From positions 124,001 through 188,000 of the forward strand of contig NZ_VIRS01000006.1 of the NCBI RefSeq assembly GCF_006912135.1: a stretch of DNA of 64,000 nucleotides, read 5' to 3'. Position 1 is the first letter of the stretch. Every line of letters begins with the position of its first letter. This document shows, in pieces, positions 1 through 64,000 of this stretch. This DNA comes from Cryptosporangium phraense. Lineage in GTDB: Bacteria; Actinomycetota; Actinomycetes; Mycobacteriales; Cryptosporangiaceae. Below the pieces are notes generated by a model that worked only from the letters and a program-made list of their open reading frames with translations, was not told the origin of the DNA and ran no database searches. The translations under genes and the position numbers were made by a program.

Positions 1-191
1 TCGTCGAGGAGGGCCTCGATGCGTTCGCGGGCGGTCTTCTTGCCCTTCGCGTGCTGCTTCTCGACCGCGCGGGCGGAACCGGAGTGGACCGCCTCGTCCA
101 CCCGTCGTTCCAGGTCGGCGAGCTTGCCCGCCGTGGTGTGGATGTCCGGTTCGTCGACCGAGTCGGACGGCTGGGTGGCTTCGAGAGTCAT
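1..191 (-). CDS. acyl-CoA (propionyl-CoA) carboxylase beta subunit, N-terminal fragment
   Basis: Only the first 63 codons are present; the gene runs off the left edge. The ATG is at 191-189 and the peptide begins [16 protein letters not shown], followed by a Lys/Arg-rich segment with the motif [13 protein letters not shown]. That motif is the usual N-terminus of the carboxyltransferase (beta) subunit of actinobacterial acyl-CoA carboxylases. This subunit transfers carboxyl from carboxybiotin to acyl-CoA. The divergent neighbour is a biotin ligase, which fits because the partner alpha subunit needs biotinylation. Identity rests on this short motif plus context. Whether it is propionyl- or acetyl-CoA specific cannot be told. 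Confidence 0.8.
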
Positions 192-384
192 CGGTGAGTG
201 CCCTCCTCCGCAGCGCTGCTGGCCGCGAGCCTAAGTCAGTTTCCCGGACGTGCCGCGGAAGTAAGGCGTGGATCACTTTGAGACTTGTTCGGGACCGAGC
301 GCGCCATTTGAGCCCGTCACACGCTGGCCACTGCGATCCGCGCGGCGGAACGCTCCCGAACAAGCCTCATTTACTCTCCGTGGC

Positions 385-1152
385 ATGGAACAAGAGGCTT
401 TGCGGGCCCGATTGCTGGACGACTTCTGGGTGGCTCTGGACGTCGTACCCCGGACCGGGTCGACCAACGCCGACCTGGCCGAGGCCGCTCGGGGCGGGGC
501 GCCGGCCGGGACCGTGCTGGTCGCCGACGTACAGGACGCCGGGCGCGGGCGGATCGGCCGCTCGTGGACGTCGCCGCCGGGGGCCGGGCTGCTGTTCTCG
601 GTGCTGTTCCGCCCCACCGACGTCCCGACCGAGCGGTGGGGCTGGTTGCCGCTGCTGGCCGGCGTCGCCACCGCCCGCGCCCTGCCCGGCGTCGACGCCC
701 GGCTGAAGTGGCCCAACGACCTGCTCATCGGCCCGCAGCGCAAGAAGGCGGCCGGGATCCTGGCCGAAGCGGCCGGGGACGCGGTCGTGCTCGGGATCGG
801 GCTCAACGTGACGCTCGGCCGCGACGACCTGCCCCCCGACCGCCCGGACACCACGTCGCTGGCGATCGAGGGCGCACCCGTCACCGACCGCGACGAGCTC
901 CTGGTAGCGATCCTGGGCGCACTGAAGGACGAGTACGAGTTCTGGCGGGCGTCGAACGGCGACGCAGCGGCGTCCGGGTTGCTGGCGTCGTACCGGGAGC
1001 GGTGCGACACGCTCGGCCGCGAGGTCCGGGTAGAGGTCCCCGGCGGCGAGCCCGTCCAGGGACGAGCCGACGACATCGACGCCGAGGGCCGCCTCGTCGT
1101 CGGCGCCACCCACGTCGCCGCCGGCGACGTCATCCACGTCCGCCCGGCCTGA
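385..1152 (+). CDS. birA: biotin--[acetyl-CoA-carboxylase] ligase
   Basis: Biotin protein ligase of 255 residues: it activates biotin with ATP to biotinyl-AMP and attaches it to a lysine of carboxylase carrier domains in the cytoplasm. Visible motifs are GSTNADL, the adenylate-binding loop GRGRIGRSW and KWPNDLL, followed by a small C-terminal SH3-like domain. There is no N-terminal helix-turn-helix, so it is the monofunctional (non-repressor) type. The ATG at 385 is chosen over an in-frame ATG at 268 because homology begins just after 385 and the upstream extension has no family resemblance. It is divergent from the carboxylase beta gene across a 193-base promoter region and convergent with the MFS gene. 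Confidence 0.9.
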   Translation: MEQEALRARLLDDFWVALDVVPRTGSTNADLAEAARGGAPAGTVLVADVQDAGRGRIGRSWTSPPGAGLLFSVLFRPTDVPTERWGWLPLLAGVATARALPGVDARLKWPNDLLIGPQRKKAAGILAEAAGDAVVLGIGLNVTLGRDDLPPDRPDTTSLAIEGAPVTDRDELLVAILGALKDEYEFWRASNGDAAASGLLASYRERCDTLGREVRVEVPGGEPVQGRADDIDAEGRLVVGATHVAAGDVIHVRPA

Positions 1153-1161
1153 CGACAACGA

Positions 1162-1194
1162 ATCGGGCCTACACCGACCCGGCGTAGGCCCGAT
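1162..1194. terminator. bidirectional hairpin between birA and the MFS gene
   Basis: Perfect 11-bp inverted repeat with arms ATCGGGCCTAC (1162-1172) and GTAGGCCCGAT (1184-1194) and an 11-base loop. It lies in the 44-base gap between two convergent stop codons. There is no strong T-run on either side, so it may act as a shared intrinsic terminator or an RNA-stabilising stem. Confidence 0.65.
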
Positions 1195-1196
1195 CG

Positions 1197-2636
1197 TCAG
1201 TGAACCGGCGCCGGCGCCCGGCCCGGTAAGTCGGACGGCTCCCAGCCGTCGGCCGCGCGCCGGGCCGAACGCTCGGCCCACGGCGTCGTCGTGACGACCC
1301 CCAGCGCGACCACGACCACCCCGATCCCCACGACCAGCCACCACGCCGGATGCGTGGCCCGCGCGAACCCGGCGTCCGACGCGGCGACCCCGCTGGTCAG
1401 CGTCCCGGCAATCGCCACCCCGAGGACCTGGCCGATCTGCCGGGCGGCCGACGTCGTCGCCGACGCCACCCCGGCCTGGGCCTTCGGCATCGACGACACC
1501 GCGGTGTTGGTGATCGGCGCGTTCACCAGCCCGTGCCCGATCCCGAACAACCCGTACGCGACCGCCAGCACGGCCAGCGGCGTCGAGCCGGTCAGGAACG
1601 CCAGGACGAGCCCGGAGACCGCCACCGCCGATCCCGCCAGCACCATGGGCAGCCGTGCCCCCACCCGCCCGACCAGCCGCCCCGACACCGGCGACGCGAT
1701 CACCGCCGCCGCGGCCAGCGGCAACGTCAGCGCCCCGGCGGCCAGCGCCGAGTAGCCGCGCGACTGCTGCAGGTACAGCGTGTTCAGGAACAGGAACGCG
1801 GCCAGCGCGGCGAAGTGCACGACCGCGGTCACCGACGCCCCGGCGAACGGCACGCTCCGGAACAGCTTGACGTCGATCAGCGGCTGCTCGCGGTGCGGCT
1901 CGTACGTCACCAGGGCGGCCACCGCCACCGCGGCCAGCACCAGGAACCCGGCCGCCGCACCCCAGCCCCGCGACGGCCCCTCGATCAGCCCGAACGTCGC
2001 CGCGCCGAGCGCGACCACCATCAGCACCTGGCCGACCGGGTCGAACTTCCGCGGCACCGCGGCCCGCGACTCCGGGATGATCAGCAGCGCCAGCACGAAC
2101 GCCACGATCCCCACCGGGACGTTGATCCAGAAGATCGACCGCCAGCCCACCGTGTCGACGAGCAACCCGCCGACCACCGGCCCGAGCGCCATGCTGACCC
2201 CGGACACCGCGCCCCACGCCCCGATGGCCTGCGCGCGCTCGCGAGCGTCGGTGAACGTGTTCGTGATGATGCCCATCGCGACCGGGTTGAGCATCGACCC
2301 GCCGACCGCCTGCATCATCCGGAACGCGATCAGCCATCCGAGGCTCGGCGCCAGGCTGCACAGCAGCGAGCCGAGCGTGAACAGGACCAACCCGATCTGG
2401 AACACCCGGCGACGGCCGAACCGGTCGCCCATCGAGCCGGCCAGCATCAGCAGCGCGGCCAGCACGACCAGGTAGGCGTCCACCGTCCACTGCAGGCCGG
2501 AGAGCGGGGCGTCGAGCTCCTTGCCCAGCGAGGGCAGAGCGACGTTGACGATCGTGTTGTCGAGCCCGACGAGGAACAGGCTCAGACAACACGTCGCGAG
2601 GATCGCCACACGCCGGCGGCGGGACAGCTCAGGCAC
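1197..2636 (-). CDS. MFS transporter, DHA2 (EmrB/QacA-like) family
   Basis: 479-residue multidrug-type proton antiporter with about 14 predicted membrane helices, the usual size for the 14-TM drug:H+ antiporter subfamily. Visible family signatures are the early LDNTIVNVALP segment in helix 1 and the loop 2-3 motif A (GDRFGRRRVF). A GPVVGGLL segment matches motif C of exporters. It would export a hydrophobic or cationic compound, substrate unknown. The GTG start at 2636 has an AGGGGG ribosome binding site just upstream. No regulator is adjacent, so induction cannot be inferred. Confidence 0.87.
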   Translation of the reverse strand: MPELSRRRRVAILATCCLSLFLVGLDNTIVNVALPSLGKELDAPLSGLQWTVDAYLVVLAALLMLAGSMGDRFGRRRVFQIGLVLFTLGSLLCSLAPSLGWLIAFRMMQAVGGSMLNPVAMGIITNTFTDARERAQAIGAWGAVSGVSMALGPVVGGLLVDTVGWRSIFWINVPVGIVAFVLALLIIPESRAAVPRKFDPVGQVLMVVALGAATFGLIEGPSRGWGAAAGFLVLAAVAVAALVTYEPHREQPLIDVKLFRSVPFAGASVTAVVHFAALAAFLFLNTLYLQQSRGYSALAAGALTLPLAAAAVIASPVSGRLVGRVGARLPMVLAGSAVAVSGLVLAFLTGSTPLAVLAVAYGLFGIGHGLVNAPITNTAVSSMPKAQAGVASATTSAARQIGQVLGVAIAGTLTSGVAASDAGFARATHPAWWLVVGIGVVVVALGVVTTTPWAERSARRAADGWEPSDLPGRAPAPVH

Positions 2637-2690
2637 ACCCCCTAGCTTTCCCCGAGATTATTGAATAGGCCAACTAAAGTGTTCCAACCC

Positions 2691-4358
2691 TCACCGGGCT
2701 CGGAACGACCCGATCTTCGACGGCTCGCTCTCCCGCTCCGCCTGTACCGACGTGACGTAGTAGTCGTACTCGTGGCCGAGCACCAGCTCCTTCGTCCCCC
2801 ACACCAGCTCCCGGGATCCCGCCTCCACCCGCTCGAACTGCCCACCCGACGTCGAATCGCGCAGGTAGACGCGGTACTCGCTCGACTGCGGAACCCGATC
2901 CCAGGCCATCAGCAACCCGCCGTCCTGGGCCAGCGCCTTCACGTCGGTCGGGGCGGCCGGCACCGGCGGCTTCGGTACCGAGCCGAACACCCGCCCGTAC
3001 GCGTACGTGCCGGACAGCCGGTTCACGAACCGGCTGGCGATGAAGTACTCGCCGGCCTGGGTCGGGTGGGTGCCGTCGTAGGTGTCGACGTCCCGGTTCC
3101 AGCCGGTCCGCAGGTCGACGATGCTCACCAGCGAGTCGCTCGTCGTGCGCGCGGCCGCGATACCGGCGATCCGCACGGCCAGCTGAGCCATGATGCTCAG
3201 CGCGACGTCGTGGTGCCCGTCGGGCTGGGCGAGCAGGATCTGCGCCCGCGGGTTGGCCGTCTGCACCTCGTCGACGATCCGTTCCAGGCTCGCGGCCGCG
3301 GCGGCGGCGTCCGCTCCGAACAGCGGGTGGGTGTCGTTCGTGCCCAGGTCGATCATCACGATGTCCGGCCGCTCGGACGCCATCAGCCCCGGCACCCACC
3401 CCACGACCGTGGCCGCGCTGACGCCGGACTGGGCGTCGTGCTTACTGGCCCACTGCGTGTGCGGCACCGCGTAGTCGCCGGTCCAGGTCTCCGTCTTCGA
3501 CCCCACCCAGGTCGGGTGGGACGACGGATCGAGCTTCTGCCAGGCCCAGTACCGCCAGGTGTGGTCACCGATCGCGCCCGCGGTGATGCTGTCGCCGAGC
3601 GTCATGATCCGGGCGCCCCGGTCGGGCAGGCACGGGAAGCTCGTCGTCGCGTCGGCGAACCAGCGGCGGCAGCCGTTGCCGTTGAACTGCCAGCCCCGGT
3701 CGGCGCTGACCAGCTCCTCCACGTCCGGACCGTCGGACGCGACCGTCCCGGTCACGCACTCGGCCGTCGCCTTCCGGTCGCAGTCGTCGGTCGTCCGCCG
3801 GGCGACGGTCAGCGTCGCGCCGATCGGGTTCCCCGTCCCGGCCGGGATGTCGGTCGTCACCGTGTAGTCCTGTCCCGGCGCGAGCTCCTCCGGGCTCGCG
3901 CTGCCGATCCGCACGAGCGTCTCGGTGCAGGTCTGTCCCTCGGTCACGGCGACGTACGGCTGAGCTTCCTTCGGTAAGCCCCGGACGCTCGGCGAGGCGC
4001 CGCCTCCGGCCGGTTGGACCGTCCAGCCGGCGTCGGCTCCGCACGGCCCGATCGTCCGGACGGCCAGCCGCAGCTCCAGTGCCCGTCCGTCGAGCCGCTC
4101 GATGGCCGCGCGGGTACGGAATCGGAAGCCGATCGCGATGTGCTCCCGGGCGCCCCGTTTCGTCATGACCAATCGGCCCGACTCCGGTGCCCAGGCCGCG
4201 CCGCCGTCGGTGTTGAAGCCGTAGCGGGTGGCGGCGAGCTCGTCCGGCTTGGGCTCGCGGGTGCGTAACGTCCACATGAGCACGGTGGCGACGATCCCGA
4301 GCACCAGGACAACGGCCACGACCAGCGCCATCGGACGCTTTTTCCATACCGCGCGCAT
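2691..4358 (-). CDS. membrane-anchored SGNH/GDSL hydrolase with C-terminal fibronectin III-like domain
   Basis: 555 residues from the ATG at 4358, which has a GGGGAGG ribosome binding site; an in-frame ATG at 4406 would add 16 residues. An N-terminal hydrophobic segment (ALVVAVVLVLGIVATVLMW) acts as a signal-anchor, so the rest is extracytoplasmic. Residues of about 35-245 form an uncharacterised beta-rich region. The SGNH core begins at TLGDSITAG (nucleophile S257), continues with DLGTNDTH (Asn block) and ends with YDGTHPT (D428/H431, catalytic Asp/His). Residues from about 465 read as a fibronectin type III repeat (PAAPTDVKAL...). Probably an esterase or deacetylase acting on a surface or extracellular carbohydrate; the substrate is unknown. 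Confidence 0.82.
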   Translation of the reverse strand: MRAVWKKRPMALVVAVVLVLGIVATVLMWTLRTREPKPDELAATRYGFNTDGGAAWAPESGRLVMTKRGAREHIAIGFRFRTRAAIERLDGRALELRLAVRTIGPCGADAGWTVQPAGGGASPSVRGLPKEAQPYVAVTEGQTCTETLVRIGSASPEELAPGQDYTVTTDIPAGTGNPIGATLTVARRTTDDCDRKATAECVTGTVASDGPDVEELVSADRGWQFNGNGCRRWFADATTSFPCLPDRGARIMTLGDSITAGAIGDHTWRYWAWQKLDPSSHPTWVGSKTETWTGDYAVPHTQWASKHDAQSGVSAATVVGWVPGLMASERPDIVMIDLGTNDTHPLFGADAAAAAASLERIVDEVQTANPRAQILLAQPDGHHDVALSIMAQLAVRIAGIAAARTTSDSLVSIVDLRTGWNRDVDTYDGTHPTQAGEYFIASRFVNRLSGTYAYGRVFGSVPKPPVPAAPTDVKALAQDGGLLMAWDRVPQSSEYRVYLRDSTSGGQFERVEAGSRELVWGTKELVLGHEYDYYVTSVQAERESEPSKIGSFRAR

Positions 4359-4528
4359 GCGCCTCCCCGGGAAGCATCGCTGCGCCCACGGTAGAGCGCC
4401 GAGCACCCTGAATGGACAAAACTATCGGGATACGCAGGGTGACAGACCTGGCGCAACCGCGTTTCTTTGCGAAAACTGTTCACCGTCAGGGACGATGCGA
4501 ATAGGCCCGGGGGCGGGCCCGTTCTCAT

Positions 4529-5311
4529 GTGGTGGGGGAAGTAGTGGAGAAGTATGTCTCCTTTGACGGAGTTTCGCTGGCGTACAAGCGGTGGGCGGGA
4601 GATGCCGAATTACCTCCGGTGATTCTCCTGCATCGATTCGGTGCGGATTCCGCGTTGACGTGGATCCAGGCCGGCGTTCCCGGTGCGCTCACGCGGGCCG
4701 GACGGACGGTCGTCGCGGTCGACGCCCGGGGCCACGGCGGTTCGGAGAAGCCGCACGACCCGGCGCGCTACGGCGAGCGGACGATGGCCCGGGACGTGTC
4801 CGCGCTGATCGACGACCTCCAGGCCGACGCCGTCGACCTGGTCGGCTACGGGATGGGCGCGATCACCGCGCTGCTCACCGCGGCCGCCGACACCCGGGTC
4901 CGCCGGTTGGTGGCCGGTGGCGTCGGCGCGGGGATCGTCGAGGTCGGCGGCGTCGACACGCGGGTCTGGAACCGGGCCGCGCGCCTGGAAGCGCTGCGGG
5001 CGCCGGACGTCGGGTCGATCTCCGATCCCGAGGCCCGCGAGTTCCGGCAGTACGTGGACGCGGTGCAGGCCGACCGGCTGGCGCTGGCCGCGCAGGTGGC
5101 CGCCGCGCACGACGACCCGATCCCGCTGCGCCGGATCACCGCCCGGACGCTCGTGCTGGCCGGGTCGGAAGACCGGATGGCCGCGCGCCCGGAGGTGCTC
5201 GTGCACGCGATCCCGAAGGCGGTCGGCCGCTTCGTGGCCGGTGACCACGTCTCCACGCTCGGCAACCCCGAGCTCCCGGAGCGGATCGTCGAGTTCCTCC
5301 AGGCGCCTTAG
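4529..5311 (+). CDS. alpha/beta-fold hydrolase
   Basis: 260-residue alpha/beta hydrolase, probably cytoplasmic. Visible landmarks are the N-terminal LAYKRWAG, the oxyanion-region PPVILLHRFG, the VDARGHGGSEKP segment typical of this superfamily, a LVLAGSEDRM strand bearing the acid, and GDHVSTL carrying the C-terminal His. The nucleophile elbow reads VGYGMGA: the usual Ser of G-x-S-x-G appears to be Gly (GYGMG). Catalysis may therefore be absent or altered. A second GTG at 4544 preceded by GGGGGAA is an alternative start. The stop lies inside the left arm of the inverted repeat at 5308-5492. Confidence 0.8.
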   Translation: MVGEVVEKYVSFDGVSLAYKRWAGDAELPPVILLHRFGADSALTWIQAGVPGALTRAGRTVVAVDARGHGGSEKPHDPARYGERTMARDVSALIDDLQADAVDLVGYGMGAITALLTAAADTRVRRLVAGGVGAGIVEVGGVDTRVWNRAARLEALRAPDVGSISDPEAREFRQYVDAVQADRLALAAQVAAAHDDPIPLRRITARTLVLAGSEDRMAARPEVLVHAIPKAVGRFVAGDHVSTLGNPELPERIVEFLQAP

Positions 5312-5492
5312 GTCGTGCTTCAAAGGCCAGCAGCCCGCCGTGGCCGAGGCCCAGACGACGACCGGCGGCGTTGTCGGCCTTCCCGGATACAACAGCTGCA
5401 AAAAGGCTAGCGGCAGCCGGAAAGACCTCCGCCTTGCCGGTCGCCGCCTGGCCCACGCCCACGACGGCCTGAACCCTTGAAACACGGCCTAA
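5308..5492. repeat. imperfect inverted-repeat element between convergent genes
   Basis: Terminal arms TTAGGTCGTGCTTCAA (5308-5323) and TTGAAACACGGCCTAA (5477-5492) are inverted repeats matching at 14 of 16 positions, and weaker inverted similarity continues inward. The stop codons of both flanking genes (TAG at 5309-5311 on plus and at 5491-5489 on minus) fall inside the arms. The element could be a small non-autonomous mobile element (MITE-like) or a long bidirectional terminator stem. No transposase or target duplication was seen. Confidence 0.5.
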
Positions 5493-6097
5493 CGCAGGCC
5501 CAGGTACGCGCTCACCGCGGTGAGCGCGGTGCGGTACGCGGCGGCGGCGGACTTCTCGTCGGGGTAGTGACCGGCGAGTTCGAAGCTGACGACGCCGTGC
5601 GCGACCGCCCAGAGCAGGTTCGTCGGATCGACGTCCGGCTCGGGCGCCCGGCCGCCGCCGAGCGCGGCCACCGACTCGCCGAGCACGTCGAACGCGCGCT
5701 TCGACTCGGCCAGGGCCTCGGCCGACGGCGTGAAGCCGGGGATCGCCTGGCCGAACATGACGCCGTAGTAGGCGCGTTCGGCCAATGCGTTCTCCCGGTA
5801 CGCCCGGGCGGTCGCGGCCAGCCGCTCGGCCGGGTCGTCGCCGGCCGCGTCGACCGCGGCGACCAGCCGGGCTCGCAGGCGCGCGAACCCCTCCCGGTAC
5901 AGCGCCTCGGCGAGCCCGTCCTTGCCGCCGAACATCGTGTACAGCACGGTCGTCGAGCAGCCGATCTCCCCGGAGACCTTCCGCATCGTCAGCGCCTGCG
6001 GCCCCTCGCTGACCAGCAGCGCGCCGGCCGCGTCCAGTACCGTGCGGCGCAGGGCGTCCTGGCCGGCGGCCTGGGCGCGTTGGTAGGGGGTGGTCAT
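5489..6097 (-). CDS. TetR/AcrR family transcriptional regulator
   Basis: 202-residue repressor. The N-terminal helix-turn-helix lies at about residues 12-58 (RRTVLDAAGALL ... ALTMRKVSGEIGCST ... LYTMFGGKDGLAEAL), followed by an all-helical ligand/dimer domain with a WAVAHGVVSFEL segment typical of the TetR_C_33-type C-terminus. It starts at the ATG at 6097, overlapping the stop of the upstream thioredoxin-like gene by four bases (ATGA), so the two are co-transcribed and probably translationally coupled. A 15-bp palindrome in front of the operon is the likely autoregulatory operator. The ligand is unknown. Confidence 0.88.
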   Translation of the reverse strand: MTTPYQRAQAAGQDALRRTVLDAAGALLVSEGPQALTMRKVSGEIGCSTTVLYTMFGGKDGLAEALYREGFARLRARLVAAVDAAGDDPAERLAATARAYRENALAERAYYGVMFGQAIPGFTPSAEALAESKRAFDVLGESVAALGGGRAPEPDVDPTNLLWAVAHGVVSFELAGHYPDEKSAAAAYRTALTAVSAYLGLR

Positions 6098-7140
6098 TCG
6101 TCGGCTCCGGTCGGCAGCGGGCGGTGGAGTTGGATACCGGCCTCGGCGAGCTCGCCCGCCAGCGCGAAGTATTCCTCGCCGAACGGGTCGACCCCGCGCC
6201 GCGGCATCGCGCCCCGCCGGAGGGCGACGTTGTGAGGTGCGGCCGCGGCCGCGGCCGCGAAGTGCCGCTCGGCGGCGTCGGCCTGGTCGTGGTCGGCCAG
6301 CCACGACGCGAGGCGGGTCTCGGCCCGGGCGCGCTGGTCGTCCGCGGAGGGTAGCCGCAGGTGCTCCCGCACCTGGTCGGGCGTCAGCCCGGCGTCACCG
6401 TCGCGGACCCACCGGCGGAGGGCCTCGCCGGAGGCCTCGGCCGACAGGTGGTTCCAGTCCCGGAACGTGTCGGTTGCGGTCTGCGAGTCCTGCGGCCGGA
6501 CCAGCCGGCCCTCCTCGTCCAGCCAGACGACGGTGGGGACGTTGACGACGTCGAACGCGTCCGCCGCCACCCCGTCGACGTCGACCAGCGCGGGGTGGGT
6601 GGTGTGCGCCTCGGCGTGCCAGGGGGCGGAGTCGGCCGGCTTCGCGTCGAGCGCGATCGTGACGACGGTGAAGTTCTGGTCGGCCAGCTCGGCGTGGCGC
6701 TGCTGCCAGGCCGGCAGGTCGTAGCGGCAGCCGCACCAGGAGGCCCAGAACACCAGCGCGACCTTCGTGCCGCGGAGGCTGCTGAGCGCGAACGGCGTGC
6801 CGTCCAGCTCCGGGAGTGTGAGTTCGGGGGCGGTGGCGCCGGTCAGCTCCCGCGCCCGGGTGCCGGCGTCGGGCGTGGTGGCGAGCGTCCTGGTCGGGAC
6901 GTCGACCGCGGCGACGAGCCCGGCCAGTGCGGCGAACCGCACGACGTCCAGGCCGTCGCCGGTCTCGAGGTCGGCGGTGCGGAAGTTGGGGATGCAGGCG
7001 TCGCCCCGGCACCAGCCGGGTGTGTCGCGGTGCCAGCCCAGTACGTCCTGGGCGAGGTCGGCCCGGAGCGTGCCGGTGTCGTCCACCGACGCGCGCAGGG
7101 TGGTCTCAGCGGTGCCGTCGAGCAGAGTCCAGGTGTCCAT
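6094..7140 (-). CDS. thioredoxin-fold (TlpA/AhpC-TSA-like) protein with C-terminal helical extension
   Basis: 348 residues. The N-terminal 120 residues are uncharacterised and contain GWCRGDACIPNF. A thioredoxin-like domain follows at about 120-260 (PELTLPELDGTPFALSSL, then VFWASWCGCRYDLPAWQQ). The usual redox motif CPPC/CGPC is replaced by W-C-G-C-R, a C-x-C arrangement. The C-terminal 80 residues are helical with an Ala-rich TPR-like segment. No signal peptide is visible, so it is probably cytoplasmic. It is the first gene of an operon with the TetR regulator, and promoter and operator sit immediately upstream. A role in thiol or peroxide chemistry is plausible but unproven. Confidence 0.75.
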   Translation of the reverse strand: MDTWTLLDGTAETTLRASVDDTGTLRADLAQDVLGWHRDTPGWCRGDACIPNFRTADLETGDGLDVVRFAALAGLVAAVDVPTRTLATTPDAGTRARELTGATAPELTLPELDGTPFALSSLRGTKVALVFWASWCGCRYDLPAWQQRHAELADQNFTVVTIALDAKPADSAPWHAEAHTTHPALVDVDGVAADAFDVVNVPTVVWLDEEGRLVRPQDSQTATDTFRDWNHLSAEASGEALRRWVRDGDAGLTPDQVREHLRLPSADDQRARAETRLASWLADHDQADAAERHFAAAAAAAPHNVALRRGAMPRRGVDPFGEEYFALAGELAEAGIQLHRPLPTGADE

Positions 7141-7147
7141 GGAGACG

Positions 7148-7176
7148 ATAGTAACAGTGTTACTGAGCTAGGACAA
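7148..7176 (-). promoter_or_regulatory. promoter and TetR operator of the thioredoxin-like/TetR operon
   Basis: On the minus strand a -35-like TTGTCC (7176-7171) is followed by 17 bases and a -10-like TACTAT (7153-7148). The start codon at 7140 lies seven bases downstream, so the mRNA is probably leaderless, and no Shine-Dalgarno is visible. A perfect 15-bp palindrome, AGTAACA-G-TGTTACT (7150-7164), covers the spacer and -10. This is where a TetR dimer would block transcription. The site also overlaps the end of rarD. Confidence 0.7.
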
Positions 7177-8068
7177 CGTTATTGGCCCGGATCTGGGCGG
7201 CCCGCCGGGCCGAGCGGAGGCTGTCCGCGCTGAACACCACGAGGGCCAGCCAGACCAGCGCGAACCCGGCCCAGCGGGCGGCCGGCATGTGCTCGCCGAG
7301 GATCAGCACGCCGGCCAGGAACTGCAGGATCGGCGTCAGGTACTGGAGCAGGCCGATCGTCGTCAGCGGAACCCGGTTGGCCGCGGCGGCGAACGCGAGC
7401 AGCGGACCGGCGGTGAGGACGCCGGAGAGCACCATCAGCGCGGTGTGACCGGCCGACACCGTCCCGAAGGCGGCGTCGCCGCTCCAGGTCAGCCAGGTCA
7501 CGTAGCCGAGCGCGGGGAGGAAGAGCACCAGCGACTCGACCGTGAGACCCTCGACCGCCGGCGCCCCGGCGACCTTCTTGATCAGCCCGTACAGGCCGAA
7601 ACTCACCGCGAGCGTGAGCGCGATCCAGGGCGGCCGACCGTAGTCGACGGTCAGGACGACGACCGCGACCGCGCCGATCGCCAGCGCGACCCACTGCAGC
7701 CGGCGCAGCCGTTCGTGCAGGATGACGACGCCGAAGAGCACCGAGATCAGCGGGTTGATGAAGTACCCGAGAGCGGTCTCGACGACCCGCGACGAGTTGA
7801 CGCCGTAGATGTACGTGTACCAGTTCACAGCGATCAGCACGGCGCCCAGTGCGAGCAGGCCGAGCGTCCGGGCGCCGGCGGTCCGGAACCACCGCCAGCG
7901 CCGCAGGACGAGGATCAGCACGCTGACCGTCACGAGCGACCAGATGATCCGGTGGGCCAGGATCTCCAGTGGGCCGGCGGGCTTCAGGAGCCGGAAGTAG
8001 AGCGGGAACGCGCCCCAGGCCACGTAGGCGGCCAGCCCGTAGAACAGGCCTTTTCGCTGATCAGTCAC
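7160..8068 (-). CDS. rarD: EamA/RarD family transporter
   Basis: 302-residue integral membrane protein with about ten helices, i.e. two EamA repeats. The N-terminus KGLFYGLAAYVAWGAFPLYFRLLK and the segment AHRIIWSLV are characteristic of RarD, as are NWYTYIYGVN and LGYFINPL. RarD proteins are drug/metabolite-superfamily carriers of uncertain substrate. It starts at the ATG at 8068, 15 bases downstream of the korB stop, but on the same strand, so read-through from korAB is possible. Confidence 0.88.
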   Translation of the reverse strand: MTDQRKGLFYGLAAYVAWGAFPLYFRLLKPAGPLEILAHRIIWSLVTVSVLILVLRRWRWFRTAGARTLGLLALGAVLIAVNWYTYIYGVNSSRVVETALGYFINPLISVLFGVVILHERLRRLQWVALAIGAVAVVVLTVDYGRPPWIALTLAVSFGLYGLIKKVAGAPAVEGLTVESLVLFLPALGYVTWLTWSGDAAFGTVSAGHTALMVLSGVLTAGPLLAFAAAANRVPLTTIGLLQYLTPILQFLAGVLILGEHMPAARWAGFALVWLALVVFSADSLRSARRAAQIRANNVVLAQ

Positions 8069-8083
8069 GTGCTCCGACAGTAC

Positions 8084-9240
8084 CTAGTTGACCGTCCAGG
8101 TGTCGTTTCCGTGGAGGAGGCCCTGGAGGTTGCCGCCGCCGCGTTGCTGGGCGGTCTCGAGTTGGGCGGCCATCTCCGCGTCGTAGGTCGGACGCTTCAC
8201 GTCGCGGAAGACGCCGACGGGGGTGTAGCGCAGGTCCTGGGTGGAGAGCCGGGACAACGCGAACGCGTAAGACGGGTCTTCGGTGTGGGCGTCGTGGCGG
8301 ACGATGGTGTTCTCGTTGTCGGGGGTGACGTCGACGATTTCGAACGCGCCGGTGTTCGGATTCCGGACGACGCCTTTGTCGTTGTGGGCGCCGAACCGCA
8401 GTGGCTGGCCGTGTTCGAGGCGGATGGTCCAGTCGTCTTTGGTGTCTTTGTCTTTGAGGAGTTCGAAGGCGCCGTCGTTGAAGATGTTGCAGTTCTGGTA
8501 GATCTCGACGAGGGCGGAGCCTTCGTGCTGGGCGGCGGCCTGCAGAACACTCGTGAGTTGTTTGCGGTCGGAGTCGATCGCGCGGCCGACGAAGGTGGCT
8601 TCGGCGCCCAGAGCCAGGGAGATGGGGTTGAACGGGTAGTCCAGGGAGCCCATGGGGGTGGACTTGGTGATCTTCCCGACCTCGGAGGTGGGGGAGTACT
8701 GGCCTTTGGTGAGGCCGTAGATGCGGTTGTTGAACAGCAGGATCTTCAGGTTGACGTTGCGGCGCAGGGCGTGGATGAGGTGGTTGCCGCCGATGGAGAG
8801 GGCGTCGCCGTCGCCGGTGACGACCCAGACGGACAGGTCGGGGCGGGAGGTGGACAGGCCGGTGGCGATGGCGGGGGCGCGTCCGTGGATGGAGTGCATG
8901 CCGTAGGTGTTCATGTAGTAGGGGAAGCGGCTGGAGCAGCCGATTCCGGACACGAACACGATGTTTTCTTTTTTCAGGCCGAGTTGGGGCATGAAGCCTT
9001 GGACGGCGGCGAGGATGGCGTAGTCGCCGCAGCCGGGGCACCAGCGGACTTCCTGGTCGGTTTTGAAGTCGCCGGCTTTCTGCGGCGTGTCGGTCTTGGG
9101 CACCAGCCGCAGGGACGGGAAGTCCAGCGCGACCGCGGTCGCGGTGTTGGCGACAGCGTTGGCGATGGGGCTGCGTCGGTTGGGCGACTGCAGCTCCTCC
9201 GGGGAGCGCCCTTCGTCCACCTGACGGTCGGTGGGGCGGG

Positions 9241-9244
<4 letters not shown>
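8084..9244 (-). CDS. korB: 2-oxoacid:ferredoxin oxidoreductase subunit beta
   Basis: 386-residue thiamine-diphosphate-binding subunit. It carries the cysteine segment RWCPGCGDYAIL, SGIGCSSRFPYY, HGRAPAIATG and the ThDP/Mg motif GDGDALSIGG...NN. With KorA it oxidatively decarboxylates 2-oxoglutarate (or pyruvate-type 2-oxoacids) to the acyl-CoA, reducing ferredoxin; this is a CoA-dependent alternative to 2-oxoglutarate dehydrogenase. The start ATG at 9244 overlaps the korA stop by four bases (ATGA). A much longer open frame continues upstream, but it is antisense-like noise inside korA. Substrate preference is inferred from family similarity only. Confidence 0.93.
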
Positions 9245-11139
<1,895 letters not shown>

Positions 11140-11438
11140 TCGGCTGTCCTCCTCTGCCGCACACGGGCGCCGGTGCAGCCTGTTGCCGGACTTTGTTCCC
11201 GATGCTACGTCGGTATGTCAGTGTTCTCGGCTTCGCGTCCGGGGCCGAGACCCTTGTAAGCGGCGTCACAGAGGTTCCCCTCGGCGGCGCCGTCGAAGGC
11301 TACTCCCCGGGCATCGCCGCAGCCTAAGACGCGGGTCGTGGTGTGGACCAAGCGTTAGGTCCGGTAGCCGGCGCTCCGCCGCTCCCCAGGGTGGGTACCT
11401 CCTGGAGAGGAGTGATCTTTCGAACCCGAGGAGTAGCG
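11140..11438. other. divergent intergenic region upstream of korA and a small acidic ORF
   Basis: This 299-base stretch contains the korA ribosome binding site (AGGAGGA near 11147-11153) and must hold the promoters for korA (minus) and the small gene at 11439 (plus). I see no convincing open frame, long palindrome or RNA gene. The only other visible signal is the GAGGAG site in front of 11439. Confidence 0.4.
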
Positions 11439-11591
11439 ATGAGCGAGCCCACCGAGAGCGCGCCCTGGACCGACGGCGAAGAGGCCCGAACCGAGTGGAA
11501 GGACGGCGACAGCCGCTGGGTCGACGGCGACCTGGAATCCGGTGCCGACCCGATCGAGTCGCCCGCCCCCACCGACGAGCCCACCGGCTGA
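11439..11591 (+). CDS. small acidic hypothetical protein
   Basis: 50-residue protein, very rich in Asp/Glu and Trp (starts MSEPTESAPWTDGEE), with no membrane segment or cysteine. The ATG at 11439 is preceded by a good GAGGAG site at about 11428-11433, the main reason to believe it is translated; the in-frame GTG at 11343 has no such support. Nothing of its function can be read. It stands alone between divergent korA and the DeoR operon. It could be an intrinsically disordered regulator or a spurious frame. Confidence 0.5.
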   Translation: MSEPTESAPWTDGEEARTEWKDGDSRWVDGDLESGADPIESPAPTDEPTG

Positions 11592-11926
11592 CCTGACAAC
11601 GGGCCACCACCCGCCCGTTCGGTCACGATTGGGTTACGTGATCGCCTACAACGATCAGCGCAACGTTCGAGTGCCCGCGGCCCGATGTTGCGGGACGGGC
11701 GTCATACGGGCGCACTTCGGCCCGGATTCGGGCGGACGCCGGTCGTCCGAATTCGCCCCATCAGCCGTCGACCTGCGAGAAAGTCAATGACCGAGTCGGG
11801 CGCAACCGGGCAGCATTCCGGCGAAGGAATCTGTTGGACGCATTAAAGGCAAGTGTTAAACAGGTCACAGAACCGAGAACAGCCCTGGATCGACGTCGAT
11901 CCGGGCGGTTGCCAAAGGAGGCCGGG
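11592..11926. promoter_or_regulatory. leader region of the polyol operon
   Basis: 335 bases without a gene. An imperfect inverted repeat at about 11722-11752 (ATTCGGGCGGAC... / ...GTCGTCCGAAT) could terminate the small upstream gene. Further on, a lower-GC stretch around 11830-11870 (TTGGAC, then TTAAAC about 17 bases on) is a weak promoter candidate. The ribosome binding site AAAGGAGG sits just before the DeoR start. No gene was seen. Confidence 0.35.
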
Positions 11927-12688
11927 ATGCGTGCTGAGGAACGCCAACACCGCATCCTCGCCCGGGCTCGCACCGACGGCCGGGTCGACGTGAGCAGCGT
12001 CGCGGCCGACCTGGCGGTCGCCCCGGAGACCGTCCGGCGGGACCTGCGCCTCCTCGAACAGCACGGCCTCGTCCGCCGGACCCACGGCGGCGCCTACCCG
12101 GTAGAGAGCGCCGGCTTCGAGACCAATCTGGCCAACCGCGCGATGCTCCGCGTCCCCGAGAAGCGACGGATCGCCACCGCCGCGGTCGAGCTCCTCGGCG
12201 ACGCCGAGACCGTCTTCATCGACGAGGGCTTCGGCCCGCAGCTGGTCGCCGAGGCGCTGCCGCCCGGCCGCCCGCTCACCGTGATCACCGCGAGCATCCC
12301 GGTCGCGAGCCACTTAGCCACCAAGCCCGACACGACCGTCTATCTGCTCGGCGGCCGGGTCCGCGGACGCACGCTGGCCACCGTCGACCACTGGGCGACG
12401 CAGATGCTGGCCGGCTTCGTCATCGACCTGGCGTTCCTGGGCGCGAACGGCATCTCCCGCCGCTACGGGCTCACCACGCCCGACCCGGCCGTGGCCAACG
12501 TCAAGGCGCAGGTCGTCCGGGCCTCTCGGCGCCGGGTGTTCGCCGGCGTCCACACGAAGTTCGGCGTCAACAGCTTCTGCCGGTTCGCGTCGGTGGCCGA
12601 CTTCGAGGCGATCGTGACCGACACCGGCCTGTCGGCGGTCGAGGCTCAGCGCTACTCGGTACTCGGGCCGCAGGTGATCCGCGCATGA
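11927..12688 (+). CDS. DeoR/GlpR family transcriptional regulator
   Basis: 253-residue sugar-responsive repressor. The N-terminal DeoR helix-turn-helix (residues 1-57: RQHRILARARTDGRVDVSSVA ... ETVRRDLRLLEQHGLVRRTHGGA) is followed by a DeoRC sensor domain (IDEGFGPQLVAEAL, LLGGRVRGRTLATVD, FLGANGIS, FAGVHTKFG) that binds a phosphorylated sugar. The ATG at 11927 is chosen because of the AAAGGAGG site just upstream. It overlaps the PfkB kinase by four bases (ATGA) and heads the operon, so it probably controls all the following polyol genes; the effector is probably a ketose phosphate from this pathway. Confidence 0.9.
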   Translation: MRAEERQHRILARARTDGRVDVSSVAADLAVAPETVRRDLRLLEQHGLVRRTHGGAYPVESAGFETNLANRAMLRVPEKRRIATAAVELLGDAETVFIDEGFGPQLVAEALPPGRPLTVITASIPVASHLATKPDTTVYLLGGRVRGRTLATVDHWATQMLAGFVIDLAFLGANGISRRYGLTTPDPAVANVKAQVVRASRRRVFAGVHTKFGVNSFCRFASVADFEAIVTDTGLSAVEAQRYSVLGPQVIRA

Positions 12689-13629
12689 TTCTCACGGTCA
12701 CCCCCAATCCCAGCCTGGATCGCACGTACGTCCTCAGCGGGTTCCAGCGCGGCGAGCTCAACCGCGCCCGGAACGACACCGTCGAGGCCAGCGGCAAGGG
12801 CGTCAACGTCGCCCGGGTTCTGCATTCGGCCGGCGTCCGGACCGCGATCGTGCTGCCGGCCGGCGGGCCGGAAGGGGCGCAGCTCGCGGCGCTGCTGGAG
12901 GCCGAGGGCCTCAGCCACCGGATCGTGCCGACCGGCGCGCCGGTCCGGACGAACGTGACGCTGCTGGAGCCGGGCCGGACGACGAAGGTCAACGCGCCCG
13001 GCACCCCGCTGACCCCGGCCGACGCCGACGCGCTGATCGCCGCGGTCGAGGACCTCGCACACGGGGCCGACTGGGTCGTCTGCAGCGGGTCGCTCCCGCC
13101 GGACACCCCGGTCGACCTGATCGGCGAGATCGTCGAAGCCGGACGCCGCGCCGGCGCGCAGACGGCCGTCGACGCGTCGGGAGAAGCACTACGAGCCGCC
13201 GCCGACGCGGGACCCGACGTCCTGGCGCCGAACGCGGACGAGCTCGCCGAACTCACCGGCCGGATGTTCCCGCCCGGTGGACGCCCTCTCGTGCGGGCCG
13301 CGCTCGACGCCGCCTCCGCGCTGGCCGGTGACACCGGCGGCGGAGTGCTCGTCAGCCTCGGCCCGGACGGGGCGGTCTGGGTCGACCCGGAGTCCGCACT
13401 ACACGCCGCCGCACCACCGGTGACCCCGGTGAACACGGCCGGCGCCGGGGACGCCCTGCTGGCCGGCTGGCTCGCCGGTCCGCCGGAACCGGGTGGACGA
13501 CTGAGAACCGCGGTCGCCTGGGGCACGGCAGCCTGCCTGTTGCCCTCGACCGCGGGAGACGTCGCCGCGACCGCCGATGCGGATCGCGTCCACCTCCATG
13601 ACCTCGGGGTTACCGCAGCCGGCCCCTGA
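12685..13629 (+). CDS. PfkB-family hexose kinase (1-phosphofructokinase/tagatose-6-phosphate kinase-like)
   Basis: 314-residue ribokinase-fold kinase. Visible motifs are the N-terminal TVTPNPSLDRTY, the substrate-binding GKGVNVARVL, LAPNADELAELTG, and the ATP/anion-hole motif TAGAGDALLAGWLAG with catalytic Asp in AGD. TPNPSLD plus GKGVNVA is the pattern of the FruK/LacC branch. It would phosphorylate fructose 1-phosphate or tagatose 6-phosphate at C6 or C1, giving a bisphosphate for aldolase. It is coupled to the DeoR gene and followed by a polyol ABC transporter, so it probably processes a product of that pathway. The exact substrate is undetermined. Confidence 0.85.
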   Translation: MILTVTPNPSLDRTYVLSGFQRGELNRARNDTVEASGKGVNVARVLHSAGVRTAIVLPAGGPEGAQLAALLEAEGLSHRIVPTGAPVRTNVTLLEPGRTTKVNAPGTPLTPADADALIAAVEDLAHGADWVVCSGSLPPDTPVDLIGEIVEAGRRAGAQTAVDASGEALRAAADAGPDVLAPNADELAELTGRMFPPGGRPLVRAALDAASALAGDTGGGVLVSLGPDGAVWVDPESALHAAAPPVTPVNTAGAGDALLAGWLAGPPEPGGRLRTAVAWGTAACLLPSTAGDVAATADADRVHLHDLGVTAAGP

Positions 13630-13677
13630 GTACCCGCAGTAATCCAACCCCCGTAAATCACTCCATCGGAGGCGCTC

Positions 13678-15045
13678 GTGGCTCTCGCTGGTGTCAGGCC
13701 ATTACGCAGAGTAGTTGCTTCGCTCTCTGCTGTCGTTCTCGCGTCGATGGCGCTCAGCGCCTGTAGCGGCGCGGGTGGCGGCGGATCGTCGAGCGACAGC
13801 AAGACGGTCAACGTCCTGATGGTCAACAACCCGCAGATGCTCGACATCCAGAAGTTGACTGCCGACAACTTCACCAAGGAAACCGGCATCAAGGTCAACT
13901 ACACGGTCCTGCCGGAGAACGACGTCCGCGACAAGATCAGCCAGGAGTTCTCCAGCCAGGCCGGTCAGTACGACGTCGCGACGATCTCGAACTTCGAGGT
14001 GCCGTCGTACGCGAAGAACAACTGGCTGGCTCCGCTCGACGACTACGTCAGCAAGGACAAGGAATTCAACCAGGACGACGTCCTCGGTTCGATGACCAAG
14101 TCGCTGACCGCGGAGGACGGCAAGCTCTACGCCGAGCCGTTCTACGGCGAGTCGTCGTTCCTCATGTACCGCAAGGACGTCTTCGCGGCCAAGGGCCTGA
14201 AGATGCCCGACAAGCCGACCTGGCAGCAGGTCGCCGACCTGGCCGCCAAGGTCGACAACGCCCAGCCCGGCATGCGGGGCATCTGCCTCCGCGGCCTCCC
14301 CGGCTGGGGTGAGGTCTTCGCTCCGCTGACGACCGTCGTCAACACGTTCGGCGGCACCTGGTTCGAGAAGGACTGGACGCCGAAGGTCAACGCGCCGGAG
14401 TTCCAGCAGGCGACGCAGTTCTACGTGGACTTGGTCCGCAAGCACGGCGAGTCCGGCGCCCCGCAGGCCGGCTTCACCGAGTGCCTGAACAACATGCAGC
14501 AGAGCAAGGTCGCGATGTGGTACGACGCCACCTCGGCCGCCGGTTCGCTCGAGGCCAAGGACTCGCCGGTCGCCGGCAAGCTGGGCTTCGTCGAGGCGCC
14601 GGTCGTCAAGACCAAGAGCTCGGGCTGGCTGTACACCTGGGCCTGGGCGGTCCAGAAGGCCAGCAAGCGGCAGGACAACGCCTGGAAGTTCATCTCCTGG
14701 GCGTCCAGCAAGAAGTACGAGGACCTGGTCGGCAGCAAGATCGGATGGGCGAACGTCCCGGCCGGTAAGCGTCAGTCGCTGTACGACAACCCCGAGTACC
14801 AGAAGGCCGCCGAGTCGTTCTACAAGGTCACGGACGAGGCGATCACGAACGCTGACCCGGAGAACCCGGGTGTCCAGGCCCGCCCGGCGCCCGGCATCCA
14901 GTTCGTCGGCATTCCGGAGTTCACCGACCTCGGGACCCAGGTCTCGCAAGAGGTGAGCGCGGCGATCGCCGGTAGGCAGACCGTGAAGCAGGCCTTGGAC
15001 AAGGGTCAGGACCTCGCCCAGAAGGTCGCCGACAAGTACAAGTAG
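13678..15045 (+). CDS. ABC transporter substrate-binding lipoprotein (sugar/polyol type)
   Basis: 455-residue extracytoplasmic solute-binding protein of the bacterial family 1 class. The GTG start at 13678 follows a GGAGG site. The signal peptide ends in a lipobox (MALSAC), so the mature protein would be tethered through the Cys, followed by a Gly/Ser linker. The rest has the maltose-binding-protein-type pattern: LPENDVRDKISQEFSS, YDVATISNFEVPSYAKNNWLAPLDDY, YAEPFYGESSFLMYRKD. Close resemblance to sorbitol/mannitol-binding proteins and the adjacent polyol dehydrogenase suggest a polyol ligand; this is inference. Confidence 0.9.
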   Translation: MALAGVRPLRRVVASLSAVVLASMALSACSGAGGGGSSSDSKTVNVLMVNNPQMLDIQKLTADNFTKETGIKVNYTVLPENDVRDKISQEFSSQAGQYDVATISNFEVPSYAKNNWLAPLDDYVSKDKEFNQDDVLGSMTKSLTAEDGKLYAEPFYGESSFLMYRKDVFAAKGLKMPDKPTWQQVADLAAKVDNAQPGMRGICLRGLPGWGEVFAPLTTVVNTFGGTWFEKDWTPKVNAPEFQQATQFYVDLVRKHGESGAPQAGFTECLNNMQQSKVAMWYDATSAAGSLEAKDSPVAGKLGFVEAPVVKTKSSGWLYTWAWAVQKASKRQDNAWKFISWASSKKYEDLVGSKIGWANVPAGKRQSLYDNPEYQKAAESFYKVTDEAITNADPENPGVQARPAPGIQFVGIPEFTDLGTQVSQEVSAAIAGRQTVKQALDKGQDLAQKVADKYK

Positions 15046-15117
15046 TCGCCCCCGCCGGCCGGGTCGCCCGCAAGTGACCCGGCCGGCACCGCCCGATGGC
15101 GCCCGAAGGGGGTAACC

Positions 15118-16065
15118 ATGACCGCCATCGCTCCTCCCGCACAGAAGCCGGCGTCCCCGGAACGCAAACCCACCGCGATGCGTCGCACCGGTGACTGGGC
15201 CCGCCGGGCGCCACTCCTCCCGGCCCTGGTGTTCCTGATCATCGTCACCCAGCTGCCGTTCGTAGCGACGCTGGTGATCTCGTTCATGGACTGGAACTCG
15301 CTCTACCCCGACGACCGCGGCTTCGCCGGCGTCGGGAACTACGCCGACGTCTTCACCGACGCGACGCTGCGGAAGTCGGTCATCACGACGATCGTGCTGA
15401 CGGTCGCGGTCGTGTTGATCAGCCTCCTGCTCGGGCTGGCCATCGCGCTACTGCTCAACCGTGCGTTCCGCGGCCGGGGCATCGTGCGGACGCTGATGAT
15501 CGCGCCGTTCCTGGTGGTTCCGGTGGCGGCCGCGCTGCTCTGGAAGCACGCGCTGTTCAACCCCGAGTACGGCCTGTTCAACGGCATCCTGACCTGGCTG
15601 TTCGGTCCCGACGCCCCACAGCCGGACTGGATCACCGAGGCACCGCTGTGGTCGGTCATCGCGTCGCTGGTCTGGCAGTGGACGCCGTTCATGATGCTGA
15701 TCCTGCTGGCCGGCCTGCAGTCGCAGCCGCTGGACGCGCTCGAGGCGGCCAAGGTCGACGGGGCCACGCCGGTGCAGATGTTCCGGTTCCTGACGCTGCC
15801 GCACATGCGCCGGTACCTGGAGCTGGGCGCGCTGCTCGGCTCGATCTACATCGTCCAGAACTTCGACGCGGTGTTCACGCTGACGTCCGGCGGTCTGGGC
15901 ACGGCGAACCTGCCGTACACGATCTACACGACCTTCTACCAGGCCCACGACTACGGACGCGCGTCCGCGGCCGGCGTCGTCGTGGTCATCGGGACGATCG
16001 CGATCGCGACGTTCGCGCTGCGTGTCGTCTCGTCGCTGTTCCAGGAAGAGGAGGGCCGGGCATGA
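15118..16065 (+). CDS. ABC transporter permease, MalF type (polyol/sugar)
   Basis: 315 residues with six predicted helices after a Pro-rich cytoplasmic N-terminus. The inner-membrane component signature (EAA loop) reads LEAAKVDGATPVQMFRFLTLPHM near residue 210-232, which docks to an ATPase. It follows the binding protein by 72 bases and overlaps the second permease by four (ATGA). No ATPase gene lies in this operon, so a shared MsiK-like ATPase encoded elsewhere probably energises it, as is known for actinobacterial sugar transporters. Confidence 0.9.
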   Translation: MTAIAPPAQKPASPERKPTAMRRTGDWARRAPLLPALVFLIIVTQLPFVATLVISFMDWNSLYPDDRGFAGVGNYADVFTDATLRKSVITTIVLTVAVVLISLLLGLAIALLLNRAFRGRGIVRTLMIAPFLVVPVAAALLWKHALFNPEYGLFNGILTWLFGPDAPQPDWITEAPLWSVIASLVWQWTPFMMLILLAGLQSQPLDALEAAKVDGATPVQMFRFLTLPHMRRYLELGALLGSIYIVQNFDAVFTLTSGGLGTANLPYTIYTTFYQAHDYGRASAAGVVVVIGTIAIATFALRVVSSLFQEEEGRA

Positions 16066-16937
16066 CCGCGGCGGTAGCAACACCAACGGCCAAGCCGACC
16101 AAAGCCGGGCCGAAGCGCAGCAAAGGTGCACCCCTCCTCGGCCTGGTGGCCTGGATCGTCGGGATCCTGTTCTTCCTGCCGGTCGCCTGGATGGTGCTCA
16201 CCGCGTTCCACAGCGAGCAGGACGCGGCGACCAACCCGCCGTCGCTCGCCGCCCCGCTCACGCTCGACGGGTTCCGGGAGTTCTTCGGCGCGACCAGCGG
16301 TGCCTCGCCCTGGCCACCGCTGATCAACTCGGCGATGGCGTCGATCGTGTCGACGCTGATCGTGCTCGCGCTGGCGATCCCGGCCGCGTACGCGCTGTCG
16401 ATCCGGCCGGTCCGGAAGTGGACCGACGTGATGTTCTTCTTCCTGTCCACCAAGATGCTGCCGGCCGTGGCCGGTCTGCTGCCGATCTACCTGATCGCGC
16501 AGAAGGCCGGGATGCTCGACAACGTCTGGACGCTGGTCATCCTTTACACCTCGATGAACCTGCCGATCGCAGTGTGGATGATGCGTTCGTTCCTGGCCGA
16601 GGTGCCGGTGGAGATCCTGGAGGCGGCGGCGATCGACGGCGCCGGCCTGATCACCGTGCTGCGCCGGGTCATCGTCCCGGTCGCGATGCCCGGCATCGCG
16701 GCGACGTCGCTGATCTGCTTCATCTTCAGCTGGAACGAGATGCTGTTCGCCCGGGTCCTCACCGGCGTCGTCGCCCAGACCGCCCCGGTGTTCCTGACCA
16801 GCTTCGTCACCAGCCAGGGGCTGTTCCTGGCCAAGGTGTGCGCGGCGGCCACGGCCATCTCGCTTCCCGTCCTCGCCGCCGGCTTCGCAGCCCAGGACAA
16901 ACTCGTCCAGGGTCTGTCGCTCGGCGCCGTCAAATAG
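16062..16937 (+). CDS. ABC transporter permease, MalG type (polyol/sugar)
   Basis: 291-residue second permease with six helices. The EAA loop reads EILEAAAIDGAGLITVLRRVIVP. Helix segments LVAWIVGILFFLPVAWMVL and IYLIAQKAGMLDNVW are typical of carbohydrate-uptake CUT1 permeases. It starts at the ATG at 16062, overlapping the first permease stop. It works as a heterodimer with that permease to import the ligand delivered by the lipoprotein. The zinc dehydrogenase starts only 10 bases after its stop. Confidence 0.9.
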   Translation: MTAAVATPTAKPTKAGPKRSKGAPLLGLVAWIVGILFFLPVAWMVLTAFHSEQDAATNPPSLAAPLTLDGFREFFGATSGASPWPPLINSAMASIVSTLIVLALAIPAAYALSIRPVRKWTDVMFFFLSTKMLPAVAGLLPIYLIAQKAGMLDNVWTLVILYTSMNLPIAVWMMRSFLAEVPVEILEAAAIDGAGLITVLRRVIVPVAMPGIAATSLICFIFSWNEMLFARVLTGVVAQTAPVFLTSFVTSQGLFLAKVCAAATAISLPVLAAGFAAQDKLVQGLSLGAVK

Positions 16938-16947
16938 GAGTTGCTCC

Positions 16948-17937
16948 ATGAAAGCTGCCGTCATCAGCGGAGTCGGAACCGTCGAAGTGACGACCGTCGA
17001 CGACCCGACGCCCGGCCCGCGCGAGGTCGTGGTCGACGTCTCCGCCTGCGGCCTGTGCGGTACCGACCTGCACATCCTGCAGGGGGAGTTCGCGCCGACG
17101 CTGCCGGTCGTCCCCGGGCACGAGTTCGCCGGGGTCATCGCTGAGATCGGCTCGGCGGTCACCGAGCTGGCGGTGGGCGACCGGGTGGCGGTGGACCCGT
17201 CGCTCTACTGCCACGAGTGCCACTACTGCCGGCTCGGCAAGAACAACCTGTGCGAGCGGTGGGCCGCGATCGGCGTCACGACCGCCGGTGGGGCCGCCGA
17301 GTACGCGGTGGCGCCGGTCGCGAACTGCGTCAAGCTGCCGGACAACGTCCGGACCGAGGACGCGGCCCTGATCGAGCCGCTGTCCTGCGCCGTGCGCGGG
17401 TACGACGTCCTCAAGTCGCAGCTCGGCGCCCACGTGCTGATCTACGGCTCGGGGACGATGGGCCTGATGATGCTCCAGCTGGCCAAGCGCGTCGGCGCGG
17501 CCAGCGTCGAGATCGTCGACCTGAACCCGGAGCGGCTGAAGACCGCCACCCTGCTCGGGGTGACCGCCACCGCGGCCACGCCGGACGAGTTCGACCGCCC
17601 GCGGGGCTGGGAGCTCGTGATCGACGCGACCGGCAACGCCAAGGCGATCCAGGACGGGCTCGGGCGGGTCGGCAAGGGCGGCACGTTCCTGCAGTTCGGC
17701 GTCTCGGACTACGCGGCCAGGGCGACGATCGAGCCGTACAAGATCTACAACCAGGAGATCACGATCACCGGCTCGATGGCCGTGCTGCACAGCTTCGAGC
17801 GGGCCGCCGAGCTGTTCGCCACCGGCGTCCTCGACCCGGACGTCTTCATCTCCGACCGGCTGCCGCTGGACTCCTACGCGGCCGCTCTCGATCAGTTCGC
17901 CGCCGGGAAGGGGCGGAAGATCGAGGTCATTCCGTGA
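16948..17937 (+). CDS. zinc-dependent polyol/alcohol dehydrogenase (MDR family)
   Basis: 329-residue medium-chain dehydrogenase. The catalytic zinc site is formed by CGLCGTDLH, GHEFAG and the EPLSCAVRG glutamate region. The structural zinc site is the four-Cys lobe CHECHYCRLGKNNLC. The NAD-binding Rossmann motif is GSGTMGLMML followed by the acidic residue of VDLNPERL, pointing to NAD rather than NADP. Such enzymes oxidise sorbitol, xylitol, arabitol or similar polyols to ketoses. Flanked by the importer and an FGGY kinase, it is very likely the first catabolic step, in the cytoplasm. It overlaps the kinase by four bases (GTGA). Confidence 0.9.
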   Translation: MKAAVISGVGTVEVTTVDDPTPGPREVVVDVSACGLCGTDLHILQGEFAPTLPVVPGHEFAGVIAEIGSAVTELAVGDRVAVDPSLYCHECHYCRLGKNNLCERWAAIGVTTAGGAAEYAVAPVANCVKLPDNVRTEDAALIEPLSCAVRGYDVLKSQLGAHVLIYGSGTMGLMMLQLAKRVGAASVEIVDLNPERLKTATLLGVTATAATPDEFDRPRGWELVIDATGNAKAIQDGLGRVGKGGTFLQFGVSDYAARATIEPYKIYNQEITITGSMAVLHSFERAAELFATGVLDPDVFISDRLPLDSYAAALDQFAAGKGRKIEVIP

Positions 17938-19406
17938 CTTCCCCGGCCGGGGGATACCTGTTGGGGATCGACGCCGGACAGACCGTCATCAAGGCGGCGC
18001 TGTTCGACACCTCCGGTCACGAGGTGGTGGTCGCCCAGGCGACCACCACCGTCAGCTCACCGCACCCGCACTGGCAAGAGCGGGACATGGACGCCGCCTG
18101 GGGTGCGGCGGCCGACGCGGTGCACCGGGCTCTGGAGAGCTCGGGGGTCGACCCGACCGCGGTGCTCGCGGTCGGGTTGGCCGGCCACAACGACGGGCTC
18201 CACCTCGTCGACCCGGCCGGCCGGCCGGTGAGGCCGGCCATCCTCGCGACCGATTCCAGGGCCGTTGCCGAGGCAGCGGCCCTGCAGCGGCCCGGTGCGT
18301 TGGAACTCACCGGCTCGGTGCCGCTGGCCTACAGCCCGGCGTCGATCCTGGCCTGGCTGTCGGTGCACGAGCCGTCGTCGCTGGAGAAGGCCGCGGCGAT
18401 GCTCTACTGCAAGGACTGGCTGCTGCTGAACCTCACCGGCGAGGTCGTCACCGACCCGACCGACGCCAGCGCGTTCGCCACCGACCTGTGGACCCAGGAG
18501 TGGTCGACCGCGGTGCTCGAGCTGTACGGCCTGGAGGACCTCGCCCGGCTCCTCCCGCCGATGCGACGGTCGTCCGCCGTCGTGGGCAGCGTCACTACGG
18601 CCGCCGCGGCCCTGACCGGCCTGCGTCCGGGTACCCCGGTCGTCACCGGTTGTCATGACGTGGACGCCAACGCGCTGGGCATCGGCGCGATCGGCACCGG
18701 CGCGCTGAGCCTGGTGCTCGGGACGTTCAGCATCAATCAGGTGGTCGGGAACGCGCCGGTAGTGGACCCGCGGTGGCAGGCCCGCACGTTCTTTCCCGAC
18801 GGCGCCTCGCCGCGCTGGTTGCACATGTCGACGTCGCCCAGCGGAGCGTCGAACCTGGAGTGGGCGGTTCGGCAGTTCGGAGGATCGTCGTATCAGTCGG
18901 TGATCTCCTCCGCCGCTGACCGGGACGGCGCCTTGGCGCCGGGGCCGGACGACCCGCTCTACCTGCCGTTCCTCTACGGCGGGCCGGTGCCGTCGTCGGG
19001 GGGCGGGCTGGTGGGCCTGCGCGGGTGGCACACGGCGGCGGACGTCCACCGGGCGGTGCTGGAGGGGATCGTCTTCAACCACCGCTGGCACGTCGAGGCC
19101 CTGGGGTCGTCGTTCCCGCTGGTCGGGGCCGCGCGCCTGTGCGGGGGAGGCGCGCGCAGCGCGGTCTGGTCACAGCTGCTCGCGGACGCGCTGGGGCTGC
19201 CGGTGGAGGTCACCGACGCGGCCGAGGCCGGCGCGCGCGGTGCGGCGATGCTCGCCGGGGCCGGCGTGGGGGCGTACGCCGGCCTCGGCGCCGCCGTCAA
19301 GGAGTGCGTGCGGGTGGTGCGTCGGCACGAGCCGGAGCGGAACCTGGATGCGCGGTACGGGCGGTACCTGGCGGCGGCGTCGGCTCTGGCTACTTTGCGT
19401 CCTTGA
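17934..19406 (+). CDS. FGGY-family carbohydrate kinase (xylulokinase-like)
   Basis: 490 residues from the GTG at 17934. The N-terminal FGGY domain starts with the phosphate-binding loop LLGIDAGQTVIKAALFD; WQERDMDAAWGA and GLAGHNDGLHLVD (with catalytic-region Asp) follow. The C-terminal domain has GCHDVDANALGIG, LVLGTF and LCGGGARSAVWSQLLADALG. The kinase would phosphorylate the ketose made by the preceding dehydrogenase. Xylulose, ribulose or a related ketose are candidates; the family cannot be resolved further from sequence alone. Confidence 0.88.
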   Translation: MTSPAGGYLLGIDAGQTVIKAALFDTSGHEVVVAQATTTVSSPHPHWQERDMDAAWGAAADAVHRALESSGVDPTAVLAVGLAGHNDGLHLVDPAGRPVRPAILATDSRAVAEAAALQRPGALELTGSVPLAYSPASILAWLSVHEPSSLEKAAAMLYCKDWLLLNLTGEVVTDPTDASAFATDLWTQEWSTAVLELYGLEDLARLLPPMRRSSAVVGSVTTAAAALTGLRPGTPVVTGCHDVDANALGIGAIGTGALSLVLGTFSINQVVGNAPVVDPRWQARTFFPDGASPRWLHMSTSPSGASNLEWAVRQFGGSSYQSVISSAADRDGALAPGPDDPLYLPFLYGGPVPSSGGGLVGLRGWHTAADVHRAVLEGIVFNHRWHVEALGSSFPLVGAARLCGGGARSAVWSQLLADALGLPVEVTDAAEAGARGAAMLAGAGVGAYAGLGAAVKECVRVVRRHEPERNLDARYGRYLAAASALATLRP

Positions 19407-19510
19407 CGTTCTGTTTCGGCAGGGACGGAAATCCGGGATTCGGCTGACACGGGAGGCGCCTGCTCCGAATATGAGTCCCACTCACGTTCTTTCGGTGTAG
19501 GGGCGCATCG

Positions 19511-20761
19511 ATGACTGTCGGGATCCGGTCCGCGCTGGACGAGCCGACCCGGTCGCCGGGCGGCCGCTGGCTCACGTCCTGGACGCTCGGACATTTCGCG
19601 TTCTTCATGGTGATGTTCGCGGCGGCCCAGGTCGTGCTGCCCCGCCAGGCCGAGTCGATCTCGCCCGATCACAAGGAGACCGTGGTCAGCGTCGTCACGC
19701 TGGTTGCGGCCCTGGTGACGATCGTGGTGAACGTCCTGGTCGGGGCGTATTCGGACCGGACGTTGGCGCGCCGGGGGCGGCGGCAGATCTGGGTGTTCAT
19801 CGGGGCGTTGGTCACGATCGTCGGGCTGGTGTTCCAGGGGTATCAGCACACGGTCGCCGGGATGGTGGTCATCTGGGCGCTGGTGCAGGTCGGGTTGTCG
19901 TCGATCAGCGCCGCGCTGACCGCGGCCCTGCCCGACGAGGTGCCGGTGGCGTCGCGGGCGCGGGCGTCGTCGCTGTGGGGGATCGCGTCGGCGGCCGGCC
20001 CGCTGATCGGCATCGCGCTGGTGAGCACGGTGTTCCTGGGAGTGCCGTCGGCGTACCTGGCGCTGGCCGTGCTGACCGTGTTCCTAGCGTTCCCGTTCGC
20101 GCTGGGGACGCGGGGAGTGCCGCTGCTGCCGACGGAGCGTCCGGCGGCTTCGTTGGGTGCGGTGCTGCGCGGAACGCTGGCGCCGCTGCGGTTCCCGGAC
20201 TTCGCCTGGGCCTGGACCGGACGGTTCTTCATCCAGCTCTCGAACGCGCTGGCCCAGGTCTATCTGTGGTTCTTCCTGCGGGATCGGGTCGGGGTCGACC
20301 CGGACCTGTGGACGCTGTACCTGGCGCTCCTGTACACCGCCGGGGCGGTGGGGGCCGCGATCCCGGCCGGCCGCATCTCCGACCGCACCGGCCGTCGCAA
20401 GATGCTCGTCGTCGTGTCTTCGGTGCTGCAGGGGATCGCGGCGGTCTTCTACATGCTGTGGCCGGACACCTGGGCGGCGATCGTGGGGTCGTTGCTGTTG
20501 GGGATCGGGTTCGGGTGCTACGCGGCGGTGGATCAGGCGTTGATCACCCAGGTGTTGCCGCGGGCCGAGGACCGGGGCAAGGACCTGGGGGTGATCAACA
20601 TCGCGAACAATCTGCCGTACGTGTTCGCGGGGGCTCTCGGGGGTGCGACGCTCGCGCTGTTCGGCCGGGACGACCTCGGGTATCCCGTGCTCTACGCGCT
20701 GTCGCTGGTCACCGCGGTGATCGCCGCGCTCACGGTGCAGCCGATCAAGAGCGTGCGCTGA
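19511..20761 (+). CDS. MFS transporter
   Basis: 416-residue 12-helix major facilitator. The loop 2-3 motif is present in variant form (GAYSDRTLARRGRRQIWV) and the second half has GRISDRTGRRKMLV. This pattern resembles the glycoside/SLC45-like group of sugar carriers. It lies 104 bases after the FGGY kinase on the same strand and could be an exporter or a second importer for the same sugar. Its 3' end overlaps the convergent ATPase gene by 17 bases. Confidence 0.85.
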   Translation: MTVGIRSALDEPTRSPGGRWLTSWTLGHFAFFMVMFAAAQVVLPRQAESISPDHKETVVSVVTLVAALVTIVVNVLVGAYSDRTLARRGRRQIWVFIGALVTIVGLVFQGYQHTVAGMVVIWALVQVGLSSISAALTAALPDEVPVASRARASSLWGIASAAGPLIGIALVSTVFLGVPSAYLALAVLTVFLAFPFALGTRGVPLLPTERPAASLGAVLRGTLAPLRFPDFAWAWTGRFFIQLSNALAQVYLWFFLRDRVGVDPDLWTLYLALLYTAGAVGAAIPAGRISDRTGRRKMLVVVSSVLQGIAAVFYMLWPDTWAAIVGSLLLGIGFGCYAAVDQALITQVLPRAEDRGKDLGVINIANNLPYVFAGALGGATLALFGRDDLGYPVLYALSLVTAVIAALTVQPIKSVR

Positions 20762-21482
20762 CGCGGCGGAGGAACTGCTGGGTGCGCTCCTCCTGCGGTT
20801 CGCCGAAGAGCTGGGTCGACGACCCCCGCTCGAGCACCCTCCCATCCGCCAGGAAGCACACCTGATCCGCGACCTCCCGGGCGAACCCCATCTCGTGCGT
20901 CGCGATCACCATCGTCATCCCGTCGTCCTTCAGCGACGCCACGACGTTCAGCACCTCTCCGACCAGTTCCGGGTCCAGCGCCGCGGTGATCTCGTCCAGC
21001 AGCAACAGCGTCGGGTCGGTCGCCAGCGCCCGGACGATCGCGACCCGTTGCTGCTGGCCGCCCGACAGGCGGTCCGGGTAGTCGGCCGCTTTGCCCCGCA
21101 AACCCAGCCGGTCCAGCAACGCCAGCGCCCGGTCTTCGGCCTCGCGACGCGCGACACCGTGCACCCGGCGAGGCGCCAGCGTGATGTTGTCCAGCACCGA
21201 CAGGTGCGGGAACAGGTTGTAGGCCTGGAACACCACGCCGATCTTCTGACGCACCTCATCGACGTTCACCCGCGGATCGGTGATCTCCCGACCGGACAGG
21301 AAGATGGCCCCGTCGTCCACGGTCTCCAGCAGGTTCGCGCACCGCAGCAGCGTCGACTTGCCCGATCCCGACGCCCCGATCAGCACCGTGACGCTGTGCG
21401 CGGGCACGTCCAGCGACACGTCGTCGAGCACCACGTGCGGGCCGAACACCTTGCGCACGTTCTCGAACCGAAGGACGGTCAC
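20745..21482 (-). CDS. amino acid ABC transporter ATP-binding protein
   Basis: 245-residue ATPase of the polar amino acid (GlnQ/HisP) class. Walker A is GASGSGKST, the Q-loop lies in VFQAYNLFPHLSVLDN, the signature is LSGGQQQRV, Walker B is LLLLDEITAALDPE, and the H-loop is ATHEMGFARE. The GTG start at 21482 overlaps the permease stop (GTGA). One small oddity is DEIT where most relatives have DEPT, which has little expected effect. It completes a three-gene importer on this strand. Confidence 0.93.
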   Translation of the reverse strand: MTVLRFENVRKVFGPHVVLDDVSLDVPAHSVTVLIGASGSGKSTLLRCANLLETVDDGAIFLSGREITDPRVNVDEVRQKIGVVFQAYNLFPHLSVLDNITLAPRRVHGVARREAEDRALALLDRLGLRGKAADYPDRLSGGQQQRVAIVRALATDPTLLLLDEITAALDPELVGEVLNVVASLKDDGMTMVIATHEMGFAREVADQVCFLADGRVLERGSSTQLFGEPQEERTQQFLRRVSARS

Positions 21483-22330
21483 ACCACACCACCCTGGGAT
21501 TGCCGGCGATTCATCCGCGACGTCACCCAGTCGGTGAGCCGCGTCAACGGGATCGTCAGCAGGATGAACAGCAACCCGGCGATCACGTACGACGTGAAGT
21601 TGAACGTCTTGCCGCTGTAGATCTGGGCCGCGTAGACCGCGTCGACCGCACCGCCGATCGACACGAGGCCGGTGTCCTTGCTCAGCGACACCATGTCGTT
21701 GAGCAGCGGCGGCACCACCCGTCGCACGGCCTGGGGCAGCACCACGAACCGCATCGTGCGACGCCAGTTCAGCCCCAGCGACCGGGCCGCGGCCCGCTGC
21801 GACGGGTGCACCGACTCGATCCCGGCCCGGAACACCTCGGCGACGTAGGCCGAGTACGTCAGCACCAGTGCGAAGCCGCCCAGGTAGATCGGGTCGTTGG
21901 TCACGCCGGTCAGCCGCAGGGCCGGGATGCCGAAGATGCACAGCAGCAGCGTGATGATCAGCGGCAGGCCCCGAAAGAGGTCGGTGTACCCCGTCGCCAG
22001 CGCCCGCAGCGGGAAGAACACCGGCCCGCGTAGCGTCCGCATGAGGGCGAGGACCATCCCGAACGCGAGGATGAGGACCCCACAGACGACCAGCAGGCGG
22101 ACGTTGAGCCAGAGACCCTCGATGATCGAGGGGAACGAGGCGCGGGCGGCCTCCCAGCTGAAGAACGTCTCCCGGACGCGGGGCCAGCCGGGGGAGCTGA
22201 GGATCCCAACGACCACCGCGACCGCGACGACCACCGAACTCGCGCCGGCGATCCCGGCCGAACGGATCGCCCGGGAACGGCGGTACCGCTCCCGGGCGAG
22301 CTGCCGCTCGCTCTTGACGTAAGAGGTCAC
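21479..22330 (-). CDS. amino acid ABC transporter permease
   Basis: 283 residues with a long basic cytoplasmic N-terminus, a first helix at about residues 25-45 and the conserved His/Glu/Gln-permease core (GLPLIITLLLCIFGIPAL). The EAA-like docking segment is SQRAAARSLGLNWRRTMRFVVLPQAVRRVVPPLLND, characteristic of the HisMQ/GlnP family. The GTG start at 22330 overlaps the binding-protein stop. It forms the transmembrane channel of the adjacent importer. Confidence 0.92.
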   Translation of the reverse strand: MTSYVKSERQLARERYRRSRAIRSAGIAGASSVVVAVAVVVGILSSPGWPRVRETFFSWEAARASFPSIIEGLWLNVRLLVVCGVLILAFGMVLALMRTLRGPVFFPLRALATGYTDLFRGLPLIITLLLCIFGIPALRLTGVTNDPIYLGGFALVLTYSAYVAEVFRAGIESVHPSQRAAARSLGLNWRRTMRFVVLPQAVRRVVPPLLNDMVSLSKDTGLVSIGGAVDAVYAAQIYSGKTFNFTSYVIAGLLFILLTIPLTRLTDWVTSRMNRRQSQGGVV

Positions 22331-23205
22331 TTCAAGACGGGCGCGTTAGTGGCCTCGGACAGCCACTGCTGCTCGATCTTCGCGAACGTGCCGTCCTTGG
22401 ACAGCGCCGTCGTCGCCGAGGTGACGCACGACGTCAGCGCGGAACCCTTGTCGAGCACCAGGCCGAACTGCTCCGGCGTGCCGACGGTGTTCTCGAACTG
22501 CCCGACGACGGCCGCGTCGGTGATCTCGGCCCCGGTGATGTAGAACGCGGTCGGCAGGTCGACGACGATCGCGTCCACCTGGCCGTTCTTCAGCGCGGCC
22601 TTGGCCAGGTCGTTCTTCTGGTAGATCGACGGCTTCGCGGTCGGCTTGATGACGTTCTGGACGACGTCCAGCGACGTCGTGCCGACCTGGGCGCCGATCT
22701 TGTAGCCCTTGAGGTCGGCGACCGACTTCGCCTTGGCGGCGGGGGAGCTCTTCAGCGCGATGATCGCCTGCCGGACGTCGTAGTACCCGGACGAAAAGTC
22801 GACCGCGTTCTTGCGCTCGTCGCTGATGCTGACCTGGTTGACGTCGAAGTCGAACGACTTCTTGCCCGGGGCGATCGCGCTGTTGAACGGCACCGTGACC
22901 CAGCTGACCTTGTCTTTCGCGTACCCGAGCTTCTCGGCGACCGCGTACGCGACCGCGGACTCGTACCCCTTGCCGTTCGTCGGGTCGTCACCGGAGAACC
23001 ACGGCTCGTAGGCCGGCTTGTCGGTGCCGATCGTCAGGGTCCCGGACTTCAGCGTCGGCAGCGCGCCCGCCGCGCAGGCCTCCGCCGACGACGAAGACGA
23101 CGCGGAAGCGCTGGTCGACGTGTCTTCGTCGGCCGGCGCACAGGCGGCTGCCCCCAGCGCGACGAAGAGGGCGAGGGCCGCGGCTGACAGGGGTCTCAGG
23201 GCCAT
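22327..23205 (-). CDS. amino acid ABC transporter substrate-binding lipoprotein
   Basis: 292-residue family 3 solute-binding protein. The signal peptide ends at the lipobox GAAAC, followed by an acidic/Ser-rich linker. The periplasmic-type fold shows LTIGTDKPAYEPWF near the start, FDFDVNQVSISDERKNAVDFSSGYYDVRQAI in the centre and GYKIGAQVGTTSLDVV in lobe 2. It is the first gene of the operon with permease and ATPase. A polar amino acid is the expected ligand; which one is unclear. The promoter must lie in the roughly 110-base gap upstream. Confidence 0.9.
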   Translation of the reverse strand: MALRPLSAAALALFVALGAAACAPADEDTSTSASASSSSSAEACAAGALPTLKSGTLTIGTDKPAYEPWFSGDDPTNGKGYESAVAYAVAEKLGYAKDKVSWVTVPFNSAIAPGKKSFDFDVNQVSISDERKNAVDFSSGYYDVRQAIIALKSSPAAKAKSVADLKGYKIGAQVGTTSLDVVQNVIKPTAKPSIYQKNDLAKAALKNGQVDAIVVDLPTAFYITGAEITDAAVVGQFENTVGTPEQFGLVLDKGSALTSCVTSATTALSKDGTFAKIEQQWLSEATNAPVLK

Positions 23206-23317
23206 GAATGATCTCCGACTCGAACGGTAGGAATTTGAATGCCGGGTCAGATTACGACCTGCCCCCGACCCCGACGACGCTCGGCGTCCGGTTGCCGCGA
23301 AACCGTAATGAGCCAGG

Positions 23318-24542
23318 TCACGGCTGGTCCTTCACCGCCCGCGCGACCCGCAGGAACGTCTCGTCCCGCTCGTGCTCGGAGAGGCCGGAGAGCGGGCGGC
23401 CCTCCGGGTTCGCGGCCTGGAAGTCGCTCAGGCCGGGCAGGTCGCTGAACACGCACGGGTTCACGATCACCGGCAGGATCCGGCACCCGCCGGACGCCGC
23501 GGCCCGCACCAGCGACGGCAACTCGATCGACGCGATGCACTCGGACGCCAGAAAGTCGCTGCTGACCAGCAGAATCGCCACGCGGGCCCGGTCGAGCGCG
23601 TGGTGGCTGTCGCTGACGAAGACCTGGTCGCGGACCCGCGGACGGCGCTTGCCGACGACCTCGTAGAGCCGGTCGGTCGAGAGCCGGCGCAGGTAGAACA
23701 GCAGCTGCGGGTCCTCGGCGACGAGATGGCCGGGCTGCGGGTCGTAGTGCAGGTGGGCCGCGATGTCGGAGTCCAGCCCGTCGGCGACGTGGCCGGCCAG
23801 CGTGGACGTCGTCGACCGCGACCGTGCCTTGGTGGCCGTCCGGCAGCGCGTCGATCGCGGCGCGGTCCGCGCGGTGGCGGCCGGAGAGCACCACGGCGGG
23901 CTCGGAGGGGCCGAGCCGCTCGAGCGCGCGCAGCAGCAGCGTGGTCTTGCCGATCCCGGACGGTCCCTCGAGCACGATCCCGCGCCCGGGGGCCCGCAGC
24001 GCCGACACGAACCGCGCGAAGTCCGGTGGCTCGACGAACGTCAGCGTGGGTGCTCCGCTCCGCTTGAACACGTCGTCCAACCGGTAGGTGACGGTTTCGG
24101 TCTCGGCGACGACCGCCGCGTCGAAGACGCGCGGCTCCACCGGCCGCGGCCTGGGCCGCCCCGGACCGTTCACCGACCGGCAGACGCTCCGCAGGCCGGC
24201 GTCGTCCGGCCTGTCGAACGACACCCGCCGGACCGTGCCCGGATCGCGGACGCTCCACACGGTGGTCGTCGCGAGAACCACGACACGTCGACGTACTTGT
24301 AGTCGCGCAGCGGCGGCGGCAACGGCGTCTTCTCGACCATCACCGGAACCAGACGGGTGGCGCCGCGGCCCAGAACGCGTTGCTCGACGCGTCGTCGAAA
24401 AACCGGGGCGAGACGATCAGCACGGTCAGCGGGGCGGGAGCGGACGCCATAGGCGTGTAGCCCAGCTCGACGAGGGCATCCGTCACGAAGCGGCCCCAGG
24501 CGCCGTCGGTCGGAGCGACCCCGAGCCGAACCTGACCGCCAT
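23318..24542 (-). pseudogene. decayed TIR - P-loop ATPase - TIR gene
   Basis: Reading the minus strand, three frames must be joined. First comes a truncated TIR-like segment (DGAWGRFVTDALVELGY, LTVLIVSPRFFDD, then after a frame change TRLVPVMVEKTPLP and DYKYVDVSW). Then comes an ATPase start with Walker A (LEGPSGIGKTTLLLRALERLG) and Walker B-like VAVDDVHA. After another frame change near 23810 comes a TIR C-terminal half (VFVSD, ARVAILLVSSDFLASE, ELPSLVRAAASGGCRILPVIV, HERDETFLRVARAV). Both TIR segments lack about 30-40 residues in their middle and most of the ATPase is missing. It looks like a relic of a STAND/TIR-type immune or signalling gene. The end points are approximate. Confidence 0.6.
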
Positions 24543-24630
24543 GACCGACAGCGTAGTGACGTGTACTCGCGGAATGCCTTTACACTCGGTCGCTGATCGA
24601 ACCGTGTGACCGGGAAGCGGGAGTGACTCA

Positions 24631-25032
24631 GTGGGCTCGACCGAACGCGAGATCCCGACCAGCCGGCCGGCCCCGGAGAAAAAGCCCGTGGGCCGTCGGA
24701 TGAGTTCTTCCACGGTCAAAGTCGGGATGGTCGGGGTGCTCTCGCTGACGGTGGCCGCCTGCAGCAGCGGCAACGACGTCACCGCGCGCTGCGTCGACCG
24801 CAGCTCGTACCAGTCCGACGGGTCCTACCGGGTCATCGACGACGACTACTGCGACGACGGTCGCTACTACGGCAGTCACGGCGGCTACTTCTGGTACTAC
24901 GGCGGCACCAGCCGGGGCTCGCGGATCTACAAGGGCACGACGGTCAAGCCCAAGGACGCCCACATCAGCACGCCCAGCGGCAAGACGATCCAGCGCGGCG
25001 GATTCGGCTCCCGTTCCTCCAGCGGCGGCTGA
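24631..25032 (+). CDS. YgiB-like (DUF1190-type) lipoprotein
   Basis: 133 residues. A hydrophobic segment ends in a lipobox (LTVAAC), and the mature part has SYRVIDDDYCDDG, a Gly/Tyr/Trp-rich core and a Ser/Gly tail with KPKDAHISTPSGKTIQRGGFG. This pattern matches the small lipoprotein that accompanies YgiC-type ATP-grasp proteins (YgiB in E. coli). The GTG start at 24631 gives a long basic N-terminus; the ATG at 24700 would give a more standard signal peptide. The following gene begins four bases after its stop. The function is unknown, probably in the envelope. Confidence 0.72.
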   Translation: MGSTEREIPTSRPAPEKKPVGRRMSSSTVKVGMVGVLSLTVAACSSGNDVTARCVDRSSYQSDGSYRVIDDDYCDDGRYYGSHGGYFWYYGGTSRGSRIYKGTTVKPKDAHISTPSGKTIQRGGFGSRSSSGG

Positions 25033-25036
25033 CGCC

Positions 25037-26197
25037 GTGCGTCGCGAGAAGTCCACCCCGCGGCCGGGGTGGGAGAGCCTGATCGAGTCCCAGGGCCTGG
25101 CGTTCCACCGGACGTCCCATCCCGAGCACCTCACCCGGCCGTACTGGGACGAGTCGGTGCACTACACGTTCACGATGGACGAGATCCTGGCGATCGAGGC
25201 CGACGTCGAGACCCTGCACCAGATGTGCCTGGAAGCGGTCGAGCACGTCATCACCACCAAGCGCTACACGGACTTCGGGATCCCGGGCTGGGTGGCGCCG
25301 TCGATCGAGGAGTCGTGGCGCCGCCGCGACCCGCACCTGTTCGGCCGATTCGACCTGCGCTACGACGGCTCCGGCCCGGCCAAGCTGCTCGAGTACAACG
25401 CCGACACCCCGACCAGCCTCGTCGAGACGTCGATCATCCAGTGGTACTGGAAGCAGGACGTCTACCCGGACGACGACCAGTGGAACTCGCTGCACGAGGC
25501 CCTGATCGCGGGATGGCGGCACGTCGCCGAACGGGCCCCATCGGGGCCGGTCCATTTCACCTGGACCAACGAGGACGAGTCCGGCGAAGAGGTCATGACC
25601 ATCGCCTACCTGCAGGAGACCGCCGCGCAGGCGGGCCTGAACGGGCTCTCGATCGCGGTCGAGGACATCGGCTGGCATTACGGGCTCAAGCGCTTCGTCG
25701 ACCTCGACGAACGCGTGATCAGCACGATCTGCAAGCTCTACCCCTGGGAGTGGGCGGTCAACGACCTGTTCGGCAAGAACGTCATCGACGCGCTGCCGAC
25801 GATGACCTGGGTCGAACCGATCTGGAAGATGCTGCTCTCGAACAAGGCCCTGCTGGCCGTGCTCTGGGAACTGCACCCCAACCACCCCAACTTGCTGCCC
25901 GCGTACCTGCGCACCCCGGGTCCGTTGCTGAGCTACATCCAGAAGCCACTGCTCGGACGCGAGGGCGCGAGCATGCAGATCGTGACGCCGTCCGGATCCC
26001 AGTCGACGTACGGGCAGTACGGTGCCGAGGGCTTCGTCTACCAGGAGTTCTGGGCGCTGCCGGAGTTCGACGGCCAGCGTCCGGTGCTGGGTGCCTGGGT
26101 CGTCCAGGACGAAGCCGCGGGCCTGGGCATCCGGGAGACCACCGGCTTGATCACCGACGACACGTCGTCGTTCGTACCCCACCGAATCGTGAGTTGA
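25037..26197 (+). CDS. glutathionylspermidine synthase family protein (YgiC/YjfC-like ATP-grasp)
   Basis: 386 residues, the full length of the GSP_synth domain. Characteristic segments are FHRTSHPEHLTRPYWDESVHYTFT at the N-terminus, RFDLRYDGSGPAKLLEYNADTPTSLVE, DIGWHYGLKRF, FGKNVIDALPTMTWVEPIWKMLLSNKALL, and YGAEGFVYQEFWALPEF near the C-terminus. It has the ATP-grasp ligase fold. The YgiC branch lacks the amidase domain of true glutathionylspermidine synthase and its substrate is not known. It lies between the YgiB-like lipoprotein and a DUF350 membrane protein, the conserved trio. Confidence 0.9.
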   Translation: MRREKSTPRPGWESLIESQGLAFHRTSHPEHLTRPYWDESVHYTFTMDEILAIEADVETLHQMCLEAVEHVITTKRYTDFGIPGWVAPSIEESWRRRDPHLFGRFDLRYDGSGPAKLLEYNADTPTSLVETSIIQWYWKQDVYPDDDQWNSLHEALIAGWRHVAERAPSGPVHFTWTNEDESGEEVMTIAYLQETAAQAGLNGLSIAVEDIGWHYGLKRFVDLDERVISTICKLYPWEWAVNDLFGKNVIDALPTMTWVEPIWKMLLSNKALLAVLWELHPNHPNLLPAYLRTPGPLLSYIQKPLLGREGASMQIVTPSGSQSTYGQYGAEGFVYQEFWALPEFDGQRPVLGAWVVQDEAAGLGIRETTGLITDDTSSFVPHRIVS

Positions 26198-26205
26198 GAG
26201 GGCGC

Positions 26206-26670
26206 ATGGCCACCGAGGACGTTGTATTGGCGCTGGACAGCACGTACTGGAACGCGGTCGGCCGGGGAGCCGGCTCGATCGTGGCGTACGCGGCGCTGGG
26301 CCTCGTGCTGCTGCTCATCGGCTACTACGCGATCGACCTGGCGACGCCGGGCCGGCTCTCGGTGATCATCCGGGACGAGAAGAACATCAACGCGACCGTG
26401 CTCGCCTGCTGTGCGGTGTTCGGCGTCGCGCTGATCATCGTCGCGGCGATCTGGTCGTCGGGCGGGCGGCTCGTCGAGGGGCTGATCTCGACCGCGATCT
26501 TCGGGCTGATCGGCATCGTGGCCCAGGTCGTGGCCGCGTTCGTGTTCAACATCCTGGCCCGGATCGACGTCCGCCGCCTGGTGCACGAGCCTTCCGTTTC
26601 GCCGGCCGCCGTGCTCCTCGGCGTGACGAACGTGGCCATCGGCCTGGTGACGGCGATCGCCGTAATCTGA
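26206..26670 (+). CDS. DUF350 (YjfL/UPF0719-like) membrane protein
   Basis: 154 residues with about four helices, including IVAYAALGLVLLLIGYYAIDL and LACCAVFGVALIIVAAIW, and the conserved DEKNINATVLACC block. This is one of the two DUF350 repeats normally found in YjfL proteins. DUF350 genes are known companions of YgiC/YjfC ATP-grasp genes. The start ATG at 26206 has a GAGAGGG site. The nuoA start follows its stop after four bases, so this trio and nuoA are probably one transcript. Confidence 0.82.
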   Translation: MATEDVVLALDSTYWNAVGRGAGSIVAYAALGLVLLLIGYYAIDLATPGRLSVIIRDEKNINATVLACCAVFGVALIIVAAIWSSGGRLVEGLISTAIFGLIGIVAQVVAAFVFNILARIDVRRLVHEPSVSPAAVLLGVTNVAIGLVTAIAVI

Positions 26671-26674
26671 GTCC

Positions 26675-27046
26675 GTGGACTCCTACCTCGGCCAGTACGC
26701 CTCGCTCGGCGCGCTGCTGATCGTCGGGATCGGGTTCGTCGCGGTCTCGTTCGGCGTGAACCGGCTGCTGGCGCCGCACCAGCCGTCGGCGGCCAAGCTG
26801 TCGACGTACGAGTGCGGGGTCGACCCGGTCGGTGGGAACTGGGCCCAGGCCCAGATCCGGTACTACGTCTACGCGTACCTCTACGTGCTGTTCGCGGTCG
26901 AGAGCGTGTTCCTCTTCCCCTGGGCGGTCGTCTTCGACCGCCCAGGGTTCGGAGTGGCGACGCTGGTCGAGATGGGAATCTTTGTCGGGCTTCTCGCGCT
27001 AGGCCTGCTCTACGCCTGGCGCAAGGGCGTCCTCAGGTGGACGTGA
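26675..27046 (+). CDS. nuoA: NADH-quinone oxidoreductase subunit A
   Basis: 123-residue complex I membrane subunit with three helices. Diagnostic features are STYECGVDPVG in the loop after helix 1 and YYVYAYLYVLFAVESVFLFPWAVVF in helix 2. It starts at a GTG at 26675. It is separated from nuoB by about 4.7 kb of unrelated, mostly opposite-strand genes, so it is not in one operon with the rest of the cluster. Its end overlaps a convergent ATPase gene by 14 bases. Confidence 0.93.
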   Translation: MDSYLGQYASLGALLIVGIGFVAVSFGVNRLLAPHQPSAAKLSTYECGVDPVGGNWAQAQIRYYVYAYLYVLFAVESVFLFPWAVVFDRPGFGVATLVEMGIFVGLLALGLLYAWRKGVLRWT

Positions 27047-27743
27047 CGGCCGCGCGCACCTTCTCGACGGCGGCCAGCACGGCGGGTGACGTGCGGGTCC
27101 GGTCGCGGTCGGCGTCGATCGGGAGGTCGAGGACGATCCGCCCGGGGCGCGGGCTCATCACCAGCACGCGGCTGGAGAGCAGCACGGCCTCGTCGACGCT
27201 GTGCGTGACGAACAGCACCGTGCGGCCGGCCGCGAGCCGGCTCAGCTCGGCCTGCAGCTTCTCCCGGGTGAGCGCGTCGAGCGCCCCGAACGGCTCGTCC
27301 ATGAGCACGGTCGACGGCTCGGTGGCGAGCACCCGCGCGATCTGACAGCGCTGCTGCATCCCGCCCGAGAGCTCGTAGGGGGCGGCCTCGGCGAAGTCGC
27401 CCAGCCCGACGAGGTCGAGGTACCGCCGGGCGGTGGCCTTCCGCTCCGCCCGGGGCACCTTCCGCATCTTCAGCCCGAACTCGACGTTCCCGGCGACCGA
27501 CAGCCACGGGTACAGGCTCGGCCGCTGGAACACGAAGCCGGGTTCGCCCTCGACGCGGACCGTGCCGCCGCTGGCCCGCACGAACCCGGCGACGATCCGG
27601 AGCAGCGTCGTCTTGCCGCAGCCGGAGGCGCCGACGATCGAGACGAACTCGCCGGGCTCGACCGTGAGGTCGGTGGTGTCGAGCGCCCGGATGCGGCCAC
27701 CGCGGCCGTCGTACGTGTGCTCGACGCCCTGGAGCTGGATCAT
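27033..27743 (-). CDS. ABC transporter ATP-binding protein (TauB/SsuB-like)
   Basis: 236-residue ATPase of the nitrate/sulfonate/taurine class. Walker A is GASGCGKTT, the signature LSGGMQQRC, Walker B VLMDEPFGALD, and the H-loop VTHSVDEAVLLSSRV; the combination of GGMQQR and FVTHSVDEA is typical for this class. It ends inside the tail of nuoA on the other strand. It would power the importer encoded by the next two genes. Confidence 0.9.
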   Translation of the reverse strand: MIQLQGVEHTYDGRGGRIRALDTTDLTVEPGEFVSIVGASGCGKTTLLRIVAGFVRASGGTVRVEGEPGFVFQRPSLYPWLSVAGNVEFGLKMRKVPRAERKATARRYLDLVGLGDFAEAAPYELSGGMQQRCQIARVLATEPSTVLMDEPFGALDALTREKLQAELSRLAAGRTVLFVTHSVDEAVLLSSRVLVMSPRPGRIVLDLPIDADRDRTRTSPAVLAAVEKVRAAVTST

Positions 27744-28774
27744 TGTGGAACGGACTTGGCGAACGTGGCGTCGACCGCGTCCGTGTACGACTTCTGCTCG
27801 CGGACGGTCGTGATCTGGCCGACGTCCTTGTTGAACTTCGCGGTCGCGAACAGGTTGTCGGGCAGACCCTTGCCGAGGTACTCGTCGCCGGCCTGGTCAG
27901 CGGCGTCGACGAAGATCAGGTCGCCCATCTGGGCCTTCGCGTCGGCCGGGCTGATCTGGAGTTCGGCCGCGATCGCGGTGGCGGCCGCGTCGGCGTCGCT
28001 CTTGATGAGCTTCACGGCCTTGTCCTGCTGGGCGACCCAGGTCTTCACCGCGTCCGGGTACTTGTCGGCGAAGTCGTCGGTGACGACCGCGAGGTCGTAC
28101 GTCGTCTTGCCCTTGCTCGCCAGGTCGGCGCTGGTGACGAGCGTTGTGCCCCCGTCGGCCAGCAGCTTCGCGAGCACCGGGTTCCAGACGTAGGCGCCGT
28201 CGATGTCGCCACGCTTCCACGCGGCCAGGATCGCGTCCGGCTCGGAGTCGATGACCTTGACCGACTTGCCGTCGAGGCCCGCCTCCTGGAGGGCGGCCAG
28301 CAGGCTGTAGTGCGACGTCGACGCGAACGGCGTTGCGATCGTCTTGCCCTTGAGGGACTGGATGTCGGTGACGCCACCCTTGACCGCCAGGGCTTCGGCC
28401 TTGCCGATCACGTCGAAGATCCACGGCACCCGGTACTTGATGCCGGACGAGATCCCCCGGGACGCCGGGCTGGACCCGACCAGGCCGATGTCGACCGAGC
28501 CGGCCTGGATCGCCTCGTTGACCGAGCCGCCCGAGTCGAACAGCTTCCACTCGATCGTCGTGCCGTCACCGAACGCCTGCTCGAGCCACTTGTTGTGCTT
28601 CACGACCAGGTCCCCGTTGGGAATCTGCTGGTACCCGATGACGATCTTGGACGGCTTGCCGCCGGCTTTCGCGTCGTCGTCACCCCCGCAGGCGGCGGCG
28701 GTGAGCAGCAGGGCAGCAGCCGTCGCGGCCGCGAGCACGCGGCGCAGAGGAGTACGCATCCGGGTTCCCTTCAT
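27740..28774 (-). CDS. ABC transporter substrate-binding lipoprotein (TauA/SsuA-like)
   Basis: Up to 344 residues. The start ATG at 28774 overlaps the permease stop (TGATG); an ATG at 28759 with a GAAGGGA site is the alternative. The signal peptide ends in LTAAACGG (lipobox). The NMT1-type fold shows IVIGYQQIPNGDLVVKH, SGGSVNEAIQAGSVDIGLVGSSPA and SLKGKTIATPFASTSHYSLLAAL. Resemblance to taurine-binding proteins suggests an organosulfur ligand, but nitrate-, cyanate- or thiamine-precursor-like ligands are also possible in this class. Confidence 0.87.
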   Translation of the reverse strand: MKGTRMRTPLRRVLAAATAAALLLTAAACGGDDDAKAGGKPSKIVIGYQQIPNGDLVVKHNKWLEQAFGDGTTIEWKLFDSGGSVNEAIQAGSVDIGLVGSSPASRGISSGIKYRVPWIFDVIGKAEALAVKGGVTDIQSLKGKTIATPFASTSHYSLLAALQEAGLDGKSVKVIDSEPDAILAAWKRGDIDGAYVWNPVLAKLLADGGTTLVTSADLASKGKTTYDLAVVTDDFADKYPDAVKTWVAQQDKAVKLIKSDADAAATAIAAELQISPADAKAQMGDLIFVDAADQAGDEYLGKGLPDNLFATAKFNKDVGQITTVREQKSYTDAVDATFAKSVPQ

Positions 28775-29604
28775 CAGGTGCGTCCCGCCCACGGGACGAG
28801 GGCACGTTCGACGAGACGGAGGACCGCGTCCAGGGCCAGCGCGGTCAGCCCGATCGTGATGACGCAGACGATCGCGACGTCGGTGAGCAGCTCTTTCTTG
28901 GTCGCCCAGGCCAGCCCGCCGATGCCCGGAATGCCGTTGGACGTCTCGGCCGCGACGATCGTGGTCCAGGCGAAACCCAGCGCGATCCGGATCCCGGTGA
29001 GCACGTCCGGCGCGGTGGAGGGAAGGACCGTGTGGACGACGAGTTGCCATCGGCTCGCGCCCAGCGAGCGCGCCGACTCGAGGTACTCGACCGGGATCCG
29101 GCGCACCCCGGCCAGCGTCGCCAGCGTGATCGGCGGGAACGACGCGAGGAACAGCAGCCAGACCTTCGACGTGTCCTCGATGCCGAACCAGATGATCAGC
29201 AGGCTGAAGTAGGCCAGCGGCGGCAGCGCCCGGAGGAAGTCGACGTACGGCTCGATCACCGCGCGGATCGGCGCGACCGAGGCCAGCAGCACGCCGAGCG
29301 GAACTCCGAACAGGATCGCCCAGAACAGCCCTCGCAGGATCCGCCACAGGCTCGCCCAGAGGTGCTCCCAGAGGTAGTAGCCCTGGTAGCCCGGACTTCC
29401 GTTGTGAGAGGTCACCGAGTACACGAACGCGTCCCAGACCCGCCCCGGCGACGGCAGGAAGATCGGATCCCAGATCTCCGCGGCGGCCAGCGCCCACCAC
29501 ACGACGAGCAGGACGACGACCGAGAGCAGCACCGACAGCGGACGCCGATAGCGGCGCTTCGGCGCTGGAGGCGCGACGACAGCCGTGTCGTCCAGAACGG
29601 CCAC
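28774..29604 (-). CDS. ABC transporter permease (TauC/SsuC-like)
   Basis: 276-residue permease with six helices. The docking loop reads EYLESARSLGASRWQLVVHTVLPSTAPDVLTGIRIALGFAW, the class hallmark. The first gene of a permease/binding protein/ATPase operon, it starts at a GTG at 29604 with a GGGGGG site. A 9+9 bp palindrome lies just upstream. No desulfonating enzyme is adjacent, so the pathway served is unknown. Confidence 0.9.
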   Translation of the reverse strand: MAVLDDTAVVAPPAPKRRYRRPLSVLLSVVVLLVVWWALAAAEIWDPIFLPSPGRVWDAFVYSVTSHNGSPGYQGYYLWEHLWASLWRILRGLFWAILFGVPLGVLLASVAPIRAVIEPYVDFLRALPPLAYFSLLIIWFGIEDTSKVWLLFLASFPPITLATLAGVRRIPVEYLESARSLGASRWQLVVHTVLPSTAPDVLTGIRIALGFAWTTIVAAETSNGIPGIGGLAWATKKELLTDVAIVCVITIGLTALALDAVLRLVERALVPWAGRT

Positions 29605-29616
29605 CGGTACCCCCCA

Positions 29617-29639
29617 ATGCCTAGCTGGTCGCTAGGCAT
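29617..29639. promoter_or_regulatory. palindromic operator candidate between ABC operon and aldo/keto reductase
   Basis: Perfect inverted repeat with arms ATGCCTAGC (29617-29625) and GCTAGGCAT (29631-29639) and a 5-base spacer. It lies 13 bases upstream of the transporter start and about 50 bases upstream of the divergent aldo/keto reductase, in an 87-base promoter region. Symmetry, size and position suit a dimeric regulator controlling one or both genes. No intact regulator is adjacent. Confidence 0.55.
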
Positions 29640-29691
29640 AGTGCATTACCGGCCCGGGCGGGCGCTAGAGGGGTGACCTAGGCTGTAACGA

Positions 29692-30681
29692 ATGGAGAGT
29701 CGAAAGCTGGGACGTACCGGACGTCACGTCAGCGTGGTGGGGCTGGGCTGCTGGCAGTTGGGCGCCGACTGGGGTGACGTCGACGAGCAGGACGCGATCG
29801 GCGTCCTCGCGGCCGCGGCCGACGCGGGTGTCACGTTCTTCGACACGGCCGACGTCTACGGCGACGGGCGCAGCGAGCAGCTGATCCGGCGCTACCTCGA
29901 GAGCGGCGCGGCCGTACCGGGCATCACGGTCGCTACGAAGGCCGGCCGCCGGGCCGACCCGTTCGCGCCCGAGACCTACACCGACGCGAACCTGCGGGCC
30001 TGGATCGACCGGTCGCGCCAGAACCTCGGCGTCGACACGCTCGACCTGGTGCAGCTGCACTGCCCGCCGACGCCGGTCTACTCCGACGATCGTGTGTTCG
30101 AGGTACTGGACGCACTGGTCGAGGAGAAGGTGATCGCGGCCTACGGCGTGAGCGTCGAGACCGTCGACGAGGCGCTCACCGCGATCGCGCGACCGGGCGT
30201 GGCGAGCGTCCAGATCATCGTGAACGCGTTCCGGCTGAAGCCGTTGGAGCGCGTGCTGCCGGCCGCCGCCGAGGCGGGCGTCGGGATCATCGCGCGGGTG
30301 CCGCTCGCGAGCGGCCTGCTGTCGGGCAAGTACGACGAGCAGACGACGTTCGCGGCGAACGACCACCGCAACTTCAACCGCAACGGCGAGTCGTTCGACG
30401 TCGGCGAGACGTTCTCCGGCGTCCCGTTCGAGGTGGGTCTGGACGCGGTGCGCGAGCTCCGCGGGGTCGCGCCGGAGGGCTGGACCACCGCGCAGCTGGC
30501 GTTGCGCTGGATCATCGACCAGCCGCAGGTCAGCACCGTGATTCCGGGGGCCAGGAACCCGGAGCAGGCGCGGTCGAACGCGGCGGTCGGGGAGTTGGAG
30601 CCGCTGTCGGAGGAAGCGCATGCGGCGGTGGCGGAGGTTTACGACCGGCTGATTCGGCCGCACGTGCACGATCGCTGGTGA
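29692..30681 (+). CDS. aldo/keto reductase
   Basis: 329-residue (alpha/beta)8-barrel oxidoreductase. The N-terminus RKLGRTGRHVSVVGLGCWQLG is standard. The catalytic tetrad is visible as FFDTADVYGDGRSEQ (Asp, Tyr), VATKAGR (Lys) and LVQLHCPP (His). The C-terminal NADPH-binding loop is IPGARNPEQARSNAAV. It probably reduces an aldehyde or ketone with NADPH in the cytoplasm. It is divergent from the transporter operon and shares its promoter region; the native substrate is unknown. Confidence 0.9.
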   Translation: MESRKLGRTGRHVSVVGLGCWQLGADWGDVDEQDAIGVLAAAADAGVTFFDTADVYGDGRSEQLIRRYLESGAAVPGITVATKAGRRADPFAPETYTDANLRAWIDRSRQNLGVDTLDLVQLHCPPTPVYSDDRVFEVLDALVEEKVIAAYGVSVETVDEALTAIARPGVASVQIIVNAFRLKPLERVLPAAAEAGVGIIARVPLASGLLSGKYDEQTTFAANDHRNFNRNGESFDVGETFSGVPFEVGLDAVRELRGVAPEGWTTAQLALRWIIDQPQVSTVIPGARNPEQARSNAAVGELEPLSEEAHAAVAEVYDRLIRPHVHDRW

Positions 30682-30699
30682 GTTGTAGCGGGGTTCGAG

Positions 30700-31131
30700 G
30701 GCGTCGGGGAGCAGGTCGGCTTTCGGGTCGAGCCGGTCGTCGGCGGTGGCCCGCGCGGTGAAGTCGCCGGAGGCGACGCCGTCGTCGGCGATGGAGTCGC
30801 TGGAGGCGACGCCGTCGTCGACGATGCGTTGCAGCTGTTCGAGCAGGTCGGCGCCGTGGTCGACGGCGACGCCGCTCTGCTCGGCGGCCAGCGGCCGGAA
30901 CGTGGCGACGAGGAGCGCGGTGAGCCAGGGCGGTAGCCGGTCGGGCGGGGGTACCGTGGTGTCTTCGGCGAAGCTCGCGATCGCGGGCGACACAGCGCCG
31001 GGGCGTGTTGGATTGGAAGTGCCGGTAGATCGTCGCGTGGCTGACGCCGAGCGGGCGACATCCGCCTTGGCGGGTCCGTAACGGCGGAGGGCGTCCTCGG
31101 TGGTGTCGAGGATGGCCTCGGCGTCCGGCAT
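30700..31131 (-). pseudogene. decayed TetR-family regulator
   Basis: The minus strand starts MPDAEAILDTTEDALRRYG followed by AKADVAR, then a frame change gives LGVSHATIYRHFQSN, a clear TetR helix-turn-helix. Another frame change leads to PPWLTALLVATFRPLAAEQSG and DLLEQLQRIVDDGVASSD, matching the TetR C-terminal domain. Segments between are missing. A 33-base tandem duplication (30760-30792, 30793-30825) repeats the DGVAS segment. At least two frameshifts make it non-functional. Boundaries are approximate. Confidence 0.6.
30760..30825. repeat. 33-bp tandem direct repeat (two copies)
   Basis: Two adjacent 33-base units at 30760-30792 and 30793-30825 differ at only a few positions (shared core AGGCGACGCCGTCGTCG). 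The length is a multiple of three, so it keeps frame within the decayed TetR gene. It probably arose by slippage. Confidence 0.75.
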
Positions 31132-31143
31132 TAACGCTCGCTA

Positions 31144-31560
31144 TGCAGCAGTTTCATCTGGGGAGCAGCGCAACGGGTGGCCGCCGTAGGGCGCTGGCGC
31201 TGCCGGGCCCCGCCTCGCTGGCGGCCAGGTCCTCGGCGAGCGCGGCCGCGGCGGCGGCCAGGTCTTCGGCGAGCGCGGCCGCGGCGGCGGCGATCCGTTC
31301 CCGGCCGGTGGCGCCGACAATCGCGATGATGTCGTCGTCCTGGGCGAGAACGTAGCGATCGCGAGCTGAGCGGTCGTCACGTGTTCCCGCGCGGAGTGCG
31401 TCAATCAGCGGCCTGCACCATCGCGGCGATCGTGTCCTCGATCGGGGCTTCGGGGCCAGGCGGGCGGGGCGGTAGACGTCGGTGCCGAGGCGTTGGAGTA
31501 AGTAGGCCTCGACGTGGGGTGGGCGTCCCTCGAGGCCGACGAGGGTGCGTTGAGGTCACG
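31144..31560 (-). pseudogene. degenerate coding region of unknown family
   Basis: Minus-strand frames can be chained by frameshifts into a plausible protein tail: GRPPHVEAYLLQRLGTDVYRP, then EAPIEDTIAAMVQAAD, then LIDALRAGTRDDRSARDRYV, LAQDDDIIAIVGATGRERIAA and an Ala-rich end stopping at 31144. No intact frame covers it. It ends 13 bases before the start of the decayed TetR gene on the same strand, suggesting a former operon. I do not recognise the family. Low confidence. Confidence 0.3.
31221..31286. repeat. 33-bp tandem direct repeat (two copies)
   Basis: Units at 31221-31253 and 31254-31286 are nearly identical (shared core TCGGCGAGCGCGGCCGCG). On the minus strand they encode two copies of an Ala-rich AAAALAEDLAA segment. 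They have the same 33-base period as the repeat 430 bases away, though the sequence is unrelated. Confidence 0.75.
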
Positions 31561-31785
31561 GGCCGCCGGATTTGACCTAGAGGGTCACGTGGTCGCAGTG
31601 GTTTCAGGTGTCGGCCGTGGAAGGGATCGCAGCGGGTGCGCTGGCCTACGGTCACCACGTGACCCGCGTGAATGCCGATGCGTCGCCACCCGTTCGTTGC
31701 GGCCCGTGCCTCAATAGTCGTCGGCGTCGAGAAGGGGGCGTGGAGGGTGGCGGGCGGGACTTTGTTGGTGTCGTAGGGTGGGTGG

Positions 31786-32421
31786 GTGGCCACTGACCTG
31801 CCGATGCCTGGGCGCTGGGTGGGTGTCGACTCGGCGGAACCGGGCTCTGGGTCGGCGGAGCGGGCTGGCGGGCCGGCGGAGCGGGCTGGCGGGCCGGCGG
31901 AGCGGGTCGGCGGGGTGGCGTTGCCGGATCCGATCAAGTTCGTGCTCAACTGGGGGCGGAAGTATTCGCTCTGGGTGTTCAACTTCGGCCTGGCGTGCTG
32001 CGCCATCGAATTCATCGCGACATCGATGTCGAGGCACGACTTCATCCGCTTCGGAGTGATCCCGTTCGCGAACGGCCCTCGGCAAGCCGACCTGATGGTC
32101 GTGTCGGGCACGGTGACCGACAAGATGGCCCCGGCCGTCCGCCGACTGTACGACCAGATGCCCGAACCGAAGTACGTGATCTCGTTCGGATCGTGCGCCA
32201 ACTCCGGCGGCCCGTACTGGGACTCGTACTGCGTGACCAAAGGCGTCGACCAGATCATCCCGGTCGACGTCTACGTGCCGGGGTGCCCGCCCCGGCCGGA
32301 GGCGTTGCTCCAGGGGATCCTGCGGTTGCAGGCGAAGATCGCCGATGAGGCGGTCTCACTCCGGGGTGGAGCCCGCCCCGGCCCGGCCGCGCTCACCGCC
32401 CCACCGGTCCGCCCGCGGTGA
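31786..32421 (+). CDS. nuoB: NADH-quinone oxidoreductase subunit B
   Basis: 211-residue subunit that carries the terminal [4Fe-4S] cluster N2. Ligand cysteines are visible: tandem C71-C72 in [12 protein letters not shown]137 in [12 protein letters not shown] and C167 in VPGCPPRPE. The GTG start at 31786 gives a 45-residue N-terminal extension with three copies of a seven-residue repeat (AERAGGP), absent from ordinary NuoB. A downstream start in the PDPIKF region would give normal length, but no GTG or ATG fits better. It is isolated from nuoA by an inserted block; a FAD oxidase gene follows before nuoC. Confidence 0.93.
31853..31915. repeat. 21-bp tandem repeat in the 5' part of nuoB (three copies)
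   Basis: Three in-frame 21-base units starting at 31853, 31874 and 31895 (core CGGCGGAGCGGG). They encode the AERAGGP heptapeptide repeats of the NuoB N-terminal extension. The third unit has diverged. Confidence 0.8.
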
Positions 32422-32480
32422 GCTAGGCGAATGAATCGGCTTTCATCGCCGGTCGTGTTTCGCGCCGTTATCGTGAGGTA

Positions 32481-33446
32481 GTGGCGGACATTCTGGTGTT
32501 GGGAGCCGGTGTCTCAGGGCTCACGACGGCACTGAGTCTGGCCGACGCCGGCTTCACGCTTCGCGTGGTCGCCGACCGCCTTCCGCCCGATACGACGTCC
32601 GCTGTGGCCGGTGCAATTTGGGGGCCTTACGTCGTCAGCGACGATCGGGTGATCGACTGGAGCATGCGAACCTGGCGCCGGCTGCGTGAATTCTCCGAGC
32701 ACAGTGGCTCCGGAGTGCGTTTGTTGTCCGGCGTGGAGGCTGCGACAGAAGAGGTGTCGCCGCCCGGCTGGGTCCACGAGGTGGACGGGTTCGCGCTGGT
32801 CGGGCCGGGTGACCTCCCGGCCGGTTACGTCGGCGGCTGGCGTTATCGCGCCCCGGCCGTCGAGATGGTGACGTACCTCGGCTATCTGACGAAGCGCCTG
32901 GCCGACCGGGGTGTGACGGTCGAATTGATCGACCCGGTGAACAAGGTGGAAGAGCTCTTCTCGTTATCGTCGATCGTCGTGAACTGCGCCGGATTGGGTT
33001 CGAGGGAACTCGTTCCCGATTCGACGCTGCGCGGGATTCGCGGCCAACTCGTGGTGATCGACAATCCGGGGCTCACCGAATTCTTCTCTGATTACCCGGA
33101 GTCCTCGGTGCCCACCTACATCGTTCCGCAGGGCGATTACGTGGTGCTCGGCGGGACGATCGTCCAGAACGACGAGACGCTCGCGCCCGATCTGCGCGCG
33201 GCCGAGGAGATCCGGGCCCGCTGCGCAGGCGTAGTGCCGACCCGTCTGGAATCCGCGGTGGCGAATGCGGAGATTCGCGCGATCCGGGTCGGTCTGCGTC
33301 CGGCGCGCCCCCGCGTCCGGCTGGAGGCGGTCGAGTTCGACGACGGGGTCGTCGTTCACAACTACGGGCACGGGGGCTCCGGGATCACGATGTCCTGGGG
33401 CTGCGCCGACGACGCGCGCGGGTTGGTTCAGCAGATCGTCGGCTAG
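32481..33446 (+). CDS. FAD-dependent D-amino acid oxidase-like protein
   Basis: 321-residue flavoprotein. The N-terminal Rossmann motif is LVLGAGVSGLTTALSLADAG, followed by AGAIWGPY, the flavin-binding core segment VVNCAGLGSRELVPD, RGQLVVI, and a C-terminal NYGHGGSGITMSWGCA FAD/substrate loop. This is the DAAO/DASPO pattern: oxidative deamination of D-amino acids to 2-oxoacid, ammonia and hydrogen peroxide. The GTG start is at 32481. It sits between nuoB and nuoC on the same strand, which is unusual. Its stop is 17 bases before nuoC, so it is probably co-transcribed. Whether it feeds electrons to the complex is unknown. Confidence 0.85.
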   Translation: MADILVLGAGVSGLTTALSLADAGFTLRVVADRLPPDTTSAVAGAIWGPYVVSDDRVIDWSMRTWRRLREFSEHSGSGVRLLSGVEAATEEVSPPGWVHEVDGFALVGPGDLPAGYVGGWRYRAPAVEMVTYLGYLTKRLADRGVTVELIDPVNKVEELFSLSSIVVNCAGLGSRELVPDSTLRGIRGQLVVIDNPGLTEFFSDYPESSVPTYIVPQGDYVVLGGTIVQNDETLAPDLRAAEEIRARCAGVVPTRLESAVANAEIRAIRVGLRPARPRVRLEAVEFDDGVVVHNYGHGGSGITMSWGCADDARGLVQQIVG

Positions 33447-33463
33447 CTCTACGATCGGGCCTC

Positions 33464-34903
33464 ATGACCCCGGAGGAGATCGGAGCGAGGCTCGCCGACA
33501 CGCTCGGCGTCGGCGAAGCTTCGGTGTCGGCAGGCGGGGCGTTCGCGCGAGCGTGCCTGGAGGTCCCCGGCGATCGGTGGGTCGACGCCGCCACGGCGGC
33601 TCGGGACGACCTGGGCCTGGGCTTCTTCGATTGGCTGGGTGGGGTCGACGAGGGGGACGCCGGCTTCGCGATCGTGACGCACCTGTGGTCGCTGGGCGAG
33701 CGGTACGGGGTGCTGCTGCGGACGGTCGTGCCTCGGGAGGCGCCGGTCCTGCCCACGCTGACCGGGGTCTTCCCGGGGGCGTCGTGGTCGGAGCGCGAGG
33801 CGGCGGAGATGTTCGGGCTGACGTTCGTCGGGCATCCGAACCCGGTCAAGCTGCTGTTGCCGGAGGAGTTCGAGGGACATCCGCTGCGGAAGGATTTCGT
33901 GCTCGCGGCCCGGGTCGCGAAGGCGTGGCCCGGGGCCAAGGAGCCGGGGGAGAGTGACGCCGGGGGGCCTGGGCGTCGGCGGAACCGGCCGCCGGGGGTG
34001 CCGGATCCGAACGAGTGGGGGCCTGAGGCCGGTTCGCTCGCGCCCGACCGCCCCGCCCGCCGAGAACGCCCCGCCCGCCCGGAGCGGCCGGGCTCTGCTG
34101 CGCGCCCTGAGCGGCCCGGCTCTGCTGCCCGCCCGGAGCGGCCGAGTCGCTCGGAGCGTCCGGCACGTCCCGACAGTCCGGCTCTTCCGGAGCGCCCGGC
34201 TCGCTCTGAGCGCCCGGCCCGCGCCCCTAGCGAGCGCTCCGCCTCGGCCGAGCGGTCCGCCTCTGCCGAGCGCTCCGCTCTGGCCGAGGACCGCGGACTC
34301 GCGGCGCAGACCGCTCGCGCTGAGCGACCGGCGCCAGCGGAGCCGCCAGAGCGCCTTACCTCCGCCGAGCGCACTGTCCCTGCGGGGGGCACTGTCCCTG
34401 CCGGCAATGCCGCTCTTGCCCGGGACGCCGCTACTACTGAAGGCACCGCGTCCGCCGAGGGCATCGGTTCCGGCGAGGGCACCGGTCGCGGCGAGGGCAT
34501 CGGTCCCGCCGAGGGCAGTGGCCTCACGGAGCAGCTCGAGCACCTCGCCTCCGCTGAGGGTCTTGCCTCCGCTGAGGGCACCCCGCCCGCGGAGCAACCA
34601 AAGCGGCCCGCCTCCGCTGAGCGGCCGGCTTCCGCTGAGCGGCCGGCTTCCGCTGAGCGGCAGGCTTCCGCTGAGCGGCAGGCTTCCGCTGAGCGGCCCG
34701 AGCCCGCTGAGCGGCCCGCGCCCGCCGGGCATCCTGCGGCCGTCGAGCGGCCTGCGCCCGCTGAGCGGCCCGCGCCCGCCGAGCATCCTGCGGCCGTCGA
34801 GCGGCCTGCGCCCGCGGAGCGGCCTGTGCCCGCTGAGCGGCCCGCGCCCCCTGGGCGTCCGGATGACGACGATCAGTCCGACGGCGGGGGAGACGACCGA
34901 TGA
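33464..34903 (+). CDS. nuoC: NADH-quinone oxidoreductase subunit C with a long low-complexity tail
   Basis: 479 residues. The first 160 are a typical NuoC (30 kDa) domain: LGFFDWLGGVDEGD, GVLLRTVVPREAP, PGASWSEREAAEMFGL, FVGHPNPVKLLLPEEFEGHPLRKDF. Residues of about 165-479 are a compositionally biased tail of Ala, Pro, Glu and Arg with hexapeptide repeats (ASAERP, APAERP), ending in an acidic patch. It does not resemble NuoD, so it is not a NuoCD fusion. The frame stays open and leads by a four-base overlap into nuoH, so the tail is probably translated. Its role is unknown; a disordered linker or scaffold is one guess. Confidence 0.88.
   Translation: MTPEEIGARLADTLGVGEASVSAGGAFARACLEVPGDRWVDAATAARDDLGLGFFDWLGGVDEGDAGFAIVTHLWSLGERYGVLLRTVVPREAPVLPTLTGVFPGASWSEREAAEMFGLTFVGHPNPVKLLLPEEFEGHPLRKDFVLAARVAKAWPGAKEPGESDAGGPGRRRNRPPGVPDPNEWGPEAGSLAPDRPARRERPARPERPGSAARPERPGSAARPERPSRSERPARPDSPALPERPARSERPARAPSERSASAERSASAERSALAEDRGLAAQTARAERPAPAEPPERLTSAERTVPAGGTVPAGNAALARDAATTEGTASAEGIGSGEGTGRGEGIGPAEGSGLTEQLEHLASAEGLASAEGTPPAEQPKRPASAERPASAERPASAERQASAERQASAERPEPAERPAPAGHPAAVERPAPAERPAPAEHPAAVERPAPAERPVPAERPAPPGRPDDDDQSDGGGDDR
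34610..34699. repeat. 18-bp tandem repeat in the 3' part of nuoC (five units)
   Basis: Five consecutive 18-base units beginning at 34610, 34628, 34646, 34664 and 34682 (core CTTCCGCTGAGCGG) encode the hexapeptide ASAERP or ASAERQ. Looser copies of the same period and of a PAPAERP type continue to about 34840. Confidence 0.85.
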
Positions 34904-35862
34904 CCGTTTGGGCTGAGCTCATCCTGCGCGTCATCGCCGCCCTGACCGCCTTCCTCACCCTCCCCCTCGTCGTCGGCCAGCTCGAACACAAAGCCATGGC
35001 CCACATGCAGGGCCGGCTCGGCCCGATGTACGCCGGCGCCTTCCACGGCTGGGCCCAGCTGATCGCCGACGGCGTCAAGTTCGTCCAGAAAGAAGAGATC
35101 GTGCCGGCCGACGCCGACCGCCCGGTCTTCCGGCTGGCCCCGGCCGTAAGTCTCCTGCCGTACCTGTTCGTCTTCCTCGTGCTTCCGCTCGGACCGAACG
35201 GCCTCGTCGCGCAGCCGCTCGAGATCGGGCTGTTCCTGGTGCTGGCGGTCGTCGGCGTCGGCGTGGTCGGGGTGCTGATGGCGGCTTGGGCCTCGGCGAA
35301 CAAGTACGCGCTGCTCGGCGGCGTTCGCGGCGCCGCCCAGCTGCTGGGGTACGAGCTGCCGTTCGTCCTCTCGTCGGCCAGCGTCGCGATGGCGGCCGGC
35401 ACTTTGAGCCTGCCCGGGATCGTCGAGGCCTGGCGTCCCTGGTGGCTGCTGTGGCAGGCGCCGGCCGCGTTCGTGTTCTTCGTCGCCGGGCTGGCCGAGA
35501 TCCGACGGCCCCCGTTCGACATGCCGATCGCCGAATCCGAGCTGGTCGCGGGCTACTTCACCGAGTACACGGGGCTGCGGTTCGCGTTCTTCCTGCTGGC
35601 CGAGTACGCCGGGATCGTCGTGATCTCCGGGCTGACGACCGTGCTGTTCCTGGGCGGCTGGCGCGGCCCGTTCGACGACGCCCACTTCGGTTGGCTCTGG
35701 ACGCTGCTCAAGGTGTTCGCGGTGGCGTTCGTCGTGATCTGGGTGCGGGTGTCGTTCCCGCGGCTCCGGGAGGACCAGCTGCAACGGTTCTGCTGGCTGG
35801 TCCTGGTGCCGCTCGCTCTGGCCCAGCTCGTTCTCACCGCGGTGGTGAGGGTCGCTCTCTAG
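34900..35862 (+). CDS. nuoH: NADH-quinone oxidoreductase subunit H
   Basis: 320-residue membrane subunit forming part of the quinone site, with about eight helices. Signatures are LEHKAMAHMQGRLGPMYAG, the loop FVQKEEIVPADADR, LGYELPF, and RPPFDMPIAESELVAGYFTEYTGLRFAFFLLAEY. The family's usual TPFDLPE becomes PPFDMPI. The ATG overlaps the nuoC stop (ATGA). The absence of nuoD next to it is noted separately. Confidence 0.94.
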   Translation: MTVWAELILRVIAALTAFLTLPLVVGQLEHKAMAHMQGRLGPMYAGAFHGWAQLIADGVKFVQKEEIVPADADRPVFRLAPAVSLLPYLFVFLVLPLGPNGLVAQPLEIGLFLVLAVVGVGVVGVLMAAWASANKYALLGGVRGAAQLLGYELPFVLSSASVAMAAGTLSLPGIVEAWRPWWLLWQAPAAFVFFVAGLAEIRRPPFDMPIAESELVAGYFTEYTGLRFAFFLLAEYAGIVVISGLTTVLFLGGWRGPFDDAHFGWLWTLLKVFAVAFVVIWVRVSFPRLREDQLQRFCWLVLVPLALAQLVLTAVVRVAL

Positions 35863-35919
35863 AGCTCGCGCAGTCCGGCCAGCGGGTGCGCTTCCGCCGC
35901 CCGCACCCCGTGCGGGAAG

Positions 35920-36489
35920 ATGCGGTTCATGGGGATCCCGGGAGGTGGGCTGGCCAAGGGCCTGGCGGTCACGCTGCGCAACCTCTCCCGCCGCGCCCAC
36001 ACCCACCAGTACCCCGACCACAAACCCGACCTCCCGCCTCGCAGCCGGGGCGTGATCGCGCTGCTCGAGGAGAACTGCACGGTCTGCATGCTGTGCGCCC
36101 GCGAGTGCCCCGACTGGTGCATCTACATCGACTCGCACAAGGAGACCGTCGAGACGCCCGGCGCCGCCCGCGCCCGGCAGCGCAACATGCTCGACCGGTT
36201 CGCGATCGACTTCTCGCTCTGCATGTGGTGCGGGATCTGCATCGAGGTGTGCCCGTTCGACGCGCTGTACTGGTCGCCGGAGTTCGAGTTCGCCGAGTAC
36301 GACATCCGCGACCTGCTGCACGAGTCCGACCGGCTCCGCGAGTGGATGTGGACGGTCCCGCCGCCGCCCGCGCACGATCCGCTCGGCGAACCGGCCAAAG
36401 AGGTCGTCGCCGCCGACCGGGCGCTGGCCGCCCAGCGCGCCGCCGACGCCGCACGTGACGAGGCCGACCAGATCCGCGGCGAGTTCTAG
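35920..36489 (+). CDS. nuoI: NADH-quinone oxidoreductase subunit I
   Basis: 189-residue ferredoxin-like subunit carrying two [4Fe-4S] clusters (N6a/N6b). The motifs are C53-x2-C56-x2-C59-x3-C63 in [15 protein letters not shown] and C101-x2-C104-x2-C107-x3-C111 in [16 protein letters not shown]. The final 45 residues are charged and helical. The ATG is at 35920, 57 bases after nuoH. It relays electrons from the peripheral arm to the N2 cluster in NuoB. Confidence 0.94.
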
Positions 36490-36525
36490 CTGCCTGAGCC
36501 GCCCGGGTGCTGGCAGGATGCCCGG

Positions 36526-37023
36526 GTGACGCTCGCGGACTGGCTGGTCGCCTTCCTAGGCCTGGTCGTCGTCGGGGCCGGTCTGCAGACCGTGACCACC
36601 AAGCACGTCGTGCGAGCCGGGCTCTGGCTCGTGGTGGCCCTCGGTGGGCTGGCCGGCGTCTACCTGGTGCTGACCGCCGAGCTCGTGGCCTGGGTCCAGA
36701 TGCTGGTCTACGTCGGTGCGGTGGTCGTGTTGCTGCTGTTCGCGGTCATGCTCACCCGCGCGCCGATCGGCGCCAGCCCCGACCTCGACCGCGCCCGCTG
36801 GCCCGCGTTCCTGGTCGGCGCCGGCTCCGCCGCCGCACTGGTCGTCCTGCTGGCCGACGCCTACCGCTGGTCTTTTGTGGACGACGCTGAGCCCGGCACC
36901 GCCGAGAGAATGGGCGCCGAGATCTTCCGGCAGTGGGTGCTCCCGTTCGAGGTCCTGTCGGTACTGCTGCTGGCCGCGCTCGTCGGAGCAATAGTCGTCT
37001 CGACCCGGAAGGACGCCGGCTGA
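36526..37023 (+). CDS. nuoJ: NADH-quinone oxidoreductase subunit J
   Basis: 165-residue membrane subunit with five helices. The key glycine-rich third helix is visible as AWVQMLVYVGAVVVLLLFAVMLT, and the final helix as FEVLSVLLLAALVGAIVV, where the Glu is conserved in the family. It starts at a GTG at 36526. The stop overlaps the nuoK start by one base (TGATG). Confidence 0.92.
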   Translation: MTLADWLVAFLGLVVVGAGLQTVTTKHVVRAGLWLVVALGGLAGVYLVLTAELVAWVQMLVYVGAVVVLLLFAVMLTRAPIGASPDLDRARWPAFLVGAGSAAALVVLLADAYRWSFVDDAEPGTAERMGAEIFRQWVLPFEVLSVLLLAALVGAIVVSTRKDAG

Positions 37024-37334
37024 TGCACCCCGTCGTGCCGTACGTGCTGGCCGCCCTCCTGTTCGGGATCGGGCTCTACGGGGTCCTGGTCCGGCGCAAC
37101 CTGCTGCTCCTCCTGATGGCGGTGGAATTGCTGCTGAACGCCGTCAACCTGGTGTTCGTGACCGCGGACGTCTCGACCGTCGGTCTCCCCCGCACCGGCA
37201 GCGTCTTCGCGCTGTTCGTCATCGTGCTGGCCGCCGCCGAGGTGGGCGTCGGCCTGGCGCTGATCCTCCAGCTCTACCGGCTGCGCCAGACCGTGGCCGT
37301 CGACCGCGTCGACACCGAAGAGGGCGACGAGTGA
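37023..37334 (+). CDS. nuoK: NADH-quinone oxidoreductase subunit K
   Basis: 103 residues, three helices. It carries the conserved glutamate of helix 2 in LLLMAVELLLNAVNLVF and the helix 3 segment VFALFVIVLAAAEVGVGLALIL with a second conserved Glu. These buried acids are part of the proton path. The start ATG at 37023 overlaps the nuoJ stop and the stop overlaps the GTG of nuoL. Confidence 0.94.
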   Translation: MHPVVPYVLAALLFGIGLYGVLVRRNLLLLLMAVELLLNAVNLVFVTADVSTVGLPRTGSVFALFVIVLAAAEVGVGLALILQLYRLRQTVAVDRVDTEEGDE

Positions 37335-39217
37335 ACGTCGTGCTCGCCGCCGCCCTCCCGGCGATCCCCGGCGCCGCCGGCCTCCTCGGGCTGCTCGTCG
37401 GACGAAGCCGGCCGGCCGCCGCCCTGGCCGTGACCACCGCCGGGGCGACCCTGATCACTGCGCTCGCCCTCTGGATCCGGCTCGGGACCACGAGCGAGAT
37501 GCCCCGGCGGTACGCCGACTACATCGCCGAGTCCGACGTCGGCACCCGCCTGGCCGACTTCGGGCCGCTCCACGTCGTGCTCGCCGTCCGGATCGACACG
37601 GTCGCGGCCGTCGTCGCGGTGATGGTCGCGACCGTCGCGCTGGCCGTGCAGGTCTACTCGATCGCCTACCTGAAGACCGACGACCGCTACGCCCCTTACG
37701 CGGCCCAGGTCTCGCTGTTCACCGCCGCGATGCTGCTGGTCGTCGTCAGCGGGGACCTGTTCCTGCTGCTGGTCGGCTGGGAGGTGATGGGGCTCTGCTC
37801 GTACCTGCTGATCGGGCACGACCGGAGCCTGCCCGAGGCCCCCGCCGCCGCGGTCAAGGCGTTCCTGGTCACCCGGGTCGGCGACGTCGGCTTCCTGCTC
37901 GGCATCGTCGTGCTCGGCCTGGGCGCCGGGTCGTTCCGGATCGCCGACGTGCTCACCGCCGATCTCGGCGACGACACCCGCCTGGCCGCCTGCCTGCTGC
38001 TCCTGGCCGGCGTCGCCGGCAAGTCGGCCCAGTTCCCGCTGCACACCTGGCTCCCGGACGCGATGGCCGGTCCGACGCCGATCAGCGCGCTGATCCACGC
38101 GGCGACGATGGTCGCGGCCGGCGTCTACGTCGTGATCCGGCTGTACCCGCTGTATACCGCGACCCCGGACGCGCTGGCCGCGCTCGGCGTACTCGCCGCG
38201 ATCACCATGTTGCTCGCCGCCTTTGCCGCCCTGGCCCAGGACGACGTCAAACGCGTCCTGGCCTGGTCGACGGTGAGCCAGCTCGCGTACATGACCGGCG
38301 GGCTGGCCGTCGGCCGCGACGGCGCCGCGCTGCATCACCTGCTCACCCACGCCGCGTTCAAGGCCCTGCTGTTCCTGGCCGCCGGGGCGGTGATCCACGC
38401 GGTCGCGTCGAACTCGATGAGCGCGATGGGCGGCCTGCGCCGACGCATGCCGATCACGTTCTGGACGACCACGATCGGATTGGCCGCGCTGGCCGGCGTC
38501 CCACCGTTCTCCGGCTTCTGGACGAAAGAGGGCGTGCTGGGCGCGGCCGAGGAGTCGCACACCTGGGTCGGCCGGCTGGTGCTCACCGCCGGCCTGCTCA
38601 CCACCGCCCTCACCGGCGCGTATGCCGCCCGGCTCTGGCTGCGCACGTTCTTCGGCGACTACCGGGGAACCGAAGAGCCCCACGACCCACAGGCGCTGAT
38701 GCGCTGGCCGATCGTGCTCCTCGCGATCCCGGCAGCGGTGGGCGGTCTGATCGTGCTCTGGCCGGCCGGCGGTGACGTGGGCTGGTTCGCGTACGCGCCG
38801 CTGGACGAGGTCGTGACCGCGACCCCGCCCTATTCCGTGCACCCGGGCCTGGCGATCGCCGCCGTCGGGCTCACCGCACTGGGGGCGGCCGCGGTCTGGT
38901 GGCGCTGGCGTCGTGACACCGCCGCCGACCCGGTGACAGCGCTCGGCCCGGCGCGTCCGGCGTTCGCGGCCGCGTTCTGGCTCGACTCCGTCCAGGACGC
39001 GCTGGTCGTCCGCCCGGTGGTCACCGCGGCTCGACGGGTGCGGGCCCTCGACGCGCGGGCGATCGGGGGAGCGGTCACCGGTACCGGACGCGGCGCGGTG
39101 CGCCTCGGGACCGTGCTCGGCCGGGCGCACGCGCGCGGCCTGGGCGGCTACGTGACGACCGCGCTGGCCGGTGGCGTCCTGCTGGCCGTGATCGCGGTGG
39201 TGGGCAGCCGATGGTGA
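37331..39217 (+). CDS. nuoL: NADH-quinone oxidoreductase subunit L
   Basis: 628-residue antiporter-like subunit with about 16 helices, normal length for NuoL. Recognisable are YAPYAAQVSLFTAAMLLVV, the Glu in LLVGWEVMGLCSYLLIG, FPLHTWLPDAMAGPTPISALIHAATMVAAG, and KRVLAWSTVSQLAYM. The lateral amphipathic helix typical of NuoL is expected at the C-terminus. GTG start at 37331. Confidence 0.94.
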   Translation: MNVVLAAALPAIPGAAGLLGLLVGRSRPAAALAVTTAGATLITALALWIRLGTTSEMPRRYADYIAESDVGTRLADFGPLHVVLAVRIDTVAAVVAVMVATVALAVQVYSIAYLKTDDRYAPYAAQVSLFTAAMLLVVVSGDLFLLLVGWEVMGLCSYLLIGHDRSLPEAPAAAVKAFLVTRVGDVGFLLGIVVLGLGAGSFRIADVLTADLGDDTRLAACLLLLAGVAGKSAQFPLHTWLPDAMAGPTPISALIHAATMVAAGVYVVIRLYPLYTATPDALAALGVLAAITMLLAAFAALAQDDVKRVLAWSTVSQLAYMTGGLAVGRDGAALHHLLTHAAFKALLFLAAGAVIHAVASNSMSAMGGLRRRMPITFWTTTIGLAALAGVPPFSGFWTKEGVLGAAEESHTWVGRLVLTAGLLTTALTGAYAARLWLRTFFGDYRGTEEPHDPQALMRWPIVLLAIPAAVGGLIVLWPAGGDVGWFAYAPLDEVVTATPPYSVHPGLAIAAVGLTALGAAAVWWRWRRDTAADPVTALGPARPAFAAAFWLDSVQDALVVRPVVTAARRVRALDARAIGGAVTGTGRGAVRLGTVLGRAHARGLGGYVTTALAGGVLLAVIAVVGSRW

Positions 39218-40677
39218 TCGTCGCGCTGCTCGGGTTGCCCGCGCTGGGTGCGGTGGCGCTCGCGTTGTGGCCGGCCCGGGCCGAACGGGCCGCGCAGTGG
39301 TTCGCGGTCGCGCTCACCGGCGTGCTGTTCCTGCTCACGCTCACGCTGCTCAGCGGGCGGACGAACGGCGTCTGGCACGAGGTGGACCACCCCTGGATAC
39401 CGAGCCTGGACGTGCGCCTGCACCTGGGCGTGGACGGGATCTCCTGGCCGCTGATCGCGCTGACCAGCCTGATCTTCGCGTTGTGCGCCCTGTATTCATT
39501 CCGGCACACACCGAGCCCGGGGAATCCGCGCAAGATTCTGGCCCTGCTCAGCGCGCTGGAATGCGGTGTATTCGGCGTATTCATGGCCCTGGATGCCGTC
39601 GTATTCTTCGTATCCTTCGAGGTCACACTGCTGCCGATGTTCGCCGTCATCGCGGTCTGGGGCGGGCCCGGCCGGCGGGCCGCCGCGCGGCAATTCCTGC
39701 TGTATACACTGTTCGGCTCGGTCCTGCTGCTGGTCGGGATCGTGGCCGCGACCGTCGGCCGCGGCACGAGCGACCTGGTCGTCTGGGCGTCGGCTCCCAG
39801 CGGCATGTCCGAGCGCGGGCAGATCGCGATCTTCGTCGTCCTGCTGATCGCGTTCGCGGTGAAGAGCCCGCTCTGGCCGCTGCACAGCTGGCTGCCGGAT
39901 GCGCACACCGAGGCCCCGACCGTCGGATCGGTGATCCTGGCCGCGGTGCTGCTGAAGATGGGCACGTACGGGCTGATCCGGGTCGGGCTGCCGGCCGCTC
40001 CGGAGGGCGCGCGCGCGGTCGCGCCGACCCTCGGGGTACTCGCCGTCGCCGCGATCCTCGTCGCCGGGCTGGTCTGCCTGGCGATGGACGAGCTGAAGCG
40101 GCTGATCGCGTACTCGTCGGTCGGGCACATGGGGTTCGTGCTGCTCGGGATCGCCACGCTGTCGGTGCCCGGGTTGCAGGCCGCGTTGTTCGGCAACGTC
40201 GCTCATGGCGTCCTGACCGGGCTGTTGTTCTTCCTGGTCGGGGCGGTCAAGGACCGCTACGGAACCGGTGACCTCGACCGGCTGGGTGGGATCGCGTCGG
40301 TCGCGCCGTGGCTCGGCGGACTTCTCGCGTTCGCTGCCGTCGGCAGCCTGGGGCTGCCCGGGCTGGCCGGGTTCTGGGGTGAGGCGTTCGCGGTGGTGGC
40401 CGCGTTCGGCGGGTCGGCCTTCTGGAGGGTGCTCGGCGTCGTGGCCGCGCTCGGCGGCGCGCTGGCCGCCGCGTACTTCCTCCGCCTGCTGCGCCGGACG
40501 ACGGTGGGCCCGCTCGGCTCCGCCGTGGTTCCCGATGCACCACGTCCGGACGTCACTGAGCTCGCCGCCTGGGGGCCGCTGGTCGTGCTCGCGCTGACGC
40601 TGGGCCTGGCGCCGGATCTGTTGCTGTCGCTCACCGTGGGGCCGGTCGAGGCGCTGGTCGGCGTGGTCGGCCGATGA
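39211..40677 (+). CDS. nuoM: NADH-quinone oxidoreductase subunit M
   Basis: 488-residue antiporter-like subunit with about 14 helices. Motifs are [12 protein letters not shown] (conserved Glu), [36 protein letters not shown], and [20 protein letters not shown]. Its ATG at 39211 overlaps the nuoL stop by seven bases; a GTG at 39214 is an alternative. It pumps protons together with NuoL and NuoN. Confidence 0.94.
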
Positions 40678-42149
40678 CAGTCCAAAGTGTCGATCAGGCG
40701 GCGCTGGCGCCGGTGTACGCGGTGCTCGCGGCGGCCGTTCTCGCGCTGATCGCGGACCTCGTCCGGCCGATGCGCACGACGCTGCTCGGCCTCGGGGCGC
40801 TCGGGCCGATCGGCGCGATCGTGGCCGCGCTCGTGATCGGGACCGAGCGGCGAGGGACGTTCTGCACCCCCGGCGGGGTGCTGCCCGGCAACGTGTCGGT
40901 GGGACCCTCGTGCTCGTTCGTCGTGGACTCCGCCTCGGTGGCGGTGACCGTGCTCGGGGCCGCGCTGGCGCTGGTCGTGCTGGCGTTGTCGGTGCCGATC
41001 GTGCGGGACGGGACGGTCCCGGCGGGCGAGTACGTCTTCCTGCTGCTGGCCTCGCTGACCGGGCTCGTCGTGCTCGGCTCGGCCCGCGACCTGCTGACGC
41101 TCCTCGTCGCGATCGAGACGCTCACGCTGCCGGTGTACGTGCTGGTCGGCCTGCCCCGGCGTCCGGAGTCGGCCGAGGCCTCGGTGACGTTCTTCGTGAC
41201 GTCGGTCGTCGCGACGACGCTGACGCTGCTCGGCATCGGGCTGCTCTACGGGATCGTGGGCGCGGTGCACCTCGACCGGGTGGCCGCCGCCCTGGCCCAG
41301 CGCCCGGACGCCCGCGCGCTGCCGCTGGTGAGCGCCGCGGTCGTGCTGGTGCTGGCCGGGCTGCTGTTCAAGCTGGCCGCGGTGCCGTTCCACGCCTGGG
41401 CGCCGGCCACCTACGACGGAGCCCCGGTGCCGATCGCGGCCTGGCTCGGCACCGCGTCGAAGTTGGGCGGCGCGATCGCCGTGCTGGTGACCGTCGTGAT
41501 CGCGTTCCGGCCGGTCGCGGACGTCGTCGCGCCGGTGCTGGCGGTGGTCGCGGTGGCCACGATGACGATCGGCAACCTGGTCGCGCTCCGGCAGCGCCGG
41601 CTGCTGCGGTTGCTGGCCTGGTCGTCGGTGGCCCAGACGGGCTACCTCCTGGTGCCGCTGGCCACCCGCGAAGGGGACGCGGCCGCCGGGGTGGCCGCCT
41701 TCACCGCGCTGTACCTGGTCGCCGGCATCGGCACGTTCGCCGCCGTGGTGGCGCTGGGCGTCACCGGCACCCTCGACGACCTCGCCGGGTCGGCGCAGCG
41801 CGCCCCGTGGGCCACCGCCGCGTTCGTCCTCGGGCTGGCCGGGCTGGCCGGACTGCCCCCGGGCCTGGCCGGCCTGTTCGCGAAGGTCGTCGTGATCCGG
41901 TCCGCGCTCGACGGCTCGGCCGGGTGGCTGGCGATCGTGATCGGAGTGAACGCCGTCATCGGTCTGGCGTACTACGCCCGGGCCGGCGTCGCCTGCTTCG
42001 CGACTTCGCCCGCCCGCCGGGCGTCCGTATCGTTCGTGGTGACCGGCGCGGTGGTGCTGACGGCAACGGCGGGCGTGGTGCTCGGCGCGTGGCCGCAGTG
42101 GGTGCTGGACGCGGCCGGGTCGGTAGCGGATGCGCTCGGAGGAGTGTGA
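40674..42149 (+). CDS. nuoN: NADH-quinone oxidoreductase subunit N
   Basis: 491-residue third antiporter-like subunit. Motifs are [47 protein letters not shown], and [18 protein letters not shown]. The ATG at 40674 overlaps the nuoM stop. It is the last nuo gene in the run; htpX follows with its own ribosome binding site. Confidence 0.92.
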
Positions 42150-42244
42150 GCTGGGTTAACGGCGGGAACGTCCGAGACATAGCCCGCGTTCTACCGAGTG
42201 CCGGAGCTAGTTCTGGCTCCGTGAATACCCCGCCTGGAGGACTG

Positions 42245-43114
42245 GTGCACCACCACTTCAACGGGCTGAAGACTGCGCTACTGCTCGGCGTGCTCAGCGG
42301 TCTGATCCTGGCCGTCGGATACGTGTTCGGCGGGTCGACCGGCCTGGTAATCGCCGCGGTGATCGCGATCGGCATGAACGGATTCAGCTACTTCTACTCG
42401 GACAAGCTGGCCCTCCGTTCGATGCGCGCCTACCCGGTGAGCGAGGTCGATCAGCCCGCGCTGTACGCGATGGTTCGCGAGCTCGCGACCGTCGCGGGGC
42501 AGCCGATGCCGAGGCTGTACGTCAGCCCGACCAACCAACCCAACGCGTTCGCGACCGGACGCAACCCGCGCAACGCGGCGGTCGCGGTCACCGAGGGGAT
42601 CACGCAGATCCTGACCCCGCGCGAGCTGCGGGCGGTGATCGGTCACGAGCTGTCCCACGTCTACAACCGCGACATCCTGATCTCGTCGGTGGCCGGCGCG
42701 CTCGCGACGATCATCACGATGATCGCCAACCTCGCGTTCTTCATCCCGCTCGGCGGCGGTGACGACGACGACGGCCCGAACCCGGCCGTGCTGCTGCTGA
42801 CGCTGATCGTGGGGCCGATCGCGGCCTCGCTGATCCAGCTGGCGATCAGCCGGAGCCGCGAGTTCCAGGCCGACGCCGACGGCGCCAAGCTGTCGAGTGA
42901 TCCGTTGGCGCTGGCCAGCGCGCTGCGGAAGATTCACATGGGGACGCAGTCGCTGCCGCTTCCGCAGGAGTCGCGGCTGCTGTCGTCGAGCCACCTGATG
43001 ATCGACAACCCGTTCCGGAAGAGCGGGGTGGCGAATCTGTTCAGTACCCACCCGCCGATGGAGCAGCGGGTGGCGCGCCTGGAGGAAATGGCCCGCTACA
43101 TGCCGACGCGCTAG
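42245..43114 (+). CDS. htpX: M48 family membrane zinc metalloprotease (HtpX homolog)
   Basis: 289 residues from the GTG at 42245 (GGAGG at 42236-42240). Two N-terminal helices are followed by the catalytic domain: [16 protein letters not shown] contains the zinc motif HExx[14 protein letters not shown] holds the third ligand Glu, and a second pair of helices lies between. HtpX is a membrane protease for quality control of misfolded membrane proteins, its active site facing the cytoplasm. Lying just after the long complex I membrane operon, it may be co-expressed with it. A strong terminator follows. Confidence 0.92.
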
Positions 43115-43125
43115 TTCGCAGAACG

Positions 43126-43160
43126 ACGCCCGCAGCCGAACCAAGGCTGCGGGCGTTTGT
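43126..43160 (+). terminator. intrinsic terminator after htpX
   Basis: Perfect 12-bp stem with arms ACGCCCGCAGCC (43126-43137) and GGCTGCGGGCGT (43145-43156), a 7-base loop, then TTTGT. It lies 11 bases after the htpX stop and probably ends the nuo/htpX transcript. Confidence 0.88.
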
Positions 43161-43527
43161 AGTTGGGGCGCGGTTGTGGGCCCCAGGGAGGCCCCGGGTG
43201 CCGCCGGGGGTGACGCAGCGGTGATCCGCGCTGCGGGTCACGGTCGCGCACCGGGACGCGTCGCGGGCCGAAACGGTTGACGCCCGGCCAGCGACCTACG
43301 CCGGATCTGGGGGCCCGCTCGCGTGGCTGAGACTGATTCTGGATCTGGCCGAGCAGCCTCTGCTCGATGATCCGCGGGCCGCCCGGCGGGCGCTGGCCGG
43401 TGCACCGGACGAGAGTCGTGGCCTGGTGCGGGGATCCATTCGCCGGGCGCCTTCACCTGACCGGCGCGGAGAGCCGTCAACCGAGGCTCGGGCTCCGAGG
43501 GCGACGACCGCCGGAGCCTGCGTCGGC
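43161..43527. other. intergenic region without a recognisable gene
   Basis: About 370 bases between the htpX terminator and the stop of the CGNR gene. A plus-strand frame without a start codon from roughly 43230 (containing LRLILDLAEQPLLDD) has moderately coding-like third positions and could be a gene remnant, but it matches nothing I know. No RNA gene or repeat was seen. Confidence 0.3.
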
Positions 43528-44112
43528 CTACTTGGAAGGCTGGGCCTTCTTTCGGGCTCGGTACGCGCTCACCGTCGTGCGGCTGGCGCACGTCTCGGAG
43601 CAGTACCGGCGCGAGCGGTTTCGCGACGTGTCGACGAACACGTTCGCGCAGTCGGCCGCGGCGCAGATTCCGATCCGATTCCGTCCCTGCCGGACGATGA
43701 CGTTGGCGAACGCCATCGACACGGTGGCACCCAGCTGCTCGGTCAGCGGGGCGTCGTCGTCGGTGTAGTGCAGGTGCAGGTGCCCGTCGTGATTCGTCGC
43801 CCGCGGCACCGGCCGGCACTGGTGCAGAAGCGCGTTCAGCCGGTCGGTGGACTCGTCGTCCGTACTCGCCGACGCGACGTCACGCAGGCAGTGCGCCAGC
43901 TCTGCGATTTCGACGACGTCGACACCGGTGAGCGGAATGTCGGTCAGCTCCGCGAACCAGTCCCGATGCGAGGTAACGAACGTTTCGCAGGCGGCCCGCA
44001 GCGCGTCGCTGTCCGGAGTGAGTTCGGCCACCGGCACGTCATCTGCCGAGGCGAGATTGGCGAGGTCGACCGCGAGCTGCACGGCTTCAGTGTTGTAAGT
44101 GTCGTAATCCAT
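43528..44112 (-). CDS. CGNR zinc-finger protein (ABATE domain)
   Basis: 194 residues. The N-terminal region of about 140 residues is a stress-sensing ABATE-type domain (TEAVQLAVDLANL ... LNALLHQ). The C-terminal zinc finger reads GICAAADCANVFVDTSRNRSRRYCSETCASR, with four cysteines and CANVFVDTSRN in place of the CGNR core. The basic tail YRARKKAQPSK could touch nucleic acid. It is a putative transcriptional regulator, divergent from the MFS pair with an 89-base gap, so it may control those transporters. Confidence 0.87.
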   Translation of the reverse strand: MDYDTYNTEAVQLAVDLANLASADDVPVAELTPDSDALRAACETFVTSHRDWFAELTDIPLTGVDVVEIAELAHCLRDVASASTDDESTDRLNALLHQCRPVPRATNHDGHLHLHYTDDDAPLTEQLGATVSMAFANVIVRQGRNRIGICAAADCANVFVDTSRNRSRRYCSETCASRTTVSAYRARKKAQPSK

Positions 44113-44201
44113 TTGGCCACCTACGTCGGGCCGAGGTACTGTCGTCTTCGAGTGTAGGGGGCTAACGGGTTTACGCCCACTACATCAATCAACTTCGAGA
44201 T

Positions 44202-45434
44202 ATGAAGGCAGGTTCGACGCACGTGCGCCGCTATGTAGAACTCTGGCGCCTACCGTCGGCCCCGCTGCTGATCGTCGCCGGAATCATCGGCCGGTTACCA
44301 GCCGGCATCGCCCCGTTGGCGTTGCTGCTGTTCCTGGCCGACCACACCGGCTCGTACGGAGTAGGCGGGGTCGCCGTCGGCATCTATGGACTGGCCACCG
44401 CGGCCGTCGCCCCGATGCTGGGCCGTTACGCCGACCGACGCGGTTTCACCGCGGTCCTGGTCGGCACCGGGGTTGCGTACCCCGCCGCCATCGCCGTCCT
44501 CGTGTTCACCACTCTGGCGGACGCTCCGCCGGTGCTGATCTACCTGGCCGCCGCGCTGGCCGGCGGGATCTTCCCGCAGCTGTCCGCCGCTCTCCGGGCG
44601 ATCTGGACCGACCTCCCGGGCGCCGGGAACGTCCGGCAGACCGCGTTCGCGCTGGACGCGATCGCGCTCGAGGTCGTCTGGATGATCGGACCCGTGCTGG
44701 TCGCGACCGCGGTCGCGGTGGGCTCCTCGACCTGGGGGCCGGCCGTCGCGCTGCTCGGCTCGGGCGCGTTCGCTCTGGTCGGGTCGCTGACCGTGGCGCT
44801 CTCGCGGGCCGGCCGACGCTGGCGGCCGCGCGCGGCCCAACCGGGCGACGCCCGGCGCAGCCCGCTGCGGGCCCGGGGCATGGTCCCGGCGCTGATCGCC
44901 GCGTTCGCGCTGCTGTTCGGCACCGGCGCGATCGAGGCCGCGATGGCCGGGCTCGCCGACGACCAGGGACGCCCGGCGATGGCCGGTGTGCTGCTGTCGA
45001 TCTGGAGCGTGGGCAGCGCGCTCGGCGGCCTCTGGTTCGGCGCGCAGCGGTTCGCCGCGCCGATCGTCCGCCAGTACCGCTGGACGCTCGCGCTCTGCGC
45101 GCTCGGGTTCGCGCCGCTGGCGTTCCTCGGCAACGCCTGGCTGATCGGGCTGGTGCTGTTCCTCGGTGGAACCGCATTCGCCCCGGCCATCACGCTGCAG
45201 AACACGCTGATCGCCGCGCTGGCCCCGACAGGCAGCGTCACCGAGTCGTTCACCTGGCTGTCCACGGTCACGTACGCGGCGGTGGCCGCGGGGACCGCGA
45301 TCGGCGGCCTGCTCGTCGACCGGCCCGGCGGGGTGTTCGCCGCGTTGCTGCTGGCCGCGTTCACCGCGGTCGTCGCCTGGGCCACGGCCGCGTGGCCGGG
45401 CACGGGTCTCTACGCGAAGAAGGTGTCGGCGTGA
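44202..45434 (+). CDS. MFS transporter (first of a paralogous pair)
   Basis: 410 residues, 12 helices. The N-terminus RYVELWRLPSAPLLIVAGIIGRLPAGIAPLALLLF aligns closely with the next gene, and loop 2-3 reads LGRYADRRGF. The C-terminal half has LIAALAPTGSVTESFTWLSTVTY. It resembles actinobacterial YfkF/NreB-like exporters of unknown substrate. The stop overlaps the next gene by four bases (GTGA). It is divergent from the CGNR regulator. Confidence 0.86.
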   Translation: MKAGSTHVRRYVELWRLPSAPLLIVAGIIGRLPAGIAPLALLLFLADHTGSYGVGGVAVGIYGLATAAVAPMLGRYADRRGFTAVLVGTGVAYPAAIAVLVFTTLADAPPVLIYLAAALAGGIFPQLSAALRAIWTDLPGAGNVRQTAFALDAIALEVVWMIGPVLVATAVAVGSSTWGPAVALLGSGAFALVGSLTVALSRAGRRWRPRAAQPGDARRSPLRARGMVPALIAAFALLFGTGAIEAAMAGLADDQGRPAMAGVLLSIWSVGSALGGLWFGAQRFAAPIVRQYRWTLALCALGFAPLAFLGNAWLIGLVLFLGGTAFAPAITLQNTLIAALAPTGSVTESFTWLSTVTYAAVAAGTAIGGLLVDRPGGVFAALLLAAFTAVVAWATAAWPGTGLYAKKVSA

Positions 45435-46642
45435 ACCGGTACGCCGAGGTGTGGCGACTGCCCGGAGCCAAGTCGCTGTTGATCGGGAGCATCCTCGGCC
45501 GGTTGCCGGTCGGGATGGCTCCGCTGTTGCTCGTCCTGCTGGTCGAGGGCGCGACTGGGTCCTACGCGGCGGCCGGCGTCGCCAGCGCCGTCTACGCGGT
45601 CGCGAACGCGATCGTCGGGCCGGTGCTCGGCCGGATCGCCGACCGGTTCCGACCGGCGCCGGTCCTCGTCGGCACCGCGGTGGCCTGGCCGCTGGCGACG
45701 GTCGCGGTTCTGGTGGCGGTGGCCGCCGGGGCGGCCGCGCCGGTGCTGTGGGCGGTGTCGGCGCTGCTCGGCGCCTGTCTGCCGCCGCTGACCGCGACGG
45801 TGCGAAGCGTGTGGGCCGAGATCACGGCCGGCACGCCCCTGCGCGAGCCGGCGCTGGCGCTGGAGACGACCGCGTTCGAGTTGGTGTTCGTGCTCGGGCC
45901 GATGGTCGTGGGGGCGCTGGCGGTGTTCACCGCTCCGGCGGTGTCGCTGGTCGTGGCCGCGGTGCTGGCCCTCGGTGGCACGCTGGCCGTCGCTGCGGGC
46001 CGGGCGACCCGCGGCTGGCGGCCGGAGACCGGCCGTCCGGTGGCCCGGGGCCTCGGCCCCGCGGTCGCGCTGGGGATGCCGCTGCTGCTCGCGGTCTCGT
46101 CCGGCCTCGCGTTCGCGTTCGGCATCGTCGGGGTCGCGATCCCGGCGTTCGCCGCGGAACGCACCGGTGGGGACGCCGACGGGCTGGCCGGCCTGTTGCT
46201 GGGCCTGTGGGGTGTCGGCAGCGTGACCGGTGGACTCTGGTACGGCACCCGGCAGTTCCGGCGATCCCTGCCGACGCAGTGGGCGCTGGCCCTCGGCGCG
46301 GTCGCGGCCGGGCTGGCGACGCTGGCGCTGGTGCCCTCGGCCGGTCTGATGGCGGTCGCGCTGCTGGTGGGCGGGCTGTGCCTGGCCCCGGCGCTGACCG
46401 TGGAGAACGCGCTGGTCTCCCGCATCGCGCCGGCCGGGATGGTGAACGAGGCCTACACCTGGGTCGCGACCGTCGTGTTCGCGGCGTCGGCGGCCGGAGC
46501 GGCGGTGGCCGGCGTGCTGGTCGAGCAGGAGTCCGGCGTCGCACTGGCGTTCACGCTGGCCGCGCTCACCACGGCCGCCGGTGCGGTCGCCGCCGCGATC
46601 CCGCGCAGCGCGCTGCGGAGGGTCAGCACCCGGACGGCATAG
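45431..46642 (+). CDS. MFS transporter (second of a paralogous pair)
   Basis: 403 residues from the GTG at 45431. It begins NRYAEVWRLPGAKSLLIGSILGRLPVGMAPLLLVLL and shares the motif GRIADRF and the late ALVSRIAPAGMVNEAYTWVATVVF with the preceding protein. The two evidently arose by tandem duplication. They could act independently or as a heterodimer; neither is shown. Substrate unknown. Confidence 0.86.
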   Translation: MNRYAEVWRLPGAKSLLIGSILGRLPVGMAPLLLVLLVEGATGSYAAAGVASAVYAVANAIVGPVLGRIADRFRPAPVLVGTAVAWPLATVAVLVAVAAGAAAPVLWAVSALLGACLPPLTATVRSVWAEITAGTPLREPALALETTAFELVFVLGPMVVGALAVFTAPAVSLVVAAVLALGGTLAVAAGRATRGWRPETGRPVARGLGPAVALGMPLLLAVSSGLAFAFGIVGVAIPAFAAERTGGDADGLAGLLLGLWGVGSVTGGLWYGTRQFRRSLPTQWALALGAVAAGLATLALVPSAGLMAVALLVGGLCLAPALTVENALVSRIAPAGMVNEAYTWVATVVFAASAAGAAVAGVLVEQESGVALAFTLAALTTAAGAVAAAIPRSALRRVSTRTA

Positions 46643-46697
46643 ACGAGACTCGTTCGGTTACTGCTTGAATGCGGAACGTCGAATGGTGGAGGTGGAT

Positions 46698-47555
46698 GTG
46701 CGAGCCGAGCAGGTCACGGATCCGTGCACGGAGCATGGCGAAGGGCCGGTCTGGGACACCGCGGGCGGTGTGCTCCGCTTCGTCGACATGCTGGCCGGCG
46801 CGGTGCTCACGTTCGACCCGGTGACCGGCGGCGTGACCCGGAGCGCGGTGGCCGACGTCGCCGCCGCGCTGCGTCCGCGCCGTTCGGGAGGCTGGGTGCT
46901 GGCCACCGAGCGGGGTTTCGCGCTGCTCGACCCGGGTGACCTGGAGGCGCCGGACGACGCCGCACCGGTGTGGATCGAGGCGTTCACCGATAAAGGCATC
47001 CGGATGAACGACGGAGGGTGCGACCCGCAGGGCCGCTTCTACTGCGGCACGATGGCCTACTCGCAGGACCCGGGGCTCGGCACGCTCTACCGGCTCGACC
47101 CCGACCAGAGCGTGCACGAGGTCGTCGGCGACCTGACGGTCTCCAACGGCCTCTGCTGGACGCCCGACGGCGAGAGCGCGTATTTCGTCGACTCGCCGAC
47201 CAAGCGGATCGACGTCTGCGCGTTCGATCCGAAGACCGGCGAACTGCAGGACCGGCGGCCGTTCGTGACGATCACCGACGGCCTGCCGGACGGGCTCACG
47301 GTCGACGCCGACGGCGGGGTCTGGGTCGCGCTCTACGGAGCGGGCGCCGTCCACCGCTACGACCGGCACGGGACGCTCGACCTGGTCGTCGAGGTGCCGG
47401 TGAGCCAGCCGACGTCGTGCGCGTTCGTCGACCGGGACCTGTTCATCACGACGACCAGGGAGAACCTGCCCGAGGGGGCGGAACCGGCGGCCGGCGCGCT
47501 GTTCCATCTGCGGCCGGGCGCACGGGGTGTTCCGCCGCTGGCGTTTGCGGGTTAG
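46698..47555 (+). CDS. SMP-30/gluconolactonase family protein
   Basis: 285-residue six-bladed beta-propeller lactonase. Metal and substrate loops visible: HGEGPVWD (metal Glu), IRMNDGGCDPQGRFYCGTM, TVSNGLCWTPDG (metal Asn), YFVDSPTKRIDVC, and DGLTVDADGGVWVALYG (metal Asp). It would hydrolyse a sugar lactone such as gluconolactone in a sugar-acid pathway, cytoplasmic. The GTG at 46698 is preferred because of a GGAGG five bases upstream; the in-frame ATG at 46683 is the alternative. It lies 55 bases after the MFS pair on the same strand. Confidence 0.85.
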   Translation: MRAEQVTDPCTEHGEGPVWDTAGGVLRFVDMLAGAVLTFDPVTGGVTRSAVADVAAALRPRRSGGWVLATERGFALLDPGDLEAPDDAAPVWIEAFTDKGIRMNDGGCDPQGRFYCGTMAYSQDPGLGTLYRLDPDQSVHEVVGDLTVSNGLCWTPDGESAYFVDSPTKRIDVCAFDPKTGELQDRRPFVTITDGLPDGLTVDADGGVWVALYGAGAVHRYDRHGTLDLVVEVPVSQPTSCAFVDRDLFITTTRENLPEGAEPAAGALFHLRPGARGVPPLAFAG

Positions 47556-47714
47556 CGTCGGCGGGGTACCAAAGTTGGCCGGTGTCCCGGCCGGACGGGC
47601 GGTGTGCCCGGAACGGCGGGGCAATCGGCACTGTCGCGCGGGTCAGCGGGCCCACCAGGGTGGAGAACAACCAAGTCGCCGGGGCTCGGTTCTTCCCCTG
47701 AAGGGACACGTCAG

Positions 47715-48719
47715 ATGCTCCCGCAGGTCGTCCGCAGTGAGTTCCTGCCACTGGTGGAGACCCAGCTAGCGTTCCAAGACACGTTGCTGAGCCGGCCCAA
47801 CGTCGTGGGGGTCGGCCTGGGCCACAAGTACAGCCGGGGCATCAACACCGGCGAGCGGGCGATCACGGTGCTCGTGCACCGGAAGGTCGATGCCCGCTAC
47901 CTCGCTCCGAAGGCGATCATTCCCCCGGAGCTCGACGGCGTCCCGACCGACGTGCAGGAGGTCGGGATGATCCGGGCCGGCGGCGGCCCCCAGCCCTGGG
48001 CCGACCGCGGTGCCGCCGCCGCCATGGGCGTCGGCCCGTTCCAGCTCGGCCAGCGCGTCCGCCCGGCGTTCGCCGGCGTCAGCGTCGGCCACTACCGCGG
48101 CAACGCGGGCACGTTCGGGGCCGGCTGCTTCGACGCGTTCCCCAAGCCGGGTGAGCCGGGCCGCTACTACATCCTGAGCACCAACTACGTCCTGGCCGAT
48201 ACGAACGGCGGCATCGCGGGCGATCCGATCCTGCAGCCGGCGCTCGTCGACGGCGGCCGCTACCCGGCCGACGTGATCGGCAAGCTCGTCCGGTACGTGC
48301 CCATCCAGTTCCACGACGGACCGTCCAAGCCGCTCAACTTCGTGGACGCGGCGATCGCCGAGGGCCTGCACGACACCGACCGGCGCGTCTACTGGGCCGG
48401 CGAGGTCAGCGCGCTCAACGCCGCGCCGAACATCAACGACACCGTCCAGAAGTGGGGACGCACCACGAACTTCACGACCGGGCACGTCCTGGCCGTCAAC
48501 GCCACCGTCGACGTGCACTACGACGGTGGCCGCATCGCCCGCTTCGGCCAGCAGATCATCACCACGAACATGTCGGCCGGTGGCGATTCCGGCAGCCTGG
48601 TGACCGACCCCGACGAAGGGGCGGTCGGGCTGCTGTTCGCCGGCTCGGTGCGGGTGAGTGTGCTGAACAACATCGTCGCCGTCCAATCGCTGCTGGGCGT
48701 CCGCGTCACCGAGGGCTAG
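47715..48719 (+). CDS. trypsin-fold protein lacking the catalytic His (putative pseudoprotease)
   Basis: 334 residues without a signal peptide. The N-terminal part (FLPLVETQLAFQDTLLSRPNVVGVGLGHKY ... ITVLVHRKV) is a small alpha/beta module common in this family. The trypsin-like domain has the catalytic Ser in SAGGDSGSLV (S292), Asp in NFVDAAIAE (D211) and the late AVGLLFAGS. The position where relatives read SNNHVLA reads STNYVLA here, so catalytic His appears replaced by Tyr158. The start ATG at 47715 has an AAGGGA site. Next to a kinase fused to a protease, it may be a regulatory or binding protein rather than an enzyme. Confidence 0.78.
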   Translation: MLPQVVRSEFLPLVETQLAFQDTLLSRPNVVGVGLGHKYSRGINTGERAITVLVHRKVDARYLAPKAIIPPELDGVPTDVQEVGMIRAGGGPQPWADRGAAAAMGVGPFQLGQRVRPAFAGVSVGHYRGNAGTFGAGCFDAFPKPGEPGRYYILSTNYVLADTNGGIAGDPILQPALVDGGRYPADVIGKLVRYVPIQFHDGPSKPLNFVDAAIAEGLHDTDRRVYWAGEVSALNAAPNINDTVQKWGRTTNFTTGHVLAVNATVDVHYDGGRIARFGQQIITTNMSAGGDSGSLVTDPDEGAVGLLFAGSVRVSVLNNIVAVQSLLGVRVTEG

Positions 48720-48769
48720 CGCAATCGAGAGAGCTGGGGGGCTTGTGAGGGCTGTCGTCCTCCGGGAGG

Positions 48770-48800
48770 AGCCGGGATCCGAGGGGGATCTCGGCTTTCT
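48770..48800 (+). terminator. hairpin after the trypsin-fold gene
   Basis: Arms AGCCGGGATCC (48770-48780) and GGATCTCGGCT (48786-48796) pair over 11 positions with one G-U-type mismatch and a 5-base loop, followed by TTCTC. It lies about 50 bases after the stop and probably terminates or attenuates that transcript. Confidence 0.55.
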
Positions 48801-48892
48801 CTCGTGCCCGCGGAACGTTCCCCCGTGGCCCGGCGCTGCGGTACAACCAGCGCGACAGCATCCATTTCCCTCCACAGTGCAGAGGATTGACA

Positions 48893-49387
48893 GTGACCAC
48901 TGAGACCTCGACGCCGACGTCCACGGAGACCGTGTTCGTCATCGATGTCAACGACCGGTTCGCGCACCTGTTCACCAGCGTGCCCGACCTGCTCGGCACG
49001 CACGAGAAGGGCCACGTCGAGCCGCCGCGCGGGCTCGACTTCTTCGACCAGGACGGTCGTCGTCTGGCGCCGGTGTTCGACGAGTGCTGGCAGCTGGTCG
49101 GTCTGGTCGAGACCAACGAGGAGCCCGACCCGCAGGCGATCCAGGCCCGGCTGGCCGCGGTGTTCGCGTTCCTGGCCGAGTACACGTCGGGTCACCCGAC
49201 CGAGATCGCCGACGACTACGGGCTGAGCGTCGACGAGGCGCTCGGCGAATTACCGCAGCTCGCCGGCAAGTCCCTGTCCGACAGCATCGCGGCTCTCGGT
49301 GGCGTCACGCACTACCCGGCCGACGCCGGCACCGAGCAGAAGGACCCGGGCAACTGGTTCCACAACCTGATGCACAAGATCAGCTGA
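48893..49387 (+). CDS. hypothetical protein upstream of the kinase-protease fusion
   Basis: 164 residues, acidic and soluble, no signal peptide or membrane segment. The start GTG at 48893 follows AGAGGA at 48881-48886. A Thr/Ser-rich N-terminus precedes VFVIDVNDRFAHLFTSVPDLLG and LDFFDQDGRRLAPVFDECWQ, and the C-terminal half is helical (IQARLAAVFAFLAEYTSG ...). I do not recognise the family. It ends 15 bases before the fusion kinase, so it is probably co-transcribed. It could be a substrate or regulator of the protease domain; this is only inference. Confidence 0.65.
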   Translation: MTTETSTPTSTETVFVIDVNDRFAHLFTSVPDLLGTHEKGHVEPPRGLDFFDQDGRRLAPVFDECWQLVGLVETNEEPDPQAIQARLAAVFAFLAEYTSGHPTEIADDYGLSVDEALGELPQLAGKSLSDSIAALGGVTHYPADAGTEQKDPGNWFHNLMHKIS

Positions 49388-49402
49388 CGAAACGGTAACC
49401 GG

Positions 49403-52402
49403 ATGCGCATTCCCGCCCTGTCCAGGCTTTCTCCCCGCAGCGTCGCGGGGTTGCTCCTCGTCGTCCTGGTCGTCGTCGCCGTGCTGCTCGGGCAGTTCGA
49501 CGGCGGTACCGACTCGAGCGCCGGCCCGGTGGGGATCAGCATCGCGATCGCCATCTCCTGCACGGCGCTGGGGGTGCTCATCCTCGTCGCCGTGCCGCGG
49601 CATCTGGTCGGCCGGCTGCTGCTGGCAGCCGGCGCCAGCGCCGCCGTCGGCACCGTCGCGGTCAGCTGGACGCGCTGGGAGCCCGTCGCCTGGCTGAGCC
49701 AGTGGACGTGGTGGCCGGCGTACGGACTGCTGTTCCTGGCATTGTTGTTCTTCCCCGACGGCCGATCAGCCGGCCGGGGCTCGCGCGTCCTCGCGGTGAC
49801 GCTGATCGCGTTGACTGCGCTCAGCTCGATCGTGCTGGCCGTGGCCGCCCTGGACGCACCCCGGACGCTGCTGAGCGCGGCCGACGTGAAGCTCGATCCG
49901 CAGACCAAACTGCTGGTGCGGATCTTCGCGGCCGGCGTCTTCCTGACCGTGGCCGCCGGCATCGGCGTCCTCGGCACGCTGTGGGCCCGCTGGCGCCGGG
50001 CCGACACCGACACCCGCCAGCAGCTCGCCTGTCTGCTGCCCGCGGTCGTCCTGCTGCTGCTCGGGTGGGGTCTGTCGTTCTTCAACCTCGACGGCGCCTA
50101 CATCCTGGCCGCGGTCGCGGTCCCGCTCGGGATGACCGTCGCGATCATGCGGTACGGGCTCTACAGCCTCGACCGCGTCCTCAACCGGACGCTGGTGTGG
50201 CTGGTCATGACCGCGCTGGTCGTGGTCGGGTTCGTCGCGATCGTCACCGTGCTCCGCGAGGTCGTCATGCGGAACACGTCGGCCGACTCGATCTCGCTGG
50301 TCACCACCGGCGTCATCGCGATCACCTACGCGCCGCTGCACCGGCGGGTGCAGCAGGGCGTCAACCATCTGCTCTACGGCGACCGGCACGACCCGTACAA
50401 GGTCATCACCGAGCTCGGCGACGTGCTGGGGCAGACCGCCGAGCCGAACGCGGTGCTCCCGCTGCTCACCGGCACGATCGCCAACTCGCTGCAGGTCCCG
50501 TACGTGGCGGTGGAGGCCGAGGAGCCGCACGGCGCCCGGCTGCTGGCCTGGTACGGCCGGGTCGGGTCGAACGTCCAGGCGTTCGACATGATCTCCCGCG
50601 GTGAGCACATCGGACGCCTGCTGGTGTCCCCACGAACCGACGGCGGGCACTTCTCGCCGCGCGAGACGCAGCTGCTGACCGACATCGCGCTGCACGCCGG
50701 GGTGGCCGTCGAGGCCGGTCGGCTCACCCGCGACCTACAGGAGTCGCGCGAGCGGCTGGTGCGGGCCCAGGAGGAGGAGCGTCGCCGGCTGCGTCGCGAC
50801 CTGCACGACGGGCTGGGGCCGAGCCTCACCGGGATGTCGATGCAGGTCCGGGCGGCCCGCAAGCTGTCCGGGCCCGGGCGGGTGCGTGACATCCTCGACG
50901 CGCTCGCCGGCGACCTGGCCGCCTGCACCGCGGAGGTGCGTCAGCTGGTCGACGAGCTACGTCCGCCCGCGCTCGACCGGGGGCTGGCCGTCGCGCTGCG
51001 CGACGAGTGCCGCCGGTTCGACAGCAACGCGCTGTCCGTGCAGCTCGATCTGCACGACGATCTCGGTCGGCTCCCGGCCGCGGTCGAGGTCGCGGCCTAC
51101 CGGGTCGTCGCCGAGGCGCTGAACAACGTCGCCCGCCACGCCGACGCGCGCAACTGCGTGGTGAGCGTCCGGCGCGGGCGTGATCTGACGATCGAGATCA
51201 CCGACGACGGCAAGGGCATCGCGGGTCCGGTGCGGGCCGGGGTCGGGCTGGCCTCGATGCGCGACCGGGCCGGCGAGCTCGGTGGCGAGTGCGAGATCCG
51301 GGCCGCGCAGCCCCGGGGCACCACGATCCGCGTGCACTTCCCGGCGGCGTCGCTGGTGCTGATGGAGTCGGCGATCCCGCTCCCGCCGACCGCGGCCGAC
51401 GCCCCGGCGCTGGCCTCGGTGGCGCCCCCGGCCGTCTCGGCCGCGCCGACTGCACCCGTGCGGCTCTGGCCCGGGGGAGTGGTGCCGTACGAGGTCGCCC
51501 CCGACGTCGGCCCGAACGGACGGGTCAGCGAAGCGATCGCCCACCTGGAGAGCAAGACGTCGATCCGGTTCGTCCCGCGGACCGACGAGCACGCCGACCA
51601 CGTCCGGTTCGTGCTGGCCGAAGACTACGCGTCGCAGGTCGGCCGGGTCGGTGGGGAGCAGCACATCGAGGTGCAGGCCGAGGGCGAGATGGGCCGGGTG
51701 CTGCACGAGATCGTGCACACGCTCGGGCGCTGGCACGAGCACTGCCGCACCGACCGCGACCAGTACGTCTCGATCCTGTGGGCGAACATCGCGCCGGAGT
51801 CGCGGCCGAACTTCCTCATCCAGGCCACCGGGCCGGAGGAGGGCCCGTACGACTACGAGTCGATCATGCACTACCCCCGGGTGGCGTTCTCGGTCAACGG
51901 CGAGCGGACCCTGGAGACCCTCCAGCCGGTGCCCGCCGGCCTGCCGGTCGGCCAGCGCCGCCAACTCTCCGACGGCGACTGCCGGGTGATCGAGCGTCTG
52001 TACGCCGACGCGTCGGCCGCCGTGGAGCCGGCTCCGGTCGGCGCGTCGCCTTCGGAAGACGAGGTGTCGGGTGCGTTGCGGCTGCCGTCGAGCGTCCCGG
52101 CCGCGACCGCGGCCGCCGTCCGGATCGCGGTCCGCGACACGACGACCACCGCCAACGCGATGCGTCAGGTCGGCGAGACCGTCCTGACCGACGTTCCGCT
52201 GGTCGCGGGCGGTCAGGTCCCGTTCCGGGTCCCGGTCGACGGCGTCGACCCAACCGCCGTCTACACGCTCGAGGCCCATGTGGACGTGACCGGGGACGGC
52301 GCGGTGGCGGCCGGCGATCTCCTCACCGCCCGGGCCTGCCCGGTGCTGACCAACGGGGCGCCTGTGGAGGCAGTCGCCGTGCCGATGACGAGCGTGGTGT
52401 GA
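49403..52402 (+). CDS. membrane histidine kinase fused to astacin-like metalloprotease and YscW-like domain
   Basis: 999 residues in one uninterrupted frame. Residues of about 10-310 contain roughly ten helices; residues of about 330-440 resemble a GAF-like sensor. HisKA_3 follows: EERRRLRRDLHDGLGPS with phosphorylatable H468. The HATPase has NNVARHA, TDDGKGIAG (D601) and a GTTIRVHF end near 650. After a Pro/Ala linker (about 655-690), a metalloprotease domain of the astacin pattern appears: HEIVHTLGRWHEH (H768, E769, H772, H778) and the Met-turn SIMHYP (M822, Y824). The last 110 residues resemble the YscW/YbaY beta-domain. Nothing in topology suggests export, so the protease should be cytoplasmic, which is odd for astacins. 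A NarL regulator follows. Confidence 0.87.
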   Translation: MRIPALSRLSPRSVAGLLLVVLVVVAVLLGQFDGGTDSSAGPVGISIAIAISCTALGVLILVAVPRHLVGRLLLAAGASAAVGTVAVSWTRWEPVAWLSQWTWWPAYGLLFLALLFFPDGRSAGRGSRVLAVTLIALTALSSIVLAVAALDAPRTLLSAADVKLDPQTKLLVRIFAAGVFLTVAAGIGVLGTLWARWRRADTDTRQQLACLLPAVVLLLLGWGLSFFNLDGAYILAAVAVPLGMTVAIMRYGLYSLDRVLNRTLVWLVMTALVVVGFVAIVTVLREVVMRNTSADSISLVTTGVIAITYAPLHRRVQQGVNHLLYGDRHDPYKVITELGDVLGQTAEPNAVLPLLTGTIANSLQVPYVAVEAEEPHGARLLAWYGRVGSNVQAFDMISRGEHIGRLLVSPRTDGGHFSPRETQLLTDIALHAGVAVEAGRLTRDLQESRERLVRAQEEERRRLRRDLHDGLGPSLTGMSMQVRAARKLSGPGRVRDILDALAGDLAACTAEVRQLVDELRPPALDRGLAVALRDECRRFDSNALSVQLDLHDDLGRLPAAVEVAAYRVVAEALNNVARHADARNCVVSVRRGRDLTIEITDDGKGIAGPVRAGVGLASMRDRAGELGGECEIRAAQPRGTTIRVHFPAASLVLMESAIPLPPTAADAPALASVAPPAVSAAPTAPVRLWPGGVVPYEVAPDVGPNGRVSEAIAHLESKTSIRFVPRTDEHADHVRFVLAEDYASQVGRVGGEQHIEVQAEGEMGRVLHEIVHTLGRWHEHCRTDRDQYVSILWANIAPESRPNFLIQATGPEEGPYDYESIMHYPRVAFSVNGERTLETLQPVPAGLPVGQRRQLSDGDCRVIERLYADASAAVEPAPVGASPSEDEVSGALRLPSSVPAATAAAVRIAVRDTTTTANAMRQVGETVLTDVPLVAGGQVPFRVPVDGVDPTAVYTLEAHVDVTGDGAVAAGDLLTARACPVLTNGAPVEAVAVPMTSVV

Positions 52403-52407
52403 TTCCG

Positions 52408-53091
52408 ATGAGCGCATGGGCGTTCCAGGGCGGAGGCACACCGGTGGAAGAGCCGAAGCGGGTCCTCATCGTCGACGATCACCCGGTCGTGCGGCGGGGC
52501 CTGAAGGTGATGCTCGAGGACGAACCGTGGGTCAGCGAGGTCGCCGAGGCGGCCAGCGTCGAAGAGGCCGTCCGGGAGGCGATCACCTGCCAGTCCGACG
52601 TGATCGCGATGGACGTCGTCCTGCCCGACGGCGACGGCGTGGACGCGACCCGGCGGATCCTCGAGGCCTGCCCGGACGCGGCCGTGCTGATGCTCACGAT
52701 GGCCGACGACGACGACATCGTGGCCAAGGCGCTGAATGCGGGTGCTCGCGGGTTCCTGCTCAAGGACACCGACCCCGACATGGTGATCGACGCGCTGCGC
52801 ACGGTGGCCAGCGGTGGCGTCGTACTCGGGCCCAGAGTCGGCCCGACCGTGCTGACCGCGTTACGCCGGGCCCCGGCCGTCCTGCCGCCGCCGTTCGACC
52901 AGCTGACCACCCGGGAGCTGGAGATCGTCAACCGGCTGGCGATGGGCGACACCAACGCGCAGATCGCCCGCCACCTCAACGTCAGCGAAAAGACGATTCG
53001 TAACCAGATGTCGGCAGTTTTCAACAAGCTCAACGTGAGCGACCGGGTGCAAGCTGCCCTACTTGCGAGGGATGCCGGGATTTTGCGGTAG
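52408..53091 (+). CDS. NarL/FixJ-family response regulator (partner of the fusion kinase)
   Basis: 227 residues from the ATG at 52408; a GTG at 52444 with GGAGG seven bases upstream is a well-supported alternative. The receiver domain has RVLIVDDHPVVRRG, phospho-acceptor D69 in AMDVVLPDGDG, LTMADDD and the Lys of FLLKDTD. The LuxR-type helix-turn-helix reads LTTRELEIVNRLAMGDTNAQIARHLNVSEKTIRNQMSAVFNKL. It starts five bases after the kinase stop, so the two form a two-component system regulating transcription. Targets unknown; the neighbouring genes are candidates. Confidence 0.93.
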   Translation: MSAWAFQGGGTPVEEPKRVLIVDDHPVVRRGLKVMLEDEPWVSEVAEAASVEEAVREAITCQSDVIAMDVVLPDGDGVDATRRILEACPDAAVLMLTMADDDDIVAKALNAGARGFLLKDTDPDMVIDALRTVASGGVVLGPRVGPTVLTALRRAPAVLPPPFDQLTTRELEIVNRLAMGDTNAQIARHLNVSEKTIRNQMSAVFNKLNVSDRVQAALLARDAGILR

Positions 53092-53148
53092 CCGCCGGGC
53101 GTTTCTGCCTGGTGGAAAGGGAAACCCCAGGAGTCCGCAGCACGAAGG

Positions 53149-54597
53149 TCAGGAGGTCACGACATGTTCGAGCTGCACTGTGGAGAGTGTGCCCAGCCGG
53201 GTGCGTTCTCCGACAATCGGGCCGAGGTGGAAGCCCTGGTCGGTATTCACAACGACCTCGTCCACCGGGGCAGCCCGGTCGCCAAGCTCCGCCGCCGGCG
53301 ATTCGGGCGCCGTCTGGCCGCGTGACGTGACGGTCCAGGCCGCGACGAACACGCCGGCCCAGGCCAACCCGATCAGCAGCGCCGCGGCCGTGCTGCTGAT
53401 CGTCCCCCAACCCAGGTAGACGCGTCCGGCCGCGAGCAGGACGACGACCGCGGTGCCGGTAGCCACGACGATTCCGGTGCGGGTCCGCTTGCGGGCCAGC
53501 GTCCAGGTCGCCAGCGCGATCGCCGTGGTCGACACCGCGTGCTGGGTGGCGAACAGGTTGTCGCTCCGGCCGACGTGCTCGGCCAGGTTGATCAGCGCGG
53601 TCAGGATCACCAACGGCACCACCGCGCCGCCGGCCGCCAGGACGCCGAGCGGATCGCGGTGGCGCCCCGACCGGACCGGCCGGATCAGCACCAGCGCCGC
53701 CGCGGCCGCGACGACGGCGTAGGACGGCGTCGCGATCAGCACCGCGGTGACGATCGGGACCGGCCAGCTGACCCGGTGGGCGTCCAGCAGCGTCGACACC
53801 GGTTCGTCGAGCCGGGGCAGGCCGGCGGTGTGCACACCGGTCGCGACCAGCACGGTCAGCAGCGCGCCGACGATCGTCAGCGCCAGGGCCAGCGCGGTCG
53901 GCGGGAGCCAGCGGCCCGATCGGTCACCGATGACCCGGGCGAGCAGCCGCGCGGGCCGGTCCGGGTGCCGCCCCAGCCACCGGCCGGCCAGAACCCCGGC
54001 GATCAGCGCGGCCCCGAGTAGCACCATCCCCAGCGACGCCGGCCCGACCGCCGCCGACACCTGCCGGTACGAGCTCCCGGCCAGGTAGCCGGCGCCGACG
54101 AAGAACCCCGACCAGAGCACCCCGGCCGGGACGCTGTGGACGAGGAACCGGCCCGGCGCGACCCCGCCCGCTCCGGCCAGGCGTGGCACCAGCGTCCGGG
54201 CTCCGACGACCCAGCGCGCGGCGAACACCGCGCGGCCGCCGTGACGCCCGAGTAGAGCGGATGCTCGTTCGGTGGCGCGCTGGAGGCGCGCCCAGCGGCG
54301 TCCGAATGACGTAGTTGCCCGGCGGCGGCCGAGCGCGTACGCGGTCGCGTCTCCGAGGATCACCGCAACCGTCGCGGTCGCGATCGACAGCGGGAGGTTC
54401 AGCAGGCCGGCCGAGGCGAGGAAGCCGAGGCCGAGCGCGGTCGAGACGCTGGGGAGGACGATTCCGGCCAGCAGAGCGGGTTCACCGGCCAGGATCAGCG
54501 CAGCCAGCACCACGACGAGCGGGGCAGGCAGGCTGAGGATTCCGTCCAGAAGGGATTGCACTTCGCCAGGTTCCCGTCGGCCCGGCGTGGGCCGCAT
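53149..54597 (-). CDS. DedA/VTT membrane protein fused to a degenerate PAP2-like domain
   Basis: 482 residues. The N-terminal half is a DedA protein (LAGEPALLAGIVLPSVSTALGLGFLASAG, then GDATAYALGRR, RHGGRAVFAARWVVGARTLVPRLAGAGGV). The C-terminal half has five to six helices arranged like PAP2 phosphatases, but the signature is eroded: where the family has PSGH it reads ATQHAV, and the SRxxxxxHxxxD block reads GRVYLGWGTISST with no His. It may still be a lipid-handling membrane protein but probably not a phosphatase. It is convergent with the response regulator. Confidence 0.8.
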   Translation of the reverse strand: MRPTPGRREPGEVQSLLDGILSLPAPLVVVLAALILAGEPALLAGIVLPSVSTALGLGFLASAGLLNLPLSIATATVAVILGDATAYALGRRRATTSFGRRWARLQRATERASALLGRHGGRAVFAARWVVGARTLVPRLAGAGGVAPGRFLVHSVPAGVLWSGFFVGAGYLAGSSYRQVSAAVGPASLGMVLLGAALIAGVLAGRWLGRHPDRPARLLARVIGDRSGRWLPPTALALALTIVGALLTVLVATGVHTAGLPRLDEPVSTLLDAHRVSWPVPIVTAVLIATPSYAVVAAAAALVLIRPVRSGRHRDPLGVLAAGGAVVPLVILTALINLAEHVGRSDNLFATQHAVSTTAIALATWTLARKRTRTGIVVATGTAVVVLLAAGRVYLGWGTISSTAAALLIGLAWAGVFVAAWTVTSRGQTAPESPAAELGDRAAPVDEVVVNTDQGFHLGPIVGERTRLGTLSTVQLEHVVTS

Positions 54598-54854
54598 CGG
54601 GGAGGTCCCTAGCGCTGACCCTGAGGTCCGTTCAGCCGTGCTGCATCGTGGATCCCGCCTTCGTCTGTGCGTTGGTGACTGGCGGTACAGACACGGCTAC
54701 CAGCGGGAGATGGTTCGCGGCCTTGGGCGTCGCCGGCCCCGCCGAGGTCGGCGAACTTAGGAATTTGCGGATTTAGAGCCGTTTCAAGGTGCGTTCACCG
54801 TCAATTGTGAGAACGATGGAAACGTAGGTCGCGTACGAGCCCTCCGGGAAGGAC

Positions 54855-56429
54855 GTGCGTTTGTCGGGATCTGGGGTTTCGCCGTTAGCCGGGTGGTCGC
54901 TGTCCCGCCTGGTCAGCGAGCCACGGATCGGACGCTGCGGTGTGGCCGCCGCAACCGGCCTGCTCACGGCCGGGCTGGTGCTCGGCCCGGCCGCCGGAGC
55001 CGTCGCCGCACCGCGCACCCCGGAACCGCCGACCACGAAGTCGTCCGCACCCGCGACGCCCGCGCGTAACCTCGCGGAGCTCGTCCGGCAACGCCAGAGC
55101 GCGGCCGAGGCCGTGGCCGAGCGTCTGGAGGAGGCGAAGGGGCAGTTGGCCTCGGCGCAGGCCACCGGAGCGGCCGCGGCCGAGCGTCGGGCGGCGGCGA
55201 GCGCGCGGGTGGCCGCGGCCCGGTCGGCGGTCGCCTCCTGGGCCCGCAACTCCTACATCGACGCCGCCCGGGGTACCGACGGACTGCCCGCCGACCCGCG
55301 CGAGCGGATGTTCGGCCACGTCGATCCGGACGCGAGCGCCGCGCAGGCCGAACTCGACTCGGCCGTCGCCGCCGAACAGGAGGCGACCAGCGACGAAGCG
55401 GCCGCGACCGCGCTGGCCGACACCGCGCAGAGTCAGGTCACGTCGCTCGGCGCGGAGCTGAAGAAGCGCTCGGCCGAGATCAGGTCGCTGCGCGCGGGCA
55501 AGGAGCACGTGCTCGCGGCCGAGGAGGCCGACCAGGAGGCGGTGGACGCCGCCCGGTCGTCGGAGTACATCCGCGACGCGCAGGGCGTGGCCGGGAAGGC
55601 GGCGCTGGCCGCGATCGAGTTCGCGCTGGCGCAGCGCGGCAAGCCGTACGAGTGGGGCGCGGAGGGGCCGAACCGGTACGACTGCTCCGGGCTGGTGCAG
55701 ACCGCGTACGCGGCGGCCGGGATCTCGTTGCCGCGGACCGCGAGGCCCCAGTTCCGGGCGACGACGATCGTGGACACGACCGCGTTGTTACCGGGCGATC
55801 TGCTGTTCTTCGCGACCGACAAGTCGAACTGGGACACGATCCACCACGTCGCGATCTATCTCGGGCACGGGAAGATGCTGCACGCGCCGACCGAGGGCGA
55901 TGTGGTTCGGGTGGCGCCGGTCTGGTGGGCGGAGTTCTATGCGGCTACCCGGGTGGTGCCGGGTGGGGACGGGAAGATGCCGGCGCCCTTGCCGCTGCCG
56001 GCTCCGGCGCCGAGTTCGTCGCCGTCGCCGTCGCCGTCGGGGAGTCCGAGCAAGTCGCCCAGCGGCAGCCCGAGCGGGTCGCCGTCCGGGAGCGCCTCGC
56101 CGTCCGGGAGTCCGAGCGGGTCGCCGTCCGGAAGCGCCTCGCCTTCCGGAAGTGCCTCGCCGTCCGGGAGCCCGAGCGGGTCGGCCAGCGGGAGCCCGAG
56201 CGGGTCGCCGTCCGGCAGCGGGTCGCCGAGCGGCGCTACCCCGAGCACGTCGGCGTCGGCGGGGCGGTCGCCCTCGCCGAGTAGTTCGAAGTCTCCTTCC
56301 GCCGCCGGATCCGACCCGCCGAAGAACGGTGCCTGCGTCCCCGTTTCGCCAAGCCCCAGCGCGTCCCGATCGCCGTCGGCGTCGCCGAGCCCGACCCCAT
56401 CGGGAAGCCCGACCCCCGACCCCTGCTGA
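54855..56429 (+). CDS. secreted NlpC/P60 peptidoglycan hydrolase with Ser/Gly/Pro tail
   Basis: 524 residues. The signal peptide (GVAAATGLLTAGLVLGPAAGAVAA) is followed by a long Ala/Glu-rich coiled coil (about 60-240, RipA-like). The NlpC/P60 domain at about 250-375 has catalytic C277 in YDCSGLVQTAY, His in HHVAIYLG (H331) and H343 in LHAPTEGD. The final 150 residues are repeats of SPSGSPSG with a few SAS units, possibly wall-spanning. It cleaves peptide stems, probably D-Glu-mDAP bonds, during division. Start GTG at 54855. Confidence 0.88.
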   Translation: MRLSGSGVSPLAGWSLSRLVSEPRIGRCGVAAATGLLTAGLVLGPAAGAVAAPRTPEPPTTKSSAPATPARNLAELVRQRQSAAEAVAERLEEAKGQLASAQATGAAAAERRAAASARVAAARSAVASWARNSYIDAARGTDGLPADPRERMFGHVDPDASAAQAELDSAVAAEQEATSDEAAATALADTAQSQVTSLGAELKKRSAEIRSLRAGKEHVLAAEEADQEAVDAARSSEYIRDAQGVAGKAALAAIEFALAQRGKPYEWGAEGPNRYDCSGLVQTAYAAAGISLPRTARPQFRATTIVDTTALLPGDLLFFATDKSNWDTIHHVAIYLGHGKMLHAPTEGDVVRVAPVWWAEFYAATRVVPGGDGKMPAPLPLPAPAPSSSPSPSPSGSPSKSPSGSPSGSPSGSASPSGSPSGSPSGSASPSGSASPSGSPSGSASGSPSGSPSGSGSPSGATPSTSASAGRSPSPSSSKSPSAAGSDPPKNGACVPVSPSPSASRSPSASPSPTPSGSPTPDPC

Positions 56430-56438
56430 GATGCAGGG

Positions 56439-57293
56439 GTGCTGACCGACCGGAAGCTGCAGGAGATCGCCGACCGGCTCGTCGGGGTGCCCGGCATCGC
56501 CGGGGTGATGCTCGGCGGGAGCCGCGCCCGCGGCACCCACGCCGACGATTCCGACGTCGACCTCGGCCTCTACTACCGGGCTCCGCTCGACGTGGACGCG
56601 CTGGCCGCGCTCGCCCGTGAGCTGGCCGGCCCGGGCGCGGAGGTCACGCGGCCGGGCGAGTGGGGGCCGTGGGTCGACGGCGGCGGCTGGCTCCGCATCG
56701 ACGACGTCCTCGTCGACTGGATCTACCGCGACCTCGACCGCGTCACCACGGCCTGGGACGACGCCCGCGCCGGGCGGTACGGGTTCCACTCCCAGGTCGG
56801 CCACCCGCTCGGCGTCCCCGACTTCTCGTACGTCGGGGAGATGGCCCTCGGACGGGTGCTGGCCGACCCGGCCGGTGAGCTGACCGCGCTGCGGGACGCA
56901 GCGCAGCGGTATCCGGAGGCGCTGCGGGAGCGGATACTGACCCAGGCGCTCTGGGAGGCGGACTTCGCGGTCCTGAACGCCGGCAAGGCCGTCGACCGGG
57001 GCGACACCGCGTACGTCGCCGGCTGCCTCTTCCGCGCGGTCGAGCTCTGCGCCCACGCGTTGCACGCGTACGCCGGCGCGTGGCTGATCAACGAGAAAGG
57101 CGCGGTGGACGCCGCGGCCGCGCTGCCCGTGGCCCCGCTGGACTTCGCCGAGGTGGCCCACGGCGTGCTGGCGGGGCTGGGACGCGCCCCGATCGACCTC
57201 CGCGCGGCCCTGCACACCGCCGGCCTCCTGATCGACGCCACCGCCGCGGCTACCGGCGGCGGACGTACTGGGCGATCAGCGCACCTCCGCTGA
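56439..57293 (+). CDS. nucleotidyltransferase-domain protein
   Basis: 284 residues. The pol-beta-type active site is clear: MLGGSRARGTHADDSDVDLGLYY (GGS motif and two Asp of DVD) with a third acid likely in DDVLVDWIYRD. A helical C-terminal domain (about 130-284) follows. This resembles aminoglycoside-type and MNT/kanamycin-nucleotidyltransferase-like small NTases. The substrate is unknown; no HEPN partner is adjacent. Start GTG at 56439, nine bases after the NlpC gene stop. It overlaps the small convergent gene by 44 bases. Confidence 0.82.
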   Translation: MLTDRKLQEIADRLVGVPGIAGVMLGGSRARGTHADDSDVDLGLYYRAPLDVDALAALARELAGPGAEVTRPGEWGPWVDGGGWLRIDDVLVDWIYRDLDRVTTAWDDARAGRYGFHSQVGHPLGVPDFSYVGEMALGRVLADPAGELTALRDAAQRYPEALRERILTQALWEADFAVLNAGKAVDRGDTAYVAGCLFRAVELCAHALHAYAGAWLINEKGAVDAAAALPVAPLDFAEVAHGVLAGLGRAPIDLRAALHTAGLLIDATAAATGGGRTGRSAHLR

Positions 57294-57444
57294 CCAGCGT
57301 GACCAGCCCGAACGCGAGATGGGCGGGAAGATTGTCGCCGAGCGCGGTGGCGGCGGCGTTGCCGATCATGCCGATCGTGAGCAGCACCCAGAGGAGCGGG
57401 CGGAGGATCTGCGGGCCGGAACGGTCGGGCGTGGTGTTCGTCAT
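57250..57444 (-). CDS. small two-helix membrane protein
   Basis: 64 residues with two hydrophobic helices (LLWVLLTIGMIGNAAATAL, FGLVTLVSGGALIAQYV) and a basic C-terminus. The ATG at 57444 is preceded by AAGGAG, supporting translation. Its 3' end overlaps the nucleotidyltransferase by 44 bases in convergent orientation. It is divergent from the following sensor kinase. No family assigned. Confidence 0.7.
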   Translation of the reverse strand: MTNTTPDRSGPQILRPLLWVLLTIGMIGNAAATALGDNLPAHLAFGLVTLVSGGALIAQYVRRR

Positions 57445-57591
57445 GGCGGTCTCCTTCGTCGGTGTCGAACTCGACGCTAAGGATTACCGGTCCGCCCGCC
57501 GATCCCGGCAGCTGTCCACAGGTGGTACAGCAGGCTGTACTCCCTGTGGATAGCCGCCCGTTCGGCTCGGCGACGACCTAGGGTCGGCCCC

Positions 57592-58842
57592 GTGTCCGAG
57601 CAGCAGAACGGTCTGTGGCCCGCGGTCACCCGTGCCTTCGGCCGGGGCGTCCGCGGCGAGAAACAGCTGATCAGGGGGTTCGCCACGGCGTTCCTGGCGC
57701 TGATCACGCTGATCGGGGTCGTCGTCGTCGCGCTGGCCGGCGTGGTCGGCGTCGGCCTGCTCGCGGTGCCGCTCGCCGCGCGGGCGGTCCGGTCGGTGGC
57801 CGATCGCGAACGCTCCCGGCTGGGCCGGCTGGGCGTCGATCTGCCGTCGCCCGGCCCGGTGCCGAGGGGGCTGCGCGGGGTGCTGGGCGACCGATCGCTC
57901 CCGCGTGAGCTGGGGTGGCTGGCCAGCCACGCGACGCTGGGTTTCGTCCTCGGGCTGTTCGGCGTGCTGCTGCCGGTGTTCATCGTGCGTGACCTCACGT
58001 TCGTCGCCTGGTGGAAGCTCCCGCCGTCGGATCCGACCGCCACCGCGTTCGGCGTCGGAACCGCGCACACCTGGTGGCAGGCGTCGGCGATCTCGGTGTT
58101 CGGGATCGGGTGGGTCGCGATCCTGGTCGGCGTGGTGCCGACGCTCGCGCGCGTGCAGTCCTGGCCGGGGCGGCGCCTGCTGGTGCCGGACCCGTCGGTC
58201 GATCTGTCGATGCGGGTCGTCGAGCTCACCGCCACCCGCGCGGCCGCGCTCGACGCGCACGCGGTGGAGCTGCGCCGGATCGAGCGGTCGTTGCACGACG
58301 GGAGTCAGAATCGGCTGGTGGCCGTCACCGTGCTGCTCGGCGCGGCCAGACGCTCGCTGAGCCGGAACCCGGCCGAGACCGACGCGATCCTGGAGCGGGC
58401 CCAGGAGGCGGCCGAGTCGGCGCTGGCCGAGTTGCGGGCGGTGTCCCGGAGCATCCTGCCGCCGGTGCTGGCCGACCGGGGCCTGGCCGGTGCCCTCACC
58501 GGGCTGGCCGCGAACTGTGGCGTGCCCTGCGGGGTCGAGGTCGACATCGCCGGGCGGTGTGCGGCGTCGGTGGAGGCGACCGCGTACTTCGTCGTCGCCG
58601 AGGCGTTGACGAACGTGGCCAAGCATTCGGGGGCGAAGTCGGCCGAGCTGACCGCCCAGCTGCGCGCCGGCCGGCTACGTCTCCGCATCACCGACGACGG
58701 CAAGGGCGGCGCCGACGCGTCCGCCGGGTCCGGTTTGGACGGGATTCGACGCCGAGTGGAGGCCCACGACGGGACGTTGAGCGTCGACAGCCCGCCCGGT
58801 GGCCCTACGATCCTGGCCGTGGAGCTGCCGTGCGGATCGTGA
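57592..58842 (+). CDS. sensor histidine kinase (HisKA_3)
   Basis: 416 residues from the GTG at 57592. An N-terminal sensor of about 200 residues has two pairs of helices (FLALITLIGVVVVALAGVVGVGLLAV, LGFVLGLFGVLLPVFIV and others). The dimerisation/phospho-acceptor region contains H235 in IERSLHDGSQNRLVAV, and the HATPase has EALTNVAKHSG, ITDDGKGGAD and SGLDGIRRRVEAHDG. It is the ordinary DesK/LiaS-type architecture, in contrast to the fusion kinase at 49403. The following regulator overlaps it by 13 bases. Confidence 0.92.
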   Translation: MSEQQNGLWPAVTRAFGRGVRGEKQLIRGFATAFLALITLIGVVVVALAGVVGVGLLAVPLAARAVRSVADRERSRLGRLGVDLPSPGPVPRGLRGVLGDRSLPRELGWLASHATLGFVLGLFGVLLPVFIVRDLTFVAWWKLPPSDPTATAFGVGTAHTWWQASAISVFGIGWVAILVGVVPTLARVQSWPGRRLLVPDPSVDLSMRVVELTATRAAALDAHAVELRRIERSLHDGSQNRLVAVTVLLGAARRSLSRNPAETDAILERAQEAAESALAELRAVSRSILPPVLADRGLAGALTGLAANCGVPCGVEVDIAGRCAASVEATAYFVVAEALTNVAKHSGAKSAELTAQLRAGRLRLRITDDGKGGADASAGSGLDGIRRRVEAHDGTLSVDSPPGGPTILAVELPCGS

Positions 58843-59489
58843 TCGCCGAAGACGACGCCCTCCTGCGCGAGGGCCTGGCGCTGTTGCTGAAAGCCGAAGC
58901 GCTCGACGTGGTGGCCACGGCCGGCGACCCGGACGAGTTCCTCGCGGCCGTCGAGCAGCACCATCCCGACGTCGCGCTGGTAGACGTCCGCATGCCGCCG
59001 ACGCACACCGACGAGGGCATCAAGGCCGCGGTAGCGGCGCGCCAGCGCTACCCGGGGTTGGCGGTGCTGGTGCTGTCGGCCTACGTCGAGCAAGCATTCG
59101 CGACCGAGCTGCTGGCCGGCGGGAGCGCCGGCCTCGGGTACCTGCTCAAGGAGCGGGTCGGGAGGGTCGAGCAGTTCCTCGACGCGCTGCGGCGGGTCGC
59201 CGAAGGCGGCACCGCGATCGACCCGGACGTGGTCACGCAGCTGCTGTCGCGGACGCGGTCGGATCCGCGGCTCGACCGGCTCAGCCCGCGCGAGCTCGAC
59301 GTGCTGAAGCTGATGGCCGAGGGGCTCGGCAACGCGGCGATCGCCCAGCGGTTGGTGGTCACCGACGGCGCGGTGCACAAGCACATCCGGAGCATCTTCG
59401 CCAAGCTCGACCTGCCGCCGGACGACGCGACCGACCGTCGGGTGACCGCTGTGCTGCGGTATCTCGAGAACGTACGGCGGATGGGGTAG
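58830..59489 (+). CDS. LuxR-type response regulator
   Basis: 219 residues from the GTG at 58830. Receiver: IVIAEDDALLREGL, phospho-acceptor D52 in ALVDVRMPP, GYLLKERVGR. Output helix-turn-helix: LSPRELDVLKLMAEGLGNAAIAQRLVVTDGAVHKHIRSIFAKL. It overlaps the kinase gene by 13 bases, so the two are coupled. The CPBP membrane protease gene follows after 70 bases on the same strand and is a possible target. Confidence 0.93.
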   Translation: MRIVIAEDDALLREGLALLLKAEALDVVATAGDPDEFLAAVEQHHPDVALVDVRMPPTHTDEGIKAAVAARQRYPGLAVLVLSAYVEQAFATELLAGGSAGLGYLLKERVGRVEQFLDALRRVAEGGTAIDPDVVTQLLSRTRSDPRLDRLSPRELDVLKLMAEGLGNAAIAQRLVVTDGAVHKHIRSIFAKLDLPPDDATDRRVTAVLRYLENVRRMG

Positions 59490-59559
59490 CGCCTGCGCTA
59501 CCTGGGTTGGCTCGGCTACGGGAGTGATCGGGGCCGCCGTCGCTGGTGAGCTTCGAGGC

Positions 59560-60453
59560 ATGAAAACACTGGTTAATCGGTACCCGCTGATCAGCTTCTT
59601 CGCGCTGGCGTTCGGGCTCAGCTGGATCGCCTGGACGCCGTTCGTCCTCTCGGACCACGGGCTCGGGCTGGAGCCCGAGTTCCGGTTCCCGTCCGGGCCG
59701 GTGGCCCAGCTGGTCGGGGTGCTGCCCGGCGCGTACCTGGGCCCGCTGGCTGCCGCGTTCATCGTGACGTCGCTCGCCGAGGGGCGGGCCGGGCTGCGCC
59801 ACTGGGCCGGACGCCTGCTGCGCTGGCGGGTCTCGCTGAAGTGGTACCTGATCGTGCTGCTCGGGACGCCGCTGGTGATCCTGGTCGCGTCGCTGGCGCT
59901 GCCCGGGGCGTGGGAGCAGATCCGGGTGCCGAGCCTGATGATTCTCGCCGCGTACGTGCCGATGCTGCTCGTCCAGTTCGTGACCACCGCGGCGGCCGAG
60001 GAGCCGGGCTGGCGGGACTTCGCGCTGCCGCGCCTCCAGCGTCGCTACGGCCCGGTGTTCGGAACCTGCGTGCTGGGCGTTCTCTGGGGCTGCTGGCATC
60101 TGCCGCTGTTCTTCACCGAGTGGGGCGGGTACCCGGACGTGACCTGGGTGCAGCCGGTCGTCTTCGTTGCGTCGTGCGTTCCGCTCAGCCTGGTGATGAC
60201 CTGGGTGTTCAACCGCACCGGCCAGAGTCTCCCGCTGGTGATGCTCCTGCACGCGTCGATCAACGCGACGTACTCGCTGGTGTGGGCCGAGGTGTTTCCG
60301 AAGCTCGACCTGGACCGGGACACGCTGTGGGGGAACCTGATCGGGTCGGTCGCGGTGGCGGCGATTCTGATCGTGGCGACCCGGGGGAAGCTGGGCCTGA
60401 GCACGACCGAGGAGCCCGCCGACCGCCCGGCGTTGGCAGCCTCCCCGGCCTGA
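59560..60453 (+). CDS. CPBP family intramembrane metalloprotease
   Basis: 297 residues, about seven to eight helices. The CPBP (ABI) motifs are AAAEEPGWRDFALPRLQRRYG (EExxxR), LWGCWHLPLFF (second metal His region) and MLLHASINATYSL (third). These are glutamic-type or metal-dependent membrane proteases related to Rce1, in some bacteria linked to bacteriocin immunity. The ATG at 59560 is preferred to the upstream in-frame start at 59524 because homology starts there. Possibly regulated by the two-component system just upstream. Confidence 0.85.
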   Translation: MKTLVNRYPLISFFALAFGLSWIAWTPFVLSDHGLGLEPEFRFPSGPVAQLVGVLPGAYLGPLAAAFIVTSLAEGRAGLRHWAGRLLRWRVSLKWYLIVLLGTPLVILVASLALPGAWEQIRVPSLMILAAYVPMLLVQFVTTAAAEEPGWRDFALPRLQRRYGPVFGTCVLGVLWGCWHLPLFFTEWGGYPDVTWVQPVVFVASCVPLSLVMTWVFNRTGQSLPLVMLLHASINATYSLVWAEVFPKLDLDRDTLWGNLIGSVAVAAILIVATRGKLGLSTTEEPADRPALAASPA

Positions 60454-60465
60454 TCCGCTGCGCTC

Positions 60466-60684
60466 TCACCTCCAGGTGAGAGCGCGGTGATGGTCGTGGC
60501 GGGGCCCGTCCCAGAGCTTGAGGACCGACTCCCACAACAAGGCGGCCCAGCTGGCCCCGGCCGCCAGCGCCGCGGCGGTCGCATTGTTGGCGGGCAGGCT
60601 GACGCTGATGAGGATCAGCAGGATGATGACGACGATAGCCGGGCGGACGGGAATTCTGTGAGGCGCGGTTTCCACGCACACCAT
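60466..60684 (-). CDS. small membrane protein, hypothetical
   Basis: 72 residues. A short N-terminus (MVCVETAPHRIPVRP) is followed by two hydrophobic stretches (AIVVIILLILISVSLPA and AAALAAGASWAALLW), ending in a His/Arg-rich tail. The ATG at 60684 has a purine-rich AGAAAGAAG upstream. It is convergent with the CPBP gene. No family known; translation is inferred from the hydrophobic pattern only. Confidence 0.5.
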   Translation of the reverse strand: MVCVETAPHRIPVRPAIVVIILLILISVSLPANNATAAALAAGASWAALLWESVLKLWDGPRHDHHRALTWR

Positions 60685-61168
60685 GATCACTTCTTTCTGC
60701 TGGACCGGTTCCGATTCGATATCCTCTCTGGACTCCGGCGACTCGGTCACCGGACGCAGCGCCCAAAGAGGTATTAAGCCTTCACGGTGCGCGCGTCTCG
60801 AGCAACGCTGAACTGCGCGGGTCGGGGTGAATGAACCAGGGGAAGTCGGTGATTCATCGACTTCGAGGTGTGTACAGAAACTCGACACGTCGCAGTTTCG
60901 GTGGTCTAATTCCGCTAGGCGCTCATCGCCAGTGACCCTGATTTCTGGTCTTTCTGCTGGACCGGTCAGGGAGGTGGCCCCCCGGTGCGCAGCTGGGGGG
61001 CTGCCGCTTGATTCGGTGGCATTGCCGTGACGGTTGCGATCCTGCGGGCAACGAGTGATCGGGATACCGAGGTATTTCTCGATCAGTTTCCGAGCGCGCA
61101 TGATCAGGCTTGCGGGTTGCCGTAGCCTCGTACTGACAAGGTGCTACGTCGCGCATTTGGAGGGGGAG
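60685..61168. promoter_or_regulatory. intergenic region upstream of the XRE regulator
   Basis: 484 bases without a supported gene; lower GC than the surroundings, which is common around XRE/DUF397 loci. The end holds a strong ribosome binding site (GGAGGGGGAG, at about 61159-61168) for the regulator. No clear palindrome or RNA gene was noticed; open frames here lack start signals. Confidence 0.35.
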
Positions 61169-62119
61169 ATGCCGACCTTGGACCCGGTTGTTCATCGTCG
61201 CCGGTTGGGGCATCGGTTGCGCGATTTACGGAAGGGGAGCGGAAAGTCTCAAGAGGACGTGATGCGCGAACTGGGCTGGTCCCGGTCGCGCATCAATCGG
61301 ATCGAGAACGGCATCCAGGGCATCACCACCGAGAGCCTGGGCCGGCTCCTGGAGTTCTACGGGGTGACCGACGAGGTCGAGATCGAGTCCCTGATGGACG
61401 CTGCTCGCAGCACGCGTAAGCAGAGCAGTTGGGGCAGATTCCAACGGTTGGTGTCGCCGGAGTTCTACGCGTTTCTCGCGCACGAGGAGTCGGCTTCGTC
61501 CGTTCGTTCCTACCAACCGCTCACCGTGCCCGGCGTCCTCCAGTCGCCCGAGTACGCGGCGGTGGTCACCGGGTGGGGCGGACGGCGGGATCGGGCCGAA
61601 GTCCGGGAGATGGTGGAGTTGCGGGCTCGGCGTCAGGACATTTTGTCGAGAGAAGGCCTGGACGGGCACATTCCGTTCTCGTTCCTATTGCACGAGGCGG
61701 CGATCAGTTTGGTCGTCGGTGATCGCGATGTCATGCGCGGTCAGCTCCGGCACCTGATCGATGTAGCCCGAGCGCCGAACATCCGGCTTCGAGTAGTTCC
61801 CTTCGAATTCGGGATCTTCTCCCACTGGCGACAACCGCACGTGTTGCTCGAGGTCGGCGATCCCCGTGTCGACGATGCGGCGGACGTCATTCTGTATCTC
61901 GAGAACCCCGGCGCTGAGGTGCTCATCTCGCAGTCGGGTCGATCGGACCGGGGAACGACCGGAGCGGTTCGACCCGACCCTCTGGTCTGGCTCTCGGACT
62001 ACACAGACCTGGAGAACGAACTCGGTGGGCCGGACGAGACGATCGCCCTGCTCGAAGCGGCGATCGGCCGACTGTCGAGGCCTAGGCCGGACGGCTCGGA
62101 CGTGCCTCGGGCGAGTTGA
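61169..62119 (+). CDS. XRE-family regulator with DUF5753 domain
   Basis: 316 residues from the ATG at 61169, chosen for its GGAGGGGGAG site. The N-terminal helix-turn-helix is RRLGHRLRDLRKGSGKSQEDVMRELGWSRSRINRIENG (about 10-50). The C-terminal DUF5753 has SYQPLTVPGVLQSPEYAAVV, LRARRQDIL, FLLHEAAI and IRLRVVPFEFG, PDPLVWL. Actinomycetes carry many such proteins, usually paired with DUF397 genes. Here the DUF397 gene is convergent and overlaps its 3' end by 38 bases. Confidence 0.9.
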   Translation: MPTLDPVVHRRRLGHRLRDLRKGSGKSQEDVMRELGWSRSRINRIENGIQGITTESLGRLLEFYGVTDEVEIESLMDAARSTRKQSSWGRFQRLVSPEFYAFLAHEESASSVRSYQPLTVPGVLQSPEYAAVVTGWGGRRDRAEVREMVELRARRQDILSREGLDGHIPFSFLLHEAAISLVVGDRDVMRGQLRHLIDVARAPNIRLRVVPFEFGIFSHWRQPHVLLEVGDPRVDDAADVILYLENPGAEVLISQSGRSDRGTTGAVRPDPLVWLSDYTDLENELGGPDETIALLEAAIGRLSRPRPDGSDVPRAS

Positions 62120-62330
62120 CGAACGCCAGAAAGTCGGCGAACTGCGTCGCGGTCATCGACAGGTGGGAACCCGCCGGATCCTTGCTCGATCGAACGAATA
62201 TTCGGCCCAGTGAAACGCGTACTTCGACGCAATCTCCATCAACGCACCGGCTCGATTTCTTCCACCCTGCGAACACCGGTCGAACAGATGGAGGGATGTG
62301 TACGTTAGCTGCACCCGTGGGTGCAAACAT
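62082..62330 (-). CDS. DUF397 domain-containing protein
   Basis: Up to 82 residues. The DUF397 core is WKKSSRCVDGDCVEVRV, followed by IFVRSSKDPAGSHLSMTATQFADFLAFV. This domain is known in actinomycetes as a small partner of XRE/DUF5753 regulators. The start is uncertain: the ATG at 62330 has no ribosome binding site and the 16-bp palindrome at 62310-62325 falls inside its first codons, so the real start may be downstream, for example the GTG preceding FAGWKKSS. Confidence 0.75.
   Translation of the reverse strand: MFAPTGAANVHIPPSVRPVFAGWKKSSRCVDGDCVEVRVSLGRIFVRSSKDPAGSHLSMTATQFADFLAFVNSPEARPSRPA
62310..62325. promoter_or_regulatory. 16-bp palindrome at the 5' end of the DUF397 gene
   Basis: Perfect inverted repeat TGCACCC-GT-GGGTGCA. 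It lies just upstream of the conserved DUF397 core, in a lower-GC patch, and is a candidate binding site for the neighbouring XRE regulator. The alternative is chance within coding sequence. Confidence 0.45.
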
Positions 62331-62650
62331 TTTGGACGCGGACACCGGAATCTTTCTCGAATTCGGGCAGGATCGATCCAGAGTAGGTATATCAATATCC
62401 CGCCGATATGCCTCGAGGAGTTGAGTCGACTCGCGGACGGCGAAATACCGGGCCGCGTCATCTGTGCGGTACGCGGCTAGCACGCGTTCATCCTGGCCCA
62501 ACGTCACGCAGCGTCCAAATGCCGAGCTAGCGCACTACCTCCGCGAGGCCGAAGACGCCGGCGTCGGGCGCGAGCCAGGTCCTGGGTGGGGAGGCGGCCT
62601 TCGATCCGGGGGTCACTCAGCATCCGGAAATGATGGCGTACGGTCGTCGC
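62331..62650. other. intergenic region upstream of DUF397 and of the small membrane protein
   Basis: About 320 bases. The part 62331-62480 is AT-richer than the rest of the window (including TAGGTATATCAATATC) and probably holds the DUF397 promoter. A minus-strand frame continues from the DUF397 gene to 62507 but shows no family resemblance. No other gene was seen. Confidence 0.35.
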
Positions 62651-62959
62651 ATGCGCCTCCCGACTACCGCACTGATCACTGCCGGTTCGCTCATCGGCGG
62701 CTGGCAGGTCGCTCGCCGGACGGGGGTCCGGCCGCTCGGCGGGGCCGTGCTGGCGGTCGGTGGGGCGGTGGCCGGTCGGGAGTGGCTCCGTCGTACCAGC
62801 CCGGCCACCACTGCGGCGCTGGCCGCTACCTACGTCGGGGCGTTCGGGCTCTCGCATCCGCTGGCCAAGAAGATCGGTTCCTGGCCGTCGGTGCTCACGG
62901 TGGCCGCGGTGACGGCCGCCGCGTCGTACGCGGCGGCCGACCGACGCACCCCACACTGA
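62651..62959 (+). CDS. small membrane protein, hypothetical
   Basis: 102 residues with three to four hydrophobic helices (ALITAGSLIGGWQVA, LGGAVLAVGGAVAG, TAALAATYVGAFGLS, VLTVAAVTAAASYAA). The ATG at 62651 is preferred because MRLPTTAL is the natural N-terminus; ATGs at 62630 and 62633 would add seven or six residues. No ribosome binding site is evident. Function unknown. Confidence 0.65.
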   Translation: MRLPTTALITAGSLIGGWQVARRTGVRPLGGAVLAVGGAVAGREWLRRTSPATTAALAATYVGAFGLSHPLAKKIGSWPSVLTVAAVTAAASYAAADRRTPH

Positions 62960-62970
62960 CCGGCGGTCCG

Positions 62971-64000
62971 TCAGGCGCAGAGACCGTCCTCGATCAGTTG
63001 GAGCGCCACGTCCTGATCGAGCTTCGGCGCCCCCGGCTCCGGCTTCAACGAATCGCTGTTCAGCGACACCACCACGCTCCGCGAACCGTCCTCGGTGACC
63101 CCGTTCCGCGTCCGGAACCCCATGATGTCCCCTCCGTGCGACCACACCAGCCCGCACGGCCCCGTGCTCGACATCAACCCCAGGCCGTACCTCGCCCCCG
63201 GCCAGAGCACCTCGAACGGCTTCGCCGGCACCGTCTTCTTCATCTCGGCCAACTGGGCCGGCCGCAGCAACTGGCCGCTGAGCAGCGCCCGCAGGAAGCG
63301 GTTACCGTCCGACGTCGTGCTGATGATCTCGCCGGCCGCCTCGCCCCAGCTCGGGTTCTGCTCGGTGGCGTCGATCGGCTCGCCATACTTCGGGTCGGTC
63401 TCGGTCGCGTCCGGACCCGGGAACCGCTCGTAGCCGACCGCGTGCGGCGACGGCAGCCCGGGCGACGTCCGCGGGAGCGACGTGTTCCGCAGCCCCAGCG
63501 GCCGGATGATCCGGCGGTACACCTGGTCCCGCCAGTCGTCGCCGGTGACCTTCTCGATGATCATGCCCACGAGCACGTAGTTCGTGTTCGAGTACTGCCA
63601 GCTCGTGCCCGGCGCGAACAGCGGCTTCTGCTCGTTCGACAGCGCGACCAACTGCTTCGGCGTGAACGTCCGGTACCGGTTGGCCTGGAATCCTTCTTCA
63701 GTACTGAGGAACGGCATCTTCGCCAGGTAGTCCGGCAGCCCGCTGGTGTGCTGCAGGAGCTGACGCACGGTGATGTGCGCGCCGTTGTTCACCGTCCCCG
63801 GCAGGTACTTCTCGACCGGCGCGTCGAGCGCGACCTTCCCCTCCCCGACGAGCTGCAGCGTCGTCGTCGCGACGAACGTCTTGGTGAAGCTGCCGATCCG
63901 GAAGTGCGCGCCCCACGGCACCGGCTGCTTCGTCTCCGTGTTCCCGAACCCCGCGCGGATCCGGGTCCGCCCCTGCGGGGTGGAGACCTCCGCGATCACG
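62971..64000 (-). CDS. serine hydrolase, beta-lactamase/D-alanyl-D-alanine carboxypeptidase family (partial)
   Basis: The gene runs off the right edge; 343 codons are present, without the expected signal peptide. The active-site motifs are complete: SFTK (nucleophile Ser and Lys), YSNTNY (YxN) and HGGDIMGF (HxG). Further segments are LLQHTSGLPDYL and FAPGTSWQYSN. It belongs to the class C beta-lactamase-like serine hydrolases that act on D-Ala peptides or esters, normally exported. The true start lies outside the window; the GTG at 63999 is probably internal. Confidence 0.87.
   Translation of the reverse strand, partial: VIAEVSTPQGRTRIRAGFGNTETKQPVPWGAHFRIGSFTKTFVATTTLQLVGEGKVALDAPVEKYLPGTVNNGAHITVRQLLQHTSGLPDYLAKMPFLSTEEGFQANRYRTFTPKQLVALSNEQKPLFAPGTSWQYSNTNYVLVGMIIEKVTGDDWRDQVYRRIIRPLGLRNTSLPRTSPGLPSPHAVGYERFPGPDATETDPKYGEPIDATEQNPSWGEAAGEIISTTSDGNRFLRALLSGQLLRPAQLAEMKKTVPAKPFEVLWPGARYGLGLMSSTGPCGLVWSHGGDIMGFRTRNGVTEDGSRSVVVSLNSDSLKPEPGAPKLDQDVALQLIEDGLCA

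Follow-up and report, generated by a model that had tools for sequence, protein, structure and literature searches.

A sensor histidine kinase joined in frame to an astacin-type protease and a pilotin-fold domain in the genus Cryptosporangium

Two-component kinases act through phosphotransfer. A locus in the 64,000-nucleotide window analysed here, the whole of a stretch from Cryptosporangium phraense (contig NZ_VIRS01000006.1), raises the question of what such a kinase would do with a zinc protease encoded in the same reading frame. The initial annotation had described this architecture as one that it did not know. The literature searched, including the accessible part of PMC8195603, likewise yielded no kinase–astacin fusion; no kinase–peptidase fusion of this kind was present among the matches listed, and no paper on an astacin in Cryptosporangium was found.

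The frame occupies positions 49403..52402 of the forward strand (999 amino acids), as had been annotated, and encodes in order about ten membrane helices, HisKA_3, HATPase_c, a full astacin domain and a C-terminal beta-domain. The same in-frame fusion is present in all four Cryptosporangium genomes examined. The membrane input region (residues 1–330; 49403..50392, forward strand) is 74–81% identical across the genus. A hydropathy scan of the window protein gave eight strong segments, and two weaker candidates at approximately residues 105–121 and 297–312 were judged by eye, making the annotated count of about ten a fair one. Pfam places HisKA_3 at residues 459–524 (50777..50974, forward; 1.7e-14), with residue 468 as the phospho-acceptor histidine and RDLHDG conserved in 4/4 fusions, and HATPase_c at residues 562–649 (51086..51349, forward; 6.8e-12). 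The kinase core claimed from the sequence is thereby confirmed as HisKA_3-type, with HATPase_c and with H, N and G boxes in every fusion. This core is 91–92% identical across the genus, with pairwise dN/dS values of 0.07–0.10 among the four genomes. A GAF domain between residues 331 and 440 is a guess made from position alone, and Pfam gave no match there.

The fusion is flanked by two further genes of a conserved module. Downstream, an ATG at 52408, five bases beyond the fusion stop as previously noted, opens a frame extending to 53091 (forward; 227 amino acids) with Response_reg and GerE matches in Pfam; the protein combines a receiver with a GerE/LuxR DNA-binding domain, as in NarL-type regulators, and is 96–97% identical across the genus. 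Upstream, the first gene of the module (48887..49387, forward) encodes a 166-residue protein belonging to no Pfam or NCBIfam family, with orthologues (69–73% identity) upstream of the kinase in the three other genomes; its AlphaFold model has a mean pLDDT of 79, and the best PDB match to its fold reached only E 0.55. A protein with a NAL1_N domain and a GDSG serine-protease-like motif (47604..48719, forward) is also conserved in the genus and is mentioned as context only. NCBIfam matches of the kinase and regulator (MctS, UhpB, NarX, LiaS, MadS) all fall under their equivalog cut-offs, the best being MctS at 112 of 700 bits. These NarL/HisKA_3-type systems share with the present one the kinase core and regulator families and a separate regulator gene directly downstream, but none of them is known to carry a protease.

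Relatives in another family have the same module of small protein, kinase and regulator without a protease. Among 12 loci with a related kinase outside the genus (L014, L129–L139), orthologues of the 166-residue protein occur in 11 (29–38% identity; absent in L139), and in 11 the kinase is followed by a relative of the regulator (58–69%). In L134 that regulator begins only 2.4 kb beyond the kinase and is truncated where the stretch stops, and the contig of L132 ends before the regulator position. No astacin gene was found in the 13 loci with a related kinase (L014, L129–L140), of which L132 (8.3 kb, also L106) is below the 9-kb cut of the astacin survey and was searched for a kinase frame only; nor did tblastn match the NAL1_N/GDSG protein in any of them. 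Separate kinase and protease genes in relatives, the arrangement expected had two genes been joined artificially, were thus not encountered. Since the module occurs in another family without the protease, the latter is a lineage-specific addition and is dispensable for signalling. At the level of sequence, these comparisons show a three-gene module that gained a linker, an astacin and a pilotin-fold domain in frame, in one genus.

The astacin domain itself (residues 687–868; 51461..52006, forward) is matched by Pfam at residues 689–867 with E 1.4e-38 and a score of 132.9 bits (cut-off 22.5), which rules out a chance motif, and the model also scores above its cut-off in the other three fusions. 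The annotated signature was found in full, with the zinc motif HEIVHTLGRWHEH at residues 768–780 (51704..51742, forward; HE.VHTLGRWHEH in 4/4 fusions) and the Met-turn SIMHY at residues 820–824 (51860..51874, forward; 4/4). HExxHxxGxxHE, ExxRxDRD and SIMHY, which identify an M12A catalytic domain, are present in all four proteins, as is the family glutamate after the third zinc histidine. The AlphaFold model of the window protein has pLDDT values of mostly 91–97 over this block, and VIA-align superposes it on the BMP1 protease 3edh with Z 24.7 (189 residues, 2.2 Å). In catalytic domain, zinc motif, family glutamate, Met-turn and fold the domain therefore resembles the M12A astacins (crayfish astacin, BMP1 and meprins, and bacterial flavastacin and myroilysin). 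Among NCBIfam models, the LegP-type equivalog NF045530 scores highest on the protease part (175.2 bits over 182 amino acids, under its 300-bit cut-off), although the window protein differs from LegP in being a kinase fusion. In an IQ-TREE phylogeny of 29 astacin domains the four fusions stand apart on a long branch with support of 100. They do not group beside the stand-alone paralogues of the genus, and derivation from these was rejected; deeper placement is weakly supported, so the tree does not identify the donor of the astacin.

Where the protease would reside is suggested by topology. The N-terminus of the fusion bears Lys/Arg and the number of membrane helices is even (eight strong, two by eye), and the hydropathy scan found no membrane segment downstream of the kinase core in three of the fusions (G000, G001 and G003). 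In the fourth, G002, two Ala/Val/Pro stretches in the linker were flagged at 1.6 and judged to be non-helical. As the kinase core is necessarily cytosolic and nothing later crosses the membrane, the protease would be tethered at the inner face of the membrane, in agreement with the cytoplasmic side proposed initially. Astacins are described in the available part of PMC9848320 as extracellular, with a signal peptide and prodomain, whereas the fused domain has neither and hangs on a cytosolic kinase. The hydropathy scan gave no secretion signal for the fused astacin, which sits after the kinase core; the FxGD aspartate switch is absent within 100 residues ahead of the domain in 4/4 fusions, whereas the two stand-alone paralogues of the genus both carry FEGD; and no cysteine occupies the Cys42, Cys64 or Cys84 positions in any fusion, as the canonical Cys42–Cys198 and Cys64–Cys84 disulphides would require. 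These absences fit a putative cytosolic, non-zymogen astacin. Such losses are not confined to the fusions, as the stand-alone astacin domain of G308 has no cysteine and those of G119, G331 and G378 have neither cysteine nor FxGD. The earlier remark that secretion is the norm for astacins is correct for animals. Among actinobacteria, a simple hydropathy scan found no signal-peptide-like hydrophobic stretch preceding the domain in 11 of 11 full-length stand-alone astacins examined (two of them paralogues from the fusion genus). A leaderless astacin is thus ordinary in this group.

The C-terminal domain (residues 884–999; 52052..52399, forward) had been called a YscW/YbaY-like beta-domain. Its fold is borne out, while the family match is sub-threshold: on the isolated C-terminus Pfam YscW (PF09619) scores 20.0 bits (E 9e-4), just below the cut-off of 22.6. 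Three of four stand-alone YscW-like relatives lie above that cut-off (24.2, 24.2 and 25.2) and one below (18.9). Foldseek matches the domain to the AspS pilotin 5wec at 2.9e-5, and VIA-align gives Z 11.1 with 5wec over 108 of 112 residues and Z 11.0 with 2yjl over 99 of 108, both entries being titled as secretion pilot proteins in the PDB. In its predicted model, then, the domain has the AspS/ExsB secretin pilotin fold, an assignment new here. Pilotins belong to Gram-negative secretion systems and are lipoproteins. The present domain is like YscW, AspS and ExsB in fold, but is the C-terminal part of a cytosolic kinase arm and, being internal to the fusion, has no lipoprotein N-terminus. Its dN/dS across the genus is 0.23–0.40. 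The two-domain AlphaFold model (pTM 0.65) has a low-confidence joint at model residues 194–199, and hence predicts no docking of the YscW-like domain onto the active site.

A stand-alone YscW-like gene accompanies 5 of 23 stand-alone astacins, leaderless or other, in loci of at least 9 kb, shorter loci having been dropped. In G662 and G595 the astacin, an ATP-grasp and the YscW-like gene are consecutive on one strand, a pairing of astacin with ATP-grasp for which the literature search returned nothing relevant. Against a general partnership, the YscW-like gene is missing from four of eight actinobacterial loci (L050 and L051, which hold the genus paralogues, L142 of G308 and L146 of G814) and from 14 of 15 non-actinobacterial ones. 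G308 has no such gene genome-wide among the candidates scored, and in G814 the match sits on a different contig from the astacin. G119, G331 and G378 possess an astacin with no YscW-like match in the genome, a strong YscW-like gene in G512 has no astacin for a neighbour, and the matches in G515 and G686 are weak. In the class sample, with 12 candidates scored per genome, 7 of 389 genomes gave a YscW-like match, including all four with a full-length astacin, three of which supplied rows of the search model, so that G595 is the only independent match. By gene neighbourhood, the beta-domain recurs beside certain bacterial astacins and is not unique to the fusion, which seems to have taken in the protease and its YscW-like partner together.

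The fusion is known from one genus only. Frames with both a kinase core and an astacin numbered 16 among 128 loci, several of these loci repeating one gene, and all came from the four Cryptosporangium genomes; outside the genus none was found among the 128 loci from sampled genomes with a single kinase query at E 1e-3, which would miss other kinase types. These loci have two origins. The first was a survey of sampled genomes at order (397), class (394) and phylum (396) level, of which 17, 30 and 11 respectively gave some Astacin match, many of these matches being weak and partial (E 1e-3 to 1e-9). The second was a single pattern scan, which is limited to close relatives and could have passed over the nearest genomes. 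Occurrence of the fusion in independent genomes with its zinc ligands kept, the support sought for it at the outset, was therefore obtained in 4/4 genomes but in one genus only. Such a distribution suggests that the fusion probably arose as one event, not several independent ones.

What might the fused protease do? The reading we prefer, though tentatively, is a membrane sensor kinase with two outputs, of which the tethered cytosolic protease is the second. A signal sensed by the membrane region would lead to His–Asp transfer to the regulator and so to a gene output, while the tethered protease would cleave a cytosolic or membrane-proximal substrate as a post-translational output; one protein may thus both switch genes and cut proteins. 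In the available part of PMC9848320, the freed N-terminus of astacins is described as binding the glutamate that follows the third zinc histidine. With the usual FxGD prosegment absent, latency would more likely come from the blocked N-terminus, from the YscW-like domain as a built-in inhibitor or substrate adaptor, or from both, and a cut in the loose linker would release and activate the protease–partner unit.

That linker bears on an unlikely alternative, in which the protease cuts its own kinase (in the linker, in another part of the fusion or in a dimer partner) and self-cleavage sets either the output of the kinase or the freeing of the protease unit. The Pro/Ala-rich, low-complexity linker (51350..51460, forward; 36 amino acids in the window, 119–172 in the three relatives) varies greatly in length, from 36 to 172 residues, between well-conserved domains. 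At third codon positions the GC fraction of the linker is 0.94 for the window and 0.73, 0.87 and 0.92 for the three relatives; the lowest value comes from the linker with the most repetitive Ala/Pro sequence. Asp is the residue that astacins favour directly after the scissile bond, and every linker holds at least one Ala/Val/Ser/Thr/Pro–Asp step (1, 2, 5 and 9 in the four fusions). Freeing the N-terminus is, moreover, the usual maturation step of the family (PMC9848320, in the part available). However, the linkers share no conserved cleavage site, and Asp steps are expected in low-complexity sequence containing Ala and Asp.

It is rather improbable that the protease part contributes little or no catalysis, being a passenger or a binding domain whose addition to a working kinase was neutral. 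The confinement of the fusion frames (16 among 128 loci) to one genus would accord with this, as would the faster evolution of the astacin relative to the kinase core (76–80% identity across the genus, with pairwise dN/dS of 0.20–0.45 against 0.07–0.10), a possible sign of relaxed constraint. In four of 12 f15 kinases the C-terminus is a free Pro-rich tail (35–65 amino acids), marking a place where an addition would be tolerated. Yet dN/dS is below 0.5 in every pair, as under purifying selection, the catalytic and zinc residues, family glutamate and Met-turn are all retained in 4/4, and protease and partner domain are both kept in all four proteins.

Separate translation of the protease–partner half from an internal start, leaving a fusion on paper only, is very unlikely. 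Each species does have an ATG or GTG close to where the kinase ends, and G001 has five GTG codons just before the astacin that follow purine-rich stretches. A simple pattern search, however, found no Shine–Dalgarno-like stretch at the candidate starts between kinase and astacin in G000, G002 and G003. Three species also keep the reading frame through linkers of 119–172 residues, for which separate translation would give no need. An assembly or sequencing error joining two genes is refuted, as four assemblies, one a single contig, share the fusion with syntenic flanks, positions 51350–51500 are open with no frameshift in all four genomes, and no point in favour of error was found.

Returning to the two-output reading, protealysin and emfourin offer a working model by resemblance, not membership. 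Protealysin is an intracellular bacterial zinc protease inhibited by a small operon partner (PMC9505478, in the part available). That system has no kinase, and protealysin and emfourin belong to protease and inhibitor families different from astacin and the YscW-like domain. The pairing of astacin with a pilotin fold gives a concrete, testable inhibitor or adaptor hypothesis. Leaderless bacterial astacins could, more doubtfully, represent a protease system of the cytosol that works with a pilotin-fold protein of its own, as inhibitor or adaptor, and that at times lies in genomic surroundings rich in proteases or effectors. In Cryptosporangium the whole unit would have been added to a two-component sensor, and the activation state of the kinase would directly govern a protease tethered to the membrane, alongside the normal transcriptional output. 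In the current picture, as given in the available part of PMC9848320, astacins are extracellular zymogens that bacteria acquired from animals, and leaderless astacins, partly with their own partner domain, recruited to an intracellular signalling arm would run counter to it. With a conserved zinc protease attached to its kinase, a bacterial sensor would have proteolysis as a direct output.

The fusion gene (49403–52402, forward strand) is an uninterrupted frame of 999 residues in which Pfam identifies HisKA_3 (residues 459–524), HATPase_c (residues 562–649) and Astacin (residues 689–867; E 1.4e-38), bearing out the initial annotation. The ten or so membrane helices proposed there are a fair estimate: hydropathy yields eight strong segments within the N-terminal 330 residues, and two weaker ones were judged by eye. 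The NarL-type regulator reported to follow five bases later is also confirmed, with an ATG at 52408 on the same strand and matches to Response_reg and GerE (Pfam). Upstream, a 166-residue small protein without known family (48887–49387, forward strand) ends 15 bases ahead of the kinase start. This protein occurs together with the kinase in the genus and at most related loci elsewhere; it has invariant histidines, a C-terminal GNxxHNxxH-like motif in most alignment rows and a fold without a match, and is possibly a regulator of the kinase. A neighbouring frame (47604–48719) encodes a NAL1_N and serine-protease-like protein with GGDSG. Its four genus copies carry STNY at the usual catalytic His site of trypsin-fold relatives, as placed by motif and not by structure, and the protein may be a protease that is inactive or altered.

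The same fusion, with conserved zinc ligands, was found in all four examined genomes of the genus, as the initial annotation had suggested checking. The Astacin matches fall in open frames of 1004, 1171, 1177 and 1098 codons, and the proteins (999, 1153, 1140 and 1090 residues) share one architecture; one of the genomes is a single 9.2-Mb contig, and two encode a further astacin that stands alone. The other three fusions share with the window protein 91–92% identity in the kinase core, 74–81% in the membrane region, 76–80% in the astacin domain and 65–69% in the C-terminal domain. The linker measures 36 residues in the window and 164, 172 and 119 in the other three, with third-position GC of 0.94 and of 0.73, 0.87 and 0.92, respectively. 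Pairwise dN/dS among the four fusions (Nei-Gojobori, custom script) is 0.07–0.10 for the kinase core, 0.20–0.45 for the astacin and 0.23–0.40 for the C-terminal domain. All four retain the H, N and G boxes of the kinase as well as SIMHY and the zinc motif with HEHCRxDRD in the astacin. Separately, one genome holds a second copy of the membrane-sensing half only (G002:C10:295835-296791; residues 12–338, 63% identical, in a 453-codon frame).

An AlphaFold model of the astacin and C-terminal domain, built on 25 aligned sequences, has a mean pLDDT of 86, with astacin blocks mostly at 91–97 and a terminal beta-sandwich. At a pTM of 0.65 the model does not fix how the two domains lie relative to each other; the joint at model residues 194–199 is of low confidence. 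Foldseek matched the model to astacin structures, and its end domain to a pilotin (5wec, E 2.9e-5) and a T3SS pilot (2yjl, E 5e-3). VIA-align gave Z 24.7 for the astacin against 3edh (189 residues, 2.2 Å), and Z 11.1 and 11.0 for the end domain against 5wec (108 residues, 2.8 Å) and 2yjl (99 residues, 2.5 Å), which we take to be AspS and ExsB. The predicted pilotin fold agrees with the YscW/YbaY-like assignment; in Pfam the isolated C-terminus matches YscW at 20.0 bits (E 9e-4), slightly under the cut-off of 22.6.

In the order sample, 79 of 397 genomes, the genus counted in, match kinase residues 1–650 at E 1e-60 or lower, and the best 12 genomes outside the genus all belong to one other family, f15. 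Twelve related-kinase regions (eleven from f15, one from another family) were compared, together with locus L014 of Micromonospora sp. HM5-17. Across L014 and L129–L139, the small protein lies upstream of the kinase in 11 of 12 loci (missing in L139) and the regulator downstream in 11 of 12 (the contig of L132 stops short; in L134 the regulator is 2.4 kb away and truncated by the stretch end). The locus from the other family, L140, matches kinase and regulator only. No astacin was found in the 12 related f15 kinase frames examined, and in four of these 12 the kinase terminates in a free, Pro-rich tail of 35–65 residues, a plausible landing site for an added domain. Neither an astacin nor such a kinase was detected, at the thresholds used, in G004, the sole genome examined from another genus of the fusion's family. 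The fusion in the genus and the same module lacking astacin in f15 indicate that the protease was added to a conserved signalling module in one genus.

Astacins had been described as normally secreted. A family review (PMC9848320) agrees, presenting them as extracellular, with a signal peptide, a prosegment and two or three disulphides, and the bacterial members as probably acquired from animals; the fused astacin, in contrast, comes after a cytosolic kinase core. The generalization did not extend to stand-alone actinobacterial astacins, none of which (0 of 11 full-length proteins) has a 19-residue stretch above 1.7 hydropathy ahead of the domain, so that the lack of a leader seems ordinary for astacins of this group. 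In all four fusions the Cys42, Cys64 and Cys84 positions are non-Cys, and no FxGD occurs in the 100 residues ahead of the domain; FEGD is present in both stand-alone genus paralogues. Since cysteines or FxGD are absent from some stand-alone astacins too, these losses should be read with caution.

A model made from the four fused C-termini alone matched two separate genes, in L016 (a Bradyrhizobiaceae MAG) and genome G392, both loci originally chosen for their astacins. Two more YscW-like genes were spotted by eye, then Pfam-tested, in wider DNA of G662 and G576. In G662 an MvdD-like ATP-grasp gene lies between the astacin and YscW-like genes, all three co-directional and each start codon overlapping the preceding gene's end (scripted gene calls); in G576 the YscW-like gene is convergent with the astacin. 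A genome search with an 8-row alignment that did not include G595 found the G662 arrangement there too, with an ATP-grasp-like gene between the astacin and YscW-like genes. Among candidates scored, the match beside the astacin is the genome's only one in G392, G576, G595 and G662, as is the fused copy in three fusion genomes (G001–G003). Among 26 astacin loci of 9 kb or more (3 fusions, 23 stand-alone), a YscW-like gene occurs in 5 of the 23, comprising 4 of 8 actinobacterial loci and one of the remaining 15. YscW-like matches occur in 7 of 389 genomes of the class sample, including all four with a full-length astacin; this co-occurrence is suggestive but not an independent test, as three of those four supplied model rows. 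The pairing is not universal: G512 has a YscW-like gene with no astacin beside it, the match in G814 sits on a different contig from the astacin, and no partner was found for G308, the two genus paralogues or the astacin genomes G119, G331 and G378. It looks as though protease and partner were taken into the fusion together.

Other astacin neighbourhoods were also observed. In L143 (5945–8492) and L144 (6183–8736), an astacin with C-terminal KE- and KDP-rich repeats lies beside ATP-grasp (MvdD-like by Pfam and by similarity, respectively) and YscW-like genes, presumably resembling a ribosomal-peptide (graspetide-like) set-up. In L016 (4017–9427), the astacin lies between a phospholipase-D-like gene (by eye) and a caspase-like gene (Peptidase_C14), with the YscW-like gene two genes further; the region looks like an effector-type cluster. 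In L142 (7655–10501), the gene right after a Cys-free astacin encodes a trypsin-like protein that weakly matches alpha/beta-hydrolase, which makes this another protease-protease neighbourhood.

Comparative sequence analysis establishes a conserved fusion with intact motifs under purifying selection, a protease-free module in relatives and partial linkage to the partner domain. The protease could be held latent through its blocked N-terminus, as the review states that in astacins the N-terminus, once freed, binds to the glutamate that follows the third zinc-binding His (PMC9848320); this glutamate is retained in the fusions. The YscW-like domain might act as a built-in inhibitor, by analogy and without claim of homology to emfourin, which inhibits the intracellular protease protealysin and is encoded in the same operon (PMC9505478). 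Taken singly, the kinase, regulator, protease and partner fold are of known kinds, and no histidine kinase-astacin fusion was found described in the portions consulted of the literature on astacins with histidine kinases and on kinase-peptidase fusions. As far as that literature goes, their union is new; seen in one genus, it is predicted to tether a protease on the cytosolic side, where it would serve as a second output of the sensor kinase.
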